Of a stretch of DNA of 64,000 nt, positions 1 through 64,000 are shown one piece after another. Within the stretch, counting starts at the first letter, position 1. The number at the start of each line of letters is the position of its first letter. Location of the stretch: contig JAHJNN010000017.1 of the NCBI GenBank assembly GCA_018820765.1, positions 310,001 through 374,000 on the forward strand, read 5' to 3'. The notes beneath the pieces are model-generated. The model was not told the origin of the DNA. It did no database searches and was given only the letters and a program-made list of their open reading frames with translations. The position numbers were made by a program, and so were the translations under genes. This stretch comes from Gammaproteobacteria bacterium (GTDB lineage: Bacteria; Pseudomonadota; Gammaproteobacteria; Burkholderiales; Thiobacillaceae).

Positions 1-2
1 TG

Positions 3-629
3 ATGAAACTCGTCGTCTCTCTGGTCGCCGCCCTGGCCGCCACATCCGCTTTTGCCAACGCACCCGCTGCCACTTCGGCCAGCAAAGGCGACCCCAAGGC
101 GGCCGAAAGCATCGTCACCAAGGTGTGCGTGGCGTGCCACGCGGCGGACGGCAACAGCCCCACCGCGGCCAATCCCAAGATTGCCGGCCTCAACGCCGAG
201 TACATCAACAAGCAGCTCACCGACTTCAAATCAGGCGAGCGCAAGAACCCGGTCATGGCGGGTATCGTCAAGGACCTGAGCCCGCAGGACATGCAGAACC
301 TGGCCGCCTACTTCAGCGCCCAGCAGCCCAAGTCCGGCACCTCCAAGGACATGGAACTGGCATTGCTCGGCCAGAAAATCTACCGCGGCGGCGTGCAGGG
401 TGCCGGCGTGCCGGCGTGCGCTTCCTGCCACGGCCCGCAGGGCAAAGGCATTCCGGTCCAGTTCCCGCGTCTGGCCGGCCAGCATGGTGACTACATCTAC
501 AAGCAGCTCAACGCATTCCGCGTCGAAACGCGAGCCAACGACGCCGCCAAGATGATGCGCACCATCGCCGCCAAGATGACCGACGCCGACATGAAGGCCG
601 TGGCGTCTTATATCCAGGGCTTGCGGTAG
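3..629 (+). CDS. Cytochrome c4, diheme periplasmic
   Basis: This is a 208-residue periplasmic diheme cytochrome c4, an electron carrier from the bc1 complex or other donors to terminal oxidases. The protein starts with a signal peptide ending near ANA at residues 18-20. It has two CxxCH haem sites, CVACH at 42-46 and CASCH at 139-143, in two similar halves, which is the c4 plan and its usual length. The window begins two bases before the ATG, so no upstream signal can be seen. It is followed by a tandem hairpin repeat and a strong terminator, so it is transcribed separately from the cytochrome maturation genes that follow. Confidence 0.93.
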   Translation: MKLVVSLVAALAATSAFANAPAATSASKGDPKAAESIVTKVCVACHAADGNSPTAANPKIAGLNAEYINKQLTDFKSGERKNPVMAGIVKDLSPQDMQNLAAYFSAQQPKSGTSKDMELALLGQKIYRGGVQGAGVPACASCHGPQGKGIPVQFPRLAGQHGDYIYKQLNAFRVETRANDAAKMMRTIAAKMTDADMKAVASYIQGLR

Positions 630-630
630 A

Positions 631-741
631 GCGTGGTTGTTGCCGCTTAGCGGCTTTACCACCACGGCCTGCCCCTTGCGGGTAGTGCGTGGTTGTTGCC
701 GCTTCAGCGGCTTTACAACCACGGCCTGCCCCTTGCGGGTA
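631..741 (+). repeat. Tandem direct repeat of about 55 bp, each unit a hairpin
   Basis: Two near-identical units lie directly after the cytochrome c4 stop, at 631-684 and 687-741. They differ at only a few positions. Each can fold: the second unit pairs GTGGTTGT with ACAACCAC around an inner GCCGCT/AGCGGC stem; the first has the same inner stem with a weaker outer one. The repeat precedes the terminator at 771-795, so it would lie in the 3' untranslated region of the mRNA. No coding content is apparent. Confidence 0.85.
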
Positions 742-770
742 AACTTATCCGACTTGCTTGAGTCGATGAA

Positions 771-795
771 AGGGTGACGCAAGTCACCCTTTTTT
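771..795 (+). terminator. Rho-independent terminator of cytochrome c4
   Basis: A perfect 8-bp stem, AGGGTGAC (771-778) with GTCACCCT (783-790) around a GCAA loop, runs straight into TTTTT (791-795). It ends 12 bases before the resB start, separating the two transcription units. Confidence 0.9.
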
Positions 796-807
796 ATTGC
801 CGCCAAA

Positions 808-2820
808 ATGAACACAGCCACCCACTCCTTCGGCAAGTCCCTGTTCGAACTGCTGAGCTCGATGCGCTTCGCCATCAGCCTCCTGTCCATCCTCGCGGTC
901 GCCTCCATCATCGGTACTGTGCTGAAGCAGTCCGAACCGTACGCCAACTACATCATCCAGTTCGGTCCGTTCTGGTTCCAGGTGTTCGAAAAACTGGGGC
1001 TGTACGATGTCTATCACGCCGGCTGGTTTCTGGTCATTCTGACGTTCCTCGTCGCCTCCACCACCGTCTGCATCTGGCGCAACGCGCCGAACTTCGCGCG
1101 CGAAATGAAAAGTTTCCGCGAGCACGTCAGCGAACAGTCGCTGAATGCCTTCAAGCACCAGCACGAAGCTGCCACCGAACAGCCGCCCGAGGTACTCGCC
1201 GCCAGCGTGCAACGCTATCTGGAAGGCCAGGGTTACAAGGTGAGGAACCTGCCGCGCGAGGACGGCGTGCTGCTTGCCGCCAAGGCCGGCAGCTGGAACC
1301 GCCTCGGCTATTTTCTGGCGCATTCGGCCATCGTCATCATCTGCATCGGCGGTCTGCTGGACGGCAATCTGGTGTTCAAGGCCCAGCAGGTTCTGGGCAT
1401 CAAGAAAATCGAGACGCGCGATATTCCGCAAAGCCAGGTGCCGGCGATTTCGCGCCTGTCGCCGTCGAATCCGTCGTTCCGCGGCAGCGTGCAGATTCCC
1501 GAGGGCTCCAGCGCGGACGTGGCTTTCCTCAACGTGGGCGACGGCTACCTGGTGCAGGATCTGCCCTTCACGGTGGCGCTGAAGCAGTTCCGCATCGAAC
1601 ACTACACAACCGGCCAGCCGAAAAGCTTCGAGAGCGACATCGAGCTGTTCGACCGCTCGGGCAAGAAAATCCGCGAAGCGACGATTGCCGTCAACCACCC
1701 GCTGGTCCACGATGGCGTCGCCATCTATCAGGCCAGTTTTGCCGACGGCGGCACCCGCTTGACCCTGCGCGGCTGGAATCTGTTCGCCCCGGCGGCATCG
1801 TCCTTCCCGATCGAAGGCACGGTGCACCAGGACACCACGCTGACGAGCGCGGCGGGGAATTACACGCTCGAATTCATCGACTTCCGTCCCTTCAACATCG
1901 AAAACATGGGCGGCGAAGTCGAGGCATCCGGCGACGCCATGAGCGTGTTCGGCGGCAGCCCGGTCAGCGACAAGCGGCACCTGCGCAACGTCGGCCCAAG
2001 CGTCCAGTACAAGCTGCGCGACTCGCGCGGACAGGCGCGCGAGTTTTCCAACTACATGCTGCCGCTGGAACTCGACGGCCGCTGGTACCTGATGTCGGGC
2101 GTGCGCGAATCGCCCAACGAGGCCTTCCGCTACCTGCGCATGCCGCTCGATGCTGCAGGCGACATCGACAGCTTCATGCGGCTACGCGGCGCGCTGCTGA
2201 ATGCAGAACTGCGCCCCGAAATCGCCGCCCGCTTCGCCCGCCAGGCGCTGCCGGAAAACGCGTGGGGCACGGAAATCGAGGACAAGCTGAAATTCAGCGC
2301 AACCCAGGTCATGGCCCTGTTTGCCGAAGGCGGATTCCAGTCGCTGGGCCGCTTCATCGAGGAAAAGGTCCCTGCATCCGAGGGCGAGAAAGCAGCCGGC
2401 ACCTATCTACGTATTCTCGAGCTCGCTGCCTTCGAGGCCCTTCAGCTCGCCAACCGCCAGGCCGGACTGCCCGCGCCGGCGGCGAACGACGCCACCGGCT
2501 GGCTGGTGCGCGACACCCTCAACAGCATGAGCGACCTGTTCGTCTATGGCGCGCCGATCTATCTGCAACTCATGCAGTACGACGAGGTCAAGGCAAGCGG
2601 CCTGCAGCTCACCCGTTCCCCTGGCCAGAACGTGGTCTATCTGGGTTCGCTTTTGCTGACGCTCGGGGTATTCTTCATGCTCTACGTGCGCGAACGCCGG
2701 GTCTGGTTGCGCATCAAGCCGGGCCACGCGCTGCTGGCCATGTCGTCGGCCAAACATACCATCGATTTTGAAAAAGAATTCAACCAACATGCGCAGGCGC
2801 TGGACGCTCTTACAAAGTAA
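808..2820 (+). CDS. resB: ResB/Ccs1 cytochrome c maturation protein
   Basis: This 670-residue membrane protein is the ResB (Ccs1) half of the System II cytochrome c synthetase, which moves haem across the membrane and attaches it to apocytochromes together with CcsA. Hydrophobic segments lie near residues 20-40 and 70-95, another near 170, then a large periplasmic domain and a last membrane segment near 610-630 (YLGSLLLTLGVFFMLYV). This matches the family topology. ccsA follows after 36 bp and a TlpA-like thioredoxin after that, the usual System II cluster. The many c-type cytochromes in this window would depend on it. Confidence 0.93.
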   Translation: MNTATHSFGKSLFELLSSMRFAISLLSILAVASIIGTVLKQSEPYANYIIQFGPFWFQVFEKLGLYDVYHAGWFLVILTFLVASTTVCIWRNAPNFAREMKSFREHVSEQSLNAFKHQHEAATEQPPEVLAASVQRYLEGQGYKVRNLPREDGVLLAAKAGSWNRLGYFLAHSAIVIICIGGLLDGNLVFKAQQVLGIKKIETRDIPQSQVPAISRLSPSNPSFRGSVQIPEGSSADVAFLNVGDGYLVQDLPFTVALKQFRIEHYTTGQPKSFESDIELFDRSGKKIREATIAVNHPLVHDGVAIYQASFADGGTRLTLRGWNLFAPAASSFPIEGTVHQDTTLTSAAGNYTLEFIDFRPFNIENMGGEVEASGDAMSVFGGSPVSDKRHLRNVGPSVQYKLRDSRGQAREFSNYMLPLELDGRWYLMSGVRESPNEAFRYLRMPLDAAGDIDSFMRLRGALLNAELRPEIAARFARQALPENAWGTEIEDKLKFSATQVMALFAEGGFQSLGRFIEEKVPASEGEKAAGTYLRILELAAFEALQLANRQAGLPAPAANDATGWLVRDTLNSMSDLFVYGAPIYLQLMQYDEVKASGLQLTRSPGQNVVYLGSLLLTLGVFFMLYVRERRVWLRIKPGHALLAMSSAKHTIDFEKEFNQHAQALDALTK

Positions 2821-2856
2821 GCAGCCACGCTTGTGAAGTCATCCGGAGATACCATC

Positions 2857-3996
2857 ATGGAACTCGCCCTCAATCAACCCGCCCCGCTGTTCAAGCGCCT
2901 GTCGTGGTTCGACTGGCTGTTTGCCGCCATCGTCGCGACGAGCGCCCTGTTCGCCCTGTCGCGCTTCGGCGACTACATGGACATCTATGAAAAGGCCATC
3001 CTGCTGGCGGCGATTCCCGCGCTGGCGGTGTTCGGCTGGTTCTGGAAGCCGTTCCGCCCGCTGTTCTTGGTGGTCGGCGCGATCAGCCTGTTCGCCGTCA
3101 GCCAGTACCAGGGCAGTCTGGCGCGCATGGAGGAAGCCTTCTTCCTCAAATACCTGATCTCCAGCCAGGCCGCCATCATGTGGATGTGCGCGCTGTTCGG
3201 GCTCGCCACCGTGGCCTACTGGGCCGGCCTGCTGTCACGCTCCGGTTTCACGATGAAAACCGGCAGCACCCTGACCTGGGCCGCAGTGACGCTGGGCTTC
3301 ATCGGCCTGATGGTGCGCTGGTACGAGTCCTACCTGATCGGCACCGACGTCGGCCACATCCCGGTGTCCAACCTGTACGAAGTCTTCGTGCTGTTCTGCC
3401 TCATCACCGCGATGATGTACCTCTATTACGAAGCGCGTTACCAGACCCGCCAGATGGGCGCCTTCGTGCTGCTGGTAATCTCGGCCGCAGTGGGCTTCAT
3501 CCTCTGGTACACCTTCGACCGCGGCGCGCATGAGATCCAGCCGCTGGTGCCCGCGCTCAAATCCTGGTGGATGAAGCTGCACGTGCCGGCCAACTTCATC
3601 GGTTACGGTGCGTTCTCGCTCTCCGCCATGCTCGGCGTGGGTTACCTGCTGGCAGAGCGCGGCATCCTCGCCAGCCGCCTGCCGAAGCCGGAAGTCATCG
3701 ACGACATGATGTACAAGGCGATCGCGATCGGCTTTGCTTTCTTCACCATCGCCACCATCCTCGGCGCGATGTGGGCGGCCGAAGCCTGGGGCGGTTACTG
3801 GTCGTGGGACCCGAAGGAAACCTGGGCGCTGATCGTATGGCTGAACTACGCCGCCTGGCTGCACATCCGCCTGGTCAAGGGTCTGCGCGGCCCGATGCTG
3901 GCCTGGTGGGCGGTGGTCGGCCTGTTCGTCACTGTCTTCGCCTTCCTCGGCGTCAACATGTTCCTGTCCGGGTTGCATTCCTACGGTACGCTGTAA
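2857..3996 (+). CDS. ccsA: CcsA/CcsB-type cytochrome c biogenesis protein
   Basis: This 379-residue polytopic membrane protein is the haem-handling partner of ResB. The diagnostic tryptophan-rich haem-binding segment is present (WGGYWSWDPKETW, near residues 305-320), as in all CcsA/CcmC/CcmF proteins. I chose the ATG at 2857 because GGAG lies eight bases upstream (2845-2848); an in-frame GTG at 2833 would add eight residues but has no such site. Some annotations call this subunit CcsB. It is 36 bp downstream of resB, almost certainly in one operon. Confidence 0.93.
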   Translation: MELALNQPAPLFKRLSWFDWLFAAIVATSALFALSRFGDYMDIYEKAILLAAIPALAVFGWFWKPFRPLFLVVGAISLFAVSQYQGSLARMEEAFFLKYLISSQAAIMWMCALFGLATVAYWAGLLSRSGFTMKTGSTLTWAAVTLGFIGLMVRWYESYLIGTDVGHIPVSNLYEVFVLFCLITAMMYLYYEARYQTRQMGAFVLLVISAAVGFILWYTFDRGAHEIQPLVPALKSWWMKLHVPANFIGYGAFSLSAMLGVGYLLAERGILASRLPKPEVIDDMMYKAIAIGFAFFTIATILGAMWAAEAWGGYWSWDPKETWALIVWLNYAAWLHIRLVKGLRGPMLAWWAVVGLFVTVFAFLGVNMFLSGLHSYGTL

Positions 3997-4030
3997 GGGC
4001 CAGCCCGGAAAAACGCTTGAGCCGTACGTC

Positions 4031-4052
4031 ATCACCCCGCTTGCGGGGTGAT
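4031..4052. repeat. Intercistronic hairpin between ccsA and tlpA-like gene
   Basis: A perfect 10-bp inverted repeat, ATCACCCCGC TT GCGGGGTGAT. No T-tract follows on either strand, so it is not a classical terminator. It may be an RNA-stability or processing hairpin, or one of the CCCCGC/GCGGGG repeats also seen inside dgkA at 15398-15441. Confidence 0.6.
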
Positions 4053-4073
4053 GTGCTTTGGACAAAGGTACCC

Positions 4074-4601
4074 ATGCAAAGAAAATGGTGGTATCTCATC
4101 CCCCTCGCCCTGGCTGCACTGGCAGCCGGCGTCTGGCTGGCGCAGACGCGCTATGCACCGCAAGCGCCCGCCGCACCCGCGCTCGCCGCCCTGTGGCAAC
4201 TCGGCTTTCCGGATCATCAGGGGCGCCAGCAGCCGCTGTCGCAATGGCGCGGCCAGGTGGTGGTGCTGAATTTCTGGGCCAGCTGGTGCGCGCCATGCCG
4301 CGAGGAAATGCCGGATTTTGCCACCCTGCGCACGCAATTCCGGCCCAGCGGGGTGGAATTCGTCGGCATCGCCATCGACAATCCGGCCAATGTCGCGCAG
4401 TTCTTGCAGCAGCAGCCGGTCGATTATCCGATCCTGATCGGCGAAGGCGCGGCGCACAGCCTGGCCAGGCAACTTGGCAATCCGAGCGGCGCACTTCCCT
4501 ACACGATCGTGCTCGATCGCGACGGCAGCATCGCCCTGAGCCATCTCGGGCGGCTTCCTCGCGCCACGCTGGAAAGCGCATTACGCAAAATTGGCTCATA
4601 G
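4074..4601 (+). CDS. TlpA/ResA-like membrane-anchored thioredoxin
   Basis: This is a 175-residue thiol-disulfide oxidoreductase of the TlpA/ResA type. An N-terminal signal anchor at residues 5-23 puts the thioredoxin fold in the periplasm; the active site is WCAPC with cysteines 72 and 75. Its probable task, inferred from position after resB and ccsA, is keeping apocytochrome CxxCH cysteines reduced for haem ligation. The start at 4074 places the signal anchor at the N-terminus and has an AAAGG element just upstream. Confidence 0.88.
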
Positions 4602-4630
4602 TTGTGATTTAGCGTCAATATCTGGACAAT
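4602..4630 (+). promoter_or_regulatory. Candidate sigma-70 promoter for aroQ-accBC
   Basis: TTGTGA (4602-4607) and GACAAT (4625-4630) are spaced by 17 bp and end 29 bp before the aroQ ATG. The -10 match is only fair and the prediction rests on these two boxes alone. Confidence 0.35.
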
Positions 4631-4659
4631 TTACCCACATTTACGGCAAACTCGCGGCC

Positions 4660-5190
4660 ATGACGACTAAACGAACCAGCCGTGCAGCGGCCAAATCGGT
4701 CCCCAGTCTGCACCCCCACGTGCTGGTATTGCACGGCCCCAACCTCAATTTGCTGGGCAGCCGCGAACCCAAGCACTACGGTCTCGCCACGCTCGACGAC
4801 ATCAACCGCGCGCTGGTCAGCCGCGGCGAAACCGCCGGCGCCCAGGTCGAGACTTTCCAGAACAACCACGAAGGCGTATTGATCGACCGCATCCATCAGG
4901 CCGCACGCGATCACATCGACTTCATCATCATCAACCCCGCCGGCTACACCCACACCAGCGTCGCCCTGCGCGACGCCCTGGCAGGGACGGCCATTCCTTT
5001 CGTCGAAGTTCATCTTTCCAACATCTATGCGCGCGAAGCGTTCCGCCACCACTCGTATTTTTCCGACCTCGCCGTCGGCGTGGTGTCCGGCCTGGGCGCG
5101 CACGGCTACGAACTGGCGCTGGAATTTGCCTTGCGCCACCTCCAAAACAGGACCTCCCATGGATCTCAGAAAACTGAAAAAGCTCATTGA
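4660..5190 (+). CDS. aroQ: Type II 3-dehydroquinate dehydratase
   Basis: This 176-residue enzyme dehydrates 3-dehydroquinate to 3-dehydroshikimate in the shikimate pathway. Family motifs are clear: [17 protein letters not shown] at the start of the fold, NNHEG, and the [17 protein letters not shown] helix region. The ATG at 4660 leaves about 25 residues ahead of the fold. The C-terminus overlaps accB by 32 bases in another frame (5159-5190). aroQ-accB-accC is a common arrangement in proteobacteria, and the overlap implies coupled expression. Confidence 0.95.
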
Positions 5191-5605
5191 CCTGGTCGAA
5201 GCCTCCGGCATCGCCGAGCTTGAAATCACCGAAGGTGAAGAAAAGGTCCGCATCGCCAAGAGCATTGCCGGCGCGCCGATGATGATGGCGCATGCGCCCC
5301 AGATGATGCACGCGCCTGCCCCGGCCGCCGCACCGGTTGCGGCCGCCCCGGCCGAGGATGCGGTGCCCGAAGGCCATGTCGTGCGTTCGCCCATGGTCGG
5401 CACGTTCTACCGCGCCCCCGCCCCGGGCTCCAAAAACTTTGCCGAAGTCGGCCAGAGCGTGAATGCCGGCGACACGCTGTGCATCATCGAAGCGATGAAG
5501 CTCCTGAACGAAATCGAAGCGGATCAGGGCGGCGTCATCAAGGCCATCCTGGTCGAAAACGGCCAGCCGGTGGAATACGGCGAGCCGCTGTTTGTGATTG
5601 CTTAA
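5159..5605 (+). CDS. accB: Biotin carboxyl carrier protein of acetyl-CoA carboxylase
   Basis: This 148-residue BCCP carries biotin for acetyl-CoA carboxylase, the first step of fatty-acid synthesis. It has an N-terminal helical segment ([17 protein letters not shown]), an Ala/Pro/Met-rich linker around residues 40-65, and a biotinyl domain with EAMKL, whose lysine is biotinylated. The ATG at 5159 lies inside the end of aroQ with AGGA upstream. accC follows after a 128-bp spacer filled by a palindromic repeat. Confidence 0.96.
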
Positions 5606-5613
5606 GAGGGAGA

Positions 5614-5727
5614 AGGGATCAGGATTCGGGAATCAGGGGTCAGGGAATAGGCGGCTTCGCCGCGCCGCTTTAATTTAAGGCGCGAAGCACTTTCCCTGAC
5701 CCCCGAATCCTGACCCCTGACCCCTCA
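5614..5727. repeat. Heptad-arm inverted repeat A (accB-accC)
   Basis: A left arm of 7-bp units of the type GGATCAG/GATTCGG/GGGTCAG (5614-5648) and a right arm of their complements, CCTGACC/CCCGAAT (5693-5727), flank a GC-rich centre with a GCGGC-TTC-GCCGC hairpin. The arms pair best in register but tolerate slippage by one 7-bp unit. The repeat fills nearly the whole accB-accC spacer and ends seven bases before the accC start. Related copies lie at 10771, 11287, 30267 and 31423. Confidence 0.85.
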
Positions 5728-5733
5728 AAAACC

Positions 5734-7086
<1,353 letters not shown>

Positions 7087-7092
<6 letters not shown>

Positions 7093-7175
7093 GGAGCAAG
7101 AGGTGAGGTGTTGCCACGCCAGCGTTTTACCGCCAACCCCGCCTCTCACGCCTAACCCCTAAGGCCTCACCCCAA
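7087..7175. repeat. Heptad-arm inverted repeat G (accC-prmA)
   Basis: The left arm reads as 7-bp units GGCGTAA, GGAGCAA, GAGGTGA, GGTGTTG (7087-7114). The right arm is made of the complementary type, TCACGCC, TAACCCC, TAAGGCC, TCACCCC (7145-7172). The unit sequence differs from repeats A-E but the period and the inverted arrangement are the same. The left arm overlaps the accC stop codon; the right arm ends just before prmA. Confidence 0.65.
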
Positions 7176-7177
7176 AC

Positions 7178-8068
7178 ATGTCTTGGCAATCCGTCCGCAT
7201 TCTCGTCGACTCCAAGCAGGCCGAGCCGCTATCCGACGCGCTGATGGACGCCGGCGCGCTGTCGGTGTCGCTCGAAGACGCCGACGCCGGCACGGTGGAC
7301 GAAACGCCGCTGTTCGGCGAGCCGGATCACCCGACTGCCGAACTGTGGCCGCACAGCATTGCGGTGGTGCTACTGGAAGAACACGCGGATGTGGCAGAGA
7401 CGCTGGCCGCCGCCGCGCAACAGGCAGGCGTCCCCCTGCCTGCCGAGTACACGGTCGAAACCGTGGCCGAACAGGACTGGGTGCGCCTGACCCAGTCGCA
7501 GTTCGACCCCATCCCGATCTCGCCGCGCCTGTGGATCGTGCCGACCTGGCATGACGCCCCCGACAGCAGCGCGATCAACCTCAAGCTCGACCCCGGCCTG
7601 GCCTTCGGCACCGGCAGCCATCCCACCACGCGGCTGTGCCTGCGCTGGCTGGATACCCAGCTTGCCGGCGGCGAAACGCTGCTGGACTATGGCTGCGGCT
7701 CCGGCATCCTCGCCATTGCCGCCGTCAAGCTCGGCGCGGCACGGGTCGACGGCGTCGACATCGACGAACAGGCGGTCGCCTCCTCGCGCGACAACGCGGC
7801 ACTCAACCAGGTGACGGCTCAGTTCTGCCTGCCGGGCGAGCTCCCCCCGGGGCAGTATGACGTCGTCGTCGCCAACATCCTCACCAATCCGCTCAAGGGC
7901 ATGGCGCCGCTGCTGGCGGGCCGGGTGCGCCCAGGCGGGCATCTGGTGCTGTCCGGCATTCTGGCGGAACAGGCTGACGAGGTGATGGCGGTCTACCGCG
8001 ACTGGTTCGTCTTCGACCCGCCAGTAACCGATGAAGGCTGGGTGCGGCTGTCCGGAATCAAACAGTGA
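7178..8068 (+). CDS. prmA: Ribosomal protein L11 methyltransferase
   Basis: This 296-residue SAM-dependent methyltransferase trimethylates ribosomal protein L11. The PrmA linker motif LDPGLAFGTGSHPTTR is followed by SAM motif I, LLDYGCGSGILAIAA, and motif IV VVANILTNPL. Length is typical. It overlaps the next gene by four bases (GTGA). prmA downstream of accC is a conserved proteobacterial arrangement. Confidence 0.95.
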   Translation: MSWQSVRILVDSKQAEPLSDALMDAGALSVSLEDADAGTVDETPLFGEPDHPTAELWPHSIAVVLLEEHADVAETLAAAAQQAGVPLPAEYTVETVAEQDWVRLTQSQFDPIPISPRLWIVPTWHDAPDSSAINLKLDPGLAFGTGSHPTTRLCLRWLDTQLAGGETLLDYGCGSGILAIAAVKLGAARVDGVDIDEQAVASSRDNAALNQVTAQFCLPGELPPGQYDVVVANILTNPLKGMAPLLAGRVRPGGHLVLSGILAEQADEVMAVYRDWFVFDPPVTDEGWVRLSGIKQ

Positions 8069-9099
8069 AATACCGCACCACCTGCCCGCACTGCGCCAGC
8101 GTGTTCCGCCTCGGGGCGGATCAGCTCGATGCCGCGCAGGGCTGGGTGCAGTGCGGCGTGTGCGGCGCTGCCTTCGATGCGCGGCCGAGCCTGCTGCTGG
8201 AAGACGGCTCGCCCTTGCCTCCGCCCGCGCCGCTTGCTGCCGCCCCGCTGCCGGAAACCGCGCCGCCAGTCGAACATGAAGCCCATGAGGCGGCGCCCGG
8301 AATCGCCGCGGCCGCGGACGAAGCAACGCCCACACCCGACGCCCTCACGGAAGACATCACGGCTGCCGACACCCCCCGCGGCATCATCCAGCGCGATGCC
8401 TCGCTCGACCTGCCGTCCATCATCCTGATCGACCCCGACATTGCGGTGCCGGACGAACCCGGCCCGCTGCCGCAGATCTATCCCGCCCCCTCGACCTACC
8501 CGCCGGAACCCGCTGCGCCCGCCCATTCACCCGCGCCGACCGCAGCCACGGTGGCGGCACAGCCCAGGGCACGCATCGAATACGCCTCGCCCCTGCCGGG
8601 CAAGACGCGCGTTCGCTTTGCGCCGCGCCGCATCCCCGCCTGGGCATGGGGCATGGCCAGTGCGCTGCTGCTGGTGCTGCTGCTTGCGCAAACCGCCTAT
8701 TTCCTGCGCGACACCCTGGTCAGCCGGCTGCCACAGACCCGCCCCGCCCTCGAACAGGCCTGCACCGTGCTCGGCTGCACGCTCTCGCTGCCGAAAAATC
8801 TGGCGCACCTGCAGATCATCGGCTCCGACCTGCAAACCGAGGCCAGCGGCCGCCTCAGGCTCACCCTCACCCTCGGCAACCGGGCCGGCCATGCCCAAGC
8901 CTGGCCGGTGCTGGTATTGACCCTGACCGATCAGCGCAATCGTCCGCTGGCGCGCCGCAGCTTTGCCCCCAGCGAGTACCTCGGCGACGCGCGGCGCATC
9001 GCCGACGGACTGCCGCCGCGCAGCGAGCAGGCGCTAAGCCTGCCCCTGACCGTACGCGACCTGGCGCCGATGGGCTTCGATCTGCAACTGACGTATTGA
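8065..9099 (+). CDS. Zinc-ribbon and DUF3426 membrane protein
   Basis: This is a 344-residue protein of the MJ0042-type zinc-ribbon/DUF3426 family, of unknown function, often found next to prmA in betaproteobacteria. Four cysteines form the ribbon (CPHC at 7-10, CGVC at 30-33). A long Pro/Ala-rich stretch (about 45-180) follows, then one membrane helix near 192-212 and a C-terminal extracytoplasmic domain. The start is GTG at 8065 inside the prmA stop (GTGA). The domain order suggests a cytosolic metal-binding head tethered to the membrane; no partner can be named from sequence. Confidence 0.8.
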   Translation: MKYRTTCPHCASVFRLGADQLDAAQGWVQCGVCGAAFDARPSLLLEDGSPLPPPAPLAAAPLPETAPPVEHEAHEAAPGIAAAADEATPTPDALTEDITAADTPRGIIQRDASLDLPSIILIDPDIAVPDEPGPLPQIYPAPSTYPPEPAAPAHSPAPTAATVAAQPRARIEYASPLPGKTRVRFAPRRIPAWAWGMASALLLVLLLAQTAYFLRDTLVSRLPQTRPALEQACTVLGCTLSLPKNLAHLQIIGSDLQTEASGRLRLTLTLGNRAGHAQAWPVLVLTLTDQRNRPLARRSFAPSEYLGDARRIADGLPPRSEQALSLPLTVRDLAPMGFDLQLTY

Positions 9100-9117
9100 T
9101 CCGCCCGACTCCGGGGC

Positions 9118-9146
9118 TGGTTGGGCGGAAGCTTCTTCGGTATAGT
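9118..9146 (+). promoter_or_regulatory. Candidate promoter of the glycine riboswitch-gcv operon
   Basis: A good -10 box, TATAGT (9141-9146), lies just before the riboswitch. The best -35 at 17-bp spacing, TGGTTG (9118-9123), is weak. Placement relative to the aptamer supports a start near 9152. Confidence 0.45.
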
Positions 9147-9154
9147 TCGCACTC

Positions 9155-9376
9155 CCGTTGCGGGAGAGCGCATGCGCCGCATGCCGCCGAAGGCGCAATT
9201 CACCCGGAATCGCTCAGGCAAAAGGACCGCAACACCCCAAGCAACACCTTGGGAAAGCACTCTGGAGAGCGCGATCGCACGATCGCCACCGAAGGGGCAG
9301 CGGCTCGCTGGTCTGATTCAGCTGGATTGATTCAAACCCGCACGCCGTAATCTCTCAGGTACCAAGGACAGAGGGG
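9155..9376 (+). promoter_or_regulatory. Tandem glycine riboswitch (gcvT element)
   Basis: Two glycine aptamers lie in series. The first shows CGGGAGAGCGC (from 9161), GCCGCCGAAGGCGCAA and CGCTCAGGCAAAAGGACCG; the second repeats the pattern as CTCTGGAGAGCGC, GCCACCGAAGGGGCA and CTCTCAGGTACCAAGGACAG ending near 9375. These are the conserved core elements of the family. A terminator follows immediately, so the switch most likely controls transcription of the glycine cleavage operon, with glycine binding relieving termination as known for most gcvT switches. The distance to gcvT is unusually large because a palindromic element lies between. Confidence 0.93.
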
Positions 9377-9405
9377 TGAAGCGAATCCGCGCTTCACCCT
9401 TTTTT
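9374..9405 (+). terminator. Terminator of the glycine riboswitch expression platform
   Basis: GGGTGAAGCG (9374-9383) pairs with CGCTTCACCC (9390-9399) around AATCCG, followed by six T residues (9400-9405). Its left strand overlaps the end of the second aptamer, which is what an aptamer-controlled terminator needs. Confidence 0.9.
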
Positions 9406-9418
9406 ATTTTTGGTGCCA

Positions 9419-9687
9419 AGAGCCTGTTTCAATAGAAATCATGTCCCGCGTTGAGACCAGAATCGGATGGATGCAAGGCGCAGCGCGCCGGCAAGGGCCA
9501 TCCCCTTGCCAAGCGCTGCAACACCGCAGACGCCGATTCTGGTCTCAACCCGGAGGGCCGCTTGCCTGCGGGCGCATGGCCGTGTTGCGGCTCGCTCATT
9601 TGGAACAACCAAACTTCGCTCCCCGCGCCTTGCCCTGCATCCCGCAGGCAAGCGGCGCGGGACATGATTTCTATTGAAACAGGCTCT
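9419..9687. mobile_element. MITE-like palindromic element in the gcvT leader
   Basis: A 269-bp element bounded by a perfect 32-bp terminal inverted repeat (9419-9450 and 9656-9687, beginning AGAGCCTGTTTCAATAG). A second inverted pair, GCCGCTTGCCTGCGGG (9557-9572) with its complement (9641-9656), becomes a continuous extension of the terminal repeat if 9451-9557 is removed. A core resembling that of the 17422-17578 element is present (on the minus strand GCAGGGCAAGGCGCGGGG and GGCCATGCG). There is no transposase gene. It lies between the riboswitch terminator and the gcvT start, only two bases from the ATG. Confidence 0.8.
9451..9548. mobile_element. Small palindrome nested in the gcvT-leader element
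   Basis: A 98-bp unit with a perfect 16-bp terminal inverted repeat, TTGAGACCAGAATCGG and CCGATTCTGGTCTCAA, and inner pairs GGCAAGGG/CCCCTTGCC and GCAGCGC/GCGCTGC. It interrupts the left arm of the larger element and carries GGATGGATGCAAGGCGC, which resembles CGGATGGAT and GCAAGGCGC in the 17422 element. It therefore looks like a second, inserted member of the same superfamily. Confidence 0.6.
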
Positions 9688-9689
9688 AT

Positions 9690-10769
9690 ATGCTCAAGCA
9701 AACTCCGCTCAACGCCACCCACCGCGAACTCGGCGCCAAGATGGTCGATTTCGGCGGTTGGGACATGCCGGTCAACTACGGCTCGCAGATCGAGGAACAC
9801 CACACCGTGCGTTCCGGTTGCGGCCTGTTCGACGTTTCCCACATGCTGCCGCTCGACATCAAGGGCGCCAACGCACGCGCCTTCCTGCGCCGGCTGGTGG
9901 CCAACAACATCGACAAGCTGCAGGTGTCCGGCAAGGCGCTGTATTCGTGCATGCTGAACGAAGCCGGCGGCGTCATCGACGACCTGATCATCTATTTCAT
10001 GGACGAATCCTGGTTCCGCCTGGTGGTCAACGCCGGCACCGCGGAAAAGGACCTCGCCTGGATGGAAAAAATGAACGCCGACTGGGGTATGGGCCTCGCC
10101 CTCACGCCGCGCCGCGATCTCGCGATGATCGCGATCCAGGGCCCCAACGCCACGCAGGCGCTGAACGAGGCACTGCCCGGCGTCGACCAGATCACCGCGA
10201 ATCTGAAGCCTTTCAACGCCGCCGCCATGGGCGAGATGTTCATCGCCCGCACCGGCTACACCGGCGAGGACGGCTTCGAGGTGATGGTGCTGGCGAAGTC
10301 CGCGCCCTTTTTCTGGAAGGCGCTGATGGAAGCCGGCGGCAAGCCGATCGGGCTGGGCGCACGCGATACCCTGCGGCTGGAAGCCGGGATGAATCTCTAC
10401 GGCCAGGACATGGACGAAACCACCAGCCCGCTGGAATCCGGCCTCGCCTGGACGGTGGATTTGAAAACCGAACGCGACTTCGTCGGCCGCGCCGCACTGG
10501 AAAAGAGCGAAGTGACGAAGCAGCTCGCCGGCCTCGTCCTGCTCGACCGCGGCGTGCTGCGCAGCCACCAGAAAGTCATCACGAAAAACGGCGGCGGCGA
10601 GATCACGTCCGGCACCTTTTCGCCTACGATGCAGCAATCCATCGCGCTCGCCCGCATCCCGCTCGGCATCGCCCCGGGCGAGGAAGTCGAAGTCGAAATC
10701 CGCGACAAGAAACTCCGTGTGAAGGTGGTGAAGTATCCGTTCGTTCGCAACGGCAAGGTATTGATTTAG
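9690..10769 (+). CDS. gcvT: Aminomethyltransferase, T-protein of the glycine cleavage system
   Basis: This 359-residue T-protein transfers the methylene unit of aminomethyl-lipoyl H-protein to tetrahydrofolate and releases ammonia. Sequence is typical from [24 protein letters not shown] to the C-terminal [10 protein letters not shown]. It is the first gene of gcvT-gcvH-gcvPA-tpx-tpx-gcvPB and sits behind the tandem glycine riboswitch. The only upstream purine-rich element, ACAGG (9679-9683), is inside the right terminal repeat of the palindromic element. Confidence 0.96.
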
Positions 10770-10770
10770 T

Positions 10771-10863
10771 AGGGGTCAGGATTCAGGATTCAGGATTCAG
10801 GGAAGGTGCGGCTGCGCCGCGTTTTTCTCCCTGACCCCTGGTCCCTGATCCCTGATCCCTGGA
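10771..10863. repeat. Heptad-arm inverted repeat B (gcvT-gcvH)
   Basis: The left arm is GGGGTCAGG followed by three exact ATTCAGG units (10772-10802). The right arm is CCTGACC, CCTGGTC, CCTGATC, CCTGATC (from 10829). The centre holds a GCGGC-TGC-GCCGC hairpin, as in repeat C. The element starts one base after the gcvT stop codon. Confidence 0.87.
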
Positions 10864-10891
10864 AACCCTAACTAGACCAGGAATACACAAG

Positions 10892-11281
10892 ATGAACATC
10901 CCCGCAGACCTCAAATACACCCCCAGCCACGAATGGGTGCGCGTCGAAGCCGACGGCACGCTGACCGTGGGCATCACCCACCACGCGCAGGACCTGCTCG
11001 GCGACATGGTGTTCGTCGAAAACCCTGCCGCCGGGCGCACCCTCACCAAGGGCGAGGAATGCGCGGTGGTCGAATCGGTGAAGGCCGCGTCTGACGTCTA
11101 CGCCCCGGTCGCGGGCGAAGTCATCGCCGCCAACGGCGACGTCGAGGCCAGCCCCGAGTCGGTGAACAAGGACGCCTATAGCGCGTGGATGTTCAAGATG
11201 AAGCCCGCCAATGCCGGCGACGTCGCCGAACTGCTCGACGCGGCGGCCTACCAGAAGCTGGTCGAGTCGGAAGCGCACTGA
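10892..11281 (+). CDS. gcvH: Glycine cleavage system H-protein
   Basis: This 129-residue H-protein shuttles the aminomethyl group on a lipoyl arm between P-, T- and L-proteins. The lipoylation site is in VESVKAAS, lysine 64, within the usual beta-barrel domain. Length is normal. It is separated from gcvT by 122 bp containing repeat B and from gcvPA by 119 bp containing repeat C. Confidence 0.97.
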
Positions 11282-11286
11282 GGAGG

Positions 11287-11396
11287 GGGCCAGGATTCAG
11301 GGGTCAGGGGTCAGGGGATGTGCGGCTGCGCCGCGCCTGCCTTGAACCGGGCACTGAATCCTCCCTGAATCCTGATCCCTGAATCCTGACCCCTGA
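11287..11396. repeat. Heptad-arm inverted repeat C (gcvH-gcvPA)
   Basis: The left arm (11288-11318) contains CCAGGATTCAGGGGTCAGG; the right arm (11354-11396) contains CCCTGAATCCTGATCCC and CTGAATCCTGACCCC. The centre again has GCGGC-TGC-GCCGC. About 31 bp of the right arm is identical to the right arms of repeats D and E, 19-20 kb away. The gcvPA start codon follows within five bases, so this arm occupies its ribosome-binding region. Confidence 0.88.
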
Positions 11397-11400
11397 AAAA

Positions 11401-12792
11401 ATGCCCTTCATTCCCCACACTGAAGAAGACGTCTCCGCCATGCTCGGCGCCATCGGCGCCGCCAGTATCGAGACGCTGTTCGACGAAATCCCGCCCGCGC
11501 TGAAGACCGGCAAGCTGAAGGACGTGCCCGACGGCCTGCCGGAAATGGCGGTGGCGCGGCTGATGCAGGAACGCGCGTCGGCCGACGGCTTCTGGTCCAA
11601 CTTCATCGGCGCCGGCGTCTACGAACACCACATCCCGGCAGCGATCTGGCAGATCACCACGCGCGGCGAGTTCTACACCGCCTACACGCCGTATCAGGCC
11701 GAGGCCTCGCAGGGTACGCTGCAGCTGATCTACGAATACCAGACCATGATGACGCGGCTGACCGGGCTCGACGTCTCAAACGCCTCGCTGTACGACGGTG
11801 CCTCGGCGCTGGCCGAAGCGGTGCTGATGGCCGTGCGCTCGCACAAGACCTCGCGCCGCGTGCTGGTGCCGAAGACGGTGCACCCGATCTACCGCCGCGT
11901 GGTGAACACGACTGTCAGGAACCAGGGTATCGAACTGGTCGAGCTCGACTACGACGCCGCCACCGGCCAGACCGTGTTGCCGGCCGATCCCGGCAGCTTC
12001 GCTGGCCTGGTGATCCCGCAGCCCAACTTCTTCGGCGTGCTGGAAGACGTGCACGCCATGGCGGACTGGTCGCACGACAAGGGCGCACTGGCGATCGCGC
12101 TGGTCAACCCGACCACGCTGGCGGTGCTGGAAGCGCCCGGCAAGTGGGGCGGCCAGAATAATCAAATCGTGGGCGCCGACATCGCGGTGGGCGAAGGCCA
12201 GCCGCTGGGCGCGCCGATGGCTTCGGGCGGGCCCTACTTCGGCTTCATGTGCTGCCGCCAGGATTTCGTGCGGCAGATGCCGGGACGCGTCGTCGGCCGC
12301 ACCGTCGACCTCGATGGCAAGCCCGGCTTCACGCTGACCCTGCAGGCGCGCGAACAGCATATCCGCCGCTCCAAGGCCACCTCGAATATCTGCACCAACC
12401 AGGGACTGGTGGTCACCGCGGCGACGCAGTACATGGCGCTGCTGGGACCGCAGGGACTGGCAAAAGTCGCATCAAACAGCCATGCCGGCACCGTGGCGCT
12501 GGCTGAAAAGCTGACGGCGATTCCAGGCGTCACGCGCGCCTTCGCCAATCCCTTTTTCCATGAAGTGGTGCTGAAGCTCAACGACAACGCAAAGGACGTG
12601 CTGCGCGCGCTGCGCGCGCAGGGCATCCTCGGTGGGCTGGATATTTCCGGCTGGTACCCCGAACTCGGGCAGGCGATCCTGGTGTGCGTCACCGAAACCA
12701 AGACCGCCGCCGACCTCGACCACTATGCGCAACATCTGGAGCGCATCCTCTCGAAGCGGCGCGAAGCGCCGCCGTGCGCATACAAGAGTTGA
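11401..12792 (+). CDS. gcvPA: Glycine dehydrogenase (decarboxylating) subunit 1
   Basis: This 463-residue protein is the alpha subunit of the split P-protein, which decarboxylates glycine with PLP and loads the H-protein lipoyl group. The start [19 protein letters not shown] and the [19 protein letters not shown] region are typical. The PLP lysine resides in the GcvPB partner, here 1.1 kb downstream beyond two peroxidase genes. No Shine-Dalgarno site distinct from repeat C is visible before the ATG. Confidence 0.95.
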
Positions 12793-12826
12793 ACCCCACG
12801 CTGTTCAACCCTCAAGGAGCAAGATC

Positions 12827-13327
12827 ATGGCCGACGTTCTGTTCAAAGGCACCCCTTCGCACACCAGCTGCGACCTGCCCAAGGTCGGCAGCCAGGCGCC
12901 TGACTTCAAGCTGACGGCGGGCGACCTCAGCGACGTGTCGCTCGCCGACTTCAAGGGCAAGAAGAAACTCTTGAGCATCGTGCATTCGCTCGACACCGGC
13001 GTCTGCGCGGCCAGCACCAAGCGCTTCAACGATTTCGCCAGGAACCGCGATGACGTGGTGGTGCTGGTGGTGTCCTGCGATCTGCCGTTCGCCCAGGCGC
13101 GCTTCTGCAGCGGCGAGGGGATCGCGAACGTGGTCACGCTGTCGATGATGCGCGATCGCCAGTTCGCCAAGGATTACGGCGTGCTGCTGACCGACAGCCC
13201 GCTCGCCGGCCTCACCGCGCGCTCGACCCTGGTGCTCGACGAGAACGACAAGGTGCTGTACGCGCAGATGGGGCCGGAGCTGACCGTCGAGCCCGACTAC
13301 GAACCCGCGTTCGCCGCCCTGAAGTAA
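12827..13327 (+). CDS. Thiol peroxidase-like peroxiredoxin, diverged copy
   Basis: This 166-residue Tpx-family peroxiredoxin would reduce peroxides using thioredoxin. The peroxidatic cysteine is C60 in HSLDTGVC and the resolving cysteine C94 in PFAQARFC. Compared with the Tpx consensus PSLDTPVC, the leading proline is histidine and the proline two before the cysteine is glycine; an additional C84 is present (VVSCDLPF). Thus it is probably a specialised copy. AAGGAG precedes the ATG at 12827. It lies inside the glycine cleavage operon, 11 bp before a second tpx. Confidence 0.88.
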   Translation: MADVLFKGTPSHTSCDLPKVGSQAPDFKLTAGDLSDVSLADFKGKKKLLSIVHSLDTGVCAASTKRFNDFARNRDDVVVLVVSCDLPFAQARFCSGEGIANVVTLSMMRDRQFAKDYGVLLTDSPLAGLTARSTLVLDENDKVLYAQMGPELTVEPDYEPAFAALK

Positions 13328-13338
13328 GAGACTTCACC

Positions 13339-13839
13339 ATGGCCCAGATCACGCGCTACGGCAGCCCCATCCACACCAACGGCGAACTGCCCGAGGTCGG
13401 CAGCGCCGCACCCGACTTCCGGCTGGTCGACGCCGACCTGAACGACGTGACGCTGGCGAGCTTCAGGGGCAAAAAAAAGCTCTTGAGCATCGTGCCGAGC
13501 CTTGACACGCCGACCTGTTCGCTGTCCACCAAGAAGTTCAACGAGGCGGCCGCCGCGTACCCGAATGCGATGATGCTGATCGTGTCGGCGGACCTACCCT
13601 ACGCGCAGAAGCGTTTCTGCGCGGCGGAAGGCACCGGGCAGGTCATGGCCCTGTCGATGATGCGCAGCCGCCAGTTCGCCCGCGACTACGGCGTGCTGAT
13701 CGTGGACGGGCCGACCGAAGGCATCACCGCGCGCGCCATTGTCGTGATCGACGAAAACAACCGGGTCGTGCACACTGAACTCGTCCCCGAGATCCGCCAG
13801 GAGCCCGACTACGAAGCCGCGCTGGCAGCGCTGAAGTAA
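13339..13839 (+). CDS. tpx: Thiol peroxidase (Tpx)
   Basis: This 166-residue peroxiredoxin has the standard motif PSLDTPTC with peroxidatic C60, catalytic threonine in the TPTC segment, and resolving C94 in PYAQKRFC. It aligns with the preceding gene over its full length without gaps, with conserved core and different ends, so the two arose by tandem duplication. This copy retains the canonical residues and is the better candidate for the housekeeping thiol peroxidase. Confidence 0.93.
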   Translation: MAQITRYGSPIHTNGELPEVGSAAPDFRLVDADLNDVTLASFRGKKKLLSIVPSLDTPTCSLSTKKFNEAAAAYPNAMMLIVSADLPYAQKRFCAAEGTGQVMALSMMRSRQFARDYGVLIVDGPTEGITARAIVVIDENNRVVHTELVPEIRQEPDYEAALAALK

Positions 13840-13884
13840 ACCCGCCACCGCGCAACCTCTCTACACCGACACAAGATTTCAACC

Positions 13885-15336
13885 ATGCTGATATTCGACC
13901 ATTCCCACCCCGGCCGCACCGCTGCCGCCCAATTGCCCGCCGCCAGCGGCAGCCTCGACGATCTGCCCGCCGCGCTCAAGCGCAAGGACGCGCCCGCGCT
14001 GCCCGAAGTCTCCGAGCTCGACGTGGTGCGCCATTACACGCGACTTTCGCAGCTCAACTTCTCCATCGACACGCAGTTCTACCCGCTCGGTTCCTGCACC
14101 ATGAAGTACAACCCGCGCGCGTGCAATTCGCTGGCGATGCTGCCGCAGTTCCTGGCGCGTCATCCGGCGAGCCCGGACGAGACCGGCCAGGGTTTCCTTG
14201 CCAGCATGTTCGAACTGCAGGAAATGCTGAAGGACGTCACCGGCATGGCCGGGGTGTCGATGGCGCCGATGGCGGGCGCGCACGGCGAGTTCGCGGGGGT
14301 GGCGATGATCCGCGCCTACCACGACGCGCGCGGCGACACCGCGCGGCGCGAAATCATCGTGCCGGACGCGGCGCACGGCACCAACCCGGCCACGGCGACG
14401 ATGTGCGGCTACACGGTCAAGGAAATCCCCACCGACGCCACCGGCTCCGTCGACCTCGCTGCGCTGAAAGCCGCGGTCGGCCCGCACACCGCCGGCCTGA
14501 TGCTGACCAATCCGTCGACGCTGGGCGTGTTCGAGAAGACCATCGCCGACATCCAGAAGATCGTCCATGACGCCGGCGGCCTGCTTTACTACGACGGCGC
14601 CAACCTCAATGCCATCCTCGGCAAGGTGCGTCCGGGCGACATGGGCTTCGACGTCATCCACATGAATTTGCACAAGACCTTCTCCACCCCGCACGGCGGC
14701 GGCGGACCGGGCGCGGGCCCGGTGGGCGTGTCGACGCGGCTGTTGCCCTTCATGCCGATTCCGCTGGTGCTGAACGAAAACGGCTTCTACCGCCTGGCGA
14801 CCGAGGCCGACCTGCCGCAGTCGATCGGCCGCATGAGCGCCAACATGGGCAACGCGGGGGTGCTGATGCGCGCCTATATCTACGCGCGCCTGCTGGGCGG
14901 CGAGGGCATGCATCGCGTCGCCGAATACGCCACGCTCAACGCCAACTACCTGATGGCGAAACTGCGCGAGGCCGGCTTCGACCTGGCCTACCCGAGCCGC
15001 CGCGCCAGCCACGAATTCATCGTCACGCTGAAGAAGCTGAAGGACGCCACCGGCGTCTCGGCGATGGACTTCGCCAAGCGCCTGCTCGACTACGGCTACC
15101 ACGCGCCGACCACCTACTTTCCGATGCTGGTGCCGGAGTGCCTCTTGATCGAGCCGACCGAAACCGAAAGCCGCGAAACGCTCGACGGTTTCGTCGCGGC
15201 GATGAAGGCCATCAAGCACGAAGCCGAAACCACGCCCGACCTGGTGAAGGGCGCGCCCTACAGCCTGCCGGTGCGGCGTCTGGACGACGTCAAGGCGGCG
15301 CGCGAACTCGATCTGGCCTACAAGCCCGCCGCATGA
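13885..15336 (+). CDS. gcvPB: Glycine dehydrogenase (decarboxylating) subunit 2
   Basis: This 483-residue protein is the PLP-binding beta subunit of the split P-protein. The Schiff-base lysine is K264 in [16 protein letters not shown], followed by the glycine-rich loop of the family. The N-terminal [13 protein letters not shown] motif is also present. It ends in ATGA, overlapping the start of dgkA by four bases, which joins lipid kinase expression to the glycine operon. Confidence 0.96.
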
Positions 15337-15854
15337 CCGAGCCCAAGGCTGCGCCCCCTCTCCCCAACCCTGGTGGAACAACTAACCATTCGACTAAGCC
15401 CGCAAGCGGGCAAGTCGCTGGTAATCCCCCGCAAGCGGGGGAACACCCTGAAGGGCATAAAGGGGCAAACGCCACACCCACCCCGACCGAAAGTCCGTTC
15501 AAGGGCAAGACCGGCCTGCAGCGCGTGCTGAACGCGGCGGGCTACTCGTGGGCCGGGCTGACTGCCGCCTTCAGGCACGAGGACGCGTTCCGCCAGGAAG
15601 TGTTTCTCGCGGCGCTGCTGGTTCCGCTCGCGCTCTATCTTGGCGACACCGGTATTGAGCGCGCGCTGATGATCGCCGCGGTGCTCGGCGTGCTGATCGT
15701 CGAACTGCTGAATTCGGCGGTCGAGGCCGCGGTCGACCGGATCTCGCTGGAACACCACCTGCTCATCAAACGCGCCAAGGACATGGGCAGTGCCGCCGTG
15801 ATGATTGCGCTGGTCAACGTCGTGGCCGTGTGGTCGCTGGTGCTGCTGGGGTGA
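15333..15854 (+). CDS. dgkA: Diacylglycerol kinase with an unusual N-terminal extension
   Basis: This 173-residue protein is an integral-membrane diacylglycerol (or undecaprenol) kinase that returns diacylglycerol to phosphatidate. The catalytic domain starts near residue 50 ([20 protein letters not shown]) and has the signature [14 protein letters not shown], then [12 protein letters not shown]. The first 45 residues are Pro/Gly/Thr-rich and are encoded by DNA with two CCCGC-AA-GCGGG hairpins. The native start could be downstream, but the ATGA overlap with gcvPB at 15333 favours this ATG. Confidence 0.9.
15398..15441. repeat. Two GCAAGC-centred hairpins inside dgkA
   Basis: GCCCGCAAGCGGGC (15398-15411) and CCCCCGCAAGCGGGGG (15426-15441) are perfect palindromes 14 bp apart. 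They lie within the low-complexity N-terminal extension of dgkA and resemble the hairpin at 4031-4052, suggesting an intergenic-type repeat captured into the reading frame. Confidence 0.55.
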
Positions 15855-15952
15855 GCCGGCCCCGAATCGGCTAATATCGCGTCATTCGCTCAAGTCGGGG
15901 CATAAATAGCCGGTAGAAGGATGGAAGGCGTACCCCTTGTTCTAATGAGCGT

Positions 15953-17425
15953 GTGAATCTCAAAACCGTCTGTCTCCTGCTGAGTCTCGGTCATGCTGGC
16001 GCCGCCGCCGCCCTCGGGCTGGGCGAGTTGGATGTGCGCTCCCGCCTGGGCCAGCCGCTGCATGCCACCGTCACTATTCTGGGCGCCAGTGCGGCGGCCG
16101 CGGCGGACTGTTTCAGCTTGGCGCCCGGCAATAACAGCATCGCCCCGCCCCTGCGGGCACAATTGAGCATCGAGCAGACCGGCGAGCAAACCCTGCTGCA
16201 CATCCGCACCCCGCAAGCCGTTCAGTATCCCATCGCACAGTTTGTACTGGTTTCCGATTGCGGGGGACGCTTGCAACGCGATTACGTGGTCCTGCTCGAC
16301 CCGCCTGAACAGGTCGCGCCCGCGGTCAGTCCGGCCGCAACCGTGCCGACGGCCGCCCCCACGGTTGCGGACAGCACGCCGCGTGAGCCTGTGTCCCAGG
16401 CCCGTCCCAGGCGCGCAGCCCCGCGCGCAAGCTCCGCCCCCCGCCCGCTGCAGCCTGCAGTACCCGTCGCGCGGGCCGCCAAGGTGGACAGCACGCCGCG
16501 GCTGGTGCTGTCCGGCAGGCCGCACACGGCGGACGCACCTTTCGCCCTGCGGCTCGACACCAATCTGCCGGACCTGGCACGTCCCCGCCCCGTGAGCCTG
16601 ACCGCCACCGAACTGTCGGATGAAAACACGGCCCTGTCGCGCAAGCTTGCGCACCTCAAGGCACAGTTGCTTGCGCTCCAGCAACGCAATACCGAGCTTG
16701 AGGCCCGGCGTGCCGCCGCACCCGCCGTCGCCGCGCCGCCCGTTCCGGGGCAGCCTGCGCAATGGCCCCTGTATCTCCTGTTCACCGGCCTGATCGCCGG
16801 CGCCGGCACCCTGGTTGTCTGGTTGCGCCTCAGCCGCCACCCGCCGCCGCTCATCCTCGACGACGCCCCGTGGACGGAGACCCCTGCGATGCCAAAGCCG
16901 GAGGCCGGGGTGGCGCCCCAATCCCAGCCCGAACCGCGGTGGCCTGAAATTGCCCCGCCAACGCTGCAGGAAAGCACCGAGATCAAGGATGACATCCTCG
17001 ACCAGGCGGAAGTCTACATGGCCCACGGCCACGGTGATCTCGCCATGCATCTGCTGCAGGAACATCTGCGCGAGGCGCCGACCGAATCGCCGGTGCCCTG
17101 GCTGCTGCTGCTCGACCTGCTGCATCGCAGCGGGGACGTGGAAGGATACGCGGCGGCCAGCGCCGAATGCCGCCGCCATTTCAACGTCAACCTCACCGGG
17201 CACCCGATCTCGCAGGACAGCGAGCCGAGCCAGGGGCTGGAGGCGTATCCGCACCTGCTCGACAGGCTGGTGGAAGAGTGGAACACGCCCCGCATCGACG
17301 ATTTCTTCAAGGAACTGATCTACGACCAGCGCGGCGGCACGCGTATCGGCTTCGAGCCCGGCGCCTACCGCGACATCCTGCTGCTGCGCGCGATCGCACA
17401 CGAGGCATTGCCGCTCGCCGCCTAG
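15953..17425 (+). CDS. Short FimV/HubP-like membrane protein
   Basis: This 490-residue protein has the FimV N-terminal domain (LGLGELDVRSRLGQPLHATV just after a signal peptide, then a segment ending RDYVVLLDPPE), a Pro/Ala-rich middle, a coiled-coil-like stretch near 220-250, one membrane helix near 268-288 and the C-terminal TPR-like FimV region (near 345-430). FimV proteins act at cell poles with type IV pili and peptidoglycan; most are far longer, so this is a reduced form. I see no LysM motif. The start is GTG at 15953. Its TAG stop lies inside the terminal repeat of a palindromic element. Confidence 0.75.
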   Translation: MNLKTVCLLLSLGHAGAAAALGLGELDVRSRLGQPLHATVTILGASAAAAADCFSLAPGNNSIAPPLRAQLSIEQTGEQTLLHIRTPQAVQYPIAQFVLVSDCGGRLQRDYVVLLDPPEQVAPAVSPAATVPTAAPTVADSTPREPVSQARPRRAAPRASSAPRPLQPAVPVARAAKVDSTPRLVLSGRPHTADAPFALRLDTNLPDLARPRPVSLTATELSDENTALSRKLAHLKAQLLALQQRNTELEARRAAAPAVAAPPVPGQPAQWPLYLLFTGLIAGAGTLVVWLRLSRHPPPLILDDAPWTETPAMPKPEAGVAPQSQPEPRWPEIAPPTLQESTEIKDDILDQAEVYMAHGHGDLAMHLLQEHLREAPTESPVPWLLLLDLLHRSGDVEGYAAASAECRRHFNVNLTGHPISQDSEPSQGLEAYPHLLDRLVEEWNTPRIDDFFKELIYDQRGGTRIGFEPGAYRDILLLRAIAHEALPLAA

Positions 17426-17578
17426 TGTCGTGAATCAGAAATAGGGGAACAACACAAAACGGATGGATTTTTTCGCAGGGCAAGGCGCGGGGGCGACATA
17501 GCCGAGACCATGGCAACGACGAGCAACGCCGCCATGCGGAAAAAAACGCCGTTCGATATTTCTGATTCACGACACTAG
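17422..17578. mobile_element. MITE-like palindromic element after the FimV-like gene
   Basis: A 157-bp element with a perfect 21-bp terminal inverted repeat (17422-17442 and 17558-17578, beginning CTAGTGTCGTGAATCAG). The interior is an imperfect palindrome (CGG..TTTTTTCGCA against TGCGGAAAAAA..CCG) and includes GCAGGGCAAGGCGCGGGG and CGCCATGCGG, closely matching the core of the 9419-9687 element. Both ends carry CTAG. There is no open reading frame and no transposase, so it would need a helper in trans. Confidence 0.82.
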
Positions 17579-17586
17579 CGGCTGCT

Positions 17587-17615
17587 GCGTCACCAAAGCG
17601 TCATCTTCGCTTCAT
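17587..17615 (+). promoter_or_regulatory. Candidate Pho box (three 11-bp repeats)
   Basis: GCGTCAC-CAAA-GCGTCAT-CTTC-GCTTCAT has three 7-bp half-sites at exact 11-bp period, which is the spacing of PhoB sites (consensus CTGTCAT with 4-bp A/T spacers). The half-sites match the consensus at 4-5 of 7 positions. TTTATC at 17619-17624 could be the -10 box. It lies 33 bp upstream of a lipid glycosyltransferase candidate, a sensible Pho target. Confidence 0.45.
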
Positions 17616-17648
17616 CCGTTTATCGCAGAGCATGCGCATGCTCTGCCC

Positions 17649-18881
17649 ATGGATGCAGCCGAATTCACCTGCCAGACCTTGCCGTCGATGCGTCCGCAGT
17701 TACGCATCGCGGTGGTGACCGAAACCTATCCGCCCGAAGTCAACGGTGTGGCGATGACGCTCGGCCGCCTGGTCGACGGGCTGCAGGTACGCAACCACCA
17801 GGTGCAGCTGATTCGTCCGCGCCAGCACGCCGACGACCAGCCGCAGCCCACTGCCACCTTCGGCGAACACCTGCAGCGCGGCATCGCCCTGCCGCGCTAC
17901 GAGGGGCTGAAAATGGGGCTGCCGGCAAAGGGTGCGCTGACCCAGCTGTGGACCCGGCAGCGTCCCGACGTTGTGCAGATCGCCACCGAAGGCCCGCTCG
18001 GCTGGTCGGCACTGGCGGCAGCCAACAAGTTGCGCCTGCCGGTGGCGAGCGACTTCCACACCAATTTCCACAGCTACAGCAGCCACTACGGCTTCGGCCT
18101 GCTGCGCCGCGCCATCGTCGCCTACCTGCGCAAGTTCCACAGCAAGGCCGCCGTCACGCTGGTGCCGACCGATGGCATCCGCCGTGAACTGCTTGGCTAC
18201 GGCTACGAGAACATCGAGATCATCGGCCGCGGCATCGACGCCAAGCTGTTTAACCCTGGCCGCCGCGACCCGTCCCTGCGCGCGCGCTGGGGGGTCAGCG
18301 AGAACGAGACGGTGGCGCTGTATGTGGGGCGCCTGGCCGCCGAAAAGAACCTGGTGCTGGTGTTCCGCGCCTTCGACGCCATGCGCGAGGCCCATCCCGC
18401 CACCCGCCTGGTGCTGGTGGGTGACGGCCCCGAGCGCGCGCTGTGGCAGGCCCGGCGCCCCGACGCCATCTACTGCGGCACCCAGGTCGGCGAGGCGCTC
18501 GCCGCGCATTACGCCTGCGGCGACGTGTTCCTGTTTCCCAGCCTGACCGAGACCTGGGGCAACGTCACCATCGAGGCCATGGCCTCAGGGCTTGCCGTCG
18601 TGGCCTACGATTGCGCCGCCGCCGAGGAAGTCATCCGCCACGGCGAAAACGGTCTCAAGGCGCAGTTGGAGGACGAAGACGCATTCATTGCCCAGGCGGT
18701 GTCGCTGGCCCCGGACACCGCCCAGCAGCGCCGCCTCGGCACAGCGGCAGCCGCGCGTGCCGCGCAGTTGTCGTGGGACGCCATTATCGACAACTTCGAG
18801 CGGGTGCTGCTGCGCCTCGCCCTGCCGGAGCCCGCGGCCGACGTTCAGTTGGACTGGACATCCGTCGCTCCCACCCATTGA
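17649..18881 (+). CDS. GT4-family glycosyltransferase, probable glycolipid synthase
   Basis: This 410-residue GT-B glycosyltransferase resembles diacylglycerol- and mannosyl-type GT4 enzymes. The N-terminal domain starts RIAVVTETYPPEVNGVAMTL; the C-terminal donor domain has VLVGDGPE and the EX7E motif ETWGNVTIE followed by MASGLAVVAYD. No signal or membrane helix is seen, as usual for monotopic lipid glycosyltransferases. The alternative ATG at 17688 would remove 13 residues and also starts cleanly before the fold. The PAP2 phosphatase gene follows 13 bp later. Substrate assignment (diacylglycerol plus a sugar nucleotide) is inferred from that partner and the possible Pho box. Confidence 0.82.
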   Translation: MDAAEFTCQTLPSMRPQLRIAVVTETYPPEVNGVAMTLGRLVDGLQVRNHQVQLIRPRQHADDQPQPTATFGEHLQRGIALPRYEGLKMGLPAKGALTQLWTRQRPDVVQIATEGPLGWSALAAANKLRLPVASDFHTNFHSYSSHYGFGLLRRAIVAYLRKFHSKAAVTLVPTDGIRRELLGYGYENIEIIGRGIDAKLFNPGRRDPSLRARWGVSENETVALYVGRLAAEKNLVLVFRAFDAMREAHPATRLVLVGDGPERALWQARRPDAIYCGTQVGEALAAHYACGDVFLFPSLTETWGNVTIEAMASGLAVVAYDCAAAEEVIRHGENGLKAQLEDEDAFIAQAVSLAPDTAQQRRLGTAAAARAAQLSWDAIIDNFERVLLRLALPEPAADVQLDWTSVAPTH

Positions 18882-18894
18882 CAAGGAGCCCGCC

Positions 18895-19440
18895 ATGCAG
18901 CGTCGTCTGAATCTGCTTGCCCTCCACGGCCTGAATCGACTGGCCGCCCGCGAACACGCCTGGCTCGAACGCCTCAACGGCGTGCGTCTGCCCGAGTGGG
19001 AAATCGGACTGTTCAGGCTCGCCAGCCGGCTCGGCGACGGCGTGTTCTGGTATGCGCTGATGCTGACCCTGCTCGCCTGGTATGGCTGGGAAGCGATTGC
19101 GGCCGTGCTGCACATGATCGTGGCGGGCTTGGCCGGCACGCTGATCTACAAGTGGCTGAAAGGCGCCACCGAACGGCCGCGTCCGTATCAGGCCTGCCCG
19201 ACCATCTGCTGCCTGACCGCGCCGCTCGACCGCTTCAGTTTCCCCTCCGGCCATACCCTGCACGCGGTGGTGTTCAGCCTCGTCGCCACCGCCCATTACC
19301 CCGCGCTGGGCTGGCTGGTGTGGCCGTTCACTGCGCTGGTCGCGGCCTCGCGCCTGGTGCTCGGACTACACTACATGAGCGATGTGCTGGTGGGCGCGCT
19401 GCTGGGTGCGGCCGTGGCCAGCATCACGCTGATGCTCTGA
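18895..19440 (+). CDS. PAP2-family membrane phosphatase
   Basis: This 181-residue membrane protein has the three PAP2 motifs: KGATERPRP, FPSGH and SRLVLGLHYMSD. These phosphatases dephosphorylate phosphatidate or polyprenyl diphosphates. AAGGAG lies eight bases before the ATG. Directly following the glycosyltransferase, it could supply diacylglycerol as acceptor. The 189 bp after it contain only a hairpin (19533-19554) and the promoter of the next gene. Confidence 0.87.
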   Translation: MQRRLNLLALHGLNRLAAREHAWLERLNGVRLPEWEIGLFRLASRLGDGVFWYALMLTLLAWYGWEAIAAVLHMIVAGLAGTLIYKWLKGATERPRPYQACPTICCLTAPLDRFSFPSGHTLHAVVFSLVATAHYPALGWLVWPFTALVAASRLVLGLHYMSDVLVGALLGAAVASITLML

Positions 19441-19532
19441 ACGAGGCGCCTACGCCGCTTTCTGCAGGACCCCGGGCACTTCGGTGCGGCGTGCGTCAGT
19501 ATCGGCACGTTCCACCACAATATGGCCGCGCT

Positions 19533-19554
19533 GCCTGACCGTGCGCGGTCAGGC
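19533..19554. terminator. Hairpin after the PAP2 gene
   Basis: GCCTGACCG (19533-19541) pairs perfectly with CGGTCAGGC (19546-19554) around TGCG. No strong T-tract follows, so it may be a weak terminator or a stability hairpin. Confidence 0.45.
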
Positions 19555-19593
19555 GCGTGATTCTTCCGTGAATCGCCGCCACAACGGCCTGCG

Positions 19594-19599
19594 TATAAT
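19594..19599 (+). promoter_or_regulatory. Consensus -10 box upstream of the PfkB kinase
   Basis: TATAAT matches the consensus exactly and lies 30 bp before the start codon at 19630. No convincing -35 is present at 17 bp. Confidence 0.5.
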
Positions 19600-19629
19600 C
19601 CACGCTGTCATTTTCAACCCATAACCATC

Positions 19630-20565
19630 ATGCGCACCCTCATCTGCGGTTCCCTCGCCTTCGACTCCATCATGGTGTTCCAGGACCACTTCAAGCACCA
19701 CATCCTGCCCGACAAGATCCACATGCTGAACGTGTCCTTTTTAGTGCCCGAGATGCGCCGCGAATTCGGCGGCTGCGCCGGCAACATCGCCTACAACCTG
19801 AAGTTGCTGGGCGGCGAGCCGCTGATCATGGCGACCGTCGGCGACGACTTCGCCCCCTACGCGGAACGCCTCGACGCGCATGCCATTTCGCGCGACTACA
19901 TCCGCCACGTCGCCGGCACCTACACCGCGCAGGCCTTCATCACCACCGATCTCGCCGACAACCAGATCACCGCCTTCCATCCCGGCGCGATGAACTACTC
20001 GCACGAGAACGACGTGCGCCAGGTGCCGGACGTCAAGCTCGGCATCGTCTCGCCGGACGGCCGCGACGGCATGCTGCGCCACGTGCGCGGCTTCCACGAG
20101 GCCGGGGTGCCGTGCGTGTTCGACCCCGGCCAGGGCATGCCGCTGTTCTCCGGCGAGGAACTGCTGGAATGCGTCCACAAGTCGAGCTACGTCATCCTCA
20201 ACGACTACGAGGCCGAACTGCTGCAGACCCGCACCGGCGAAAGCCTGGCGGCGCTGGCGCACCACGTCCAGGCGCTGATCGTGACGCGCGGCGCCGAAGG
20301 CTCGGTGATCCACACGGCGGGCGGCCAGATCGACATCCCGGCGGTGCGCCCCGAAGCCATCCTCGACCCCACCGGTTGCGGCGACGCCTATCGCAGCGGC
20401 ATCCTGTACGGCATCACCCGCGGGTTCGACTGGGAAACCTCCGGCCGTCTGGGCAGTCTCATGGGTGCGATCAAGATCGCGCAGCGCGGCGGACAGAACC
20501 ACCGCCCCGGCCGCGACGAGATCGCCAGCGCGTTCCATGCCCAGTTTGGCTACGCTTTCGAGTAA
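19630..20565 (+). CDS. PfkB-family carbohydrate/adenosine kinase
   Basis: This 311-residue ribokinase-fold kinase phosphorylates a sugar or nucleoside hydroxyl. The N-terminal FGGCAGNIAYNLKLLGG motif and the C-terminal anion-hole motif DPTGCGDAYRSG with catalytic aspartate are intact; the usual GAGD reads GCGD. The overall form is closer to bacterial adenosine kinases than to fructokinases, but substrate cannot be read from sequence. A SlyB-like lipoprotein gene follows after 15 bp. Confidence 0.85.
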   Translation: MRTLICGSLAFDSIMVFQDHFKHHILPDKIHMLNVSFLVPEMRREFGGCAGNIAYNLKLLGGEPLIMATVGDDFAPYAERLDAHAISRDYIRHVAGTYTAQAFITTDLADNQITAFHPGAMNYSHENDVRQVPDVKLGIVSPDGRDGMLRHVRGFHEAGVPCVFDPGQGMPLFSGEELLECVHKSSYVILNDYEAELLQTRTGESLAALAHHVQALIVTRGAEGSVIHTAGGQIDIPAVRPEAILDPTGCGDAYRSGILYGITRGFDWETSGRLGSLMGAIKIAQRGGQNHRPGRDEIASAFHAQFGYAFE

Positions 20566-20580
20566 ACACAGGAGCCCATC

Positions 20581-21036
20581 ATGAACAGGACATTTGCCGT
20601 TGCCTTGATCGCCGCCAGCACGCTGCTGCTGGCAGGCTGCCCGGCCGGACTGGGGGGCAAGGACTATAGCCGCAGCCAGGCCCGCAGCGTGCAGGAAGTG
20701 CAGATGGGCATCGTGGAATCGGTGCGCGAGGTGAATCTCGAAGGCACCAAGACGCCGATCGGCGCCGGCGCGGGCGCCGTGGTCGGCGGCGTGGCCGGAA
20801 GCACCGTCGGCGGCGGCCGCGGCAGCGTGGTCGGTGCCACCGTCGGCGCCGTGCTGGGCGGCCTGGGCGGCGCCGCGGCGGAAGAGGCCGTGACTCGCCA
20901 GAAGGGCGTGGAAATCACGGTCAAGCTCGATTCCGGACGGCTGCTCGCCGTCACCCAGGCGGCCGATGAGGCATTCCGCGTGGGCGATCGCGTGCGCGTG
21001 GTGTCGGGCGGCGGCACCACACGCGTGTCGCACTGA
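20581..21036 (+). CDS. SlyB-like glycine-zipper outer membrane lipoprotein
   Basis: This 151-residue lipoprotein has a signal peptide with lipobox LAGC (cysteine 20), a central glycine-zipper double hairpin (about 63-98, GAGAGAVVGGVAGSTVGGG) and a C-terminal beta domain (VEITVKLDSGRLLAVTQ, RVRVVSGGG). This is the SlyB/Pcp plan. SlyB proteins sit in the outer membrane, bind LPS and support envelope integrity, often under PhoPQ or stress control. Confidence 0.85.
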   Translation: MNRTFAVALIAASTLLLAGCPAGLGGKDYSRSQARSVQEVQMGIVESVREVNLEGTKTPIGAGAGAVVGGVAGSTVGGGRGSVVGATVGAVLGGLGGAAAEEAVTRQKGVEITVKLDSGRLLAVTQAADEAFRVGDRVRVVSGGGTTRVSH

Positions 21037-21130
21037 GCACGGCAAGCGGTCATCATTCCGCAACCTGAACGTCAAACCGGGTTAACACCGCCTCTCTAAG
21101 CTGGGCGCATTCCATCAATGGGAGTGCCCC

Positions 21131-21880
21131 ATGCTCAACGTTCGCAGCCCTGTTCAATCCGTCCCCGCCAGCCGCTATCACGTGTCGCTGGCGGTGGACG
21201 ACAGCGAGATCCGCGAAGCGCAGCGCCTGCGCTACCGGGTATTCTCCGAGGAAATGGGCGCCCGTCTGTCGTCCATCCTGCCGGGACACGATATCGACCT
21301 GTACGACCCCTACTGCGACCACCTGCTGGTGCGCGATCTCGCCAGCGGCGAAGTCGTCGGCACCTACCGCATCCTGCCCCCCGAAGCCGCCAAGCGCGTC
21401 GGCAGCTATTACGCCGAGCAGGAATTCGACCTCACCCGGCTGAATTTCCTGCGCCCACGCATGGCCGAACTGGGACGTTCGTGCGTCCACCCGGCGCATC
21501 GCAGCGGCGCCGTCATCGCCCGGCTGTGGGTTGGACTGGCCGACTACATGACGCGCTACGGCCACGAAACCATCGTCGGCTGCGCCAGCATCGGCATGGC
21601 CGACGGCGGCCACATCGCCGCCAGCGTGCATCGCCAGCTCGCCGAACGCCATCTGGCCCCGGTCGAGTGGCACGTCACGCCGCGCACCCGCCTGCCGGTC
21701 GAATCGCTCGACGACGGCCGGATGGCCGCGCTGCCGCCGCTGATCAAGGGCTATACCCGGCTCGGCGCCATGGTGTGCGGCGAACCCGCCTGGGATCCCG
21801 ATTTCAACACCGCCGACCTCTTGATGCTGCTGCCGCTGAAGCAGCTCAATCAAGGCTATGCCCGCCGTCTCCTGCTTTGA
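21131..21880 (+). CDS. olsB: OlsB-like ornithine N-acyltransferase
   Basis: This 249-residue GNAT-fold acyltransferase resembles OlsB, which transfers a 3-hydroxyacyl chain from ACP to ornithine in the first step of ornithine lipid synthesis. Family-typical stretches are EAQRLRYRVFSEEMG and ELGRSCVHPAHRSG, with PLIKGYTRLGAMVCG near the C-terminus. The following acyltransferase gene overlaps it and completes an olsBA pair. Related GNAT proteins of different function exist, so the symbol is a probable assignment. Confidence 0.78.
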   Translation: MLNVRSPVQSVPASRYHVSLAVDDSEIREAQRLRYRVFSEEMGARLSSILPGHDIDLYDPYCDHLLVRDLASGEVVGTYRILPPEAAKRVGSYYAEQEFDLTRLNFLRPRMAELGRSCVHPAHRSGAVIARLWVGLADYMTRYGHETIVGCASIGMADGGHIAASVHRQLAERHLAPVEWHVTPRTRLPVESLDDGRMAALPPLIKGYTRLGAMVCGEPAWDPDFNTADLLMLLPLKQLNQGYARRLLL

Positions 21881-22691
21881 GTCTTACAATGCAAGGGTGA
21901 GTCTTGCCTACCTGCCCCCCGTCCTGCGTCGTGCCATCCGCATCAGCCTGCTGGTGCTGCATCTCGTCTGGGGCGTAATACTGGCTGGGCTGGTGTTTCC
22001 GCTACTCAGCCCCGCGCAGCGCGACCGCCGCATCATGGCCTGGGCGCGCCGTCTGGTCGGGGTGCTGGGCGTGCGGCTGCACGCGACCGCCGCGCCCGGC
22101 CTGCCGACCGGCGCACTGCTGGTGTGCAACCACGTCTCATGGCTGGATATTTACCTCATCTTCGCCGTCCATCGGGTGCACTTCGTCTCCAAGGCCGAAG
22201 TGCGCAACTGGCCGGTGGCGGGCTGGCTGGCGCACAAGACCGGCACCCTGTTCATCGAACGCGGCCGCCGTGCCGACACCAAGCGCGTCAACGCCGAAAT
22301 GCGCGCCCTGATGCAAGGGGGGGCCTGGGTGGCGGTATTCCCTGAAGGCACCACCGGCGACGGGCGCGCGCTGCGGCGCTTCATGCCCTCGCTGCTGCAG
22401 CCGGCGGTCGAACTGAGCTGCCCGATCGTGCCGGCGGCCCTGCGCTACCGCACCCTGGCGGGCGAGTACAGCGCAGCGCCCGCCTACATCGACGACATCA
22501 GCATGTGGCAGAGCCTGAAACAGATCGCCGGCGAACCCGGCCTCGTTGCCGAGCTGCACTTCGGCGACCCCATCCTGCCCAGCGGCCACCGGCGCGATCT
22601 GGCGGCGCAGGCTGAAGCCGCCACCGCTAGGCTTTTGGGTGTCGCGCCTGCGGACACTGCACCGCAAACACCTGCCGATCTTCCAGCCTGA
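21858..22691 (+). CDS. olsA: PlsC-family acyltransferase, OlsA-like
   Basis: This 277-residue acyltransferase carries the PlsC motifs NHVSWLD (catalytic His-Asp), FIERG and FPEGTT, with an N-terminal membrane helix near residues 28-50. Behind olsB it most likely adds the second acyl chain to lyso-ornithine lipid; an acylglycerol-phosphate acyltransferase role is the alternative. The ATG at 21858 overlaps olsB by 23 bases; a GTG at 21897 is a second possible start. The 3' end overlaps apaH on the other strand by 65 bases. Confidence 0.8.
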
Positions 22692-23448
22692 CTGCGGTCA
22701 GCCGGCCGCCCCACAGGCAGCCGGTATCCAGCGCAATCAGGTCGCTGCGGTTGATGAGCCCGAGGGTCGACCAGTGGCCGATGACGACCGTCGCCGCCGC
22801 ACTGCGCCGCCCCGGCACATCGAACCACGGCAACCAGCCGGCCGGCTGCGTGCCGGGTGCGCCCTTGTGGTGGAATTCCATCTCGCCATCCGCCGAACAA
22901 TAGCGCAGGCGGGTGAAGGCGTTGACGATCACGCGCAGGCGCTCGACCCCTTTGAGATCCGCATCCCATGCGACCGGCGCGTTGCCGTACATCTGCGCGA
23001 AAAAGTCTCGGTAGTGCGGCCCCTGCAGCGCCGCCTCGGCTTCCGCCGCCCGCTCCATGGTGTCGTCCGGCGTCCAGCCCGGCAACACCCCCGCATGCAC
23101 CATCAGCACATCGCCTTCGCGCCAGGCGAGCTTGCGACCGCGCAGCCAGGCCAGCAGTTCGTCGCGGTCGAGTGCCGCCAGAACGTCATCGAGCGTGTCG
23201 CCCTTGTGCGCGCGCCCATGGCCTTCGGCCAGCGCCAGCAGGTGCAGATCGTGATTGCCGAGCACGCAGACGGCGGCCTCGCCCAGGCTCTTGACGAATC
23301 GCAGCACCGCCAGCGAGTCCGGCCCGCGGTTGACCAGATCGCCGACAAGCCACAGCCGGTCGGCCGCCGGGTCGAATTTCACTTCATCCAGCAAGCGCAG
23401 CAGGGACGTCTGGCAACCCTGGAGATCGCCAATGGCATAGGTAGGCAT
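22627..23448 (-). CDS. apaH: Diadenosine tetraphosphatase
   Basis: This 273-residue metallophosphatase hydrolyses Ap4A symmetrically to two ADP. The phosphoesterase motifs are in order: [21 protein letters not shown] and [14 protein letters not shown], then [10 protein letters not shown]. Length is normal. It is convergent with olsA and their ends overlap by 65 bases. Its promoter would lie in the 78-bp region shared with the divergent glutaredoxin-like gene. Confidence 0.95.
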
Positions 23449-23526
23449 ATAAAATACGGTTTCGCTTTACGCTGTGTTGACCCGCATCATAGCGCTCCCG
23501 CCTGAACCTCTTGTGACGCCTGCGCC

Positions 23527-23919
23527 ATGAAACCCCTGATCCGCCTCTTCTTCCGTACCGTTCGCCTGATCCTCACGCCCTTTCTGCTGCTCGGAAACCG
23601 GCTCACCCAGCCCAAGGGGGTCGAGCGCCCGGTCGCCGAGCAGGCGGCCGTCGACGCGCGCACGCGCGATCTGGCTCTGTACCACTTCCCCACCTGCCCG
23701 TTCTGCCTGAAGACGCGGCGGACCCTGCGGCGGCTGTCGCTCGATGTCGAACTGCGCAATGCCCAGCATGACGATGCGCATCGCGCCGCCCTGATCGCCG
23801 GCGGCGGCAAGCCGCAGGTGCCCTGCCTGCGGATCGCCGCCGCCGACGGCGAAACGACCTGGCTGTACGATTCGAACGCCATCAATGCGTATCTGACCCG
23901 CGAATTCGGCGCGGCATGA
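23527..23919 (+). CDS. Membrane-anchored glutaredoxin-like protein
   Basis: This 130-residue protein has a hydrophobic N-terminal anchor (residues 3-23) and then a glutaredoxin fold with CPFC near residue 58 in LYHFPTCPFCLKTRR. The conserved cis-proline segment is KPQVPCL and the C-terminal SNAINAYLTREFG fits GST-N/glutaredoxin proteins. It overlaps rep by four bases (ATGA). Its redox partner is unknown. Confidence 0.82.
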   Translation: MKPLIRLFFRTVRLILTPFLLLGNRLTQPKGVERPVAEQAAVDARTRDLALYHFPTCPFCLKTRRTLRRLSLDVELRNAQHDDAHRAALIAGGGKPQVPCLRIAAADGETTWLYDSNAINAYLTREFGAA

Positions 23920-25913
23920 GCCTGCTGTCCGCGCTCAACCCGCCGCAACGCGAAGCGGCGAAGTACCTCGACGGCCCGCTGCTGGTGCTGGCCGGCGCCG
24001 GCTCGGGCAAGACCCGGGTCATCACCCACAAGATCGCCTACCTGATCGGCGAGTGCGGCTACAAGCCCGGTTCGATCGCCGCCATCACCTTCACCAACAA
24101 GGCCGCGCGCGAGATGGCTGAGCGCGCCGCCAAGCTGACCCAGGGCGATGCCTTTAATAAAATCAGTACCAAGGGCCTGATCGTCACCACCTTCCACTCG
24201 ATGGGTCTGCGGATGCTGCGCGAGGACGCCAAATTCGCCGAGCTGAAGCCGGCGTTTTCCATCCTCGATTCGGCCGATGCGATGGGCATCATTTCGGAAA
24301 TTCTCAAGACCACCGACAAGCAGGAAATACGCCGTGCGGTGAACCGCATCTCGCTGTGGAAGAACGAACTGAAGTCCCCTGCGGCCGCGCTGCAAACTGC
24401 GGAGGACGACAACGCCCGCGCTTACGCAAAAATTTACGACCGTTACGACGCCACCCTGCGCGCCTACCAAGCGGTCGATTTCGACGACCTCATCCGCCTG
24501 CCGGCGGAATTACTGGATACCCACGCCGAGCTGCGCGAAAAATGGCAGAACCGCCTGCGCCACATCCTGGTGGACGAATACCAGGACACCAACGTGGCAC
24601 AGTACCGGCTGCTGCAGAAGCTGACCGGCGTGCGCGCCGCGTTCACCGCGGTGGGCGACGACGACCAGGCGATCTACGGCTGGCGCGGCGCCTCGGCAGA
24701 CAACCTGCGCCAGTTGCGCGAGGACTATCCGCACCTGCATCTGGTCAAGCTGGAGCAGAACTACCGTTCGACCATCCGCATCCTGAAGGCCGCCAACAGC
24801 CTGATCGCCAACAACCCCAAGCTGTTCGAGAAGCGCCTGTGGAGCGACCTCGGTCTCGGCGACCCCATCCAGGTGATGCCGACGAAGGACGACGAGCATG
24901 AGGCCGAATCGGTCGTCATGCGGCTGCTGTCGCACAAGTTCCAGCACCGCACCGAATGGCGCGACTACGCCATCCTCTACCGCGGCAACTACCAGGCGCG
25001 CGTGTTCGAGCAGGCTCTACGCAACGAGAAGGTGCCGTATCAGCTATCCGGCGGGCAGTCGTTCTTCGACCGCGCCGAAATCAAGGACGTCATCTCGTAT
25101 CTGCGCCTGATCGCCAACAGCGACGATGATCCCGCCTTCATCCGTGCGGTCACCACACCTAAACGCGGCATCGGCGCCGCCACCCTGGAGAAGCTCGGCC
25201 AAGTCGCCGCCACCCTGCACGTAAGCCTGTTCGAGGCGGTGTTCTCGGCCGCCGCCGCGGCGCAGATCGGCGAGCGCCAGCTGGCGCCGCTGGTCGAATT
25301 CTGCAACTTCATCAACCGCATCGAGGAACGCGTCGCCCGCGAACCGGCGGGCGAACTGCTGGACGAACTACTGAAGTCGATCGACTACGAGGTCTACCTG
25401 TTCGACCAGGACGACCAGCGTGCGGCGCAGAGCAAGTGGAACAACGTGCTGGAATTCGCCGCCTGGATCGCCAAGAAGGGCGAAGAGGACGAGAAGAATC
25501 TGCTGCAACTGACGCAGACCATCGCGCTGATCACGCTGCTGGAAGGCCGCGAGGAGGAAGAGTCCGATGCGGTGCGGCTATCGACACTGCACGCCGCCAA
25601 GGGGCTGGAGTTCGGCCATGTGTTTCTGGTCGGCGTCGAGGAAAACATCCTGCCGCACCGCGATGCGGTGGACGAAGGCCGGCTGGAAGAGGAGCGCCGC
25701 CTGATGTATGTTGGCGTCACCCGGGCCAAGAAGTCGCTCACGCTGTCGTACTGTTCGCGCCGCAAGCGCGCGCGCGAAACGGTCGTTTGCGATCCGTCGC
25801 GCTTCATCGACGAACTCGGCGACGACGTGCGGCAGCCCGACCAGCCCGCCGATGCCGACGCCAAATCCAGCGGCAGCAATCGCCTGGCCGCCTTGAAGGC
25901 GATGCTCGGATAA
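23916..25913 (+). CDS. rep: ATP-dependent DNA helicase Rep
   Basis: This 665-residue SF1A helicase unwinds DNA 3' to 5' and supports replication past obstacles. Walker A is AGAGSGKT; further motifs are FTNKAAREM, VDEYQDTN (motif II), GDDDQAIYGWRGA (motif III), LEQNYRST (motif IV) and VGVTRAKKSLTLSYC (motif VI). It resembles Rep more than UvrD in length and motif wording. It converges with a cytochrome gene 13 bp away. Confidence 0.93.
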   Translation: MSLLSALNPPQREAAKYLDGPLLVLAGAGSGKTRVITHKIAYLIGECGYKPGSIAAITFTNKAAREMAERAAKLTQGDAFNKISTKGLIVTTFHSMGLRMLREDAKFAELKPAFSILDSADAMGIISEILKTTDKQEIRRAVNRISLWKNELKSPAAALQTAEDDNARAYAKIYDRYDATLRAYQAVDFDDLIRLPAELLDTHAELREKWQNRLRHILVDEYQDTNVAQYRLLQKLTGVRAAFTAVGDDDQAIYGWRGASADNLRQLREDYPHLHLVKLEQNYRSTIRILKAANSLIANNPKLFEKRLWSDLGLGDPIQVMPTKDDEHEAESVVMRLLSHKFQHRTEWRDYAILYRGNYQARVFEQALRNEKVPYQLSGGQSFFDRAEIKDVISYLRLIANSDDDPAFIRAVTTPKRGIGAATLEKLGQVAATLHVSLFEAVFSAAAAAQIGERQLAPLVEFCNFINRIEERVAREPAGELLDELLKSIDYEVYLFDQDDQRAAQSKWNNVLEFAAWIAKKGEEDEKNLLQLTQTIALITLLEGREEEESDAVRLSTLHAAKGLEFGHVFLVGVEENILPHRDAVDEGRLEEERRLMYVGVTRAKKSLTLSYCSRRKRARETVVCDPSRFIDELGDDVRQPDQPADADAKSSGSNRLAALKAMLG

Positions 25914-25926
25914 GACTTTCAGGCCT

Positions 25927-26229
25927 TTACAGCGACAGGATCCACTTCGCCAGCGTCTGGGCATCAGCCGGCGCAATCTTCTGCGGCGGCATCGGGATCT
26001 TGCCCCACTTGCCCTTGACGCCTTTCAGCATGCCATCGGTCAGCATCGCCTCGGCGCCTTTCTGGCCCTTGTACTTGGCGGAGATTTCCTTGAACGACGG
26101 ACCCAGCACCTTTTTATCGACCTGATGGCAGGTCATGCATTTGCTCTTGGCGGCAAGCTCCGGACTGGCGTGCGCAGGGACGGCGTAAAGCGGAACGGCC
26201 AGGGCGATCAGGGCGGCAAGTTGCTTCAT
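25927..26229 (-). CDS. Small periplasmic cytochrome c (c551/c552 type)
   Basis: This 100-residue class I cytochrome c has a signal peptide cleaved near AHA (19-21), haem motif CMTCH at 31-35, and a probable axial methionine in KIPMPPQKI near residue 80. It is the size of c551-type carriers that feed oxidases or nitrite reductases. It is a single gene between rep and fba, both convergent or distant, so it has its own promoter in the 100 bp upstream. Confidence 0.9.
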   Translation of the reverse strand: MKQLAALIALAVPLYAVPAHASPELAAKSKCMTCHQVDKKVLGPSFKEISAKYKGQKGAEAMLTDGMLKGVKGKWGKIPMPPQKIAPADAQTLAKWILSL

Positions 26230-26326
26230 ATCGACTCTCCATATAAGCGGATAACAATATCCTTAAATAATTGTATTGATCCGGTACTGTCTTGTCCAGT
26301 ATGGCAGAAAGTTCTGATCGCACATG

Positions 26327-26354
26327 AAAAAGGGGACGCCGCGGCGTCCCCTTT
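26327..26354 (-). terminator. Rho-independent terminator of the tkt-fba operon
   Basis: A perfect 12-bp stem, AAAGGGGACGCC (26329-26340) with GGCGTCCCCTTT (26343-26354), followed on the minus strand by a run of T. It lies 18 bp past the fba stop codon. Confidence 0.9.
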
Positions 26355-26371
26355 CGATCCAAACCCTGCGA

Positions 26372-27439
26372 TCAGTTGACCTTGGGATCCAGTTCGCCCT
26401 TGTCGTAACGCTTCTGCATTTCTTCCAGGTTGAAGACCTTGCCGATCTTGCTGGCCATGCCGGCGGAGCCGAAGGCTTCGTAACGCGCCTTGCAGATGTC
26501 GCTCATGCCCTTGGTGGCTTCCTTGAGGAATTTGCGCGGATCGAAGTTGGCCTTGTTTTCAGCCAGGTGCTTGCGGATGGCACCGGTGGACGCCATGCGC
26601 AGGTCGGTGTCGATGTTGACCTTGCGCACGCCGTTCTTGATGCCTTCCACGATTTCGCTGACCGGCACGCCATAAGTCTGGCCCATGTCGCCGCCGTAGC
26701 TGTTGATGATGGCGAGCCAGTCTTCCGGCACGGAAGACGAGCCGTGCATGACCAGATGCACGTTGGGGATGCGGGCGTGGATTTCCTTCACGCGGTCGAT
26801 GCGCAGCACCTTGCCGGTGGGCTTCTGGGTGAACTTGTAGGCGCCGTGCGAGGTGCCGATGGCGATGGCCAGTGCGTCCACGCGGGTCTTGGTGACGAAA
26901 TCAGCGGCTTCGTCGGGGTCGGTCAGCAACTGGCTGTGATCCAGCGCGCCTTCGGCGCCATGGCCGTCTTCTTCACCCGCCATGCCGGTCTCCAGAGAGC
27001 CGAGGCAGCCCAGTTCGCCTTCGACGGACACGCCGCAGGCGTGCGCCAGTTCGGATACCTTGGCGGTGGTGGCGACGTTGTACTCATAGGTCGACGGGGT
27101 CTTGCCGTCGGTGCCCAGGGAGCCGTCCATCATCACCGAGGAAAAGCCGGACTGGATGGAGCGGAAGCAGATGCTGGGGGACGCGCCGTGGTCCTGGTGC
27201 ATGCAGACGGGAATCTGCGGATACATTTCGATCGCCGCCAGGATCAGGTGGCGCAGGAAAGGTTCGCCGGCATAGGAACGCGCGCCTGCGGAACCCTGCA
27301 GGATCACCGGGGAATCCACGGCGGCGGCGGCCTGCATGATGGCCTGGACCTGCTCCATGTTGTTGACGTTGAATGCGGGCAAGCCATAGCCGTTTTCGGC
27401 GGCATGGTCGAGCAGTTGACGAAGGGAAATCAGGGCCAT
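26372..27439 (-). CDS. fba: Class II fructose-bisphosphate aldolase, Calvin-cycle subtype
   Basis: This 355-residue zinc aldolase condenses glyceraldehyde 3-phosphate with dihydroxyacetone phosphate, or sedoheptulose bisphosphate in the Calvin cycle. [27 protein letters not shown], the zinc-ligand segment MHQDHGAS and VMHGSSSVP are as in CbbA-type enzymes. It is the last gene of tkt-gap-pgk-pyk-fba and is followed by the operon terminator. The order and subtype fit carbon fixation, though no RuBisCO gene is in the window. Confidence 0.95.
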
Positions 27440-27487
27440 TTACACTCTCCTAGGTTAAAAAGTTGCAGCGAGCTGTTTCTTGCAGAA

Positions 27488-28921
27488 TCAGGATTTTTTG
27501 GAATCGCCCACGCGGACGATCTTCATGGTGTTGGTGCCGCCCGACTGGCCGATCGGTTCGCCGATGGTCAGCAGGATCAGGTCGCCGTCGCGCACCGCGC
27601 CACGCCGCCGCAGCTCTTCTTCGGCTTCGGCCAGCAACGCATCGCGTTCCTTGCTGGCGGTTTTCAGATTGATAGGATAGACGCCGCGGAAAAGCGTGAC
27701 TTTTCTACGGGTTTGCACCTCGGGCGTCAAGGCATAGATCGGCACCCGGGTGGAGAGACGGCTCATCCACAAACAAGTGTTGCCGGATTCGGTCAGCGCG
27801 GCGATCGCCTTGATGTTGAGGTGCACCGAAGTAAACACCGCCGACATCGCGATCGCCTCGTCCGGGCGCAGGAAACTGTGGTCGAGCCGTTCCTTGGTGA
27901 AGCCCGGCTCGTCTTCCTTTTCCGCCTCCAGACACACGCGGTCCATCGCCTGCACCGCCTCGACCGGGAACTGGCCGGCCGCCGTTTCGGCCGACAGCAT
28001 CACCGCATCGGTGCCGTCGAGCACCGCGTTGGCGACGTCGGAGACTTCGGCGCGGGTCGGGATCGGGCTGGTGATCATCGACTCCATCATCTGGGTGGCG
28101 GTGATGACGACCTTGTTGCGCTCGATCGCCATGCGGATCATGCGCTTCTGCAGCGCAGGCACCGCGGCATCGCCGACTTCCACCCCGAGGTCGCCGCGCG
28201 CCACCATGATGGCATCGGACGCTTCAAGAATCTCTTCCAGGTGCTCGATCGCCTCGGTGCGCTCGATCTTGGCCACCAGCTGGCTCTTGCCGCCGGCTGC
28301 GCGCAGCAGTTCGCGCGCCTGCCGCATGTCGGCCCCGCTGCGCGGGAACGACACCGCCAGGTAGTCGGCATTCAGCGCCGCGGCGGTCTTGATGTCCTCG
28401 ATGTCCTTCTCGGTCAGCGCGGCCGCCGACAGGCCGCCGCCCTTGCGGTTGATGCCCTTGTTGTTGGACAGCACGCCGCCCTGCACCACCTTGCAGATGA
28501 TTTCCGTGCCTTTCACTTCCTCGACCCAGAACTCGATGCGGCCGTCGTCCAGCAGCAGCGTCACGCCGCGCTTCACATCGTTCGGCAACTCCTTGTAGTC
28601 GAGGCCGACCCGGGTCTGGTCGCCCAGCGCGCAGGCGGCGTCGAGGATGAAGGTGTCGCCGTTGGCCAGCGTGATCTTGCCGTCCTTGAACTTGCCGATG
28701 CGGATTTTCGGGCCCTGCAGGTCGACCAGCACACCGACCGCGCGGCCGCGCGCGCGCGCCAGTGAGCGCACCAGCTCGGCGCGGTCGATGTGGTCCTGCG
28801 CCGTGCCATGGGAAAAGTTGAGACGCACCACATCCAGGCCGGCTTCCATCATCCGGTCCAGGGTTTTGGCATCGGAACAGGCGGGGCCGAGGGTGGCGAC
28901 GATTTTGGTTCTGCGGATCAT
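27488..28921 (-). CDS. pyk: Pyruvate kinase
   Basis: This 477-residue enzyme makes pyruvate and ATP from phosphoenolpyruvate. MIRRTKIVATLGPAC, the active-site region LVAKIERTEAIEHLEEI, GDLGVE and the ITATQMMESMI helix are canonical. Length is that of the PykA type. Its placement within an otherwise Calvin-cycle cluster joins carbon fixation to pyruvate production. Repeat F fills the upstream spacer to pgk. Confidence 0.96.
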   Translation of the reverse strand: MIRRTKIVATLGPACSDAKTLDRMMEAGLDVVRLNFSHGTAQDHIDRAELVRSLARARGRAVGVLVDLQGPKIRIGKFKDGKITLANGDTFILDAACALGDQTRVGLDYKELPNDVKRGVTLLLDDGRIEFWVEEVKGTEIICKVVQGGVLSNNKGINRKGGGLSAAALTEKDIEDIKTAAALNADYLAVSFPRSGADMRQARELLRAAGGKSQLVAKIERTEAIEHLEEILEASDAIMVARGDLGVEVGDAAVPALQKRMIRMAIERNKVVITATQMMESMITSPIPTRAEVSDVANAVLDGTDAVMLSAETAAGQFPVEAVQAMDRVCLEAEKEDEPGFTKERLDHSFLRPDEAIAMSAVFTSVHLNIKAIAALTESGNTCLWMSRLSTRVPIYALTPEVQTRRKVTLFRGVYPINLKTASKERDALLAEAEEELRRRGAVRDGDLILLTIGEPIGQSGGTNTMKIVRVGDSKKS

Positions 28922-28931
28922 GTTTTTTCTA

Positions 28932-29003
28932 GTCGAGAGTGGAGAGTGGTGAGTCGGGAGCGTGGAGGCCTTGCTCTCGGCTCTCGACTCTCGACTCTCT
29001 GCG
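28932..29003. repeat. Heptad-arm inverted repeat F (pgk-pyk)
   Basis: The left arm reads GTCGAGA, GTGGAGA, GTGGTGA, GTCGGGA, GCGTGGA (28932-28966); the right arm reads TGCTCTC, GGCTCTC, GACTCTC, GACTCTC (28972-28999). The 7-bp period and inverted layout match repeats A-E although the sequence is different and there is no large GC-rich centre. It occupies nearly all of the pgk-pyk spacer. Confidence 0.75.
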
Positions 29004-29008
29004 GCAGC

Positions 29009-30190
29009 TTAACCTGCCGCGCGCTCCTCCAGAATCGCCACGGCAGGCAGGACCTTGCCTTCGAGGTATTCGAGGAAGGCGCCGCCGGCGGTGGAGATGT
29101 AGCTCACCTTGTCGTAGATGTCGTACTTCTGGATCGCGGCAATGGTGTCGCCGCCGCCGGCCAGGGTGAAGGCGTTGGTGTTGGCGATCGCCATGGCGAT
29201 GGTCTTGGTGCCTTCGCCGAACTGGTCGAACTCGAACACGCCGACCGGGCCGTTCCACACCACGGTACCGGCCTTCATGATGATGTCGGCGAGTTCCTGC
29301 GCGCTCTTCGGGCCGATGTCGAAAATCATGTCGTCGTCGGCCACATCACCTGCATCCTTCAGCACGGCGGGTTCGTTGGCGTCGAATCTCTTGCCGCACA
29401 CGACGTCGACGGCGATGGGAATGGTCGCGCCGCGCGCGGTCATCTTCTCGATCAGCTTTTGCGCGGTCGGCACCAGGTCGTCTTCGCACAGCGACTTGCC
29501 GACGTTGTGGCCGGTGGCCTTGAGGAAGGTGTTGGCGATGCCGCCGCCGACCACCAGCTGTTCGCACTTCTCGGCCAGCGCTTCCAGCACGGTCAGCTTG
29601 GTGGAAACCTTGGAACCGCCGACGATGGCAACCATCGGACGTGCCGGGTTGGCCAGCGCTTTCTCCAGCGCATCGAGTTCTTCGGTCAGCAGGATGCCGG
29701 CCGCAGCGGTCGGTGCAAACTTGGCGATGCCGTGGGTCGAGGATTCGGCGCGGTGCGCGGTGCCGAAGGCGTCCATCACGAAGACGTCGCACAGCGCGGC
29801 GTATTTTTTCGCGGTCTCGTCGACGTTCTTCTTCTCGCCTTTGTTGACACGGCAATTTTCCAGCACCACCAACTCGCCGTCGGCGACGTCGAAGCCGCCG
29901 TCGGTCCATTCGCGGATCAGGCGGATGTTCTTGCCGAGCTTCTGCGCGATGACGTCGACCACGGGCTTCAGCGAATCCTCTTCCTTGAACTCGCCTTCGG
30001 TCGGGCGCCCGAGGTGGGAGGCGACCATGACCTTGGCGCCGGCCTTGAGGCAGTGCTCGATGGTGCGCATCGACGCGGTGATGCGGGCGTCGGAGGTGAC
30101 CTTGCCGTCCTTGACCGGGACGTTCATGTCGGCGCGGATGAAGACGCGTTTGCCTGCCAGATCGAGATCGGTGACGCGGATGAATGCCAT
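29009..30190 (-). CDS. pgk: Phosphoglycerate kinase
   Basis: This 393-residue enzyme phosphorylates 3-phosphoglycerate in the Calvin cycle or runs in reverse in glycolysis. [22 protein letters not shown], the hinge [10 protein letters not shown] and the C-terminal [10 protein letters not shown] with [14 protein letters not shown] are standard. A Shine-Dalgarno-like AGGAG precedes the start. It is flanked by repeats H and D upstream and F downstream. Confidence 0.97.
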
Positions 30191-30207
30191 GGTTTGTTTC
30201 TCCTGAA

Positions 30208-30264
30208 AGTAAGGTTTAAGGGTTGGCGCGGGGTTTAAGCGCGCCAGACCTTAAGGCTCACAGT
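30208..30264. repeat. Heptad-arm inverted repeat H (gap-pgk)
   Basis: The left arm AGTAAGG, TTTAAGG, GTTGGCG pairs with the right arm CGCGCCAGACCTTAAGG around a short AT-rich loop. It is the shortest and most degenerate of the set and lies back to back with repeat D in the gap-pgk spacer. Confidence 0.5.
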
Positions 30265-30266
30265 CG

Positions 30267-30388
30267 TAGGGGCCAGGGGTCGGGATTCAGGGGTCAGGGA
30301 ATGTGCGGCCGAAGGCCGCGTCCCCGATTCAATGCGTGGGCTTCGCCCGCACACATCCCCTGAATCCTGATCCCTGAATCCTGACCCC

Positions 30389-30389
<1 letters not shown>
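30267..30389. repeat. Heptad-arm inverted repeat D (gap-pgk)
   Basis: The left arm is AGGGGCC, AGGGGTC, GGGATTC, AGGGGTC, AGGGAAT. The right arm (30355-30389) is the complement of AGGGGTC, AGGATTC, AGGGATC, AGGATTC, AGGGGAT. The centre has two hairpins, GCGGCC-GAA-GGCCGC and one closed by GGGC-TTC-GCCC. The right arm is identical over 35 bp to that of repeat E, and it abuts the gap stop codon. Confidence 0.88.
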
Positions 30390-31393
<1,004 letters not shown>

Positions 31394-31422
31394 TCAGTCT
31401 CCAGTGAGTTGAAAATTTTTTT

Positions 31423-31548
31423 AGGGGTCAGGGGTCAGGGGTCAGTATCCAGGGGTCAGGGAGTGAGCGGCCAAAGGCCGCGCCTTCTTTGATGGTGCGG
31501 GCGCAGCCCGCTCATCCCCTGAATCCTGATCCCTGAATCCTGACCCCT
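31423..31548. repeat. Heptad-arm inverted repeat E (tkt-gap)
   Basis: The left arm has three consecutive AGGGGTC units, then AGTATCC, AGGGGTC and AGGGAGT (31423-31464). The right arm (31514-31548) is identical to that of repeat D. The centre has GCGGCC-AAA-GGCCGC and GCGGGC-GCA-GCCCGC hairpins. It fills the spacer between the tkt stop and the gap leader. Confidence 0.9.
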
Positions 31549-31553
31549 CGTCT

Positions 31554-33539
31554 TTACAAAACGCCCTTGACCGCAGCCACGACGGCCTCGGTCGTGATGC
31601 CGAAATGCTTGAACAGCGCCGGCGCGGGGGCGGATTCGCCGAAGCTGTCGATGCCGACCACAGCGCCTTCCAGGCCCACGTACTTGCGCCAGAAGTCGGT
31701 GACACCGGCTTCCACTGCCACGCGCGGCAGGCCTTTCGGCAACACGCTGGCCTTGTAGGCGGCGTCCTGGCGGTCGAAGCTGTTGGTCGACGGCATCGAC
31801 ACCACGCGAACGGCGATGCCTTCGGCGGCCAGCGCTTCCTGCGCTTTCACCGCCAGCTCGACTTCGGAGCCGGTGGCGATGATGACGGCCTTGGCGCCGG
31901 CAGCGTCCTTCAGCACATAACCGCCCTTGGCGATGTTGGCCAGCGTCGCGGCATCGCGTGCCATGAACGGCAGGTTCTGACGGCTGAGGATGTGGCAGGT
32001 CGGGCCGTCGGTACGTTCGACCGAATGCACCCAGCCGGCCATCGTTTCCACCGTGTCGCACGGACGCCAGACGTCGATGTTGGGGATCATGCGCAGGGTG
32101 GCGGTCTGCTCCACCGGCTGGTGGGTCGGGCCGTCTTCGCCGAGGCCGATGGAGTCGTGCGTGAACACGTGGATCACGCGCTGCTTCATCAGCGCGGCCA
32201 TGCGGATGGCGTTGCGCGAGTACTCCGAGAACATCAGGAAGGTGCCGCCGAAGGGCAAGAGGCCGCCGTGCAGCGCCATGCCGTTCATGATCGCCGCCAT
32301 GCCGAATTCACGCACGCCGTAGCTGATGTAGTTGCCGGGGTTGCCGTGGCGCACCGGATGGCAGCCTTCCCAGTTGGTCAGGTTGGAGCCGGTGAGGTCG
32401 GCCGAGCCGCCGAGGAATTCGGGCAGCGCGGAAGCCAGCGCGTTGATCGCGATCTGGCTGGCCTTGCGGGTGGCGACGGTCTCGGCCTTGGTGTTGATCG
32501 CAGCGAGTTTTTCGGCGACGTGCGCCTTCCAGTTGGCGGGCAACTCGCCCTTCATGCGGCGCTCGAACTCGGCGGCTTCAGCCGGGTAGGCCTTTTTGTA
32601 TTCGGCGAACTTGTTGTTCCACAGCGTTTCGAGCCCCTGGCCTTTGGTCTTGGCGTCCCAGCCGGCGTAGATGTCGGCGGGCACTTCGAACGCGGCATGG
32701 TTCCAGCCCATGTTCTTGCGAGTGGCTTCGACTTCGTCGTGGCCCAGCGCGGCGCCGTGCACGTCGTGGGTGCCGGCCTTGTTGGGCGAGCCCTTGCCGA
32801 TGACGGTCTTGCAGCAGATCAGGGTAGGCTTGTCGCTGCTGGCCTTGGCTTTCTGGATGGCGGCTTCGAGCGCCACCACGTCATGGCCGTCCACGCCGGC
32901 GATGACATTCCAGCCATAGGCTTCAAAGCGCTTGGCGGTATCGTCGGTGTACCAGTGTTCGATGTGGCCATCGATCGAAATGCCGTTGTCGTCCCAGAAG
33001 GCGATCAGCTTGTTCAGCTTCCAGGTGCCGGCCAGCGCGCAGGCTTCGTGCGAAATGCCTTCCATCATGCAGCCGTCGCCCAGGAACACGTAGGTGTGGT
33101 GGTCGACGATGCTGTGATCAGGCTTGTTGAATTCGTTGGCGAGGATCTTTTCCGCCATCGCCATGCCGACGGCATTGGTGATGCCCTGGCCGAGCGGACC
33201 GGTGGTGGTCTCGACGCCGGGCGCATAGCCGTACTCCGGGTGGCCCGGGGTCTTGGAATGCAGCTGGCGGAATTGCTTCAGGTCGTCCATCGACAGGTCG
33301 TAGCCGGTCAGGTGCAGCAAGGCATAGATCAGCATCGAGCCGTGGCCGTTCGACAGCACGAAGCGGTCGCGGTCCGCCCACTTGGGGTTGGTCGGGTTGT
33401 GGCGCATGTGGTGGTTCCACAGCGTCTCAGCGATTTCCGCCATGCCCATGGGCGCGCCGGGGTGGCCGGATTTGGCTTTTTCGACAGCATCCATCGCAAG
33501 CGCGCGGATGGCATTGGCCAGGTCGTTACGGGTTGGCAT
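31554..33539 (-). CDS. tkt: Transketolase
   Basis: This 661-residue thiamine-diphosphate enzyme transfers two-carbon units in the Calvin and pentose-phosphate cycles. [17 protein letters not shown], the ThDP motif [19 protein letters not shown] and the pyrimidine-domain segment [16 protein letters not shown] are present. I chose the ATG at 33539 ([19 protein letters not shown]), preceded by AAGGGA; an upstream in-frame ATG at 33659 lacks support. It is the first gene of the five-gene cluster. Confidence 0.96.
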
Positions 33540-33629
33540 TGCGTTCCCTTCTGCTAAGTAAAAAACGGTCGCGCATCCGCCCAGGGAAGCCATGCAGCGA
33601 CAGCTTGGGCAGGATATGCAAAAACCTTG

Positions 33630-33659
33630 ATTATCCGTCAGCAGGGCGGGCTTTCGCAA
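33630..33659 (-). promoter_or_regulatory. Candidate promoter of the tkt operon
   Basis: On the minus strand TTGCGA (33654-33659) and GATAAT (33630-33635) are spaced by 18 bp, about 90 bp upstream of the tkt start. This 230-bp gap to the next gene is otherwise without coding content. I cannot identify a CbbR site with confidence. Confidence 0.45.
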
Positions 33660-33772
33660 GCCGCGCCCAAACCGGGAAAAAGAAGTGCCGGGACAAAGGC
33701 TTAAGCAGACAAGCTCAAGCCCGGGCTCAGAATCTGGACCTTAAAATCTTTTTATTTGGCCCTTGCGGCGGC

Positions 33773-34555
33773 TTATGCGCCAGCCGCCTTCAGCCAGTCG
33801 CGCCACAGTTCGAACAGTTCGGGACTGGCCGAAGCCACCACCGACCGCTCCCATACATTGGCGATGTCGAAGGCGCCGGATAGGCTGGCCAGGCAGCCGC
33901 CCGCCTCTTCCAGGATCAGCGCGCCGGCGGCGTAATCCCACAGCTTCTGCCCGCCGTGCACATAGATGTCGAAGCGGCCGGCGGCGGTGTAGCACCAGTC
34001 CAGGGTGGACGCGCCGAAATTGCGCTGCGAGGCGTACGGCGGCCACGATGCCAGCCGCCCGGCCAGTTCGCGGTCGATGCGCTTCATTTCCACGCCGGCC
34101 AGCGCCCGGCGCAGTTCGGTGGCGGGCGCCCGCAAGGGCAGCGGCGTGCCGTTCAGATGTGCACCGCCGCCGCGCACGGCGCTGAACATCTCGTCGGCGA
34201 TCGGGTCGTACACCACCCCGAGCTGGCGCTCGCCCTTGTAGAGATAGGCCACCGACACGGCAAAGTAGGGCACGCCGGCGACGAAGTTGGAGGTGCCGTC
34301 GATCGGGTCGACGCACCACAAGCCATCACGCCCGGCATCCCAGGCGTCGCGCTGCTGCTGTTCGGTCATTTCCTCGCCCAGCACCGGCACGTTCCTGATG
34401 CTCGGCAGCACCGCCTCCAACGCGGCTTGCGTCTCGGAATCCGCCTCGGTAAACAGGCTGCCGTCCACCTTGTGGCTGTGCGCCACCTTGAGGAAACGTG
34501 GGGTGACCTCGCGCTGCGCGACTTCCCGAACCAGGGCCTTCACGTCTTCAAGCAT
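33773..34555 (-). CDS. Inositol monophosphatase family protein
   Basis: This 260-residue magnesium-dependent phosphatase has the family motifs GEEMTE, WCVDPIDGTSNFVAG and, near the C-terminus, KLWDYAAGALILEEAGG. Members dephosphorylate inositol phosphate, fructose bisphosphate or PAP; substrate is not evident. I chose the ATG at 34555, seven bases after the stop of the methyltransferase gene upstream, although no good ribosome site is seen. Confidence 0.87.
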   Translation of the reverse strand: MLEDVKALVREVAQREVTPRFLKVAHSHKVDGSLFTEADSETQAALEAVLPSIRNVPVLGEEMTEQQQRDAWDAGRDGLWCVDPIDGTSNFVAGVPYFAVSVAYLYKGERQLGVVYDPIADEMFSAVRGGGAHLNGTPLPLRAPATELRRALAGVEMKRIDRELAGRLASWPPYASQRNFGASTLDWCYTAAGRFDIYVHGGQKLWDYAAGALILEEAGGCLASLSGAFDIANVWERSVVASASPELFELWRDWLKAAGA

Positions 34556-34562
34556 GGACAGG

Positions 34563-35177
34563 TCAGGTTCGTACGCAATAACAGTAGACAAATTCCTGCT
34601 CCTGCCCCGACGGGGTGTGATGGATTTCGGTTTCGTGCCTGAGCAGCCGGAAGGCGGCGCCGAATTCGGCGTGCAGCGCATCGGGCGCATAGCGCACCAC
34701 ATCCAGACCCGAGCACTGCAGCGGCCCGCCTGGGCCGAAGGCAGCGACGATGACGTGGCCGCCGGGCTTCACGCTCTTCAATACCTGCGCCACGTAGCGC
34801 GCGCGGTCGGCCGGGTCGGTCAGGAAATGAAACACCGCGCGGTCGTGCCAGACGTCATAACGTGCTGCCGGCAACTCGGCGCGGGTGATGTCGGCGGCTA
34901 TCCACTGCACCGACGACGCCTGTGCGCCGAGCCGCGCCCGGCTGGCCGCCAGCGCCGGCTCGGCGAGATCGAGCACGGTCAGATTGCGGTAGTCGGCATC
35001 CAGCAGGTCATCCACCAGCACCGAGGCGCCGCCGCCGACGTCGATGATGCAGGCCTCCTCGCCGGCACTTTCCTCGATCAGGCGCAGCGACGACGCGGCG
35101 CGCGGCTGGAACCAGCCGACCTGATCGGTCGCCTTGTTGCGATAAATGGACTCCCAGTGCTGCCGGCGGTCGGCCAT
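34563..35177 (-). CDS. Class I SAM-dependent methyltransferase
   Basis: This 204-residue methyltransferase has SAM motif I IIDVGGGASVLVDDLL, the acidic strand LTVLDLAE, and the segment YDVWHDRAVFHFL typical of small thiol or thiopurine-like methyltransferases. VLKSVKPGGHVIVAAFG follows. Its start is one base from the stop of the AhpC-like gene upstream. Substrate is unknown; the redox neighbour hints at sulfur or metalloid chemistry but this is only context. Confidence 0.8.
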   Translation of the reverse strand: MADRRQHWESIYRNKATDQVGWFQPRAASSLRLIEESAGEEACIIDVGGGASVLVDDLLDADYRNLTVLDLAEPALAASRARLGAQASSVQWIAADITRAELPAARYDVWHDRAVFHFLTDPADRARYVAQVLKSVKPGGHVIVAAFGPGGPLQCSGLDVVRYAPDALHAEFGAAFRLLRHETEIHHTPSGQEQEFVYCYCVRT

Positions 35178-35178
35178 G

Positions 35179-35736
35179 TCACGACGCTTTCCATTTGATC
35201 GAGCAGCCCATGCTGGGGACCTGTTCGGCCGGGCCGCGCTGGGTGGCGGCGATTTCCCTCATCGCCTCGAAAAGGTCGCGGCGCACGCCCTCGGGCGCGG
35301 TGTCCTTGCGCGATTCGTCGAAGCGGCCACGGTACTGCAGCTCGAAATTCCGGTTGAAGCCGAAAAAGTCCGGCGTGCACACCGCACCGTAGGCTTTTGC
35401 TACCGCCTGCGTTTCGTCGATCACGTACGGGAAGGGAAAACCGAACTCGGCCGCCACCTCCTTCATGTTGTCGAACGAGTCCTCCGCATAGTCGGTGGGA
35501 TCGTTCGACATGATCGCGATGGCGTGGATGCCGTGCTGTTTGAGCTTGGCCAGATCCCGCACCAGGCGCGGACGGATCGCCTTCACGTAGGGGCAATGGT
35601 TGCAGATGAACATCACCAGCAGGCCGTTCGGCCCCGTCGCATCCGCCGGCGTCCACACCTTGCCGTCGACGCCGGGCAGGCTGAAGTCGGGGGCTTTCCA
35701 GCCAAAATCACACACTGGGGTAGTGAGGGAAACCAT
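35179..35736 (-). CDS. AhpC/TSA-family thioredoxin-like protein
   Basis: This 185-residue peroxiredoxin/thioredoxin-fold protein carries CNHCPYVKA near residue 51, a CxxC-type redox motif characteristic of a family annotated as thioredoxin family or alkyl hydroperoxide reductase related. It has no signal peptide, so it is cytosolic. I chose the ATG at 35736 (MVSLTTPVCDFGWKAPDF), 12 residues inside the longest frame. It leads the three-gene minus-strand group with the methyltransferase and phosphatase. Confidence 0.83.
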   Translation of the reverse strand: MVSLTTPVCDFGWKAPDFSLPGVDGKVWTPADATGPNGLLVMFICNHCPYVKAIRPRLVRDLAKLKQHGIHAIAIMSNDPTDYAEDSFDNMKEVAAEFGFPFPYVIDETQAVAKAYGAVCTPDFFGFNRNFELQYRGRFDESRKDTAPEGVRRDLFEAMREIAATQRGPAEQVPSMGCSIKWKAS

Positions 35737-35781
35737 GACGCGCTCCGCAACGTTTCTGAGCAATCCCGGCATAATACCAAG

Positions 35782-36510
35782 ATGTCAGCACCCCGCTTCT
35801 ACCTCGACCAGCCGCTCGCCCCGGGCGCCCGTTTCAGCCTGCCGCCCGGACCCGCACGCCATGCTGCGCGCGCGCTGCGGCTGGCGGTGAACGACGCGAT
35901 CACTCTGTTCAATGGCCGCGGTGGCGAATTCGCCGCGCGCATCGAGCGCATCCACCGGGACGACGTCGCGGTCAGCGTCAGCGGCTTTGCCGATGTCGAA
36001 CGCGAGTCGCCTTTGCGCGTGATGCTGGCGCAGGGCATTTCGAGCGGCGAGCGCATGGACTACACCCTGCAGAAGGCGGTCGAACTGGGGGTGGCGGCGA
36101 TCCAGCCGATCGCCGCCAGGCGCAGCGTGGTCAAACTGGCCGGCGAGCGCGCCGACCGTCGCGTCGTCCACTGGCAGGGCGTGGTGGCGAGCGCCTGCGA
36201 GCAGTGCGGACGCAACCTGGTGCCCGTGGTGGCGCCGCCGCTGCCGCTGCCGCAGTGGCTCGGCCAGCAGCAGGGCGGACGGCTGCTGTTCCTGTCGCCG
36301 CTGGCCGAGGCGCCGCTGGCCGAGCTGCCGCCGCCGGCCGCGCCGGACTGGCTGGTGGCCGGTCCCGAAGGCGGCTTCGAGGCCGACGAGATCGCTGCGC
36401 TCCACGCTGCCGGGGCCACCCCCGTGCGGCTGGGCCCGCGCGTGCTGCGCACCGAGACCGCCGCGCTGGCCGCGCTGGCTGCGATGCAGACGCTGTGGGG
36501 CGATTTTTGA
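35782..36510 (+). CDS. rsmE: 16S rRNA m3U1498 methyltransferase
   Basis: This 242-residue SPOUT enzyme methylates U1498 of 16S rRNA. MSAPRFYLDQPLAPGARFSLP begins the PUA-like domain; the knot motifs are LVAGPEGGFEADE and VRLGPRVLRTETAALAAL. The start is 45 bp from the divergent AhpC-like gene and shares its short promoter region (CATAAT at 35770-35775 is a possible -10). A strong bidirectional terminator follows. Confidence 0.94.
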   Translation: MSAPRFYLDQPLAPGARFSLPPGPARHAARALRLAVNDAITLFNGRGGEFAARIERIHRDDVAVSVSGFADVERESPLRVMLAQGISSGERMDYTLQKAVELGVAAIQPIAARRSVVKLAGERADRRVVHWQGVVASACEQCGRNLVPVVAPPLPLPQWLGQQQGGRLLFLSPLAEAPLAELPPPAAPDWLVAGPEGGFEADEIAALHAAGATPVRLGPRVLRTETAALAALAAMQTLWGDF

Positions 36511-36523
36511 GCCGGCGACAGAC

Positions 36524-36557
36524 GTAAAAAAACCGGGCCTGAACCCGGTTTTTTTAC
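36524..36557. terminator. Bidirectional terminator between rsmE and the dsrE-like gene
   Basis: A perfect 14-bp stem with A-tract and T-tract flanks: GTAAAAAAACCGGG (36524-36537) and its complement (36544-36557) around CCTGAA. It gives U-runs on both strands and serves the two convergent genes. Confidence 0.92.
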
Positions 36558-36568
36558 GCCCCGCCCAA

Positions 36569-37006
36569 TTACGGACGAATGTAGGTATAGCCTTCCATTT
36601 GGCGATCCATGAGTTCCACCACGCCGGCGTTAACGTAGCCCACTTTGGCGTTCATGTCTTCCTTGGTGAGCTTCTGGCCCTTCATGGTGTTGCCGCATGC
36701 CACCACTTTCACCCCGGAATCGACGGCGTCGCTGACGCGGTTGGCCACTTCGGAGTCGGCTTTCAGCATGCCGATGCCCGGACCATACGCCACGATCTCG
36801 ACTTTTGCCCCCTTCAGGTCCTTCTGGACGTTTTTGGCGTTGTTCAGCGCCAGGTTCCATTTGGCCGGGTCGCCTTCGCTGACCTGGAACACCACTTTGG
36901 GCGTCACCAGGGGATCCATCGCAGCCGCGGTGGTCGGCAAAGCCAGTGCACCCGTCATCAACGCCCCGCCCAGCAGGGTGCCCAACATCGTATTCATGCG
37001 CTTCAT
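36569..37006 (-). CDS. Periplasmic DsrE-family protein
   Basis: This 145-residue protein has a signal peptide (residues 1-29, ending near AAA) and a DsrE/DsrF-like fold with KVVFQVSEGDPAKWNLALNNAKN and VEIVAYGPGIGMLK. One cysteine remains in the mature part (VVACGNTM). DsrE-type proteins transfer sulfur as persulfide; an exported single-cysteine form could bind sulfane sulfur or thiols in the periplasm of a sulfur oxidiser. It stands alone, bounded by a terminator. Confidence 0.82.
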   Translation of the reverse strand: MKRMNTMLGTLLGGALMTGALALPTTAAAMDPLVTPKVVFQVSEGDPAKWNLALNNAKNVQKDLKGAKVEIVAYGPGIGMLKADSEVANRVSDAVDSGVKVVACGNTMKGQKLTKEDMNAKVGYVNAGVVELMDRQMEGYTYIRP

Positions 37007-37168
37007 TATTCAAGTCTCCTTCAGAAATGGAAAAAACACGGTCGTGCTTTTGTTATGACGTGAAGCGTACTCGATTTATTCCATTTATTATCGCTGACAT
37101 TGCCATCCGCGCGACCTCCGGGGTTTTTCGGTATCCTTCTCATCAATCCACCTGCCCGGGCCATTCCG

Positions 37169-38485
37169 TTGAAAGACACCGCCGATTTCGTCCACTGGTT
37201 CCGCTCCGCCGCGCCGTACATCCACGGATTTCGCGGCAAGACCTTCGTCATCGCCTTCGGCGGCGAACTGGTGGCGGACGGCGGCTTCGTGCAGCTGGCG
37301 CACGACGTCAACCTGCTGAACAGCCTGGGCGTGCGGCTGGTGCTGGTGCACGGCGTGCGGCCGCAGGTGGAGGCGCGGCTGACCGAGAGCGGCACCGCCA
37401 TCCGCTACGTGAACGGGCTGCGCGTCACCGACGACACGGCGCTAGCCTGCGTCAAGGAGGCCGCGGGTACGGTGCGGGTGGAAATCGAGGCGCTGCTGTC
37501 GCTGGGACTGGCCAACACGCCGATGGCGGGCGCCGACATCCGGGTCGCCTCGGGCAATTTCGTCACCGCGCAACCGCTGGGGGTGCGCGACGGCATCGAC
37601 CTGCTACACACCGGCGAGGTGCGCAAGATCGACGCCGCGGCCATTCGCCGGCGCCTCGACCAGCACGACATCGTGCTGCTCTCCCCCATCGGCTATTCGC
37701 CGACCGGCGAGATCTTCAACCTCAGCCTGGAAGACGTGGCGACCCAGGCCGCGGTCGAACTGGCGGCCGACAAGCTGATTTTCCTGATGAATACCGAAGG
37801 CGTACCGGACAAGGGCCGCGCCATCCACAACGCGCTGACGGTCAACGAGGCGCGCCAGGTGCTGGAAAAGAAAACGAAGAAGCTGCCGGAAGACGTGGCC
37901 TACTATCTGCCGTGTGCGATCACCGCCTGCACCGGTGGCGTCAAGCGCGCCCACCTCATCAGCCGGCATCGGGACGGCGCGCTGCTGTCCGAGCTGTTCA
38001 CCCGCGAAGGCGTCGGCACGCTGGTCACCCCGGCGCCGCTGGAAACCCTGCGTGCCGCCACCATCGACGACGTCGGCGGCATTCTCGGCCTGATCGAACC
38101 GCTCGAGCGCGAGGGCATCCTGGTGCGGCGCTCGCGCGAGCTGCTGGAAATGGAAGTCGAGCGCTTCCTGGTGCTCGAGTCCGACGGCGTCGTCGCCGGC
38201 TGCGCCGCACTGTATCCCTTCCCCGAAGAGAAGGCGGCCGAACTCGCCTGCCTGGCCGTTGCCCAGGACTTTCGCGGACGCGGCTTCGGCGACCTGCTGC
38301 TGGCGGAAGCCGAGAAGCGGGGTAAAAAAGCCGGCTTCAGGAAGCTGTTCGTCCTGACCACCCGCACCGAACACTGGTTCGAGGAACGCGGTTTTGTCGA
38401 CAGCAGCCCCGATCACCTGCCCAAAAAGAAACAGGCGCTCTACAACTACATGCGGAAATCCAAGGTTCTGCAAAAGACGCTGTAA
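37169..38485 (+). CDS. argA: N-acetylglutamate synthase
   Basis: This 438-residue enzyme starts arginine synthesis by acetylating glutamate. It has an N-terminal amino-acid-kinase domain (VIAFGGELV, LVLVHGVRPQVE) that binds arginine for feedback, and a C-terminal GNAT domain (ELACLAVAQDFRGRGFGDLLL). No ATG fits; I chose TTG at 37169 (residues LKDTADFVHWF), giving the usual length, though TTG at 37100 is open too. No ribosome site is clear. Genes for a PhnD-like protein and a GGDEF/EAL protein follow after 11 bp. Confidence 0.92.
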   Translation: MKDTADFVHWFRSAAPYIHGFRGKTFVIAFGGELVADGGFVQLAHDVNLLNSLGVRLVLVHGVRPQVEARLTESGTAIRYVNGLRVTDDTALACVKEAAGTVRVEIEALLSLGLANTPMAGADIRVASGNFVTAQPLGVRDGIDLLHTGEVRKIDAAAIRRRLDQHDIVLLSPIGYSPTGEIFNLSLEDVATQAAVELAADKLIFLMNTEGVPDKGRAIHNALTVNEARQVLEKKTKKLPEDVAYYLPCAITACTGGVKRAHLISRHRDGALLSELFTREGVGTLVTPAPLETLRAATIDDVGGILGLIEPLEREGILVRRSRELLEMEVERFLVLESDGVVAGCAALYPFPEEKAAELACLAVAQDFRGRGFGDLLLAEAEKRGKKAGFRKLFVLTTRTEHWFEERGFVDSSPDHLPKKKQALYNYMRKSKVLQKTL

Positions 38486-38496
38486 TTAGGACATCC

Positions 38497-39444
38497 ATGT
38501 TGCGCACCTGCCCCCTGTGGCTGAGGCCGATCAGCCGCATCCTGCATGCGTTCGCCCCCGCAGCCCGCAAGCCCCCGACCGCCCGTCGACCCGTACCCGG
38601 CAGCCGTTCCCGGCGCGCGGTCCTGCTTGGGCTCCTGCTGCTGGCGGCCGGCAGCCGTCCTGCCGCGGCAGCGGACGATCCGCTGGTGTTCGGGATTTTC
38701 CCCAACATGACGGCGAAGCAGATCGTCGAAACCTACCGCCCGCTGGCCGACGCGTTGGAGAAAGCCTTGCACCGGCGCGTCGTCATCTACACCGCGCGCG
38801 ACTTCACGACCTTTGCCGAGCGCACCCGCCGCGGCGATTACGACCTTTTGCTGACCGCGCCCCATCTGGCGTGGCTGGCGCGGCAGGAAGCCGGCTATCG
38901 GCCGCTGCTCAAGTACGCTCAGCCCGTGCGCGGCCTGCTGGTCGTCAAGGCCGACTCTCCGATCGACACCCCGGAAGCCTTGCGCGGCCTCACCATCGCC
39001 ACCGCCGATTCCGTCGCCGTGGTGGTCTTGGCGATCCAGGCCGAACTGGCGGCACGCGGGCTCAGGAGCGGCATCGATTACCGGACGAGCGACTCGGGAA
39101 CCCACCTCAATGCGGTGATGCAGCTGATCAACGGCCGTGCGGACGCCGCCATGCTCGGGCTGCACCCCTATAAGCTGATGCCTCCCGGGCTGCACCGGCA
39201 ATTGCGCGTAATCGTCGAGACCGCACCCCTGTCCAGCCTGATGTATCTCACCCACCCGCGCCTGCGCAACGCCGAGACGCAGGCCGTGCGCAAGGCCTTG
39301 CTGGATTTCGCCGCCACGCCCACGGGCCAGGCATTCCTGCAGCGCGGCGGCTACGAGGCGTTCGCGCACGTGGACGGCAACGAGTTGAGTTCCTTCCGCC
39401 CTTACGCGATGCAGGCGCAAGAGATGCTGCGAAAGGCGCGATGA
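38497..39444 (+). CDS. PhnD-like phosphate/phosphonate-type periplasmic binding protein
   Basis: This 315-residue protein is a type 2 periplasmic binding protein of the PhnD family. A twin-arginine-like or long signal sequence ends near residue 59 (RRAVLLGLLLLAAGSRPAAAA); the mature part begins DDPLVFGIFPNMTAKQIVETYRPLADALEK as in PhnD. No ABC permease or ATPase is nearby. Instead its stop overlaps the start of a membrane GGDEF/EAL gene by four bases, so a ligand-sensing role is more probable than transport. Confidence 0.85.
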   Translation: MLRTCPLWLRPISRILHAFAPAARKPPTARRPVPGSRSRRAVLLGLLLLAAGSRPAAAADDPLVFGIFPNMTAKQIVETYRPLADALEKALHRRVVIYTARDFTTFAERTRRGDYDLLLTAPHLAWLARQEAGYRPLLKYAQPVRGLLVVKADSPIDTPEALRGLTIATADSVAVVVLAIQAELAARGLRSGIDYRTSDSGTHLNAVMQLINGRADAAMLGLHPYKLMPPGLHRQLRVIVETAPLSSLMYLTHPRLRNAETQAVRKALLDFAATPTGQAFLQRGGYEAFAHVDGNELSSFRPYAMQAQEMLRKAR

Positions 39445-42224
39445 AGATGAAGGGCTGGACCGGCCGACTTTCGCTGCGTTACAAGCTCACCCTCGCCGCG
39501 CTCGGCGTGGAGGCGGTGATGCTGAGCTTCCTGATCGCCAACGGCGTGCAGCTCACCACCCGTTCCCTGCAAATCCAGGCCGAGCATCGCGTGGCGGAAA
39601 TCGCCAAAACCCTGGAAGCCGCCCTCCTCGCGCCGCTGGCGCAGCAGGACGATGCCAGCGTACGCGACATCGCCGAGTCGCTGCAGCGGGACGACGGGCT
39701 GATGATGATCGAGGTACGCGACAGCAGCAAGCGTATCGTTCACCGCAGCGGCAGCGCCGGCAGCGCGGCCGATTTTCGCCGCACGCAGCCGATCGTGCTG
39801 GCCGGACAGCGCTATGGCGAAGTCGTCCTGGTGCTGTCGGGCCATTTCATTCAGGATGCGCGGACGCTCTATCTCCGGCAAAGCCTGGGCATTGCCGCAG
39901 CCGCGCTGCTGCTGACCGGCATTCTGCTGGCCCTGTCGACCGGCGCGGTGATCCGCCGCTTCGACGCGCTGACCCGTGCCAGCAAACGCATGGGAGAGGG
40001 CGACCTGGACATCAAGTTGGCCGGCGAAGGGCGCGACGAGATCGGCCAGCTGATCGGTACCTTCAACCGGATGGCCGAATCAGTGCGCTTCAACGTCGAG
40101 CGCGCGCGCGAAAACGAAGCGCGCTTTCATGCCATCGCCGACTACACCCACGATCTGGAATTCTGGCTGTCGCCCGAGGGCACGCTGCTGTGGGTCAACC
40201 CCTCGGTCGAGCGCATGCTGGGCTACACCGTGGACGAGTGCATGGCGCGGCTGAATTTCCCGGCTGACGTCATTTACCCGGAAGACCGCGCAGAGGCCGG
40301 TGCCGAGCTGCGCCAGGCCCTGCGCGGCACCTCGGGCCAGGGCTATTCCTGCCGCTTCAGCCGCAAGGACGGCAGCTATTTCTGGGCGCAGGTGAACTGG
40401 CAGCCCATCCACGATTACGCCGGCGTCTATCAGGGCATCCGCGCCAGCATCCACAGCATCGACGACCTCAAGGCGACCGAAGCCAGCCTGCGCCAGGCCA
40501 TCAACGAACTGCGCGCCGCGGAAGGCCTGCAAAGCCGGTATCTGGAAGAAACCGAACAGGAACGCGCCCGCCTGCTTTCGCTGCTGTCGGCGATGAACCT
40601 CGGCATTCTGTTTGTCGCCGCCGACGGCCGCGTGATTTATCACAACCCTGCCTTCAACCACATGTGGCAGATCGAGCCGGGAACGGTCCTCATCGACATG
40701 CCGGTGCACGAAGTGCTGGCGCCGTCCGCGTCGAATCTCGCCCGCCCGGATCATTTCTCCCGGCATCTGCGGTCGGCGCTGGAAACCCACGAGACGTCCG
40801 GCAACTATGAAATCCAGATGACCGATGGCCGCATCATCACCGAGCTCGATTATCCGGTTCGCGACCGCGAAGGCCGCTTCATGGGCCACCTGTGGATTTA
40901 CGAGGACGTCACCCGCGAGCGCCAGACCGCCGAACAGCTGGTGCACCTGGCCGAGCGCGACGCGCTCACTGGGCTCTACAACCGCCACCGCTTCCAGCAC
41001 GAACTGACGCGCACCCTGCTGGAAACCGACCGCCAGCAAGGCCTGTGCGCAGTGATGTTCTTCGACCTCGACGAATTCAAGAGCATCAACGACAGCTACG
41101 GCCACCGCGCCGGCGACGCGCTGCTGATCCGGGTGGCCGGCGAAATCGGCGCCCTGGTGCGGCGCAATGAAGTGCTGGCACGGCTGGGGGGCGACGAATT
41201 CGCCATCCTGCTGCCCGCAGTGCATGGCAGCGAGGCCGAGGTGCTGGCCGAGCGGGTGGTGCGCGCGGTCGCTCAGATTCCCTTCCGTTTCGAGGGGCAG
41301 AACCTGCGGATGACCTCCAGCCTCGGCATCGCCTACTATCCCTCGCAAGCCGCCAGCGCCGACGACCTGGTCGCGCGCGCCGACATCGCCATGTATCAGG
41401 CCAAGGATGCCGGCAAGAATACCTGGCGCGTCTACCGCGCGGACGCCGGCGCCCACAGCGAAATCCGCAACCGGCTGTCGTGGGGCGAACGCATCAGCAA
41501 CGCACTCGACAAGAACTTGTTCCAGCTGCATTTCCAGGGCGTGTACCGGACCGAGGACGATTCGCTTTCACACCTGGAGGCACTCATCCGCATGGTCGAC
41601 GAGGAACGGCCCGATCAGCTCATCATGCCGGCCCACTTCATCCAGCTGGCCGAAAAGAGCGGGCGCATTCTCGATATCGACCGCTGGGTGATACGCGAGG
41701 TGCTGCGCATGCTGGCGGACAATCCGGATATCCCGCCCATCGCGGTCAACCTGTCGGGGCGTTCGGTGTCCGAGCCCAGCCTGCCGCAGTTCATCGGCAA
41801 CGAGCTGCGCGATTGGGGCGTCAACCCCGGCCGCCTGATCGTCGAAATCACCGAAACGGCGGCGGTATCGGACCTGAACGACGCGCAACGCCTGATCGAA
41901 GCGCTGCGCACCCTCGGCTGCGGGGTGTGCCTCGACGACTTCGGGGTCGGCTTCGCCTCCTTTGCCTACCTCAAGCACCTGCATGTCGACACCATCAAGA
42001 TCGACGGCCTGTTCATCTCCAACCTGTCGAACGACCCCGACAACCAGGTGTTCGTGCAGGCCATGGTCAGCGTCGCACTCGGCCTCGGGAAATCGGTGGT
42101 CGCGGAATACGTCGAGGACGGTCCGACGCTCGGCCTGCTGCGGCGCTTCGGCGTCGACCTGGTGCAGGGCTATCACCTCGACCGGCCGGTTGCCGACCAT
42201 CCGGCGCTGCAAGGCATCCGCTAG
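39441..42224 (+). CDS. Membrane sensor with HAMP, two PAS, GGDEF and EAL domains
   Basis: This 927-residue protein handles cyclic di-GMP. Order: membrane helix (14-34), periplasmic domain (35-147), helix (148-170), HAMP, PAS near 228-345, PAS near 380-490, GGDEF ([13 protein letters not shown]) and EAL (SHLEALIRM). The GGDEF site is intact; the inhibitory RxxD site reads RRNE. EAL residues look complete ([37 protein letters not shown]) except that AEGVE reads AEYVE. Both activities are therefore possible. The PhnD-like partner probably signals through the periplasmic domain. Confidence 0.9.
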
Positions 42225-42309
42225 TCAGCGGCAAGCCACGGCCCCTCATGGGCGCAGTGTGCAAGATGTTAAAATGCCGCGTTTTTCCGCCGCTTTCCAG
42301 GATATCCCC

Positions 42310-43902
42310 GTGCTCACCGCTTCCAGCATCACCCTGCAATTCGCCGCCAAGCCCCTGTTCGAGAACGTCAGCGTCAAGTTCGGCGACGGCAACCGCTACG
42401 GCCTGATCGGCGCCAACGGCTGCGGCAAGTCCACCTTCATGAAGATCCTCGCCGGCGAGCTGGAGCCCACCGCCGGCAACGTCTCGCTCGACCCCGGCGA
42501 GCGCATGGCCTGGCTGCGCCAGGACCAGTTCGGCTACGAGGACCAGCGCGTGCTCGACGTAGTGCTGCAGGGCCACGCCGAGATGTGGCGGGTGATGCAG
42601 GAAAAGGACGCCATCTACATGAACCCGGAGGCGAGCGAGGAGGACTACCTGCACGCCGCCGAACTCGAAGCCAAGTTCGGCGAGATGGGCGGCTACGACG
42701 CCGAGGCGCGGGCCGGCCAGCTGCTGCTGGGCGTCGGCATCCCGACCGAGCAGCACAGCGGCCCCATGAGCCAGATCGCGCCGGGTTTCAAGCTGCGGGT
42801 GCTGCTGACGCAGGCGCTGTTCTCCGACCCCGACATCCTGCTGCTGGACGAACCGACCAACAACCTCGACATCAACACCATCCGCTGGCTGGAAAACGTC
42901 CTGAACGAGAGCAAGGCCACCATCATCGTCATCTCGCACGACCGCCACTTTCTGAATCAGGTCTGTACCCACATGGCCGACCTCGACTACGGCACCATCA
43001 AGGTCTACCCCGGCAACTATGACGACTACATGCTGGCCTCGGCGCAGGTCAAGGAACGCCAGGCGTCGGCGAATGCCAAGGCCAAGGACAAGGTGGCCGA
43101 ACTGCAGGAATTCGTGCGCCGCTTCTCGGCCAACAAGTCGAAGGCGCGTCAGGCCACCAGCCGCATGAAGATGATCGACAAGATCAAGATCGAGGACTTC
43201 AAGCCCAGCTCGCGGCAGAACCCCTACATCCGCTTCGAGCCCGAAAAGGCGATGCACCGCCGCGCGCTCGAAGTCGAGGCCCTCAAGTTCGGCTACGGCG
43301 ATGCGCCGCTGTTCAGCACCCTCGGCTTTTCGCTGGAAGCCGGCGAGAAAATGGCCGTCATCGGCGGCAACGGCGTCGGCAAATCGACGCTGATGAAGCT
43401 TCTGATGGGCGAGCTTGCGCCGCAATTCGGCGAGGTGCGCTGGAGCGAGAACGCCAACGTCGGCTACTTCTCGCAGGACCACGTCAGCGATTTCGACATG
43501 GACAAGAACCTCACTGACTGGATGCACCAGTGGACGCAGCCGGGCGACGACGAGCAGGTGCTGCGCGGCATCCTCGGGCGCCTCTTGTTCTCCGGCGACG
43601 ACGTCAAGAAATCGGTGCGGGTGCTGTCCGGCGGCGAGAAGGGCCGCATGCTCTACGGCAAGCTGATGCTCGGCCGCCACAACGTGCTGGTGATGGACGA
43701 GCCGACCAACCACATGGACATGGAATCGATCGAGTCGCTGAACCTCGCGCTCGACCTGTTCAAGGGCACCGTGATCTTCGTCTCTCACGACCGCCAGTTC
43801 GTCTCCAGCCTCGCCACCCGCATCCTCGAGATCACCCCCGAGGGCGTCGAGTTCTATATGGGCAACTACGACGAGTACCTGCATTCGAAGGGCCTGGAGT
43901 GA
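42310..43902 (+). CDS. ABC-F family ATPase, YbiT type
   Basis: This 530-residue protein has two ABC domains and no membrane part. Walker A motifs are GANGCGKST and [17 protein letters not shown] and DEPTNHMD are the Walker B regions. The first signature is degenerate ([10 protein letters not shown]) and the second is LSGGEKGRM, both as in E. coli YbiT, which is also 530 residues. ABC-F proteins act on ribosomes. I chose GTG at 42310, with AGGA eight bases upstream and an N-terminus matching the family. Confidence 0.92.
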
Positions 43903-44720
43903 GCATTCCCCCCTCTCCCTCCAGGGGCGAGGGGGCGAACGATGCGCTGCGCGCGCCCAAACCGATTAACGAAGTCGTTGTCATCGGCCTGGGTCAATTG
44001 GGCCGCGTGTTCGCAGGCGGTCTGCTGCGAACGGGAAACATGGTCATCCCGGTCAACCGTGGCGACGACATGGCGACACTGGCCAAAGCGCATCCCGCAC
44101 CGGAGCTGCTGCTCATCGCGGTCGCCGAGAACGATCTGCACACCGTGCTCGCGATCCTGCCCGACGCATGGAAACCACGCGCCGCACTGATCCAGAACGA
44201 GCTCCTGCCGCGCGACTGGCAGGCGCACGGCTTTGCCGATCCCACCGTCATGTCCGTCTGGTTCGAAAAGAAGAAGGGCATCGACGCCAAGCCGCTGATC
44301 GCGTCCCCCGTGGCCGGCCCCGGCGCCGCGCTGCTGTGCCGCGCGCTGACCGCGATCGAGCTGCCCTGCCGCGAAGTGGCGCCGGGCGATGAACTGCTGT
44401 TCGAACTGGTGAGGAAGAACGTCTACATCCTCACCACCAACATCGCCGGCATCAAGACCGGCGGCACCGTGTCGCAGCTGTGGGCGCAGCACGAAGCCTT
44501 CGCGCGCCAAGTGGCAAACGAGGTGATGGACATCCAGGACGCGCTGACCGGCGTCCAGCACGACCGCGGCGCACTCATCGCCGGCATGCTCGAAGCCTTC
44601 GACGGCGACCCCGATCACGGCTGCACCGGCCGCTCCGCGCCGGCACGTCTGGCGCGTGCCCTCGCGCACGCCGACACCTTCGGGCTTGCCGTACCGACCC
44701 TGCGCTCGCTGGCGAGCTAG
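43899..44720 (+). CDS. Rossmann-fold NAD(P)-dependent oxidoreductase, ketopantoate-reductase-like
   Basis: This 273-residue protein opens with a dinucleotide-binding motif, [18 protein letters not shown], and has a helical C-terminal half, similar in plan to ketopantoate reductases, but the family catalytic motifs are not convincing. The start is GTG at 43899 overlapping the ABC-F stop (GTGA). The first 20 residues are encoded by a CCCTCTCCCTCCAGGGGCGAGGGGG hairpin-like stretch and are probably not structured. The 3' end overlaps the convergent kinase gene by four bases. Function is uncertain. Confidence 0.6.
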
Positions 44721-45598
44721 CGAATCTCGGCCAGCAGCTGCGCCATCATGCGCTGTACCTGCCCCGCGTAACCGCCGCCGAACATATTGGCATGGTTGAG
44801 GATGTGGTACAGGTTGTAGAGCGTCCTGCGCACCGCGTAGCCGGCGTCGAGCGGCCAGGCTTCGCGGTAGGCGGCATGAAAACCCGGCGCGAAGCCGCCG
44901 AAGAGTTCGCTCATTGCCAGGTCGCATTCGCGGTCGCCGTAATACGTCGCGGGGTCGAAAATCGCCGGCGAGCCGTCGTCAAGAAAACCATGGTTGCCGC
45001 CCCACAGATCGCCGTGCAGCAGCGAGGGCTGCGGCCGGTAGCCGGCGAACACACCCTCCAGCCCCGCCATCAATGCTTCGCCGTCGCGCTGCAGCGTGCC
45101 GCCATAGCCGTTCTGCGCCGCCAGCTTCAATTGAAAACCGAGCCGTTGCACGCGCCAGAATTCGACCCAGTCATCCGTCCAAGCATTCGGTTGCGGCGTG
45201 GCGCCGATCCAGTTGTCGCGCGTGCCGCCGAATTGCGCGGCGCCAACACGGTGCTGCTGCGCCAGTTGCCGACCCAGTAACACGGCGTCGCCGTGCGGCT
45301 TGAGCGGCAGGTATTCGAGCACCAGGTACGCCTGTCCCTCGGCGACGCCGTGGCAAACTCCCTGCGGCACCCGCACCGCGTTCGCCGCCGCCAGTTCGGC
45401 GAGCCCCGCCGCTTCCGCCTCGAACATCGGGAGCCGGGAAGCGGACTGGGTTTTGACGAAAAACGTGCGCGTGCCGTCGCTGAGCGTGAACGCCTCGCTG
45501 ATGTCGCCGCCGCGCACGGCCCGCGCGTTCCGCACCGTGAAAGACATCCCGCTGGCACGGCCGATGGCGGCGGCGAGTTCCGTATGAAAAACGCTCAT
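44717..45598 (-). CDS. Fructosamine/ketosamine-3-kinase family protein
   Basis: This 293-residue protein has the aminoglycoside-phosphotransferase fold of fructosamine-3-kinases. ATP-site lysine is in TFFVKTQ, the catalytic loop is LLHGDLWGGNHGF and the metal site is IFDPATYYGDRECDLAM. Bacterial members phosphorylate ketosamines for deglycation. Its start overlaps the stop of the ATP-grasp gene by four bases, so it is the last gene of the DUF971-radical SAM-ATP-grasp group, which may give it a different natural substrate. Confidence 0.87.
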   Translation of the reverse strand: MSVFHTELAAAIGRASGMSFTVRNARAVRGGDISEAFTLSDGTRTFFVKTQSASRLPMFEAEAAGLAELAAANAVRVPQGVCHGVAEGQAYLVLEYLPLKPHGDAVLLGRQLAQQHRVGAAQFGGTRDNWIGATPQPNAWTDDWVEFWRVQRLGFQLKLAAQNGYGGTLQRDGEALMAGLEGVFAGYRPQPSLLHGDLWGGNHGFLDDGSPAIFDPATYYGDRECDLAMSELFGGFAPGFHAAYREAWPLDAGYAVRRTLYNLYHILNHANMFGGGYAGQVQRMMAQLLAEIR

Positions 45599-46821
45599 GG
45601 CTCGACCAGCGGCTGGATGCGCACGCCGAGTGCCGCATGCGCGGCGCGCAATGCGGCCTCGGCCTGCTGCGGGGTGGCGGCGTGGCTGAAGATGAAACCC
45701 AGATAGCCCGCGCCCTCGGGCGGCGGCGCCACCAGCTGACCGGGCGGCGCGGTGATCTCGACGCCGCTGATATCCGGAACGGCCCGCGCTTCGTCCTGGC
45801 CGTCGACCCCGTGAAAAATCCCGCTCGCCGGGATCGGAATCATCATCACCCCGGCGGCGCTGCCGTTCGCCGGCGCCGGCAGCGGCAGAGGCAGGCCGAC
45901 GGCATGGCGCAGCACGATTTCCGCGCTGTCCATGCCGAGCGTGGCGGCGAGCACCCGCCCGCACAGACCGCCGATGCCGCGTGGCGCGATTTCGAGCAGC
46001 CACACACCGGCATCGTTGACGCGCGCCTCGGCATGGATCACGCCCTCGGTGACGCCGGCGGCCACGCAAACACGCTCAGCCGCGGCGGCGAACTCGCACT
46101 GCGTGGCGTCCGGCAGGCGCGAGGGCGTGATGTACAACGTTTCCTCGAAATAGGGTCCGTCGAGCGGGTCGGGCTTGTCGAACACGGCGAGCACCCGCAG
46201 AACGCCGCCGGACAGCACGCCGTCGAGTGCAACCTCGACGCCGGGGATGAAGCGTTCGACCAGCAGATCGTCGGCATCGCGCTGCGCGCGCGCCTGGATG
46301 CGCTGCACCTGACGCAGCGCCCGCAACAACTGGTTGACATCGTTGGCGCGAATCACGCCGCGGCTGGCGTTCAGCCGGCGCGCCTTCACCACCAGCGGAA
46401 AACCCGGCGCCGCAGCGGCTTCCAACGCCTCTTCGTGCACCCGGGCAAATGCGGGATGCGGCAGGCCGATCACCTGCTGCAGCCGGCGGAAGCGCAGCTT
46501 GTCGGTGAGCGTGGCCACCGCATCCGGCGGATTGCCCGGCAGCTTTAGCGCCGCGCGAAGCTGTGCCGCCAGCGCCTGCCCGTGATCGTCCACCGCCAGC
46601 ACCGCATCGACGGGTTGCTCCAGCGCCTCCAGCACCTGCGGCAACGCAATCTCAGGCTGGTCGAACGGCACGCTCATCAGCGGCGGCAAGCCCCAGCCGG
46701 ATGCCAGCCGATGGCAGTAATCGGCGCAGGCGACAAGCTCGATATCCAGCCGCGCGGCGGCGGCGATGAAGTCCTGGTTGGCGTAGCCCGCGGCGGGGAG
46801 GAGCAGCAGAAGGCGCGGCAT
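45595..46821 (-). CDS. ATP-grasp ligase
   Basis: This 408-residue protein has an ATP-grasp fold: N-terminal Rossmann-like part (MPRLLLLLPAAGYANQDFIAAA), ATP-binding LVVKARRLNASRGV, DDLLVERFIPGVEVALDGVL, and metal-binding HAEARVNDAGVWLLEIAPRGIGG. It is like carboxylate-amine ligases that join amino acids or peptides; substrate is unknown. It starts six bases after the radical SAM gene stop and overlaps the kinase gene downstream by ATGA. Confidence 0.85.
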   Translation of the reverse strand: MPRLLLLLPAAGYANQDFIAAAARLDIELVACADYCHRLASGWGLPPLMSVPFDQPEIALPQVLEALEQPVDAVLAVDDHGQALAAQLRAALKLPGNPPDAVATLTDKLRFRRLQQVIGLPHPAFARVHEEALEAAAAPGFPLVVKARRLNASRGVIRANDVNQLLRALRQVQRIQARAQRDADDLLVERFIPGVEVALDGVLSGGVLRVLAVFDKPDPLDGPYFEETLYITPSRLPDATQCEFAAAAERVCVAAGVTEGVIHAEARVNDAGVWLLEIAPRGIGGLCGRVLAATLGMDSAEIVLRHAVGLPLPLPAPANGSAAGVMMIPIPASGIFHGVDGQDEARAVPDISGVEITAPPGQLVAPPPEGAGYLGFIFSHAATPQQAEAALRAAHAALGVRIQPLVEP

Positions 46822-46827
46822 ATGCGA

Positions 46828-48240
46828 TCAGAAGGATGCGAGCTGGGTTTCGGTCGGCTCGGCGCAGCAATACCACGGCTCGGAGTGGTGCGGGATGGCG
46901 TCGCCGAACTGCGTGGGGTCGAGCGGCGGTGCTGCTTCGCCCAGCGCAGCATGGGTGCGCGCCCAGAGGCCGGCGAACACCTCGGCGCGCGGCAGCGCGG
47001 CTTTTTCCGCATCCATCACCCAGGCCATGATGTCGCGTTGCAGCGCGTCGACACGCGGGTCGTCGGCCTGCCACGGATAGCCCAGCATGGCCTCGTCGAA
47101 GGCGCCGACGCGCGCCGCAAAATCCGGCAGTTGCATCAGATACGAACCCTGCGGCACCAGGAGACGGATCGCCAGCTGCACCGGTGGCACCGCTTCAACC
47201 AAGTGAAGTCGCAGCAAGGTTGCGAGCAGGTCGCGATAACCCGCCAGCGTGGTCCACGGCGTGAACGGCACGAAGGTAGGCGCCAGCGCAATGCCGAGCG
47301 CACGGCAATGTGCCAGCACCGTCTCGAAATCCGCGTGGGCGTGGCCCTTGGCCAGTTTGTCGAGGATGGCGTCGTCGACCGACTCGACCGCGGTGACGAT
47401 GAACAGCAGGCCGCATTGCTGGAGTCGCGGCAGCAGTTCGGCGTGACTCAGCAGGTGCTCGACCTTGATCGTCGCATCCCAGGAGAGATCGGGAAAACGC
47501 GCGTGCAGCGCCTCGGCGACCTTCAGCGCATGGGTCGGGCCGTTGAGAAAATCGGGGTCGCCGAAGCTGATGTGCGCAGCGCCCACGGCGACCTGCTGCG
47601 CGATGTCGGCGATCACCATCTCTACCGGGACGACGCGGAACATGCCCTCGTACACCGGCACCACCGGGCAGTGACGGCACAGGTGCTTGCAGCCGCGGCT
47701 GGCTTCGGCAAAGCCGGTGATCTTTTGCGTGCCGTCGGCCAGGATCAGGTTGGCGTAGCGTTGCAGTGCGGGCAGGCCGCGGCGGTCGGGCAACAGGAAT
47801 TCGATCTTGTCGCGGCGCACCACGGCATCGGCCGGCGCGACCCCGGACTGCACCCAGGCCAGCAGATCGGGTTCGGACTCGCCGCCGAAGATCGCCTCCA
47901 CGCCGAGCGTTTTCAGCCACGCCGCGTTGACCGGCGCATACAGGCCGAACGCGGCGATGCGGGCGCGCGGCGCCAGCGTGCGGAGTTTCGGCAGCGCGGC
48001 GGCGGCGATCCGCGTCGCGGTGTGCATGCCGAGATAGATCGCCACGAACTCGGCGTGCGCAAACGTGGCGGGGTCGAGTTGCTGCTGCGACAGGTCGACG
48101 CACATCACCGCCATCCCGGCGCGCCCGAACCACGCCGCCGGCTGCGCCAGATTGAAGGGCTGCCGGCCCAGTTCATAGGGACTGACCAAAACAACGCGCG
48201 CCCCGGAGGGCGCGCAGGGTGTTGCGGTGCAGGCCGTCAT
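46828..48240 (-). CDS. B12-binding radical SAM protein with CCAEP tail
   Basis: This 470-residue protein has an N-terminal cobalamin-binding-like domain (residues 15-125) and a radical SAM domain with CKHLCRHC, cysteines 184, 188 and 191 for the 4Fe-4S cluster. The C-terminus reads EPWYCCAEPTETQLASF, with C458 and C459. I recognise this as the family described in annotation as CUAEP/CCAEP-tail radical SAM (seleno)proteins, where the second tail residue pair can contain selenocysteine; here both are cysteine. The reaction is unknown. The ATG at 48240 is ten bases after the DUF971 stop. Confidence 0.85.
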   Translation of the reverse strand: MTACTATPCAPSGARVVLVSPYELGRQPFNLAQPAAWFGRAGMAVMCVDLSQQQLDPATFAHAEFVAIYLGMHTATRIAAAALPKLRTLAPRARIAAFGLYAPVNAAWLKTLGVEAIFGGESEPDLLAWVQSGVAPADAVVRRDKIEFLLPDRRGLPALQRYANLILADGTQKITGFAEASRGCKHLCRHCPVVPVYEGMFRVVPVEMVIADIAQQVAVGAAHISFGDPDFLNGPTHALKVAEALHARFPDLSWDATIKVEHLLSHAELLPRLQQCGLLFIVTAVESVDDAILDKLAKGHAHADFETVLAHCRALGIALAPTFVPFTPWTTLAGYRDLLATLLRLHLVEAVPPVQLAIRLLVPQGSYLMQLPDFAARVGAFDEAMLGYPWQADDPRVDALQRDIMAWVMDAEKAALPRAEVFAGLWARTHAALGEAAPPLDPTQFGDAIPHHSEPWYCCAEPTETQLASF

Positions 48241-48250
48241 GGCAAGCGGC

Positions 48251-48649
48251 TTACTTGGCCTTGGGACGCTGCTCGAACATCTTGGAAATGCCGGGCTCAC
48301 GCGAGGCGCCGGCGGCTTCCATGCGCTTGAGGTACTCGTCCCACAGCGCGGCCTGGTTGACGCCGAGATCGTGCAGATACTCCCAGGAATAAATCCCGGT
48401 GTCGTGACCGTCGGAGAAGAAGAAGTTGATGCCGTACAGGCCGACCGGCTCGGCGGCATTGATCAGCACTTCGCGCTTGCCGACCTGCAGCACTTCCTGA
48501 CCGGGGCCGTGGCCGCGCACTTCGGCGGACGGCGAGTAGACGCGGAGGAACTCGAACGGCAGTTCGAAACGCGTGCCGTCGGTGAATGCGATTTCAAGCT
48601 TGCGCGAAGCCTGGTGCAGTTTGATGTCGGTGGGGGTGGGTATGGCCAT
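48251..48649 (-). CDS. DUF971 (GBBH-like N-terminal domain) protein
   Basis: This 132-residue protein is a DUF971 member, a small domain also found at the N-terminus of gamma-butyrobetaine hydroxylases, with LEIAFTDGTRFELPFEFLRVYSPSAEV and INFFFSDGHDTGIYSWEYLHDLG. In betaproteobacteria such genes often lie near ubiE; here the radical SAM operon follows at once. A role in Fe-S or cofactor handling has been suggested for relatives but I cannot show it. The ATG at 48649 fits the family start. Confidence 0.85.
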   Translation of the reverse strand: MAIPTPTDIKLHQASRKLEIAFTDGTRFELPFEFLRVYSPSAEVRGHGPGQEVLQVGKREVLINAAEPVGLYGINFFFSDGHDTGIYSWEYLHDLGVNQAALWDEYLKRMEAAGASREPGISKMFEQRPKAK

Positions 48650-48752
48650 GATGGAAACACTCGAAATGAACGCCAGCCCGGAGTTTAAACCCGCAACGCA
48701 GAGATTAAACCCTGTCGGAACAAGGGGATGACGCACATCATGATCTGAAAAC

Positions 48753-48829
48753 TGGCGCGCCCGGCGCGATTCGAACGCACGACCCCTGCCTTCGGAGGGC
48801 AGTACTCTATCCAGCTGAGCTACGGGCGC
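48753..48829 (-). tRNA. tRNA-Arg (anticodon CCG)
   Basis: The minus strand folds into a 77-base cloverleaf including the encoded CCA: acceptor GCGCCCG with CGGGCGC, D arm GCTCAGCTGGATAGAG, anticodon stem CTGCC/GGCAG with loop CTCCGAA (anticodon CCG, reading CGG), and T loop TTCGAAT. It closely matches E. coli tRNA-Arg(CCG). It lies about 100 bp upstream of the DUF971 gene in the same direction. Confidence 0.96.
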
Positions 48830-48929
48830 CTGGAGTTTGACGGCTCCTGGGAGGGCGAAGCATAGCCGGTTTGCAAAATGGCGTCCATCCACCGCGCCCA
48901 TCGCCCTTTCCTGTCGCGGTGGCTTTCCT

Positions 48930-48935
48930 TATAAT
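48930..48935 (+). promoter_or_regulatory. Consensus -10 box upstream of cytochrome c5
   Basis: TATAAT lies 37 bp before the ATG at 48973. The -35 position (TTTCCT at 48907) is weak. It is the only evident promoter for the two-cytochrome group. Confidence 0.5.
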
Positions 48936-48972
48936 CTCGGCTTTCGATGCCACCCCCCAAGGATAATTTCTC

Positions 48973-49542
48973 ATGGCCGATTCGCACGCCAAGATGACCC
49001 AAGCCACCCCCCAGGAAGTCATCATTTCCGTTGTCGCCGGGTTGCTCGCCCCCCTGCTGGCAATTTTTCTGGTGGTTCAACTGGTGCTCAGCATTCAGGA
49101 AGAACACAAGCCCGATACCAGCAGCGAAGCCGCCCAGAAGGCCACGCTCAAGCGCATCAAGCCCTTCGCCCAGCTGGCTGCGCTCGATGCCAACGCCCCC
49201 CGGGTCGAAAAAGCCGGCCAGGAAGTCTATGACGCCGTGTGTTCCTCGTGCCATAGCACCGGCGCGCTGGGCGCGCCCAAGTTCGACAGCCGCGGCGACT
49301 GGGCCGGCCGCCTCGGCCAGGGCTACGACACCCTGATCAAGCACGCGATCGAAGGCATCCGCCAGATGCCTGCCCGCGGCGGCGACAGCGATTTGTCCGA
49401 CATCGAAGTGGCACGCGCGGTGGCCTACATGGCCAACTCGGCCGGCGCCAAGTTCAAGGAGCCGGCCGCGCCTGCCCCGGTTGAGCCCGCAAAGCCGGCC
49501 GAGCCCGCAAAGGCGGTGACCGCAGAAGTCAAAAAGCAGTAA
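48973..49542 (+). CDS. Membrane-anchored cytochrome c5
   Basis: This 189-residue monohaem cytochrome has an N-terminal membrane helix (residues 15-40), haem motif CSSCH at 90-94 and a c5-type segment GALGAPKFDSRGDWAGRLGQGYDTL, then IRQMPARGGDSDLSD with the probable axial methionine. A Pro/Ala/Lys-rich tail follows. It probably moves electrons at the periplasmic membrane face. A second c5-like lipoprotein cytochrome gene follows 62 bp later. Confidence 0.92.
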   Translation: MADSHAKMTQATPQEVIISVVAGLLAPLLAIFLVVQLVLSIQEEHKPDTSSEAAQKATLKRIKPFAQLAALDANAPRVEKAGQEVYDAVCSSCHSTGALGAPKFDSRGDWAGRLGQGYDTLIKHAIEGIRQMPARGGDSDLSDIEVARAVAYMANSAGAKFKEPAAPAPVEPAKPAEPAKAVTAEVKKQ

Positions 49543-49604
49543 GCGGGATCAAACGCGCGGCGTTACGGCACGAATAAACCTTCAGGTCACGCAGGGGGAA
49601 TACG

Positions 49605-50123
49605 ATGAACCACACCGCCACTTTCTTGATCGTCGCGTCGGCCGTAGCGCTGTTGGCCTGCGGCAAGACCGAACAAGCGCCCGCGCCGGCCGCTCAGCCG
49701 CCTGTGGCGGAGGCCCCGCCGGCGCAGCCCGTTCCTGAGCCGGCTGCGCCGGTCGTCGAGACCCCGTCTGCCGAAGCCGTCCCGCCCGCACAGCCCGCAC
49801 CCGCGCAGGCACCGTCCGTTGCGGCAAGCACGCCGGAGACGGCCGCCGCACCCGAGGTCGCAAGCGCACCCTCGCCCGACCTCGCACGCGGCGAGCACAT
49901 CTACCGTCAGGCCTGCGCGTTCTGCCACGACAAGGGCGTGGCGGGTGCGCCGAAAATCGGCGATGCCGCCGCCTGGAGCCCGCGCCTGGCGCAAGGAATG
50001 GATACGCTTTATGCCGTCTCGCTGCGCGGCAAGGGTGCGATGCCTGCCAAAGGCGGCAATCCCGCACTGGCGGATGCCGACGTCAAGGCCGCGGTCGACT
50101 TCATCGTCGCGCAGTCGCGCTAG
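49605..50123 (+). CDS. Lipoprotein cytochrome c5
   Basis: This 172-residue protein has lipobox LLAC (cysteine 19), a 70-residue Pro/Ala/Glu-rich linker and a c5-type haem domain with CAFCH at 104-108, GVAGAPKIGDAAAWSPRLAQG and GAMPAKGGNP (axial methionine). The long flexible linker would let the haem domain reach partners from a lipid anchor, in place of the membrane helix used by the preceding cytochrome. The two are paralogues. Confidence 0.88.
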   Translation: MNHTATFLIVASAVALLACGKTEQAPAPAAQPPVAEAPPAQPVPEPAAPVVETPSAEAVPPAQPAPAQAPSVAASTPETAAAPEVASAPSPDLARGEHIYRQACAFCHDKGVAGAPKIGDAAAWSPRLAQGMDTLYAVSLRGKGAMPAKGGNPALADADVKAAVDFIVAQSR

Positions 50124-50131
50124 ACTGCGCC

Positions 50132-50881
50132 ATGTCGCTCGTCTGCCCACAATGCGGGAGCGATAAAGTCCGCAGCGGTACGCTGCATGCGCACGATGGC
50201 GTGCGCCACCTGCTGCTGCACACGCCGCTGCGCTGCCGCGACTGCCGCCATCGCTTCTGGGCGTTCAACCCGTTCAAGCCGCTGTTGCTGCTGGCCACCG
50301 CCGGCGCGCTGGTCGGCATAACCGCCTGGCTTGCGCTCGACCCGCATGCGGCCACACCGGCTGCGCGAGCACCTGCCAGTCTGCCGCACGCCCGCGCGAC
50401 GCAAGGCGATGCCGAAGCCCAGTTGCAGATGGGCATGCGCTATGCGGCAGGCGACGGCGTGGCACAGAACGACAAGGAGGCCGCGCTGTGGTTCGCGAAG
50501 GCGGCCAAACAAGGCCTGGCTGAAGCGCAGTACCAGTACGGCCTCGTGCTGCTGCAGGGACGCGGGGTGGTGCAGGACTACAAGGCCGCCTTCAGCTGGA
50601 TCGAAAAGCCCGCGCAGCGCGGTTACGCCAGGGCGCAGTACAGCCTGGGCGAACTCTACCGCTATGGCACCGGCACCGCGATCGACAAGGCGCGCGCCTA
50701 CCTGTGGTTCAATCTCGCCGCCGCGCAGGGGGTGGAAGTCGCCGCCAAGGCGCGCGACAGCCTGGTGTGGCAATTGAAGCCCGAACAGATCGCGGCGATG
50801 CAGGAGGAAGCGCGCCGCATCAGCATGAACCTCAACACACCCCGTTCCGCCGCGCCAGCGGCCACGCCTGCAACACCCTGA
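50132..50881 (+). CDS. Zinc-ribbon, membrane helix and Sel1-repeat protein
   Basis: This 249-residue protein has an N-terminal four-cysteine ribbon (C5, C8, C35, C38), a membrane helix at 51-70 and three or more Sel1-like repeats (for example AQLQMGMRYAAGDGVAQND and AQYQYGLVLLQGRGVVQD), which form TPR-like scaffolds. The ribbon would be cytosolic and the repeats periplasmic. It starts eight bases after the cytochrome gene and probably shares its mRNA. Function is unknown. Confidence 0.78.
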   Translation: MSLVCPQCGSDKVRSGTLHAHDGVRHLLLHTPLRCRDCRHRFWAFNPFKPLLLLATAGALVGITAWLALDPHAATPAARAPASLPHARATQGDAEAQLQMGMRYAAGDGVAQNDKEAALWFAKAAKQGLAEAQYQYGLVLLQGRGVVQDYKAAFSWIEKPAQRGYARAQYSLGELYRYGTGTAIDKARAYLWFNLAAAQGVEVAAKARDSLVWQLKPEQIAAMQEEARRISMNLNTPRSAAPAATPATP

Positions 50882-50893
50882 TCACCGCGAAGC

Positions 50894-52153
50894 CTAGGGA
50901 TGCGCGTGCGCGTCATCCGCCCCCACGTCCAGCGGCCACAATTGATGCGCGTCCAGTTTCAGGCGGGCGTCTGCCGCCAGCGCGACGACCTGCGCCTGCC
51001 GGGCCTGCACCCACCCCTCCAGCGCCAGCCGACGCGTAAGCAGGACCTGATCGAGACTGCCTTCGCCCAGGCCGTAGGCGCGCTCGGCCAGCCGCGCAGA
51101 TTCCTCCAGCGCCTGTGCGGCGCGTTCGGCTTGCTGCCAGTCGGCGGCCTGCGCCACCGCCGTCTCGAAATCGGCACGCGCTTCCTGCCGCAACCGCTGC
51201 TCCAGCTGCGCCGCCGCCTCCTGCGCGGTGGCGCTCAGCTGCCCGGCCGCCTGCTGGTCGGTGCGCCGTGCCGCGCCCGGCAGGGTCAGACCGACGCTGA
51301 GCCCCAGCACGCGCTCATCGCCGCCGGCCTCGCTCTTGTAGAACACGCCCACGCTGGGGTCGACGCCGCGCCGCCGGCCGAGTTGCCGTGCTTCAGCCTG
51401 CAGCGCCTCGGCCTGGCGGCGTGCGCGCGCCAATTCGTGATTGTGCTCCAACACGGCTTCGACATACGCCTCCGCCGAACCGGCGGGCGGGGCCGGCGGC
51501 GGCAGGCCTCCATCCGCCTTCACCGCAAGCGCAGGATAGTGCGCCAACAAACGGCTGCGCGCCTGCTGCGCGCGGGTGGCCGATTGCTGCTGCTGCAGGC
51601 GGACCTGCGCCAGCGCGGCTTCGGCGTTGACGCGTTCGGCGCGCGGCGCTTCGCCAAGTCTGATCCGCGCATTCACCGTGGCAAGCTGCTGTTCGGCAAG
51701 ATCGCGCTGCGCCTGCCATAGCAGCTCCTGGCTGGCCTCGCCGAGCCAGTCGAACCACAAGGCGAGCAACTGCCGTCCGCTTTCGTGCAAGGCTTCGCCG
51801 AGATTCGCCTCCGCGTGCGCAGTGAGCGCGCCGGCCAGCGCGCGGTCGGCAGCGGCGCGCGCTGGCAGCCGTAGCGGGCGCGACAGCGCCACACCCCACT
51901 CGGACCGGGAGTCGCCCGGCATGGTCTGGATGCGGCGTTGCGCCACATCCGTGCCTACGGTCCACTCTTCGCGCCCGTGCTGCAGACCTTGGCTTTTGAA
52001 CATTTGCGCGGCGAACTCGCCGCGCGCCTGCATCACCATCGGCGAAGCCCACAGCGCTGCCTCAGCCGCCGCAGGGGCAGGCAGGTAATCGGCGGGTGCC
52101 TGGGCCGCGAAAGCCAGCGCCAGCGCGAATGTCAGGGTACGAACGGCATTCAT
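50894..52153 (-). CDS. TolC-family outer membrane efflux protein
   Basis: This 419-residue protein is the outer membrane channel of the metal efflux system. It has a signal peptide (residues 1-22) and long alpha-helical, heptad-rich segments typical of CusC/CzcC, without a lipobox. The C-terminus ends in DAHAHP. It is the last gene of the operon: its start overlaps the RND pump stop by four bases. It is convergent with the Sel1 gene, 12 bp apart, with no clear terminator. Confidence 0.88.
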   Translation of the reverse strand: MNAVRTLTFALALAFAAQAPADYLPAPAAAEAALWASPMVMQARGEFAAQMFKSQGLQHGREEWTVGTDVAQRRIQTMPGDSRSEWGVALSRPLRLPARAAADRALAGALTAHAEANLGEALHESGRQLLALWFDWLGEASQELLWQAQRDLAEQQLATVNARIRLGEAPRAERVNAEAALAQVRLQQQQSATRAQQARSRLLAHYPALAVKADGGLPPPAPPAGSAEAYVEAVLEHNHELARARRQAEALQAEARQLGRRRGVDPSVGVFYKSEAGGDERVLGLSVGLTLPGAARRTDQQAAGQLSATAQEAAAQLEQRLRQEARADFETAVAQAADWQQAERAAQALEESARLAERAYGLGEGSLDQVLLTRRLALEGWVQARQAQVVALAADARLKLDAHQLWPLDVGADDAHAHP

Positions 52154-55100
52154 GCGCGTTCTCCTTTCAGAATGAATTGACGGTACAGCAGCGGCAGCAC
52201 CACCAGCGTCAGCAGGGTGGCGCTGACCAGGCCGCCGATGACGACGATGGCGAGCGGCCGCTGGATCTCGGAACCAGGGCCGCTGGCGAACAAGAGCGGC
52301 ACCAGGCCGAAGGCGGCGATGCTCGCGGTCATCAGCACCGGCCGCAGGCGCCGCAGCGCGCCGTCGCGCACCACGGCGTCGCCCCGCAGGCCTTGATTGC
52401 GCAGCTGGTTGAAATGGCTGACCAGCACCACGCCGTTCAGCACCGCGATGCCCAGCAGCGCGATGAAGCCGACCGACGCCGGCACCGACAGGTACTCGCC
52501 CGATGCCGCCAGCGCGAAAATGCCACCGATCAGCGCCAGCGGCACGTTCATCATCACCAGGAGCGCCTGGCGCGCATCGCCGAAGGTGACATAGAGCAGA
52601 AAGCCGATCAGCAGCAGCGCCACCGGCACCACGACCATCAGGCGCTGCGCGGCACGCTGCTGGTTTTCGAACTGTCCGCCCCAGGCGACGCTGTAACCGG
52701 GCGGCAGCTTGACCTGCGCGGCCACCGCAGCCTGCGCGTCGGTGACGAAGCTCACCAGATCGCGCCCGGCGACGTTGCTCTGCACCACGCTGAAGCGCGC
52801 GGCGTTCTCCCGCTTCACCGCGACCGGACCATTGGTGCGCTTGAGCTGCGCCACCTGGTCGAGGCTGATTTCGCGGCCGTCCGCCAGCGTCAGGCGGATC
52901 GCCTGCAGCGCGTCCGGCGACTCGCGCAGGCCTTGCGGCCCGCGCAGCTGCAGCGGAACCCGCCGCCCCTGCTGCTGGATCGTGCCGATGATTTCGCCTT
53001 CGAGTTGCGTGCGCAGCAGCCCGGCGATGTCGTCGGCACTGAGGCCAAAGCGGCCGGCCGCATCGCGATCGATTTCCGCCTGCAGATACTGCACGCCCTC
53101 GTTCTGCTGGGTGTAGACGTCGGACGCCCCGGGAATCTTATCGACCACGGCGAAAATCTCGCCGGCCAGCCGGTTGAGCGTGGCAAGATCGGGGCCGAAG
53201 ATCTTGATCGCGACGTCGCCGCGCGAGCCGGTCAGCATTTCCGACACCCGCATGTCGATCGGCTGGGTGAAGTTGTAGGCAATGCCCGGGAAGCCGTCGA
53301 CCACGCTGCGGATTTCCCCGGTCAGCCATTCCTTGTCCGGGCGACGCCATTCGGCCATGGGTTTGAGCACCAGGAAGGAATCGGTGTCGTTGAGGCTCAT
53401 CGGGTCGAGCCCCAGTTCGTCGGCGCCGGCGCGCGCCACGATGCGGCGGATTTCCGGCACGTTCTTCAGCAGCGCCTGCTGCACCCGCAGGTCCTGCGCG
53501 ACTGATTCTTCCAGGCTGATCGACGGCAGCTTTTCCAGTTGCACCAGGATGTCGCCCTCGTCCATCACCGGCATGAAGGTCTTGCCGATCAAGGGATAGA
53601 CGCCTAACGCCGCCAGCATCAGCACGCCAGCGGTGGCGTACACGAGTTTCGGACGTTCCAATGCACGCCCGAGCAGCGGAGTGTAGAGGCCTTGCGCCTT
53701 GCGCAGCAACCACGGGTCGGTATGCGCGCCCTGCTTCAGCAGCATCGAAGCCAGCACCGGAATCACAGTGAGCGCGAGCAGCAGCGAGGCCGCCAGGGCG
53801 AACACGATGGTGAGCGCAACCGGCGCGAACAGTTTTCCTTCCAGTCCTTCAAGCGTCAGCAGCGGCAGGAACACGATGGCGATGATGGCGATGCCCGAGG
53901 TCACCGGGCTGGCGACTTCCTGCGTCGCCCACAGCACGCGTTGCAGCGGCGTTTCGCTGGTGTTCTCCGGGTCGTGCGCCAGATGCGCGACGATGTTTTC
54001 CACCACCACCACCGCGGCATCGACCAGCAAGCCGATCGCGATCGCCAGCCCGCCCAGGCTCATCAGGTTGGCCGACAGCCCGAACTGGCGCATCAGCACG
54101 AAGGTGGCCAGCACCGACAAGGGCAGGATCAGCGCCACCGCGATGGCCGCGCGCAGGTTGCCGAGAAACAGCAGCAACAGGATCACCACCAGCACCGCCG
54201 CTTCCAGCAGCGCCTTGCTCACGGTACCGACGGCGCGGTCGACCAGTTGCGCGCGGTCGTAGAACGGCGAGATCGTCACGCCCTTGGGCAGGGTGGCCTG
54301 AATCTCGGCGAGCCGGGTCTTGACGTTCTGGATCAGCACGCCGGCGTTGACGCCCTTGAGCCCGATCACCAGGCCTTCGACCGCCTCGCCCTTGCCGTTC
54401 TGCGTCACCGCGCCGTAGCGGGTCATCTCGCCCAGTTCGACGCGCGCGACGTCGCCCACCGTGACGACCACGCCGGCCACGTTCTTGATGCCGATGTGGC
54501 GCAGATCGTCGAGCGACGCGACGCCGCCGTTGACGCGCACTACCCAGGTTTCCTCGCCCTCGTTGACGCGTCCGGCGCCGTCGTTGCGGGTGTTGCTTTC
54601 CAGCGCCATGCGCAATTCGCCGTAGCTCACGCCGCGTGCGGCCAGCGCAGCCGGATCGGGGCTCACGGCAAATGTCGCCACCCTGCCGCCGAGCGTGTTG
54701 ACGTCGGCCACGCCGGGCAATGCGCGCAGCTGCGGGCGGATCGTCCAGTCGAGCAGGGTGCGTTTTTCCGCCAGCGACAGCGAGCCCTCGACGGTGAACA
54801 TGAAGAGTTCGGACAAGGGCGTGGAAATCGGCGCCAGGCCGCCCGACACGTTGTCCGGCAGGTCGCCTTTCACGTTGGCGAAGCGTTCCGCCACCTGCTG
54901 GCGCGCCCAGTAGATGTCGGTGCCCTCTTCGAAATCGACGGTGATGTCGACCAGCGCGTTCTTCGACAGGCTGCGCAGGATGGTCTGGCGCGGGATGCCC
55001 AGCAGTTCGGTTTCGACCGGCTGGGTGATGCGCGCTTCCACCTCCTCCGGTGTCATGCCGGGCGCCTTCAGGATCAGCTTGACCTGGGTGGTCGAGACAT

Positions 55101-55221
55101 CGGGAAAGGCGTCGATGGGAATCTGCTGGAACGCGCGCACGCCCAGCCCGGCCAGCACCAGCGCGAGCGCGAGCATCAGCCAGCGTCGCGCCAGCGCGAA
55201 TTCGATCAGGATGTTCAGCAT
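52150..55221 (-). CDS. Heavy-metal RND efflux pump, CzcA/CusA family
   Basis: This 1023-residue inner membrane proton/metal antiporter has 12 predicted helices and the RND order of two large periplasmic loops. The helix 4 signature reads AIGLLVDAAVVVVEN: it has the D-A-A and E-N of the family but AIG in place of the DFG of zinc/cobalt/cadmium CzcA pumps, so the metal is not safely assigned; copper or silver is possible. GADELGLDPMSLNDTDSF in the porter domain is CzcA-like. The ATG at 55221 is one base past the adaptor gene stop. Confidence 0.9.
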   Translation of the reverse strand: MLNILIEFALARRWLMLALALVLAGLGVRAFQQIPIDAFPDVSTTQVKLILKAPGMTPEEVEARITQPVETELLGIPRQTILRSLSKNALVDITVDFEEGTDIYWARQQVAERFANVKGDLPDNVSGGLAPISTPLSELFMFTVEGSLSLAEKRTLLDWTIRPQLRALPGVADVNTLGGRVATFAVSPDPAALAARGVSYGELRMALESNTRNDGAGRVNEGEETWVVRVNGGVASLDDLRHIGIKNVAGVVVTVGDVARVELGEMTRYGAVTQNGKGEAVEGLVIGLKGVNAGVLIQNVKTRLAEIQATLPKGVTISPFYDRAQLVDRAVGTVSKALLEAAVLVVILLLLFLGNLRAAIAVALILPLSVLATFVLMRQFGLSANLMSLGGLAIAIGLLVDAAVVVVENIVAHLAHDPENTSETPLQRVLWATQEVASPVTSGIAIIAIVFLPLLTLEGLEGKLFAPVALTIVFALAASLLLALTVIPVLASMLLKQGAHTDPWLLRKAQGLYTPLLGRALERPKLVYATAGVLMLAALGVYPLIGKTFMPVMDEGDILVQLEKLPSISLEESVAQDLRVQQALLKNVPEIRRIVARAGADELGLDPMSLNDTDSFLVLKPMAEWRRPDKEWLTGEIRSVVDGFPGIAYNFTQPIDMRVSEMLTGSRGDVAIKIFGPDLATLNRLAGEIFAVVDKIPGASDVYTQQNEGVQYLQAEIDRDAAGRFGLSADDIAGLLRTQLEGEIIGTIQQQGRRVPLQLRGPQGLRESPDALQAIRLTLADGREISLDQVAQLKRTNGPVAVKRENAARFSVVQSNVAGRDLVSFVTDAQAAVAAQVKLPPGYSVAWGGQFENQQRAAQRLMVVVPVALLLIGFLLYVTFGDARQALLVMMNVPLALIGGIFALAASGEYLSVPASVGFIALLGIAVLNGVVLVSHFNQLRNQGLRGDAVVRDGALRRLRPVLMTASIAAFGLVPLLFASGPGSEIQRPLAIVVIGGLVSATLLTLVVLPLLYRQFILKGERA

Positions 55222-55222
55222 G

Positions 55223-56296
55223 TCATTCCCCGATCCACTGGGCCTTGAGCGCCGCCACGCCCTTGACGGCGACGCGGCTGCCTTCAGCCAGGCCGGTGAT
55301 TTCGGCCTGGCTGGCGTTCTGGCGGACAAGCTGCACCGGAGCCGCCGTGAAGCCCTGCGCGGTCTCGGCAAACACATGGGGCACGGCACCCTTCCACACC
55401 AGTGCGGCAGCCGGCACGATCAGGCTCCCCGCCGACTGCGCACCGGCGATGGCGGCCTGCACCGACTGGCCGGGACGCAGCAGCTTCTGCGGGTCGGCGA
55501 GGCTGGCGCGCACCAGCACGCTCTGCGCGGCGTTGAGTTGCGGCAGCAGGGCCGTGATGCGCCCGCTGGCCGAGCTGTCTGCCACCGTGACGGCTTGCCC
55601 AACAGCAACCTGGCGCGCCTGCGCCGGGCTCAGCGGAATCTCCAGCGCCAGCTTCGACAGATCCGCGACTTTCACCAGCGCCATGCCGGCGTCCACTCGC
55701 TGGCCGGGCTCGGCAACGCTTTCCGTCACCACGCCGGCGATCGGGGCGATGAGCGTGATCGCGCTGCCGGAGACCTTGCCGGTGCCGAGCAGGGAAAAGG
55801 CAGCCTGCGCCGCCGCCAGGCTGGCGCGCGTAGACTGGGCTTCAGACTGCGTCGCACGCAGCCGCGATTCGGCGATCAGGCCTTCGTCGAACAGTTTTTC
55901 GTCGCGCGCAGCATTGCTGGCCGCCAGCTGCGATTTCAACCGAGCCTGCGTCAGGGCATTCTGCGCATCGGCAAGGCCGGGCATCGACAGGGTGACGAGC
56001 GATGCGCCGCGTTTGACCGTGTCGCCCGCCTGCACGTGCAGTTGCGTCACCAGCCCGGTGCCTGCCGCAGCGATCACGCGCACGCTGGCCGGCGGCAGCG
56101 TCACCCGCGCCGGGTAGGTCAGGGCGGGAGCGGTGCTTTGCGTGGTCGCGGCCACGCTGACAATGCCGAGATTGTTCTTCTGCGCGGCTGTAAGGGGCAG
56201 GGCATCCGCCGCAGTCGCGGGGACGGCGTAGAACAGCGCCAATGCGAGGCCTGTCCTGAATGTGTCGAATGGGGTGGCAAAAAAACCAGCGGCCAT
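55223..56296 (-). CDS. Periplasmic adaptor subunit of the metal RND system
   Basis: This 357-residue membrane-fusion protein links the RND pump to the outer membrane channel. It has a signal sequence (to residue 29), a barrel-sandwich part (VIAAAGTGLVTQLHVQAGDTV), an alpha hairpin (100-150) and beta-barrel ending in LIVPAAALVWKGAVPHVF. There is no N-terminal metal-binding histidine motif of the CzcB type. GGAG precedes the ATG. It follows the His-rich protein gene by 63 bp. Confidence 0.88.
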   Translation of the reverse strand: MAAGFFATPFDTFRTGLALALFYAVPATAADALPLTAAQKNNLGIVSVAATTQSTAPALTYPARVTLPPASVRVIAAAGTGLVTQLHVQAGDTVKRGASLVTLSMPGLADAQNALTQARLKSQLAASNAARDEKLFDEGLIAESRLRATQSEAQSTRASLAAAQAAFSLLGTGKVSGSAITLIAPIAGVVTESVAEPGQRVDAGMALVKVADLSKLALEIPLSPAQARQVAVGQAVTVADSSASGRITALLPQLNAAQSVLVRASLADPQKLLRPGQSVQAAIAGAQSAGSLIVPAAALVWKGAVPHVFAETAQGFTAAPVQLVRQNASQAEITGLAEGSRVAVKGVAALKAQWIGE

Positions 56297-56359
56297 GTTT
56301 GATCTCCATATGCAAAAAAAGCAGGCAGGCGCGTCGGGACGACGCGCCGCGATGGACGA

Positions 56360-56743
56360 TCAGGCCAGGGGCGGGGCTAAAGCGTGGGGAAGGGTGTGGT
56401 CGGGCAGCGCCAGGTGCAGCGGCGGGGGAGCCGGCAAACCCGCGCCGGGGCGTGCCGCCGCATCGGCGTGCGGCAGCGGCAGGCTCGCGGCAAGCGGTGC
56501 GGGGACGGTCGTGGCCGGCGTATCGTTGCGCAAGGGCATGCCCTGCGCCACTTCGACCTCCGCGCCGTGTTCGTCCGCCGCCACCACGTGCCAGGCGGCA
56601 TCGCTGTGCGCTCCTTGGTGCACATGCAGAAAACCCGCGTGGTTCAGCTGCACCGCCCCTGCATGCGCATGGATGAACGGGGCCATCGTCTGCAGGGCGA
56701 CGAAGAACCAGAGCATCAGGAAGCGGAAAGTTGAATGCAGCAC
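56360..56743 (-). CDS. Small His-rich exported protein at the head of the metal efflux operon
   Basis: This 127-residue protein has an N-terminal hydrophobic signal (residues 6-22) then histidines at high density in two zones (HAHAGAVQLNHAGFLHVHQG near 25-44, LPHADAA near 90) and many prolines. I do not recognise a named domain. As first gene before the adaptor-pump-channel genes, it may be a periplasmic metal buffer or sensor. The reading frame is supported by position and composition more than by homology. Confidence 0.6.
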   Translation of the reverse strand: MLHSTFRFLMLWFFVALQTMAPFIHAHAGAVQLNHAGFLHVHQGAHSDAAWHVVAADEHGAEVEVAQGMPLRNDTPATTVPAPLAASLPLPHADAAARPGAGLPAPPPLHLALPDHTLPHALAPPLA

Positions 56744-56775
56744 TGTCGGGCGAGCCCAGCGGTTGATGAAAAATG

Positions 56776-56786
56776 ACGTGACACGT
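56776..56786. promoter_or_regulatory. Palindrome in the divergent metal-operon promoter
   Basis: ACGTG-A-CACGT is a perfect 11-bp palindrome lying about 33 bp upstream of the His-rich gene start, a suitable place for an operator of the efflux operon. Confidence 0.4.
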
Positions 56787-56804
56787 TACAGGATGCGGCA
56801 CGGA

Positions 56805-56821
56805 CCTGCCATCATGGCAGG
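56805..56821. promoter_or_regulatory. Second palindrome in the divergent promoter region
   Basis: CCTGCCA-TCA-TGGCAGG has 7-bp arms and sits about midway between the divergent metal operon and the LtaS-like gene. It may be an operator for either side. Confidence 0.4.
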
Positions 56822-56847
56822 CGACGGGCGCATCCTGCCCATCGATC

Positions 56848-56864
56848 CTTAAGCCTGCCTTAAG
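56848..56864 (+). promoter_or_regulatory. PmrA/QseB-type box upstream of the LtaS-like gene
   Basis: CTTAAG-CCTGC-CTTAAG is an exact CTTAAG-N5-CTTAAG direct repeat, the known PmrA/QseB binding pattern. A possible -10 (CATGCT, 56875) lies 11 bp after it, consistent with activator binding over the -35 region. A QseB/PmrA-type regulator is encoded at 60410. Confidence 0.65.
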
Positions 56865-56904
56865 TTCCGGATGCCATGCTGCACCCTACTCAATAAGGAC
56901 ACCC

Positions 56905-58794
56905 ATGCATCCCACGACCGCTTCGCGCATTCGATCTCTTGTTGCGCTGTATCCGCTGACCGTCTGGCTGGCCGCCGGGTTTTTGCTCCTGCACACGGGC
57001 CTGCGCGCGGTGTTGATGGCGCAGACCTGGCACGCTGCACAGATGACGCTTGCCTCGGCCGCCCCGGTGCTCGGCACCGGGCTGGTGTTCGATCTGGTGA
57101 CGCTCGTCCTGCTGCTGCCCGCCGTGCTGCTGCTGGAAAGCGCGCTCGGCACGCGCAAACAGCCCGGCCGCATACGCCATGCAGCGATACTGGCCGTCGC
57201 CGCGCTCGTTTTCTTCGCGCTGGGTTTCGGTGTGATGGCCGAATGGTTCTTCTGGGACGAATTCGGCGTGCGCTTCAATTTCATCGCGGTGGATTATCTG
57301 GTCTACACGCGCGAAGTGGTCGGCAACATCCGCGAGAGCTTCCCGGTCGGCACCCTGCTCGGGACACTGGCCGTCGGCACGCTGGCGCTGGTGTGGGCGA
57401 GCCGCGGCTGGCTTGAGCGGGCCGCGATCCCCGCCGCCTCGCGCCGCAGCCGCATTGTCGTGTGGATTGCGAGTGTGATGGTGGCCGCCGGGCTGTCGGC
57501 AGCATGGTCGATGGACGCGCGACAGGGGGCCAACGAATACCAGAAGGAACTCTCCGCCAACGGCCTGTACAGCCTGGCCTACGCCTTCGGCAACAACGAG
57601 ATCGACTATTTCGACTTCTACGCCACCCGCCCGCAGGCGGCGGCGGCGGTCGCGGTCTTGCCGCGCATCGTGTCCGCGACGCCGCCGAAGAACGTCGTCA
57701 TCGTCACGATGGAAAGCCTGTCGTCCAGTTTCATGGCGCACGGCGGCAATACCCGCGGCCTCACTCCCAATCTCGACCGCCTGGCCGGCGAGGGCCTGTT
57801 CCTCGCCAACCTGCGCGCCACCGGCAACCGCACGGTGCGCGGGCTGGAAGCGCTGTCGCTCGCCATTCCGCCGCTGCCCGGGCATTCGATCATCTGGCGC
57901 AAGAACAACCGGAATCTGGAAACCCTGGGCGCGGTGCTGGCCGACCACGGCTACGTCAACCGCTTCATGTACGGCGGCTATGCGCGCTTCGACAACATGG
58001 ACGCCTACTTTTCCGGCAACCATTACCAGCCCCTCGACCGCAGCCAGTTCCCCGAACGCCATCGCGGCTTCGGCAACATCTGGGGCGTGGCCGACGAGCA
58101 CCTGTACGACTACGCGCTGGAGCAGATGGACCGCGACGCCGCCCGCGGCAAGCCCTTCCTGATGCACCTGATGACGACGTCCAACCACACGCCGTTCACG
58201 TTCCCGGAAGGCCGCATCGACCTGAAACGCAGCCGCCCGGGTGCGGTGAAATATTCCGACTATGCGGTGGGCCGCTTCATCGAGATGGCGCGCAGCAAAC
58301 CCTGGTTCAAGGACACGGTGTTCGTGCTGGTGGCCGACCACTGCGCGTCGAGCAAGGGCCGCACCAGCCTGCCGCCGGAGAACTACCACATCCCGGCGAT
58401 CGTCTATTCCCCCGCGCATCTGGCGCCGCACACCGACACCCGGCTCGCCAGCCAGATCGATCTCGTGCCCACCGTGCTCGACCTGCTGGGCCTGCCCGAG
58501 CACACGCGCTTCATGGGGCGCAGCGTGCTGCATGCCTATCCCGACGCCGGCCGCGCCTTCATCGGCACTTACCAGAAACTGGGCTATCTGACGCCCGGCC
58601 AGCTCGTCGTGTTGAGCCCCGGCCGCCGGATCGAAAGCTGGCGACTGGATGCGCAGCAAGCCATTGCAGCGCCGATGCGCCATCCTGACGCGCTGGTGGC
58701 ACGTGCGGTCGACGCCTACCAGGAAACTGCGCGGCGGGCGCGCGACGGTCTCCTGCAGCACGTCAATCTGTCGGACGGCTTAAGGGTGAGATAA
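56905..58794 (+). CDS. LtaS-like membrane sulfatase/phosphotransferase family protein
   Basis: This 629-residue protein has an N-terminal membrane part of about five helices (residues 12-170) and a periplasmic alkaline-phosphatase-superfamily domain beginning NVVIVTMESLSSSFMAHGG, with GNRTVRG giving the likely catalytic threonine and VLVADHCASS a metal site. In Gram-negatives such proteins transfer phosphoglycerol or modify glycans or LPS. AAGGA precedes the ATG. A PmrA/QseB box lies 41 bp upstream, pointing to envelope modification as its use. Confidence 0.87.
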   Translation: MHPTTASRIRSLVALYPLTVWLAAGFLLLHTGLRAVLMAQTWHAAQMTLASAAPVLGTGLVFDLVTLVLLLPAVLLLESALGTRKQPGRIRHAAILAVAALVFFALGFGVMAEWFFWDEFGVRFNFIAVDYLVYTREVVGNIRESFPVGTLLGTLAVGTLALVWASRGWLERAAIPAASRRSRIVVWIASVMVAAGLSAAWSMDARQGANEYQKELSANGLYSLAYAFGNNEIDYFDFYATRPQAAAAVAVLPRIVSATPPKNVVIVTMESLSSSFMAHGGNTRGLTPNLDRLAGEGLFLANLRATGNRTVRGLEALSLAIPPLPGHSIIWRKNNRNLETLGAVLADHGYVNRFMYGGYARFDNMDAYFSGNHYQPLDRSQFPERHRGFGNIWGVADEHLYDYALEQMDRDAARGKPFLMHLMTTSNHTPFTFPEGRIDLKRSRPGAVKYSDYAVGRFIEMARSKPWFKDTVFVLVADHCASSKGRTSLPPENYHIPAIVYSPAHLAPHTDTRLASQIDLVPTVLDLLGLPEHTRFMGRSVLHAYPDAGRAFIGTYQKLGYLTPGQLVVLSPGRRIESWRLDAQQAIAAPMRHPDALVARAVDAYQETARRARDGLLQHVNLSDGLRVR

Positions 58795-58795
58795 G
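58779..58795 (+). promoter_or_regulatory. Second PmrA/QseB-type box, upstream of the cytochrome b561 gene
   Basis: CTTAAG-GGTGA-GATAAG matches the box with one half-site degenerate. It overlaps the LtaS-like stop codon and lies 11 bp before a possible -10, TACAGT (58806-58811), the same geometry as at 56848. Confidence 0.5.
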
Positions 58796-58841
58796 GATCG
58801 ATCCGTACAGTGGCCTCATCGCATCCCACAAGGAGGTCACC

Positions 58842-59465
58842 ATGCCGCATCCCAAGACACACGTCCGCCGCGTATACGATCCGTTGCTGCGGGTCCTGCA
58901 CTGGACCATCGCGCTGTCCGTCGTTTTGCTCATCGCCAGCAGCCAGTTGGCCGAAGCGTTCGAGCACGGCCCCTGGGAAAGCGCAATCTGGAATCTGCAC
59001 ATCCTCACCGGCTACGGTCTGACCGCAGCCTTGCTGACGCGCCTGCTGTGGGGCCTCGTCGGCCCCGCCAGCGCCCGCTGGCGGGATCTGTGGCACCCCG
59101 CGACGTGGAAGGCCAGTCTGAAGAAGCTGCGCCTGCCGAGCGCGCATCGCGCCGGACACGACCCCATCGCCAGCCTCGCCTACCTGTTTGCCTACGGCGT
59201 GATGGCGTTGATGGTCGTCACCGGCCTGGGGCTCGCCGCCAGCGAATTCAACACCGGCCCGCTCGCCGCCTGGCTGGGCAATGCCGGCTGGGTCGAAGAC
59301 GTGACGGAAGACCCGCACGAATTCGGCTTCGCCCTGTTGCTCGGCTTCGCCGGCCTGCACATGGCGGCGCTGGTGTTCCACCAGCTGCGCGGCGAACGGG
59401 TGGCGCAAAGCATGGTCACCGGCAAGCAGTACCTCGATGCCGAGCGCGGGGTACAGCATGATTAA
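58842..59465 (+). CDS. Cytochrome b561-family membrane protein
   Basis: This 207-residue membrane cytochrome b has four predicted helices with conserved histidines (RVLHWTIAL, NLHILTGYG, GLHMAALVFHQ), as in the b-type cytochromes that pass quinol electrons to c-type haems. A near-perfect AGGAGGT ribosome site precedes the ATG. Its last bases overlap the SHP/DUF1924-like gene. Cytochrome b, SHP and DHC genes occur together in other proteobacteria, so the three probably form one electron-transfer chain. Confidence 0.9.
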   Translation: MPHPKTHVRRVYDPLLRVLHWTIALSVVLLIASSQLAEAFEHGPWESAIWNLHILTGYGLTAALLTRLLWGLVGPASARWRDLWHPATWKASLKKLRLPSAHRAGHDPIASLAYLFAYGVMALMVVTGLGLAASEFNTGPLAAWLGNAGWVEDVTEDPHEFGFALLLGFAGLHMAALVFHQLRGERVAQSMVTGKQYLDAERGVQHD

Positions 59466-59859
59466 GCGCATCGCATGGGCAGGGCTGATGCTGCTGTCGG
59501 CCCACGCTTCGGCGGACAGTCCCGCCAGCTTCATGGCGCACTATGCGCAGCAGGCCGGCGTGGCGGTGTCCGCCCTGTCGCCGGCGCGCGGCGAGGCGCT
59601 CTACCGCGGCGAGCACCCGGGACGCAGCGGCGCCGCGCAAAGCTGCGCCAGTTGCCACACCGCGAATCCGAAACAGGCGGGGCAGACCCGCGTCGGCAAG
59701 CGCATCGAGCCGCTGGCGCCGTCGGTGAATCCGCAACGCTTCACCGACGCGGCCAAGGTCGAGAAATGGTTTCGCCGCAACTGCACCGACGTGCTCGCGC
59801 GCGAATGCAGCGCGCAGGAAAAGGGCGATTTCATCGCCTTTCTAAACCAGGTCAAATAA
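59458..59859 (+). CDS. DUF1924/SHP-like monohaem cytochrome c
   Basis: This 133-residue periplasmic cytochrome has a signal peptide (to about residue 19) and CASCH at 63-67. The C-terminal WFRRNCTDVLARECSAQEKGDF is characteristic of the sphaeroides haem protein/DUF1924 group, some of which bind oxygen or nitric oxide at a weakly ligated haem. The ATG at 59458 overlaps the cytochrome b gene by eight bases. It sits between its likely partners. Confidence 0.87.
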   Translation: MIKRIAWAGLMLLSAHASADSPASFMAHYAQQAGVAVSALSPARGEALYRGEHPGRSGAAQSCASCHTANPKQAGQTRVGKRIEPLAPSVNPQRFTDAAKVEKWFRRNCTDVLARECSAQEKGDFIAFLNQVK

Positions 59860-59869
59860 GGAGCACGGT

Positions 59870-60400
59870 ATGAATTACCTGTTACGCGGTATCGGCGTGT
59901 TGGCAACCGTCGGCACACTCAGTCTGCTGGCGTTTTCGCTGCCCTCGGGCGGCGAGGCGCGCGGCGACGGCGGCGACGACCTGATGCCCCGCCTCGCCCA
60001 CAAAAACTGGCAGCAGGAATGCGCCAGTTGCCACCTGGCCTATTCTCCCGCGTTGCTGCCGCGCGCCTCCTGGCAGCGCGTGATGGGCGGGCTCGAGCAG
60101 CACTTCGGCGAGAACGCCAGCCTTGATCCGGCAACCCAGGCTGATATCCTGCGCTTTCTCGAAGCCAACGCCGCCGACAGCGGCACCAGCCGCATGGGCG
60201 ACAAGGTGATGCAGCGCATGGACAGGAACACAGCACCGCTTCGCATCACCGAAACCCGCTGGTTCGTGAAGAAGCACGACGAGGTGCCGCGTGCCACCTG
60301 GACACGCAAGTCGGTGGGCTCCGCCGCCAACTGCGCGGCGTGCCACCGGCAAGCGGAAAAAGGCGTATTCGACGAAGACACGGTCAGGATTCCAAAATGA
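59870..60400 (+). CDS. Diheme cytochrome c (DHC family)
   Basis: This 176-residue protein has a signal peptide and two haem sites, CASCH at 51-55 and CAACH at 155-159, matching the DHC family whose partner is SHP. The N-terminal HKNWQQECASCHLAYSPALLPRASW pattern is typical. It would relay electrons from cytochrome b561 to the SHP-like protein. AAGGAG lies upstream; the response regulator gene starts nine bases after its stop. Confidence 0.9.
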   Translation: MNYLLRGIGVLATVGTLSLLAFSLPSGGEARGDGGDDLMPRLAHKNWQQECASCHLAYSPALLPRASWQRVMGGLEQHFGENASLDPATQADILRFLEANAADSGTSRMGDKVMQRMDRNTAPLRITETRWFVKKHDEVPRATWTRKSVGSAANCAACHRQAEKGVFDEDTVRIPK

Positions 60401-60409
60401 AACGACACG

Positions 60410-61075
60410 ATGCGCATCCTGCTGGTTGAAGACGACCGCCTGCTGGGCGACGGCCTCCAGGCCGGGCTGACGCAGGCCGGCTACGCGGTCGACTGGCTGC
60501 GTGACGGCGAGGCGGCGGTGGCCGCCCTGGCCACCGAAGCCTTTGCCGCGGTGGTGCTCGACCTGGGGCTGCCGAAGCGCGACGGACTATCGGTGCTGCA
60601 ATGGCTGCGCGGCCGCGGCAACGCGACGCCGGTGCTGATCCTCACCGCGCGCGACCAGTTGGAAGACAAGGTGCGCGGCCTCGACCTGGGCGCCGACGAC
60701 TATGTGCTGAAGCCCTTCGATCTCGACGAAATTGCCGCCCGCCTGCGCGCGCTGGTGCGCCGTGCGCACGGCCGCCCGGAGCCGCTGCTGACGCTGGGCG
60801 AGGTCGAACTCAACCCGGCGGCACGCACAGTGACGCGGGCCGGCGAGGCCGTCGAACTGACGCCGCGCGAATTCGATCTGCTGCATCTGCTGCTGGAAAA
60901 CGCTGGCCGGGTACTGACGCGGCGCGCGTTGGAAGAACAGCTTTACACCTGGAACGACGCGGTCGACAGCAACGCGCTCGAAGTCCACATCCATCACCTG
61001 CGGAAGAAGCTCGGCAACGAGCTGATCCGCACCGTGCGGGGGGTCGGCTACATGGCCTCGGCTTCCCAGCCATGA
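60410..61075 (+). CDS. QseB/PmrA-like response regulator
   Basis: This 221-residue OmpR-family regulator has a receiver domain (acidic pair near 8-9, phosphoacceptor in VVLDLGLPKRDG, KPF lysine) and a winged-helix DNA-binding domain ending IRTVRGVGYM. Overall wording is very close to QseB and PmrA. It overlaps the kinase gene by four bases. Its probable targets are the two CTTAAG-type boxes at 56848 and 58779. Confidence 0.93.
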   Translation: MRILLVEDDRLLGDGLQAGLTQAGYAVDWLRDGEAAVAALATEAFAAVVLDLGLPKRDGLSVLQWLRGRGNATPVLILTARDQLEDKVRGLDLGADDYVLKPFDLDEIAARLRALVRRAHGRPEPLLTLGEVELNPAARTVTRAGEAVELTPREFDLLHLLLENAGRVLTRRALEEQLYTWNDAVDSNALEVHIHHLRKKLGNELIRTVRGVGYMASASQP

Positions 61076-62445
61076 GCGGAACCCCGTCCTACTCTCTGCG
61101 CCACCGGCTAGTGTGGCTGCTGACCGGCACCGTGGCGGCGATCTGGCTGGTGTCCGGGCTGGTGGTCTACCAGCGCGCCCACCACGAAGCCGACGAACTG
61201 CTGGACGGCCAACTGACGCAGGTGGCGGACACGCTGCTGGCGATCATGGCAGGCGGCGAGGTCGAGCATTTCGTCAAGGAACTGCACGAACACAAAGGGC
61301 GCAACCCGGTGCCGATCGCATTCGAAATCTGGCACAGCGATGGCGGCGCGATGCGGCGCCTGGCGACCTCGCCCGGCCATGACGCGTTCGAGACCGGGCT
61401 GTCCGATGGCTTCAGCGAGCGTCCGCATCAGGGGGAAAGCTGGCGCTTTTACTCGGCGCACGATGACGAGGCGGAATACCGCGTCGTGGTCGGTCAGGCC
61501 CACGCCGCACGCGCACGGCTGGCGCGCGAGATCGGGCTGTCGCTGCTGCTGCCGGCGATGCTGGCATTGCCGCTGATGGCGCTGGCGGTGTGGTGGATCG
61601 TCGGCCGCACGCTGCGCCCGGTGGATGCGGTGGCGCGCCAGGTCGGCGCGCTGGACGCGCAGGCCTTGGCCCCGCTCGACGAATCGGCGCCGCTGCCAAG
61701 CGAAATCGCGCCGCTGCGCAGTGCGCTCAATGCGCTGATCCGGCGCGTCAGCGACGCGTTCGAAAACGAGCGCCGTTTCACCGCCGATGCCGCACACGAA
61801 CTGCGCACGCCGCTGGCGGCCCTGAAAGTGCAGGCGCAGGTGGCGCTGCGTGCGGCCGCGGACGACAGCCGGCAGCACGCGCTGAACCAGGTGATCGCCG
61901 GCGTCGATCGCATGACGCACCTGGTCGAGCAGTTGCTGACGCTGGCGCGCGTCGACCCGGCACGGCAGGAGATCGCACCGCAGCCACTCGATCCGGCAGC
62001 GATCGTCTCGGACGTCTGTGCTGAATTGCAGCCGCAAGCTCAGCGCCAGGGACAGTCACTGACGGTCGATGCCGCGCCGGGGTGCACAATTGCAGTGACG
62101 CCGGCCTGGCTGCAGATCGCGTTGCGCAACCTGGTCGACAACGCGCTCCGCTATGCCGGCGACGGCACGCGCATCGAGGTACGGCTTGCCAGCGTGGGGG
62201 CAGACTGCATGCTGAGCGTGGCCGACGACGGCCCCGGCGTGGCGCCCGGGCTGCGTGCGCGGCTGACCGCACGCTTCGTGCGCGGTGAAACGGAAGGGGA
62301 AGGTTGCGGGCTGGGCTTGTCGATCGCCGCCCGCGTCGCGACGCTGTCACACGCCCGCCTGGAACTCGGCGAAGGCCTGCCGCGTGCAGGCGGCGGCCAT
62401 GGCTTCGCCGCTACGCTGCACTTTCGCCGCGCAGGCGAAGCCTGA
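61072..62445 (+). CDS. QseC/PmrB-like sensor histidine kinase
   Basis: This 457-residue kinase has membrane helices near 14-36 and 160-182 enclosing a periplasmic domain of about 120 residues, a HAMP linker, an H box FTADAAHELRTPLAALK, an N box NLVDNALRYA and G boxes DDGPGV and GCGLGLSI. The periplasmic part lacks an obvious metal motif (an EHFVKELHEHKG stretch is His/Glu-rich). With its regulator it likely controls the cytochrome b/SHP/DHC operon and the LtaS-like gene. Confidence 0.92.
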   Translation: MSGTPSYSLRHRLVWLLTGTVAAIWLVSGLVVYQRAHHEADELLDGQLTQVADTLLAIMAGGEVEHFVKELHEHKGRNPVPIAFEIWHSDGGAMRRLATSPGHDAFETGLSDGFSERPHQGESWRFYSAHDDEAEYRVVVGQAHAARARLAREIGLSLLLPAMLALPLMALAVWWIVGRTLRPVDAVARQVGALDAQALAPLDESAPLPSEIAPLRSALNALIRRVSDAFENERRFTADAAHELRTPLAALKVQAQVALRAAADDSRQHALNQVIAGVDRMTHLVEQLLTLARVDPARQEIAPQPLDPAAIVSDVCAELQPQAQRQGQSLTVDAAPGCTIAVTPAWLQIALRNLVDNALRYAGDGTRIEVRLASVGADCMLSVADDGPGVAPGLRARLTARFVRGETEGEGCGLGLSIAARVATLSHARLELGEGLPRAGGGHGFAATLHFRRAGEA

Positions 62446-62450
62446 ACCCG

Positions 62451-62470
62451 CCGGCTGAACCTTCAGCCGG
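62451..62470. terminator. Hairpin between the kinase and the copper module
   Basis: CCGGCTGAA (62451-62459) pairs perfectly with TTCAGCCGG (62462-62470) between convergent genes. No T-tract is present on either side, so the terminator role is tentative. Confidence 0.5.
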
Positions 62471-62815
62471 TCAGTAGCCGGGACCCCTGCCGCCGCCCGG
62501 TCCCATGCCCTTGCCACCGCCCGGACCCATCATGCCGGGGCCCATGCCAGGAGGCGCATCGGGCAGGGTCTTGCCCTGCGCCTTGGCGCGTTCCTGCATC
62601 TTCCTGTGGTGTTCCAGCCGGAAGGCTTCGCGCTCCTGCTCGGTATTCAGCGCGCGCATGCGAGCCTGGTATTCGGTACGTTCCTGCGGGGTCATCAACT
62701 CATACCCATAGATTCGCTCCTGCATCGGGCCATCGCTCTGCATCTGGGCCGCGGCCGGTGCAGCGACGCCCAGCGCCAGACAAAGGGAAAACGCCAATAT
62801 GGACATGTGTTTCAT
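62471..62815 (-). CDS. Small Met/Gly-rich periplasmic protein of the copper module
   Basis: This 114-residue protein has a signal peptide (to about 24), a charged helical middle (ERTEYQARMRALNTEQEREA, somewhat like CpxP/Spy-type proteins) and a Gly/Met/Pro-rich tail with repeats such as GMGPGMMGPGGG. Methionine-rich tails can bind cuprous ion. I chose the second of two adjacent ATGs (62815), six bases after AGGAG. The 110 bp between it and the CusF-like gene show nothing further. Function is not established. Confidence 0.7.
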   Translation of the reverse strand: MKHMSILAFSLCLALGVAAPAAAQMQSDGPMQERIYGYELMTPQERTEYQARMRALNTEQEREAFRLEHHRKMQERAKAQGKTLPDAPPGMGPGMMGPGGGKGMGPGGGRGPGY

Positions 62816-62925
62816 CATGATCTCCTGTGTGACGGCGAACGACCGGCGCACTGGATGACGTACGCCAGGGGAAGCTTCTGTTTAGTACAGAAATCCCCCC
62901 TTGCCGGGCCGGCGTGTCGGAGCCG

Positions 62926-63237
62926 CTAGGGCGCGGCCTGAATCGCCGTCACCGTGAAGGTGCCGTTGATGTCCTCGGCACGGAATTTCACCTTGTCGCC
63001 TACCTTGACGGAATTCAACAGCTCGGACGGCTGCACCCGGAACACCATGGTCATGCCCGGCATGTCGAGATTGACGATGGGGCCGTGCTTGAGGGTGATC
63101 TTGGCGTTCGCGGCGTCGATCTTGCGCACCACGCCTTCGCTCATCACGCTGGCCTGGGCGGCGGGCGGGGTCACGGGCTGGGCATGAAGCGGCGCGGCGA
63201 TCGCCAGCGCGGCCAGCAGGGGAATCCATTTTTTCAT
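62926..63237 (-). CDS. CusF-like periplasmic copper-binding protein
   Basis: This 103-residue protein has a signal peptide and the small OB-fold of CusF. The metal site reads LKHGPIVNLDMPGMTMVF: histidine and two methionines match the CusF ligands, but the tryptophan that covers the metal in E. coli CusF (NWPEM) is methionine here (DMPGM). It would bind Cu(I) or Ag(I) and pass it on. The ATG overlaps the cupredoxin stop by four bases, making one operon. Confidence 0.88.
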   Translation of the reverse strand: MKKWIPLLAALAIAAPLHAQPVTPPAAQASVMSEGVVRKIDAANAKITLKHGPIVNLDMPGMTMVFRVQPSELLNSVKVGDKVKFRAEDINGTFTVTAIQAAP

Positions 63238-63728
63238 TTTGCTGCTCCTTGTTTCGGGGTGACGGTGATTGTTCCGCGCATGCCGGCTTCGTAGTGGCCG
63301 GCGACCAGGCAGGCGAGTTCGAAGCTGCCGGCGCGGTTGAAATGCCAGACGATTTCGCCGGTCGTGCCGGGTTCGACGTGCACCATGTAGGCCTCGTCGT
63401 GTTCCATGTTGGGGAACCGGGCCATCAGGGCGGCGTGCTTCGCCAATTCGGCAGGCGTGCCGATGACCATTTCGTGCAGCATGCGGCCGGTGTTCCTGAC
63501 GACGAAGCGCACGGTGTCGCCTTCCTGCACGGCCAGCGTATCTGGCGTGAAGCGCATGGCGTCGGTCATGGCAAGCGCGATCGTGCGTGTGGCCTGCGCG
63601 GGCTTGCCGGCGATGCCCCAGGCGGTCTGTTTCGCCGCAGCCTCCGCAGCCGGCGCGTGCTTCTTGTCGCCGTGGGCGTGGGCCAGCGGCACGGCCAGGA
63701 AAAAGGCGAGCAGAAGGGTGGATTTCAT
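63234..63728 (-). CDS. Periplasmic plastocyanin-like cupredoxin
   Basis: This 164-residue blue-copper-type protein has a signal peptide and a cupredoxin fold with ligands near the end: H in GRMLHEMVIG, then C, H and M in FELACLVAGHYEAGM. A His-rich N-terminal stretch (HAHGDKKHAP) precedes it. I chose the ATG at 63728 with AAAGGA upstream. It joins the multicopper oxidase and CusF-like genes in a copper tolerance module. Confidence 0.87.
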   Translation of the reverse strand: MKSTLLLAFFLAVPLAHAHGDKKHAPAAEAAAKQTAWGIAGKPAQATRTIALAMTDAMRFTPDTLAVQEGDTVRFVVRNTGRMLHEMVIGTPAELAKHAALMARFPNMEHDEAYMVHVEPGTTGEIVWHFNRAGSFELACLVAGHYEAGMRGTITVTPKQGAAK

Positions 63729-63742
63729 TTCGGTCCTTTCAT

Positions 63743-64000
63743 TCAATGACCGGCATGGCCGGTCGGTTTGCGTACGGTCACTTCAATGTCGCCCGGCTTG
63801 CCCTGGGGCGAGGCGGACTGGGGCGCGCGCACCGGCTCGGCCACCTCACCGGCCACTTCGCGCGCCTGCGTGCCCGGCGGATGCTTGTACCAGCCGGGGT
63901 CAGAATAGTCGCCGCGCTTCTGCTCGCGCCGCACCTTCATCACGGTGAACATGCCGCCCATTTCGACCGAGCCGAACGGGCCCTGGCCGCTCATCATCGG
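63743..64000 (-). CDS. C-terminal end of a multicopper oxidase (cut by the window)
   Basis: The last 85 or so residues of a protein that continues beyond the right end of the window. The segment GQGPFGSVEMGGMFTV and then DPGWYKHPPGT closely resembles the C-terminus of copper-resistance multicopper oxidases, which oxidise Cu(I) in the periplasm. The reading frame is open to 64000. The cupredoxin gene follows 14 bp later. Catalytic copper ligands lie outside the window. Confidence 0.75.
   Translation of the reverse strand, partial: PMMSGQGPFGSVEMGGMFTVMKVRREQKRGDYSDPGWYKHPPGTQAREVAGEVAEPVRAPQSASPQGKPGDIEVTVRKPTGHAGH

Follow-up and report, generated by a model that had tools for sequence, protein, structure and literature searches.

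Four genes lie on the minus strand of the window (the whole stretch of 64,000 nucleotides that was analysed), and they raise the question of what a radical SAM protein with a family name and no assigned function makes, and with which of its neighbours it works. The original prediction took the four as one operon for a biosynthetic or repair pathway that includes a kinase acting on amino sugars. Re-reading of the window bore out the genes, their strand and their spacing (Table 1): 10 bp separate the DUF971 and radical SAM genes, 6 bp the radical SAM and ligase genes, and the ligase and kinase genes overlap by 4 bp (ATGA). All four are real genes conserved in Thiobacillus, and 18 of 20 Thiobacillus-type loci have them in this order; of the other two, L039 breaks off within the radical SAM gene and the middle of L024 is not covered. 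One transcription unit is doubtful because the strongest-paired hairpin sits at the start of the radical SAM gene. It has nine pairs, the most of any terminator-like hairpin in positions 44400-49100, where eight terminator-like sites were found against 3.5 expected, and it lies inside the first codons of the gene (APSGARVVLV). A like hairpin was seen by eye 3' of DUF971 at 14 of 17 empty and 13 of 13 occupied sites, and not in G004, G010 and G014.

Table 1. Features of the four-gene locus in window coordinates
Feature	Position	Strand	Remarks
DUF971 protein, 132 aa	48649-48251	minus	PF06155 103 bits; stop included
CCAEP-tail radical SAM protein, 470 aa	48240-46828	minus	NF040546 577 bits; PF04055; stop included
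ATP-grasp ligase, L-amino acid ligase kind, 408 aa	46821-45595	minus	PF13535, PF18603 LAL_C2; stop included
Fructosamine-kinase family protein	45598-44717	minus	PF03881 353 bits, cut-off 22.4; stop included
Terminator-like hairpin, then TTGTTTT	48216-48195	minus	DUF971/radical SAM joint

Two of the four genes are residents of the site. The DUF971 and kinase genes are adjacent, 50-105 bp apart, in 17 of 17 Thiobacillus genomes that hold both and lack the ligase, and in all 12 genomes with the ligase where the distance could be measured they lie 2.65 kb from each other. Each is present in 30 of 31 Thiobacillus genomes, the kinase with or without the radical SAM-ligase pair. Among 87 groups of the radical SAM family, cut at 72% identity with some relatedness remaining between groups, the kinase is close to the radical SAM gene in one, which is Thiobacillus itself, and DUF971 in two. 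Because the two genes adjoin each other where the ligase is missing and are rarely near the radical SAM gene elsewhere, we regard them as residents of the locus, outside the conserved pair; in Thiobacillus, the radical SAM-ligase cassette sits, or not, between them. T. thioparus DSM 505 is one of its carriers (locus L032). The kinase was thus rejected as a pathway member on its genome and group counts, and the amino-sugar step of the original prediction falls with it.

The radical SAM and ligase genes, by contrast with these residents, are inherited together. In all 25 Thiobacillus genomes searched for both, either both (12) or neither (13) were found. In the phylum to which G410 belongs (Acidobacteriota, going by the named locus; 247 genomes), 40 genomes have the radical SAM gene, 42 the ligase and 39 both, so that the ligase occurs in 39 of 40 radical SAM genomes versus 3 of 207 others (Fisher 1e-40, kinship ignored). 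In the window's class (369 genomes), the counts are 23, 66 and 19 (Fisher 3e-12, kinship ignored); no ligase was found in 4 of the 23 radical SAM genomes, and no radical SAM gene in 47 of the 66 ligase genomes. Absences in the phylum and class surveys are not firm, as only the best four to seven first-look candidates per genome were scored. Of the linkage proposed among the four genes, that between the radical SAM and ATP-grasp genes stood, through Thiobacillus and through co-occurrence and linkage elsewhere, and that to the fructosamine kinase and DUF971 did not. The functional unit is two genes, a radical SAM protein of family NF040546 and a ligase of the LAL type, co-inherited in several bacterial phyla.

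The window's radical SAM protein is a full-length member of NF040546 (rSAM_CUAEP), the CUAEP/CCAEP radical SAM (seleno)proteins, matching positions 1-467 of the 468 in the model, above the cut-off of 500 bits. Both predicted motifs are there: the three-Cys site CKHLCRHC, a CxxxCxxC motif that marks a [4Fe-4S] enzyme, and, near the C-terminus, the tail WYCCAEP, the Cys form of C[CU]AEP. A tail census fitted 109 of 114 family loci to a pattern; of the others, L085 and L206 have C[C/U]AEP with a different preceding letter, L189 runs off its contig, and in L093 and L205 the reading frame is lost before the tail or no tail is visible. The vicinal pair is Cys-Sec (TGA) in 55 of the 109 members; there is a fold difference following the TGA, in figures uncorrected for composition. 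Across these 109 the only invariant cysteines are the tail pair and those of the three-Cys radical SAM site, although the invariance of the former is partly selected, since the pattern itself required the tail cysteines; the next most frequent occur in 97, 71 and 60 members. A second three-Cys cluster site of the kind used for lipoyl-synthase-like sulfur insertion was not found in this census. No function of the gene set turned up in the literature searched, in line with the original prediction, and no paper naming NF040546, with the possible exception of the two Haft selenoprotein papers cited in PMC13188914, which may mention the family.

The AlphaFold2 model of the protein (mean pLDDT 87) places a Rossmann domain ahead of the radical SAM barrel. 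In a Foldseek search with this model, AprD4 (PDB 6fd2) was closest (TM 0.68), followed by the cobalamin-dependent radical SAM enzymes TsrM, OxsB and TokK. The predicted B12-type domain is thus upheld as a modelled fold and not as a motif: DxHxxG, the cobalamin motif, is absent from the window protein and occurs in 1 of 109 members (pattern search in the first 170 residues). A cobalamin enzyme, tried as a candidate, accordingly has no support from the motif, although the predicted Rossmann-barrel fold does match and the protein may still use cobalamin. AprD4 shares the two domains with the window protein, but the two are 20% identical and AprD4 is a sugar dehydratase; we know of no CC tail in it.

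By sequence, the sister family of NF040546 is ArsL (NF040542). ArsL is the second-best NCBIfam match of the window protein (214 bits, below the cut-off of 450), and the ArsL protein L177 scores 696 bits against the ArsL model and 361 against NF040546. Both families have the three-Cys site and a C-terminal vicinal Cys pair; the CC of L177 aligns with the NF040546 tail pair, in an alignment of a single ArsL protein that spans a large gap. An ATP-grasp gene lies nearby in 3 of the 4 ArsL-type plasmid clusters examined (4 of 16 ArsL/RCCLKC records listed), but the arsenic-cluster ligase of L177 is only 22% identical to the window-type ligase. The tails differ, CCAEP in the window and RCCLKC in ArsL, with only the CC pair in common, and profile matching (NCBIfam/Pfam) found no ars family among the window's four genes or their convergent neighbour. 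For its score, its tail and this gene context, the window protein was rejected as a member of ArsL. ArsL itself acts in arsinothricin synthesis, where transfer of the aminocarboxypropyl (ACP) group of SAM onto arsenite is a prediction in the part of the source consulted (PMC8552651).

The partner enzyme has Pfam matches above cut-off to PF13535 (86.8 bits) and PF18603 (LAL_C2; 59 bits), and no Fe-S domain was found in it by Pfam. Against the profile of its family, the best solved relative is the L-amino acid ligase BL00235 (3vot; 246 bits), and BacD reaches 113 bits; all are ATP-grasp ligases. BL00235 and BacD make ordinary dipeptides or bacilysin, and we know of no Fe-S neighbours for either. 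The window enzyme is thus of the LAL type, with dipeptide synthesis as its predicted activity. A literature search for work joining such a ligase with YggX or Fe-S assembly found none.

What the pair might serve is suggested by the genes beside it. Neighbours were called with profiles over all stop-to-stop frames within 3.5 kb; the thresholds (NfuA 100 bits, YggX 100, ligase 250 and others) were chosen after the scores had been seen, and the profiles were built partly from first-found neighbours, which biases the counts toward genes already seen. The ligase lies within this distance of the radical SAM gene in 48 of 87 groups and any iron or Fe-S gene in 58 (the Thiobacillus DUF971 set aside), namely NfuA-type in 29, YggX in 27 and a SUF operon in 2 (L045; L047/L048). 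Most lie close by: 34 NfuA-type genes are within 1.7 kb, 2 at 1.7-3.5 kb and 1 beyond, and the YggX figures are 30, 3 and 0, in flanks whose shorter side has a median of 6.9 kb. NfuA-type and YggX genes were never found at the same radical SAM gene at the thresholds used; this is limited to full NfuA-type proteins because the A-type carriers of L084 and L087 (66-68 bits, below the NfuA line) adjoin YggX. In a quick tree with long branches (L254, L177), the NfuA/YggX partner switches at least four times, a lower bound only. Where the ligase stands without a radical SAM gene, 16 of the 19 loci examined from the window's class have an A-type carrier immediately upstream, and YggX is at most five genes away in 12 of the 20 loci examined overall. 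The weakest link is the window's class, with the ligase nearby in 4 of 18 groups and an iron or Fe-S gene in 6; the window's own locus has no iron or Fe-S gene except the DUF971 gene, whose product has no cysteine. Of the 29 groups without such a gene nearby, 12 have less than 3.5 kb on one side at every locus. Taken together, the pair stands repeatedly beside NfuA-type or A-type carriers, YggX or a SUF operon.

Because the pair travels together and often adjoins iron and Fe-S genes, we propose that it makes an unknown small molecule for iron metabolism. A two-gene biosynthetic cassette serving iron or Fe-S cluster upkeep, with association read from sequence and chemistry inferred, has in our estimate a probability of roughly 0.4. 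The radical SAM protein would carry out ArsL-like amino-acid synthesis; the ATP-grasp enzyme would activate a carboxylate and couple the amino acid so made with another; and, working with NfuA/A-type carriers or YggX, the dipeptide-like product would bind, carry or protect iron or Fe-S clusters. Counting against this proposal are the weak linkage in the window's class, the groups with no iron or Fe-S gene close by, the low identity of the L177 ligase and the reliance of the tail alignment on one ArsL protein. A more specific version is offered tentatively, as a rather doubtful extension: across at least four phyla, an ACP radical would add to a soft atom held on the Cys-Cys or Cys-Sec tail, ATP-grasp ligation would complete the amino-acid-derived metabolite, and this low-molecular-weight ligand of iron or Fe-S clusters, delivered by the NfuA/A-type carriers or by YggX, would be a small-molecule element so far missing from the known upkeep of Fe-S clusters in bacteria. 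A named radical SAM selenoprotein family without a function thereby gains a constant companion enzyme and a setting in the biology of the cell, and an unknown product becomes a set of testable predictions on the SAM fragment, the ligase and the Fe-S phenotype of loss. If the proposal is true, small molecules would join protein carriers in bacterial Fe-S trafficking, and ArsL-type chemistry would extend beyond arsenic.

Other readings account for parts of these data. The radical SAM protein might insert sulfur or selenium and consume its Fe-S cluster in doing so, with an NfuA or A-type carrier rebuilding it, as NfuA does for lipoyl synthase. The NfuA-type genes in a third of the groups and the three SUF loci fit this reading, which is weakened because the cysteine census shows no further invariant cysteine for the usual second cluster, unless other residues serve; A-type carriers and YggX are also found beside ligase genes that have no radical SAM partner, and we consider it unlikely. 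It seems quite unlikely that the ligase modifies proteins by adding an amino acid, perhaps one that the radical SAM protein supplies, to a neighbouring carrier or YggX. Many neighbours do have suggestive tails (NPYYxxxK(K) in NfuA, PPxxxPPxAK in YggX, Gly-Cys in A-type carriers), and NfuA and YggX never turned up at one and the same radical SAM gene; however, the three tails are unlike each other, the NfuA and YggX tails compared are those of genomes with the ligase, and PF18603 and 3vot point to small-molecule dipeptide ligases. A specialised metabolite unrelated to iron, for example an organoarsenical or a peptide of one, would follow from the kinship with ArsL and its ATP-grasp genes, but is improbable given that the four genes include no arsenic gene, that no ars gene was recognised by eye among the listed neighbour clusters and that the recurrent named neighbours are iron and Fe-S genes. 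Very improbable is a role of the Fe-S genes solely in maturing the radical SAM protein, whose motif marks it as a [4Fe-4S] enzyme, as the carrier and YggX also occur beside the ligase in genomes that yielded no radical SAM gene. The weakest reading, a single four-gene pathway with the amino-sugar kinase, for example in deglycation or repair, draws on the ordered Thiobacillus loci and is barely credible, since as a conserved set it is already contradicted by the adjacent kinase and DUF971 genes of ligase-less genomes and by the kinase's absence near the radical SAM gene in other groups.

Recurrent further partners, iron and Fe-S genes, were seen outside Thiobacillus. At L178, one strand carries an A-type carrier, DUF59/ParA, DUF971 (CPCAAC), the radical SAM gene, NfuA, DUF169 and aconitase. 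A DUF59-ParA-DUF971 domain set with a CxCxxC motif is described for HCF101 in the part of the source consulted (PMC7980591). Unlike the resident, cysteine-less DUF971 of Thiobacillus, L178 resembles HCF101/Mrp-type carriers, with DUF59/ParA and a separate CxCxxC DUF971 placed immediately ahead of its radical SAM gene.

Four genes on the minus strand of the window lie in the order DUF971, radical SAM, ATP-grasp ligase and fructosamine kinase with intergenic spacings of 10, 6 and -4 bp, just as the original prediction had described when it read them as one pathway. The closest named relatives are Thiobacillus records, and the window's genome holds a single match to the radical SAM protein.

Features of the window locus and its flanks
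Feature	Coordinates	Strand	Match or character
Convergent 272-aa protein	43902-44720	+	nucleotide-binding look (GLGQLG)
Fructosamine kinase	45598-44717	-	PF03881
ATP-grasp ligase	46821-45595	-	PF13535 with PF18603 (LAL_C2)
Radical SAM protein	48240-46828	-	NF040546, 577 bits (cut-off 500)
Hairpin	48216-48195		terminator-like site with most pairs in the locus
DUF971 protein	48649-48251	-	PF06155
tRNA-Arg (anticodon CCG)	48753-48829	-	just upstream of DUF971; only tRNA found in window
Small CxxCH haem-motif protein	48973-49542	+	divergent from locus
Small CxxCH haem-motif protein	49605-50123	+	divergent from locus

Comparison within Thiobacillus shows that the functional unit is two genes, radical SAM and ligase, rather than four. 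Both are present in 12 and neither in 13 of the 25 genomes searched for the two across the whole genome (G000-G024; the other 6 of the 31 genomes compared are G1125-G1130). DUF971 and the kinase each occur in 30 of 31 genomes, G023 having neither. The distance between their matched stretches is 50-105 bp in 17/17 genomes that lack the ligase and 2647-2661 bp in 12/12 that have it, a count that sets aside G003, whose ligase-bearing locus is split over contigs. The pair within the proposed four-gene set is thereby upheld, while membership of DUF971 and the kinase is not. A DUF971 tree of 30 genomes implies at least four changes of state for the cassette, which has therefore been gained or lost more than once; the tree fits gain and loss alike. 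The tRNA-Arg gene may have offered inserted genes a landing site. Among the printed sites, inspection by eye shows a G+C-rich hairpin behind DUF971 in 14 of 17 that lack the cassette and in 13 of 13 that carry it; in the latter it reads as the first radical SAM codons. Because the hairpin lies after DUF971 and inside the start of the radical SAM gene, the two genes may have no transcript in common. The convergent protein has no Pfam or NCBIfam match at 0.001, and 15 of the 20 printed Thiobacillus-type loci have a relative alongside; a relative of the first CxxCH protein occupies the equivalent place in most of them.

The pair also goes together outside Thiobacillus, a co-occurrence that the original prediction proposed to check. 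A threshold of E up to 1e-40 gives radical SAM family members in 23/369 genomes of the window's class (23 over the curated cut-off), 40/247 in the phylum of G410, the genome holding the Acidobacteriia locus L044 (37 over), 58/221 in that of G408 (L042, Chloroflexi; 57 over) and 21/246 in that of G412 (L046, Acidimicrobiia; 16 over). Ligase co-occurrence was surveyed in two samples: in the phylum of G410 the ligase is present in 39/40 radical SAM genomes vs 3/207 others (Fisher 1e-40), and in the class in 19/23 vs 47/346 (3e-12), both tests ignoring relatedness. Absences are soft because scoring was limited to the 4 to 7 best first-look candidates of each genome; G512, the sole radical SAM genome without the ligase in the phylum of G410, has a partial radical SAM match. 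The ligase is frequently present without the radical SAM gene in the class.

Neighbours were counted with profiles on open frames within 3.5 kb of the radical SAM gene at 115 loci, forming 88 groups at 72% identity, or 87 without the ArsL-type outgroup L177. The ligase is nearby in 48/87 groups, NfuA-type carriers in 29, YggX in 27, formyltransferase in 12 (confined to one phylum), DUF169 in 10, POT peptide transporter in 7, aminotransferase in 5 and cystathionine-synthase-like genes in 4 (both cluster names from reading), and SUF and DUF971 in 2 each; the predicted linkage to fructosamine kinase fails, with 1/87. One example per neighbour was checked by Pfam name (Iron_traffic, NifU, Fe-S_biosyn, Formyl_trans_N, DUF169, PTR2, FeS_assembly_P, SUFBD_core, ABC_tran, Aminotran_5, NifU_N). 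An iron or Fe-S gene (NfuA, YggX, SUF) is nearby in 58/87 groups: 6/18 in the class and 21/27, 21/24 and 10/18 in the other three samples. Among the 29 remaining groups are 12 in which every locus has less than 3.5 kb on one side. Chance would give a single-copy gene in roughly 0.2 of 87 groups, by our estimate from about 8 genes per stretch and some 3500 per genome. The iron and Fe-S matches crowd beside the radical SAM gene and thin out inside the searched stretch. No locus among the 87 groups had both a full NfuA-type carrier and YggX, smaller A-type carriers adjoin YggX in two (L084, L087), and on a quick tree the NfuA/YggX partner switches at least four times. Gene order and orientation vary among clades. 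Among single loci, sufB-C-D-S-U-T precedes the radical SAM gene on the same strand in L045, L047 and L048 (Pfam on L047); L178 carries on one strand an A-type carrier, DUF59/ParA, DUF971 with CPCAAC, radical SAM, NfuA, DUF169 and aconitase; and in L046 ligase and radical SAM diverge from NfuA.

Twenty ligase loci lacking the radical SAM gene, mostly picked for long flanks, comprise 19 of 47 in the class and 1 of 3 in the phylum of G410 (the ligase of L262 is called in two pieces, and L268 is cut by a contig end). In 16/19 class loci the ligase has an A-type carrier just upstream on its own strand, and YggX is within five genes in 12/20, so the iron/Fe-S link is no less a property of the ligase than of the radical SAM protein. 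These carriers (L258-L276) have GGGC[GS]GM and a C-G-x-C tail, often with a Gly-Cys end. A radical SAM gene resembling the AmmeMemoRadiSam kind is nearby in six of the 20 loci.

The tail pattern [TSND]E-x-W-[YFH]-C-[C/stop]-[AS]-[EA]-P fits 109/114 family loci. A stop codon stands at the second tail position in 55/109, always TGA (24, 19 and 12 in the other three samples, none in the class), consistent with the selenocysteine foreseen in some relatives. The 48 nt of RNA from the TGA codon are more stable than the Cys forms (mean -16.3 vs -11.5 kcal/mol; G+C 0.64 vs 0.61). Beyond the tail pair, which the pattern selected, the 109 aligned members share no invariant cysteines but Cys 184, 188 and 191. 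ArsL (NF040542, the arsinothricin-synthesis radical SAM enzyme) is the family's sister: L177 is ArsL by model (696 bits, cut-off 450) yet scores 361 bits to NF040546, and its CC aligns with the tail pair across a large gap. ArsL is predicted to transfer the aminocarboxypropyl (ACP) moiety from SAM onto arsenite (PMC8552651).

At the level of sequence, these comparisons establish co-inheritance, linkage, kinship and motif, and we put the probability that the iron/Fe-S association is a biological fact at 0.85. The chemistry is more tentative, somewhat short of even odds: an ACP radical would add to a soft atom held by the tail Cys pair, the LAL-type enzyme, whose closest relative of solved structure is 3vot, would activate and ligate, and the product would serve iron or Fe-S upkeep. 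This reading is weakened chiefly by the poor linkage in the window's class, by the absence of iron genes from the locus in the window and by the occurrence of the ligase independently of the radical SAM gene. A family name already exists for the radical SAM protein; the literature searched yielded no paper under that name, nor one that connects YggX to ATP-grasp, or iron-sulfur cluster assembly to L-amino acid ligase, and passages of two selenoprotein reviews contain no entry for the family. In one clade (L185, L186, L188, L193), aminotransferase-like and cystathionine-synthase-like genes, named from reading, lie divergent to NfuA and radical SAM; this may hint that the pathway involves a sulfur amino acid. 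An ATP-grasp gene is present in three of four ArsL-type plasmid clusters examined and absent from the fourth; the arsenic clusters of L177, L308 and L310 pair it with a GTP-binding protein, and such clusters may yield an arsenic amino acid in peptide form.
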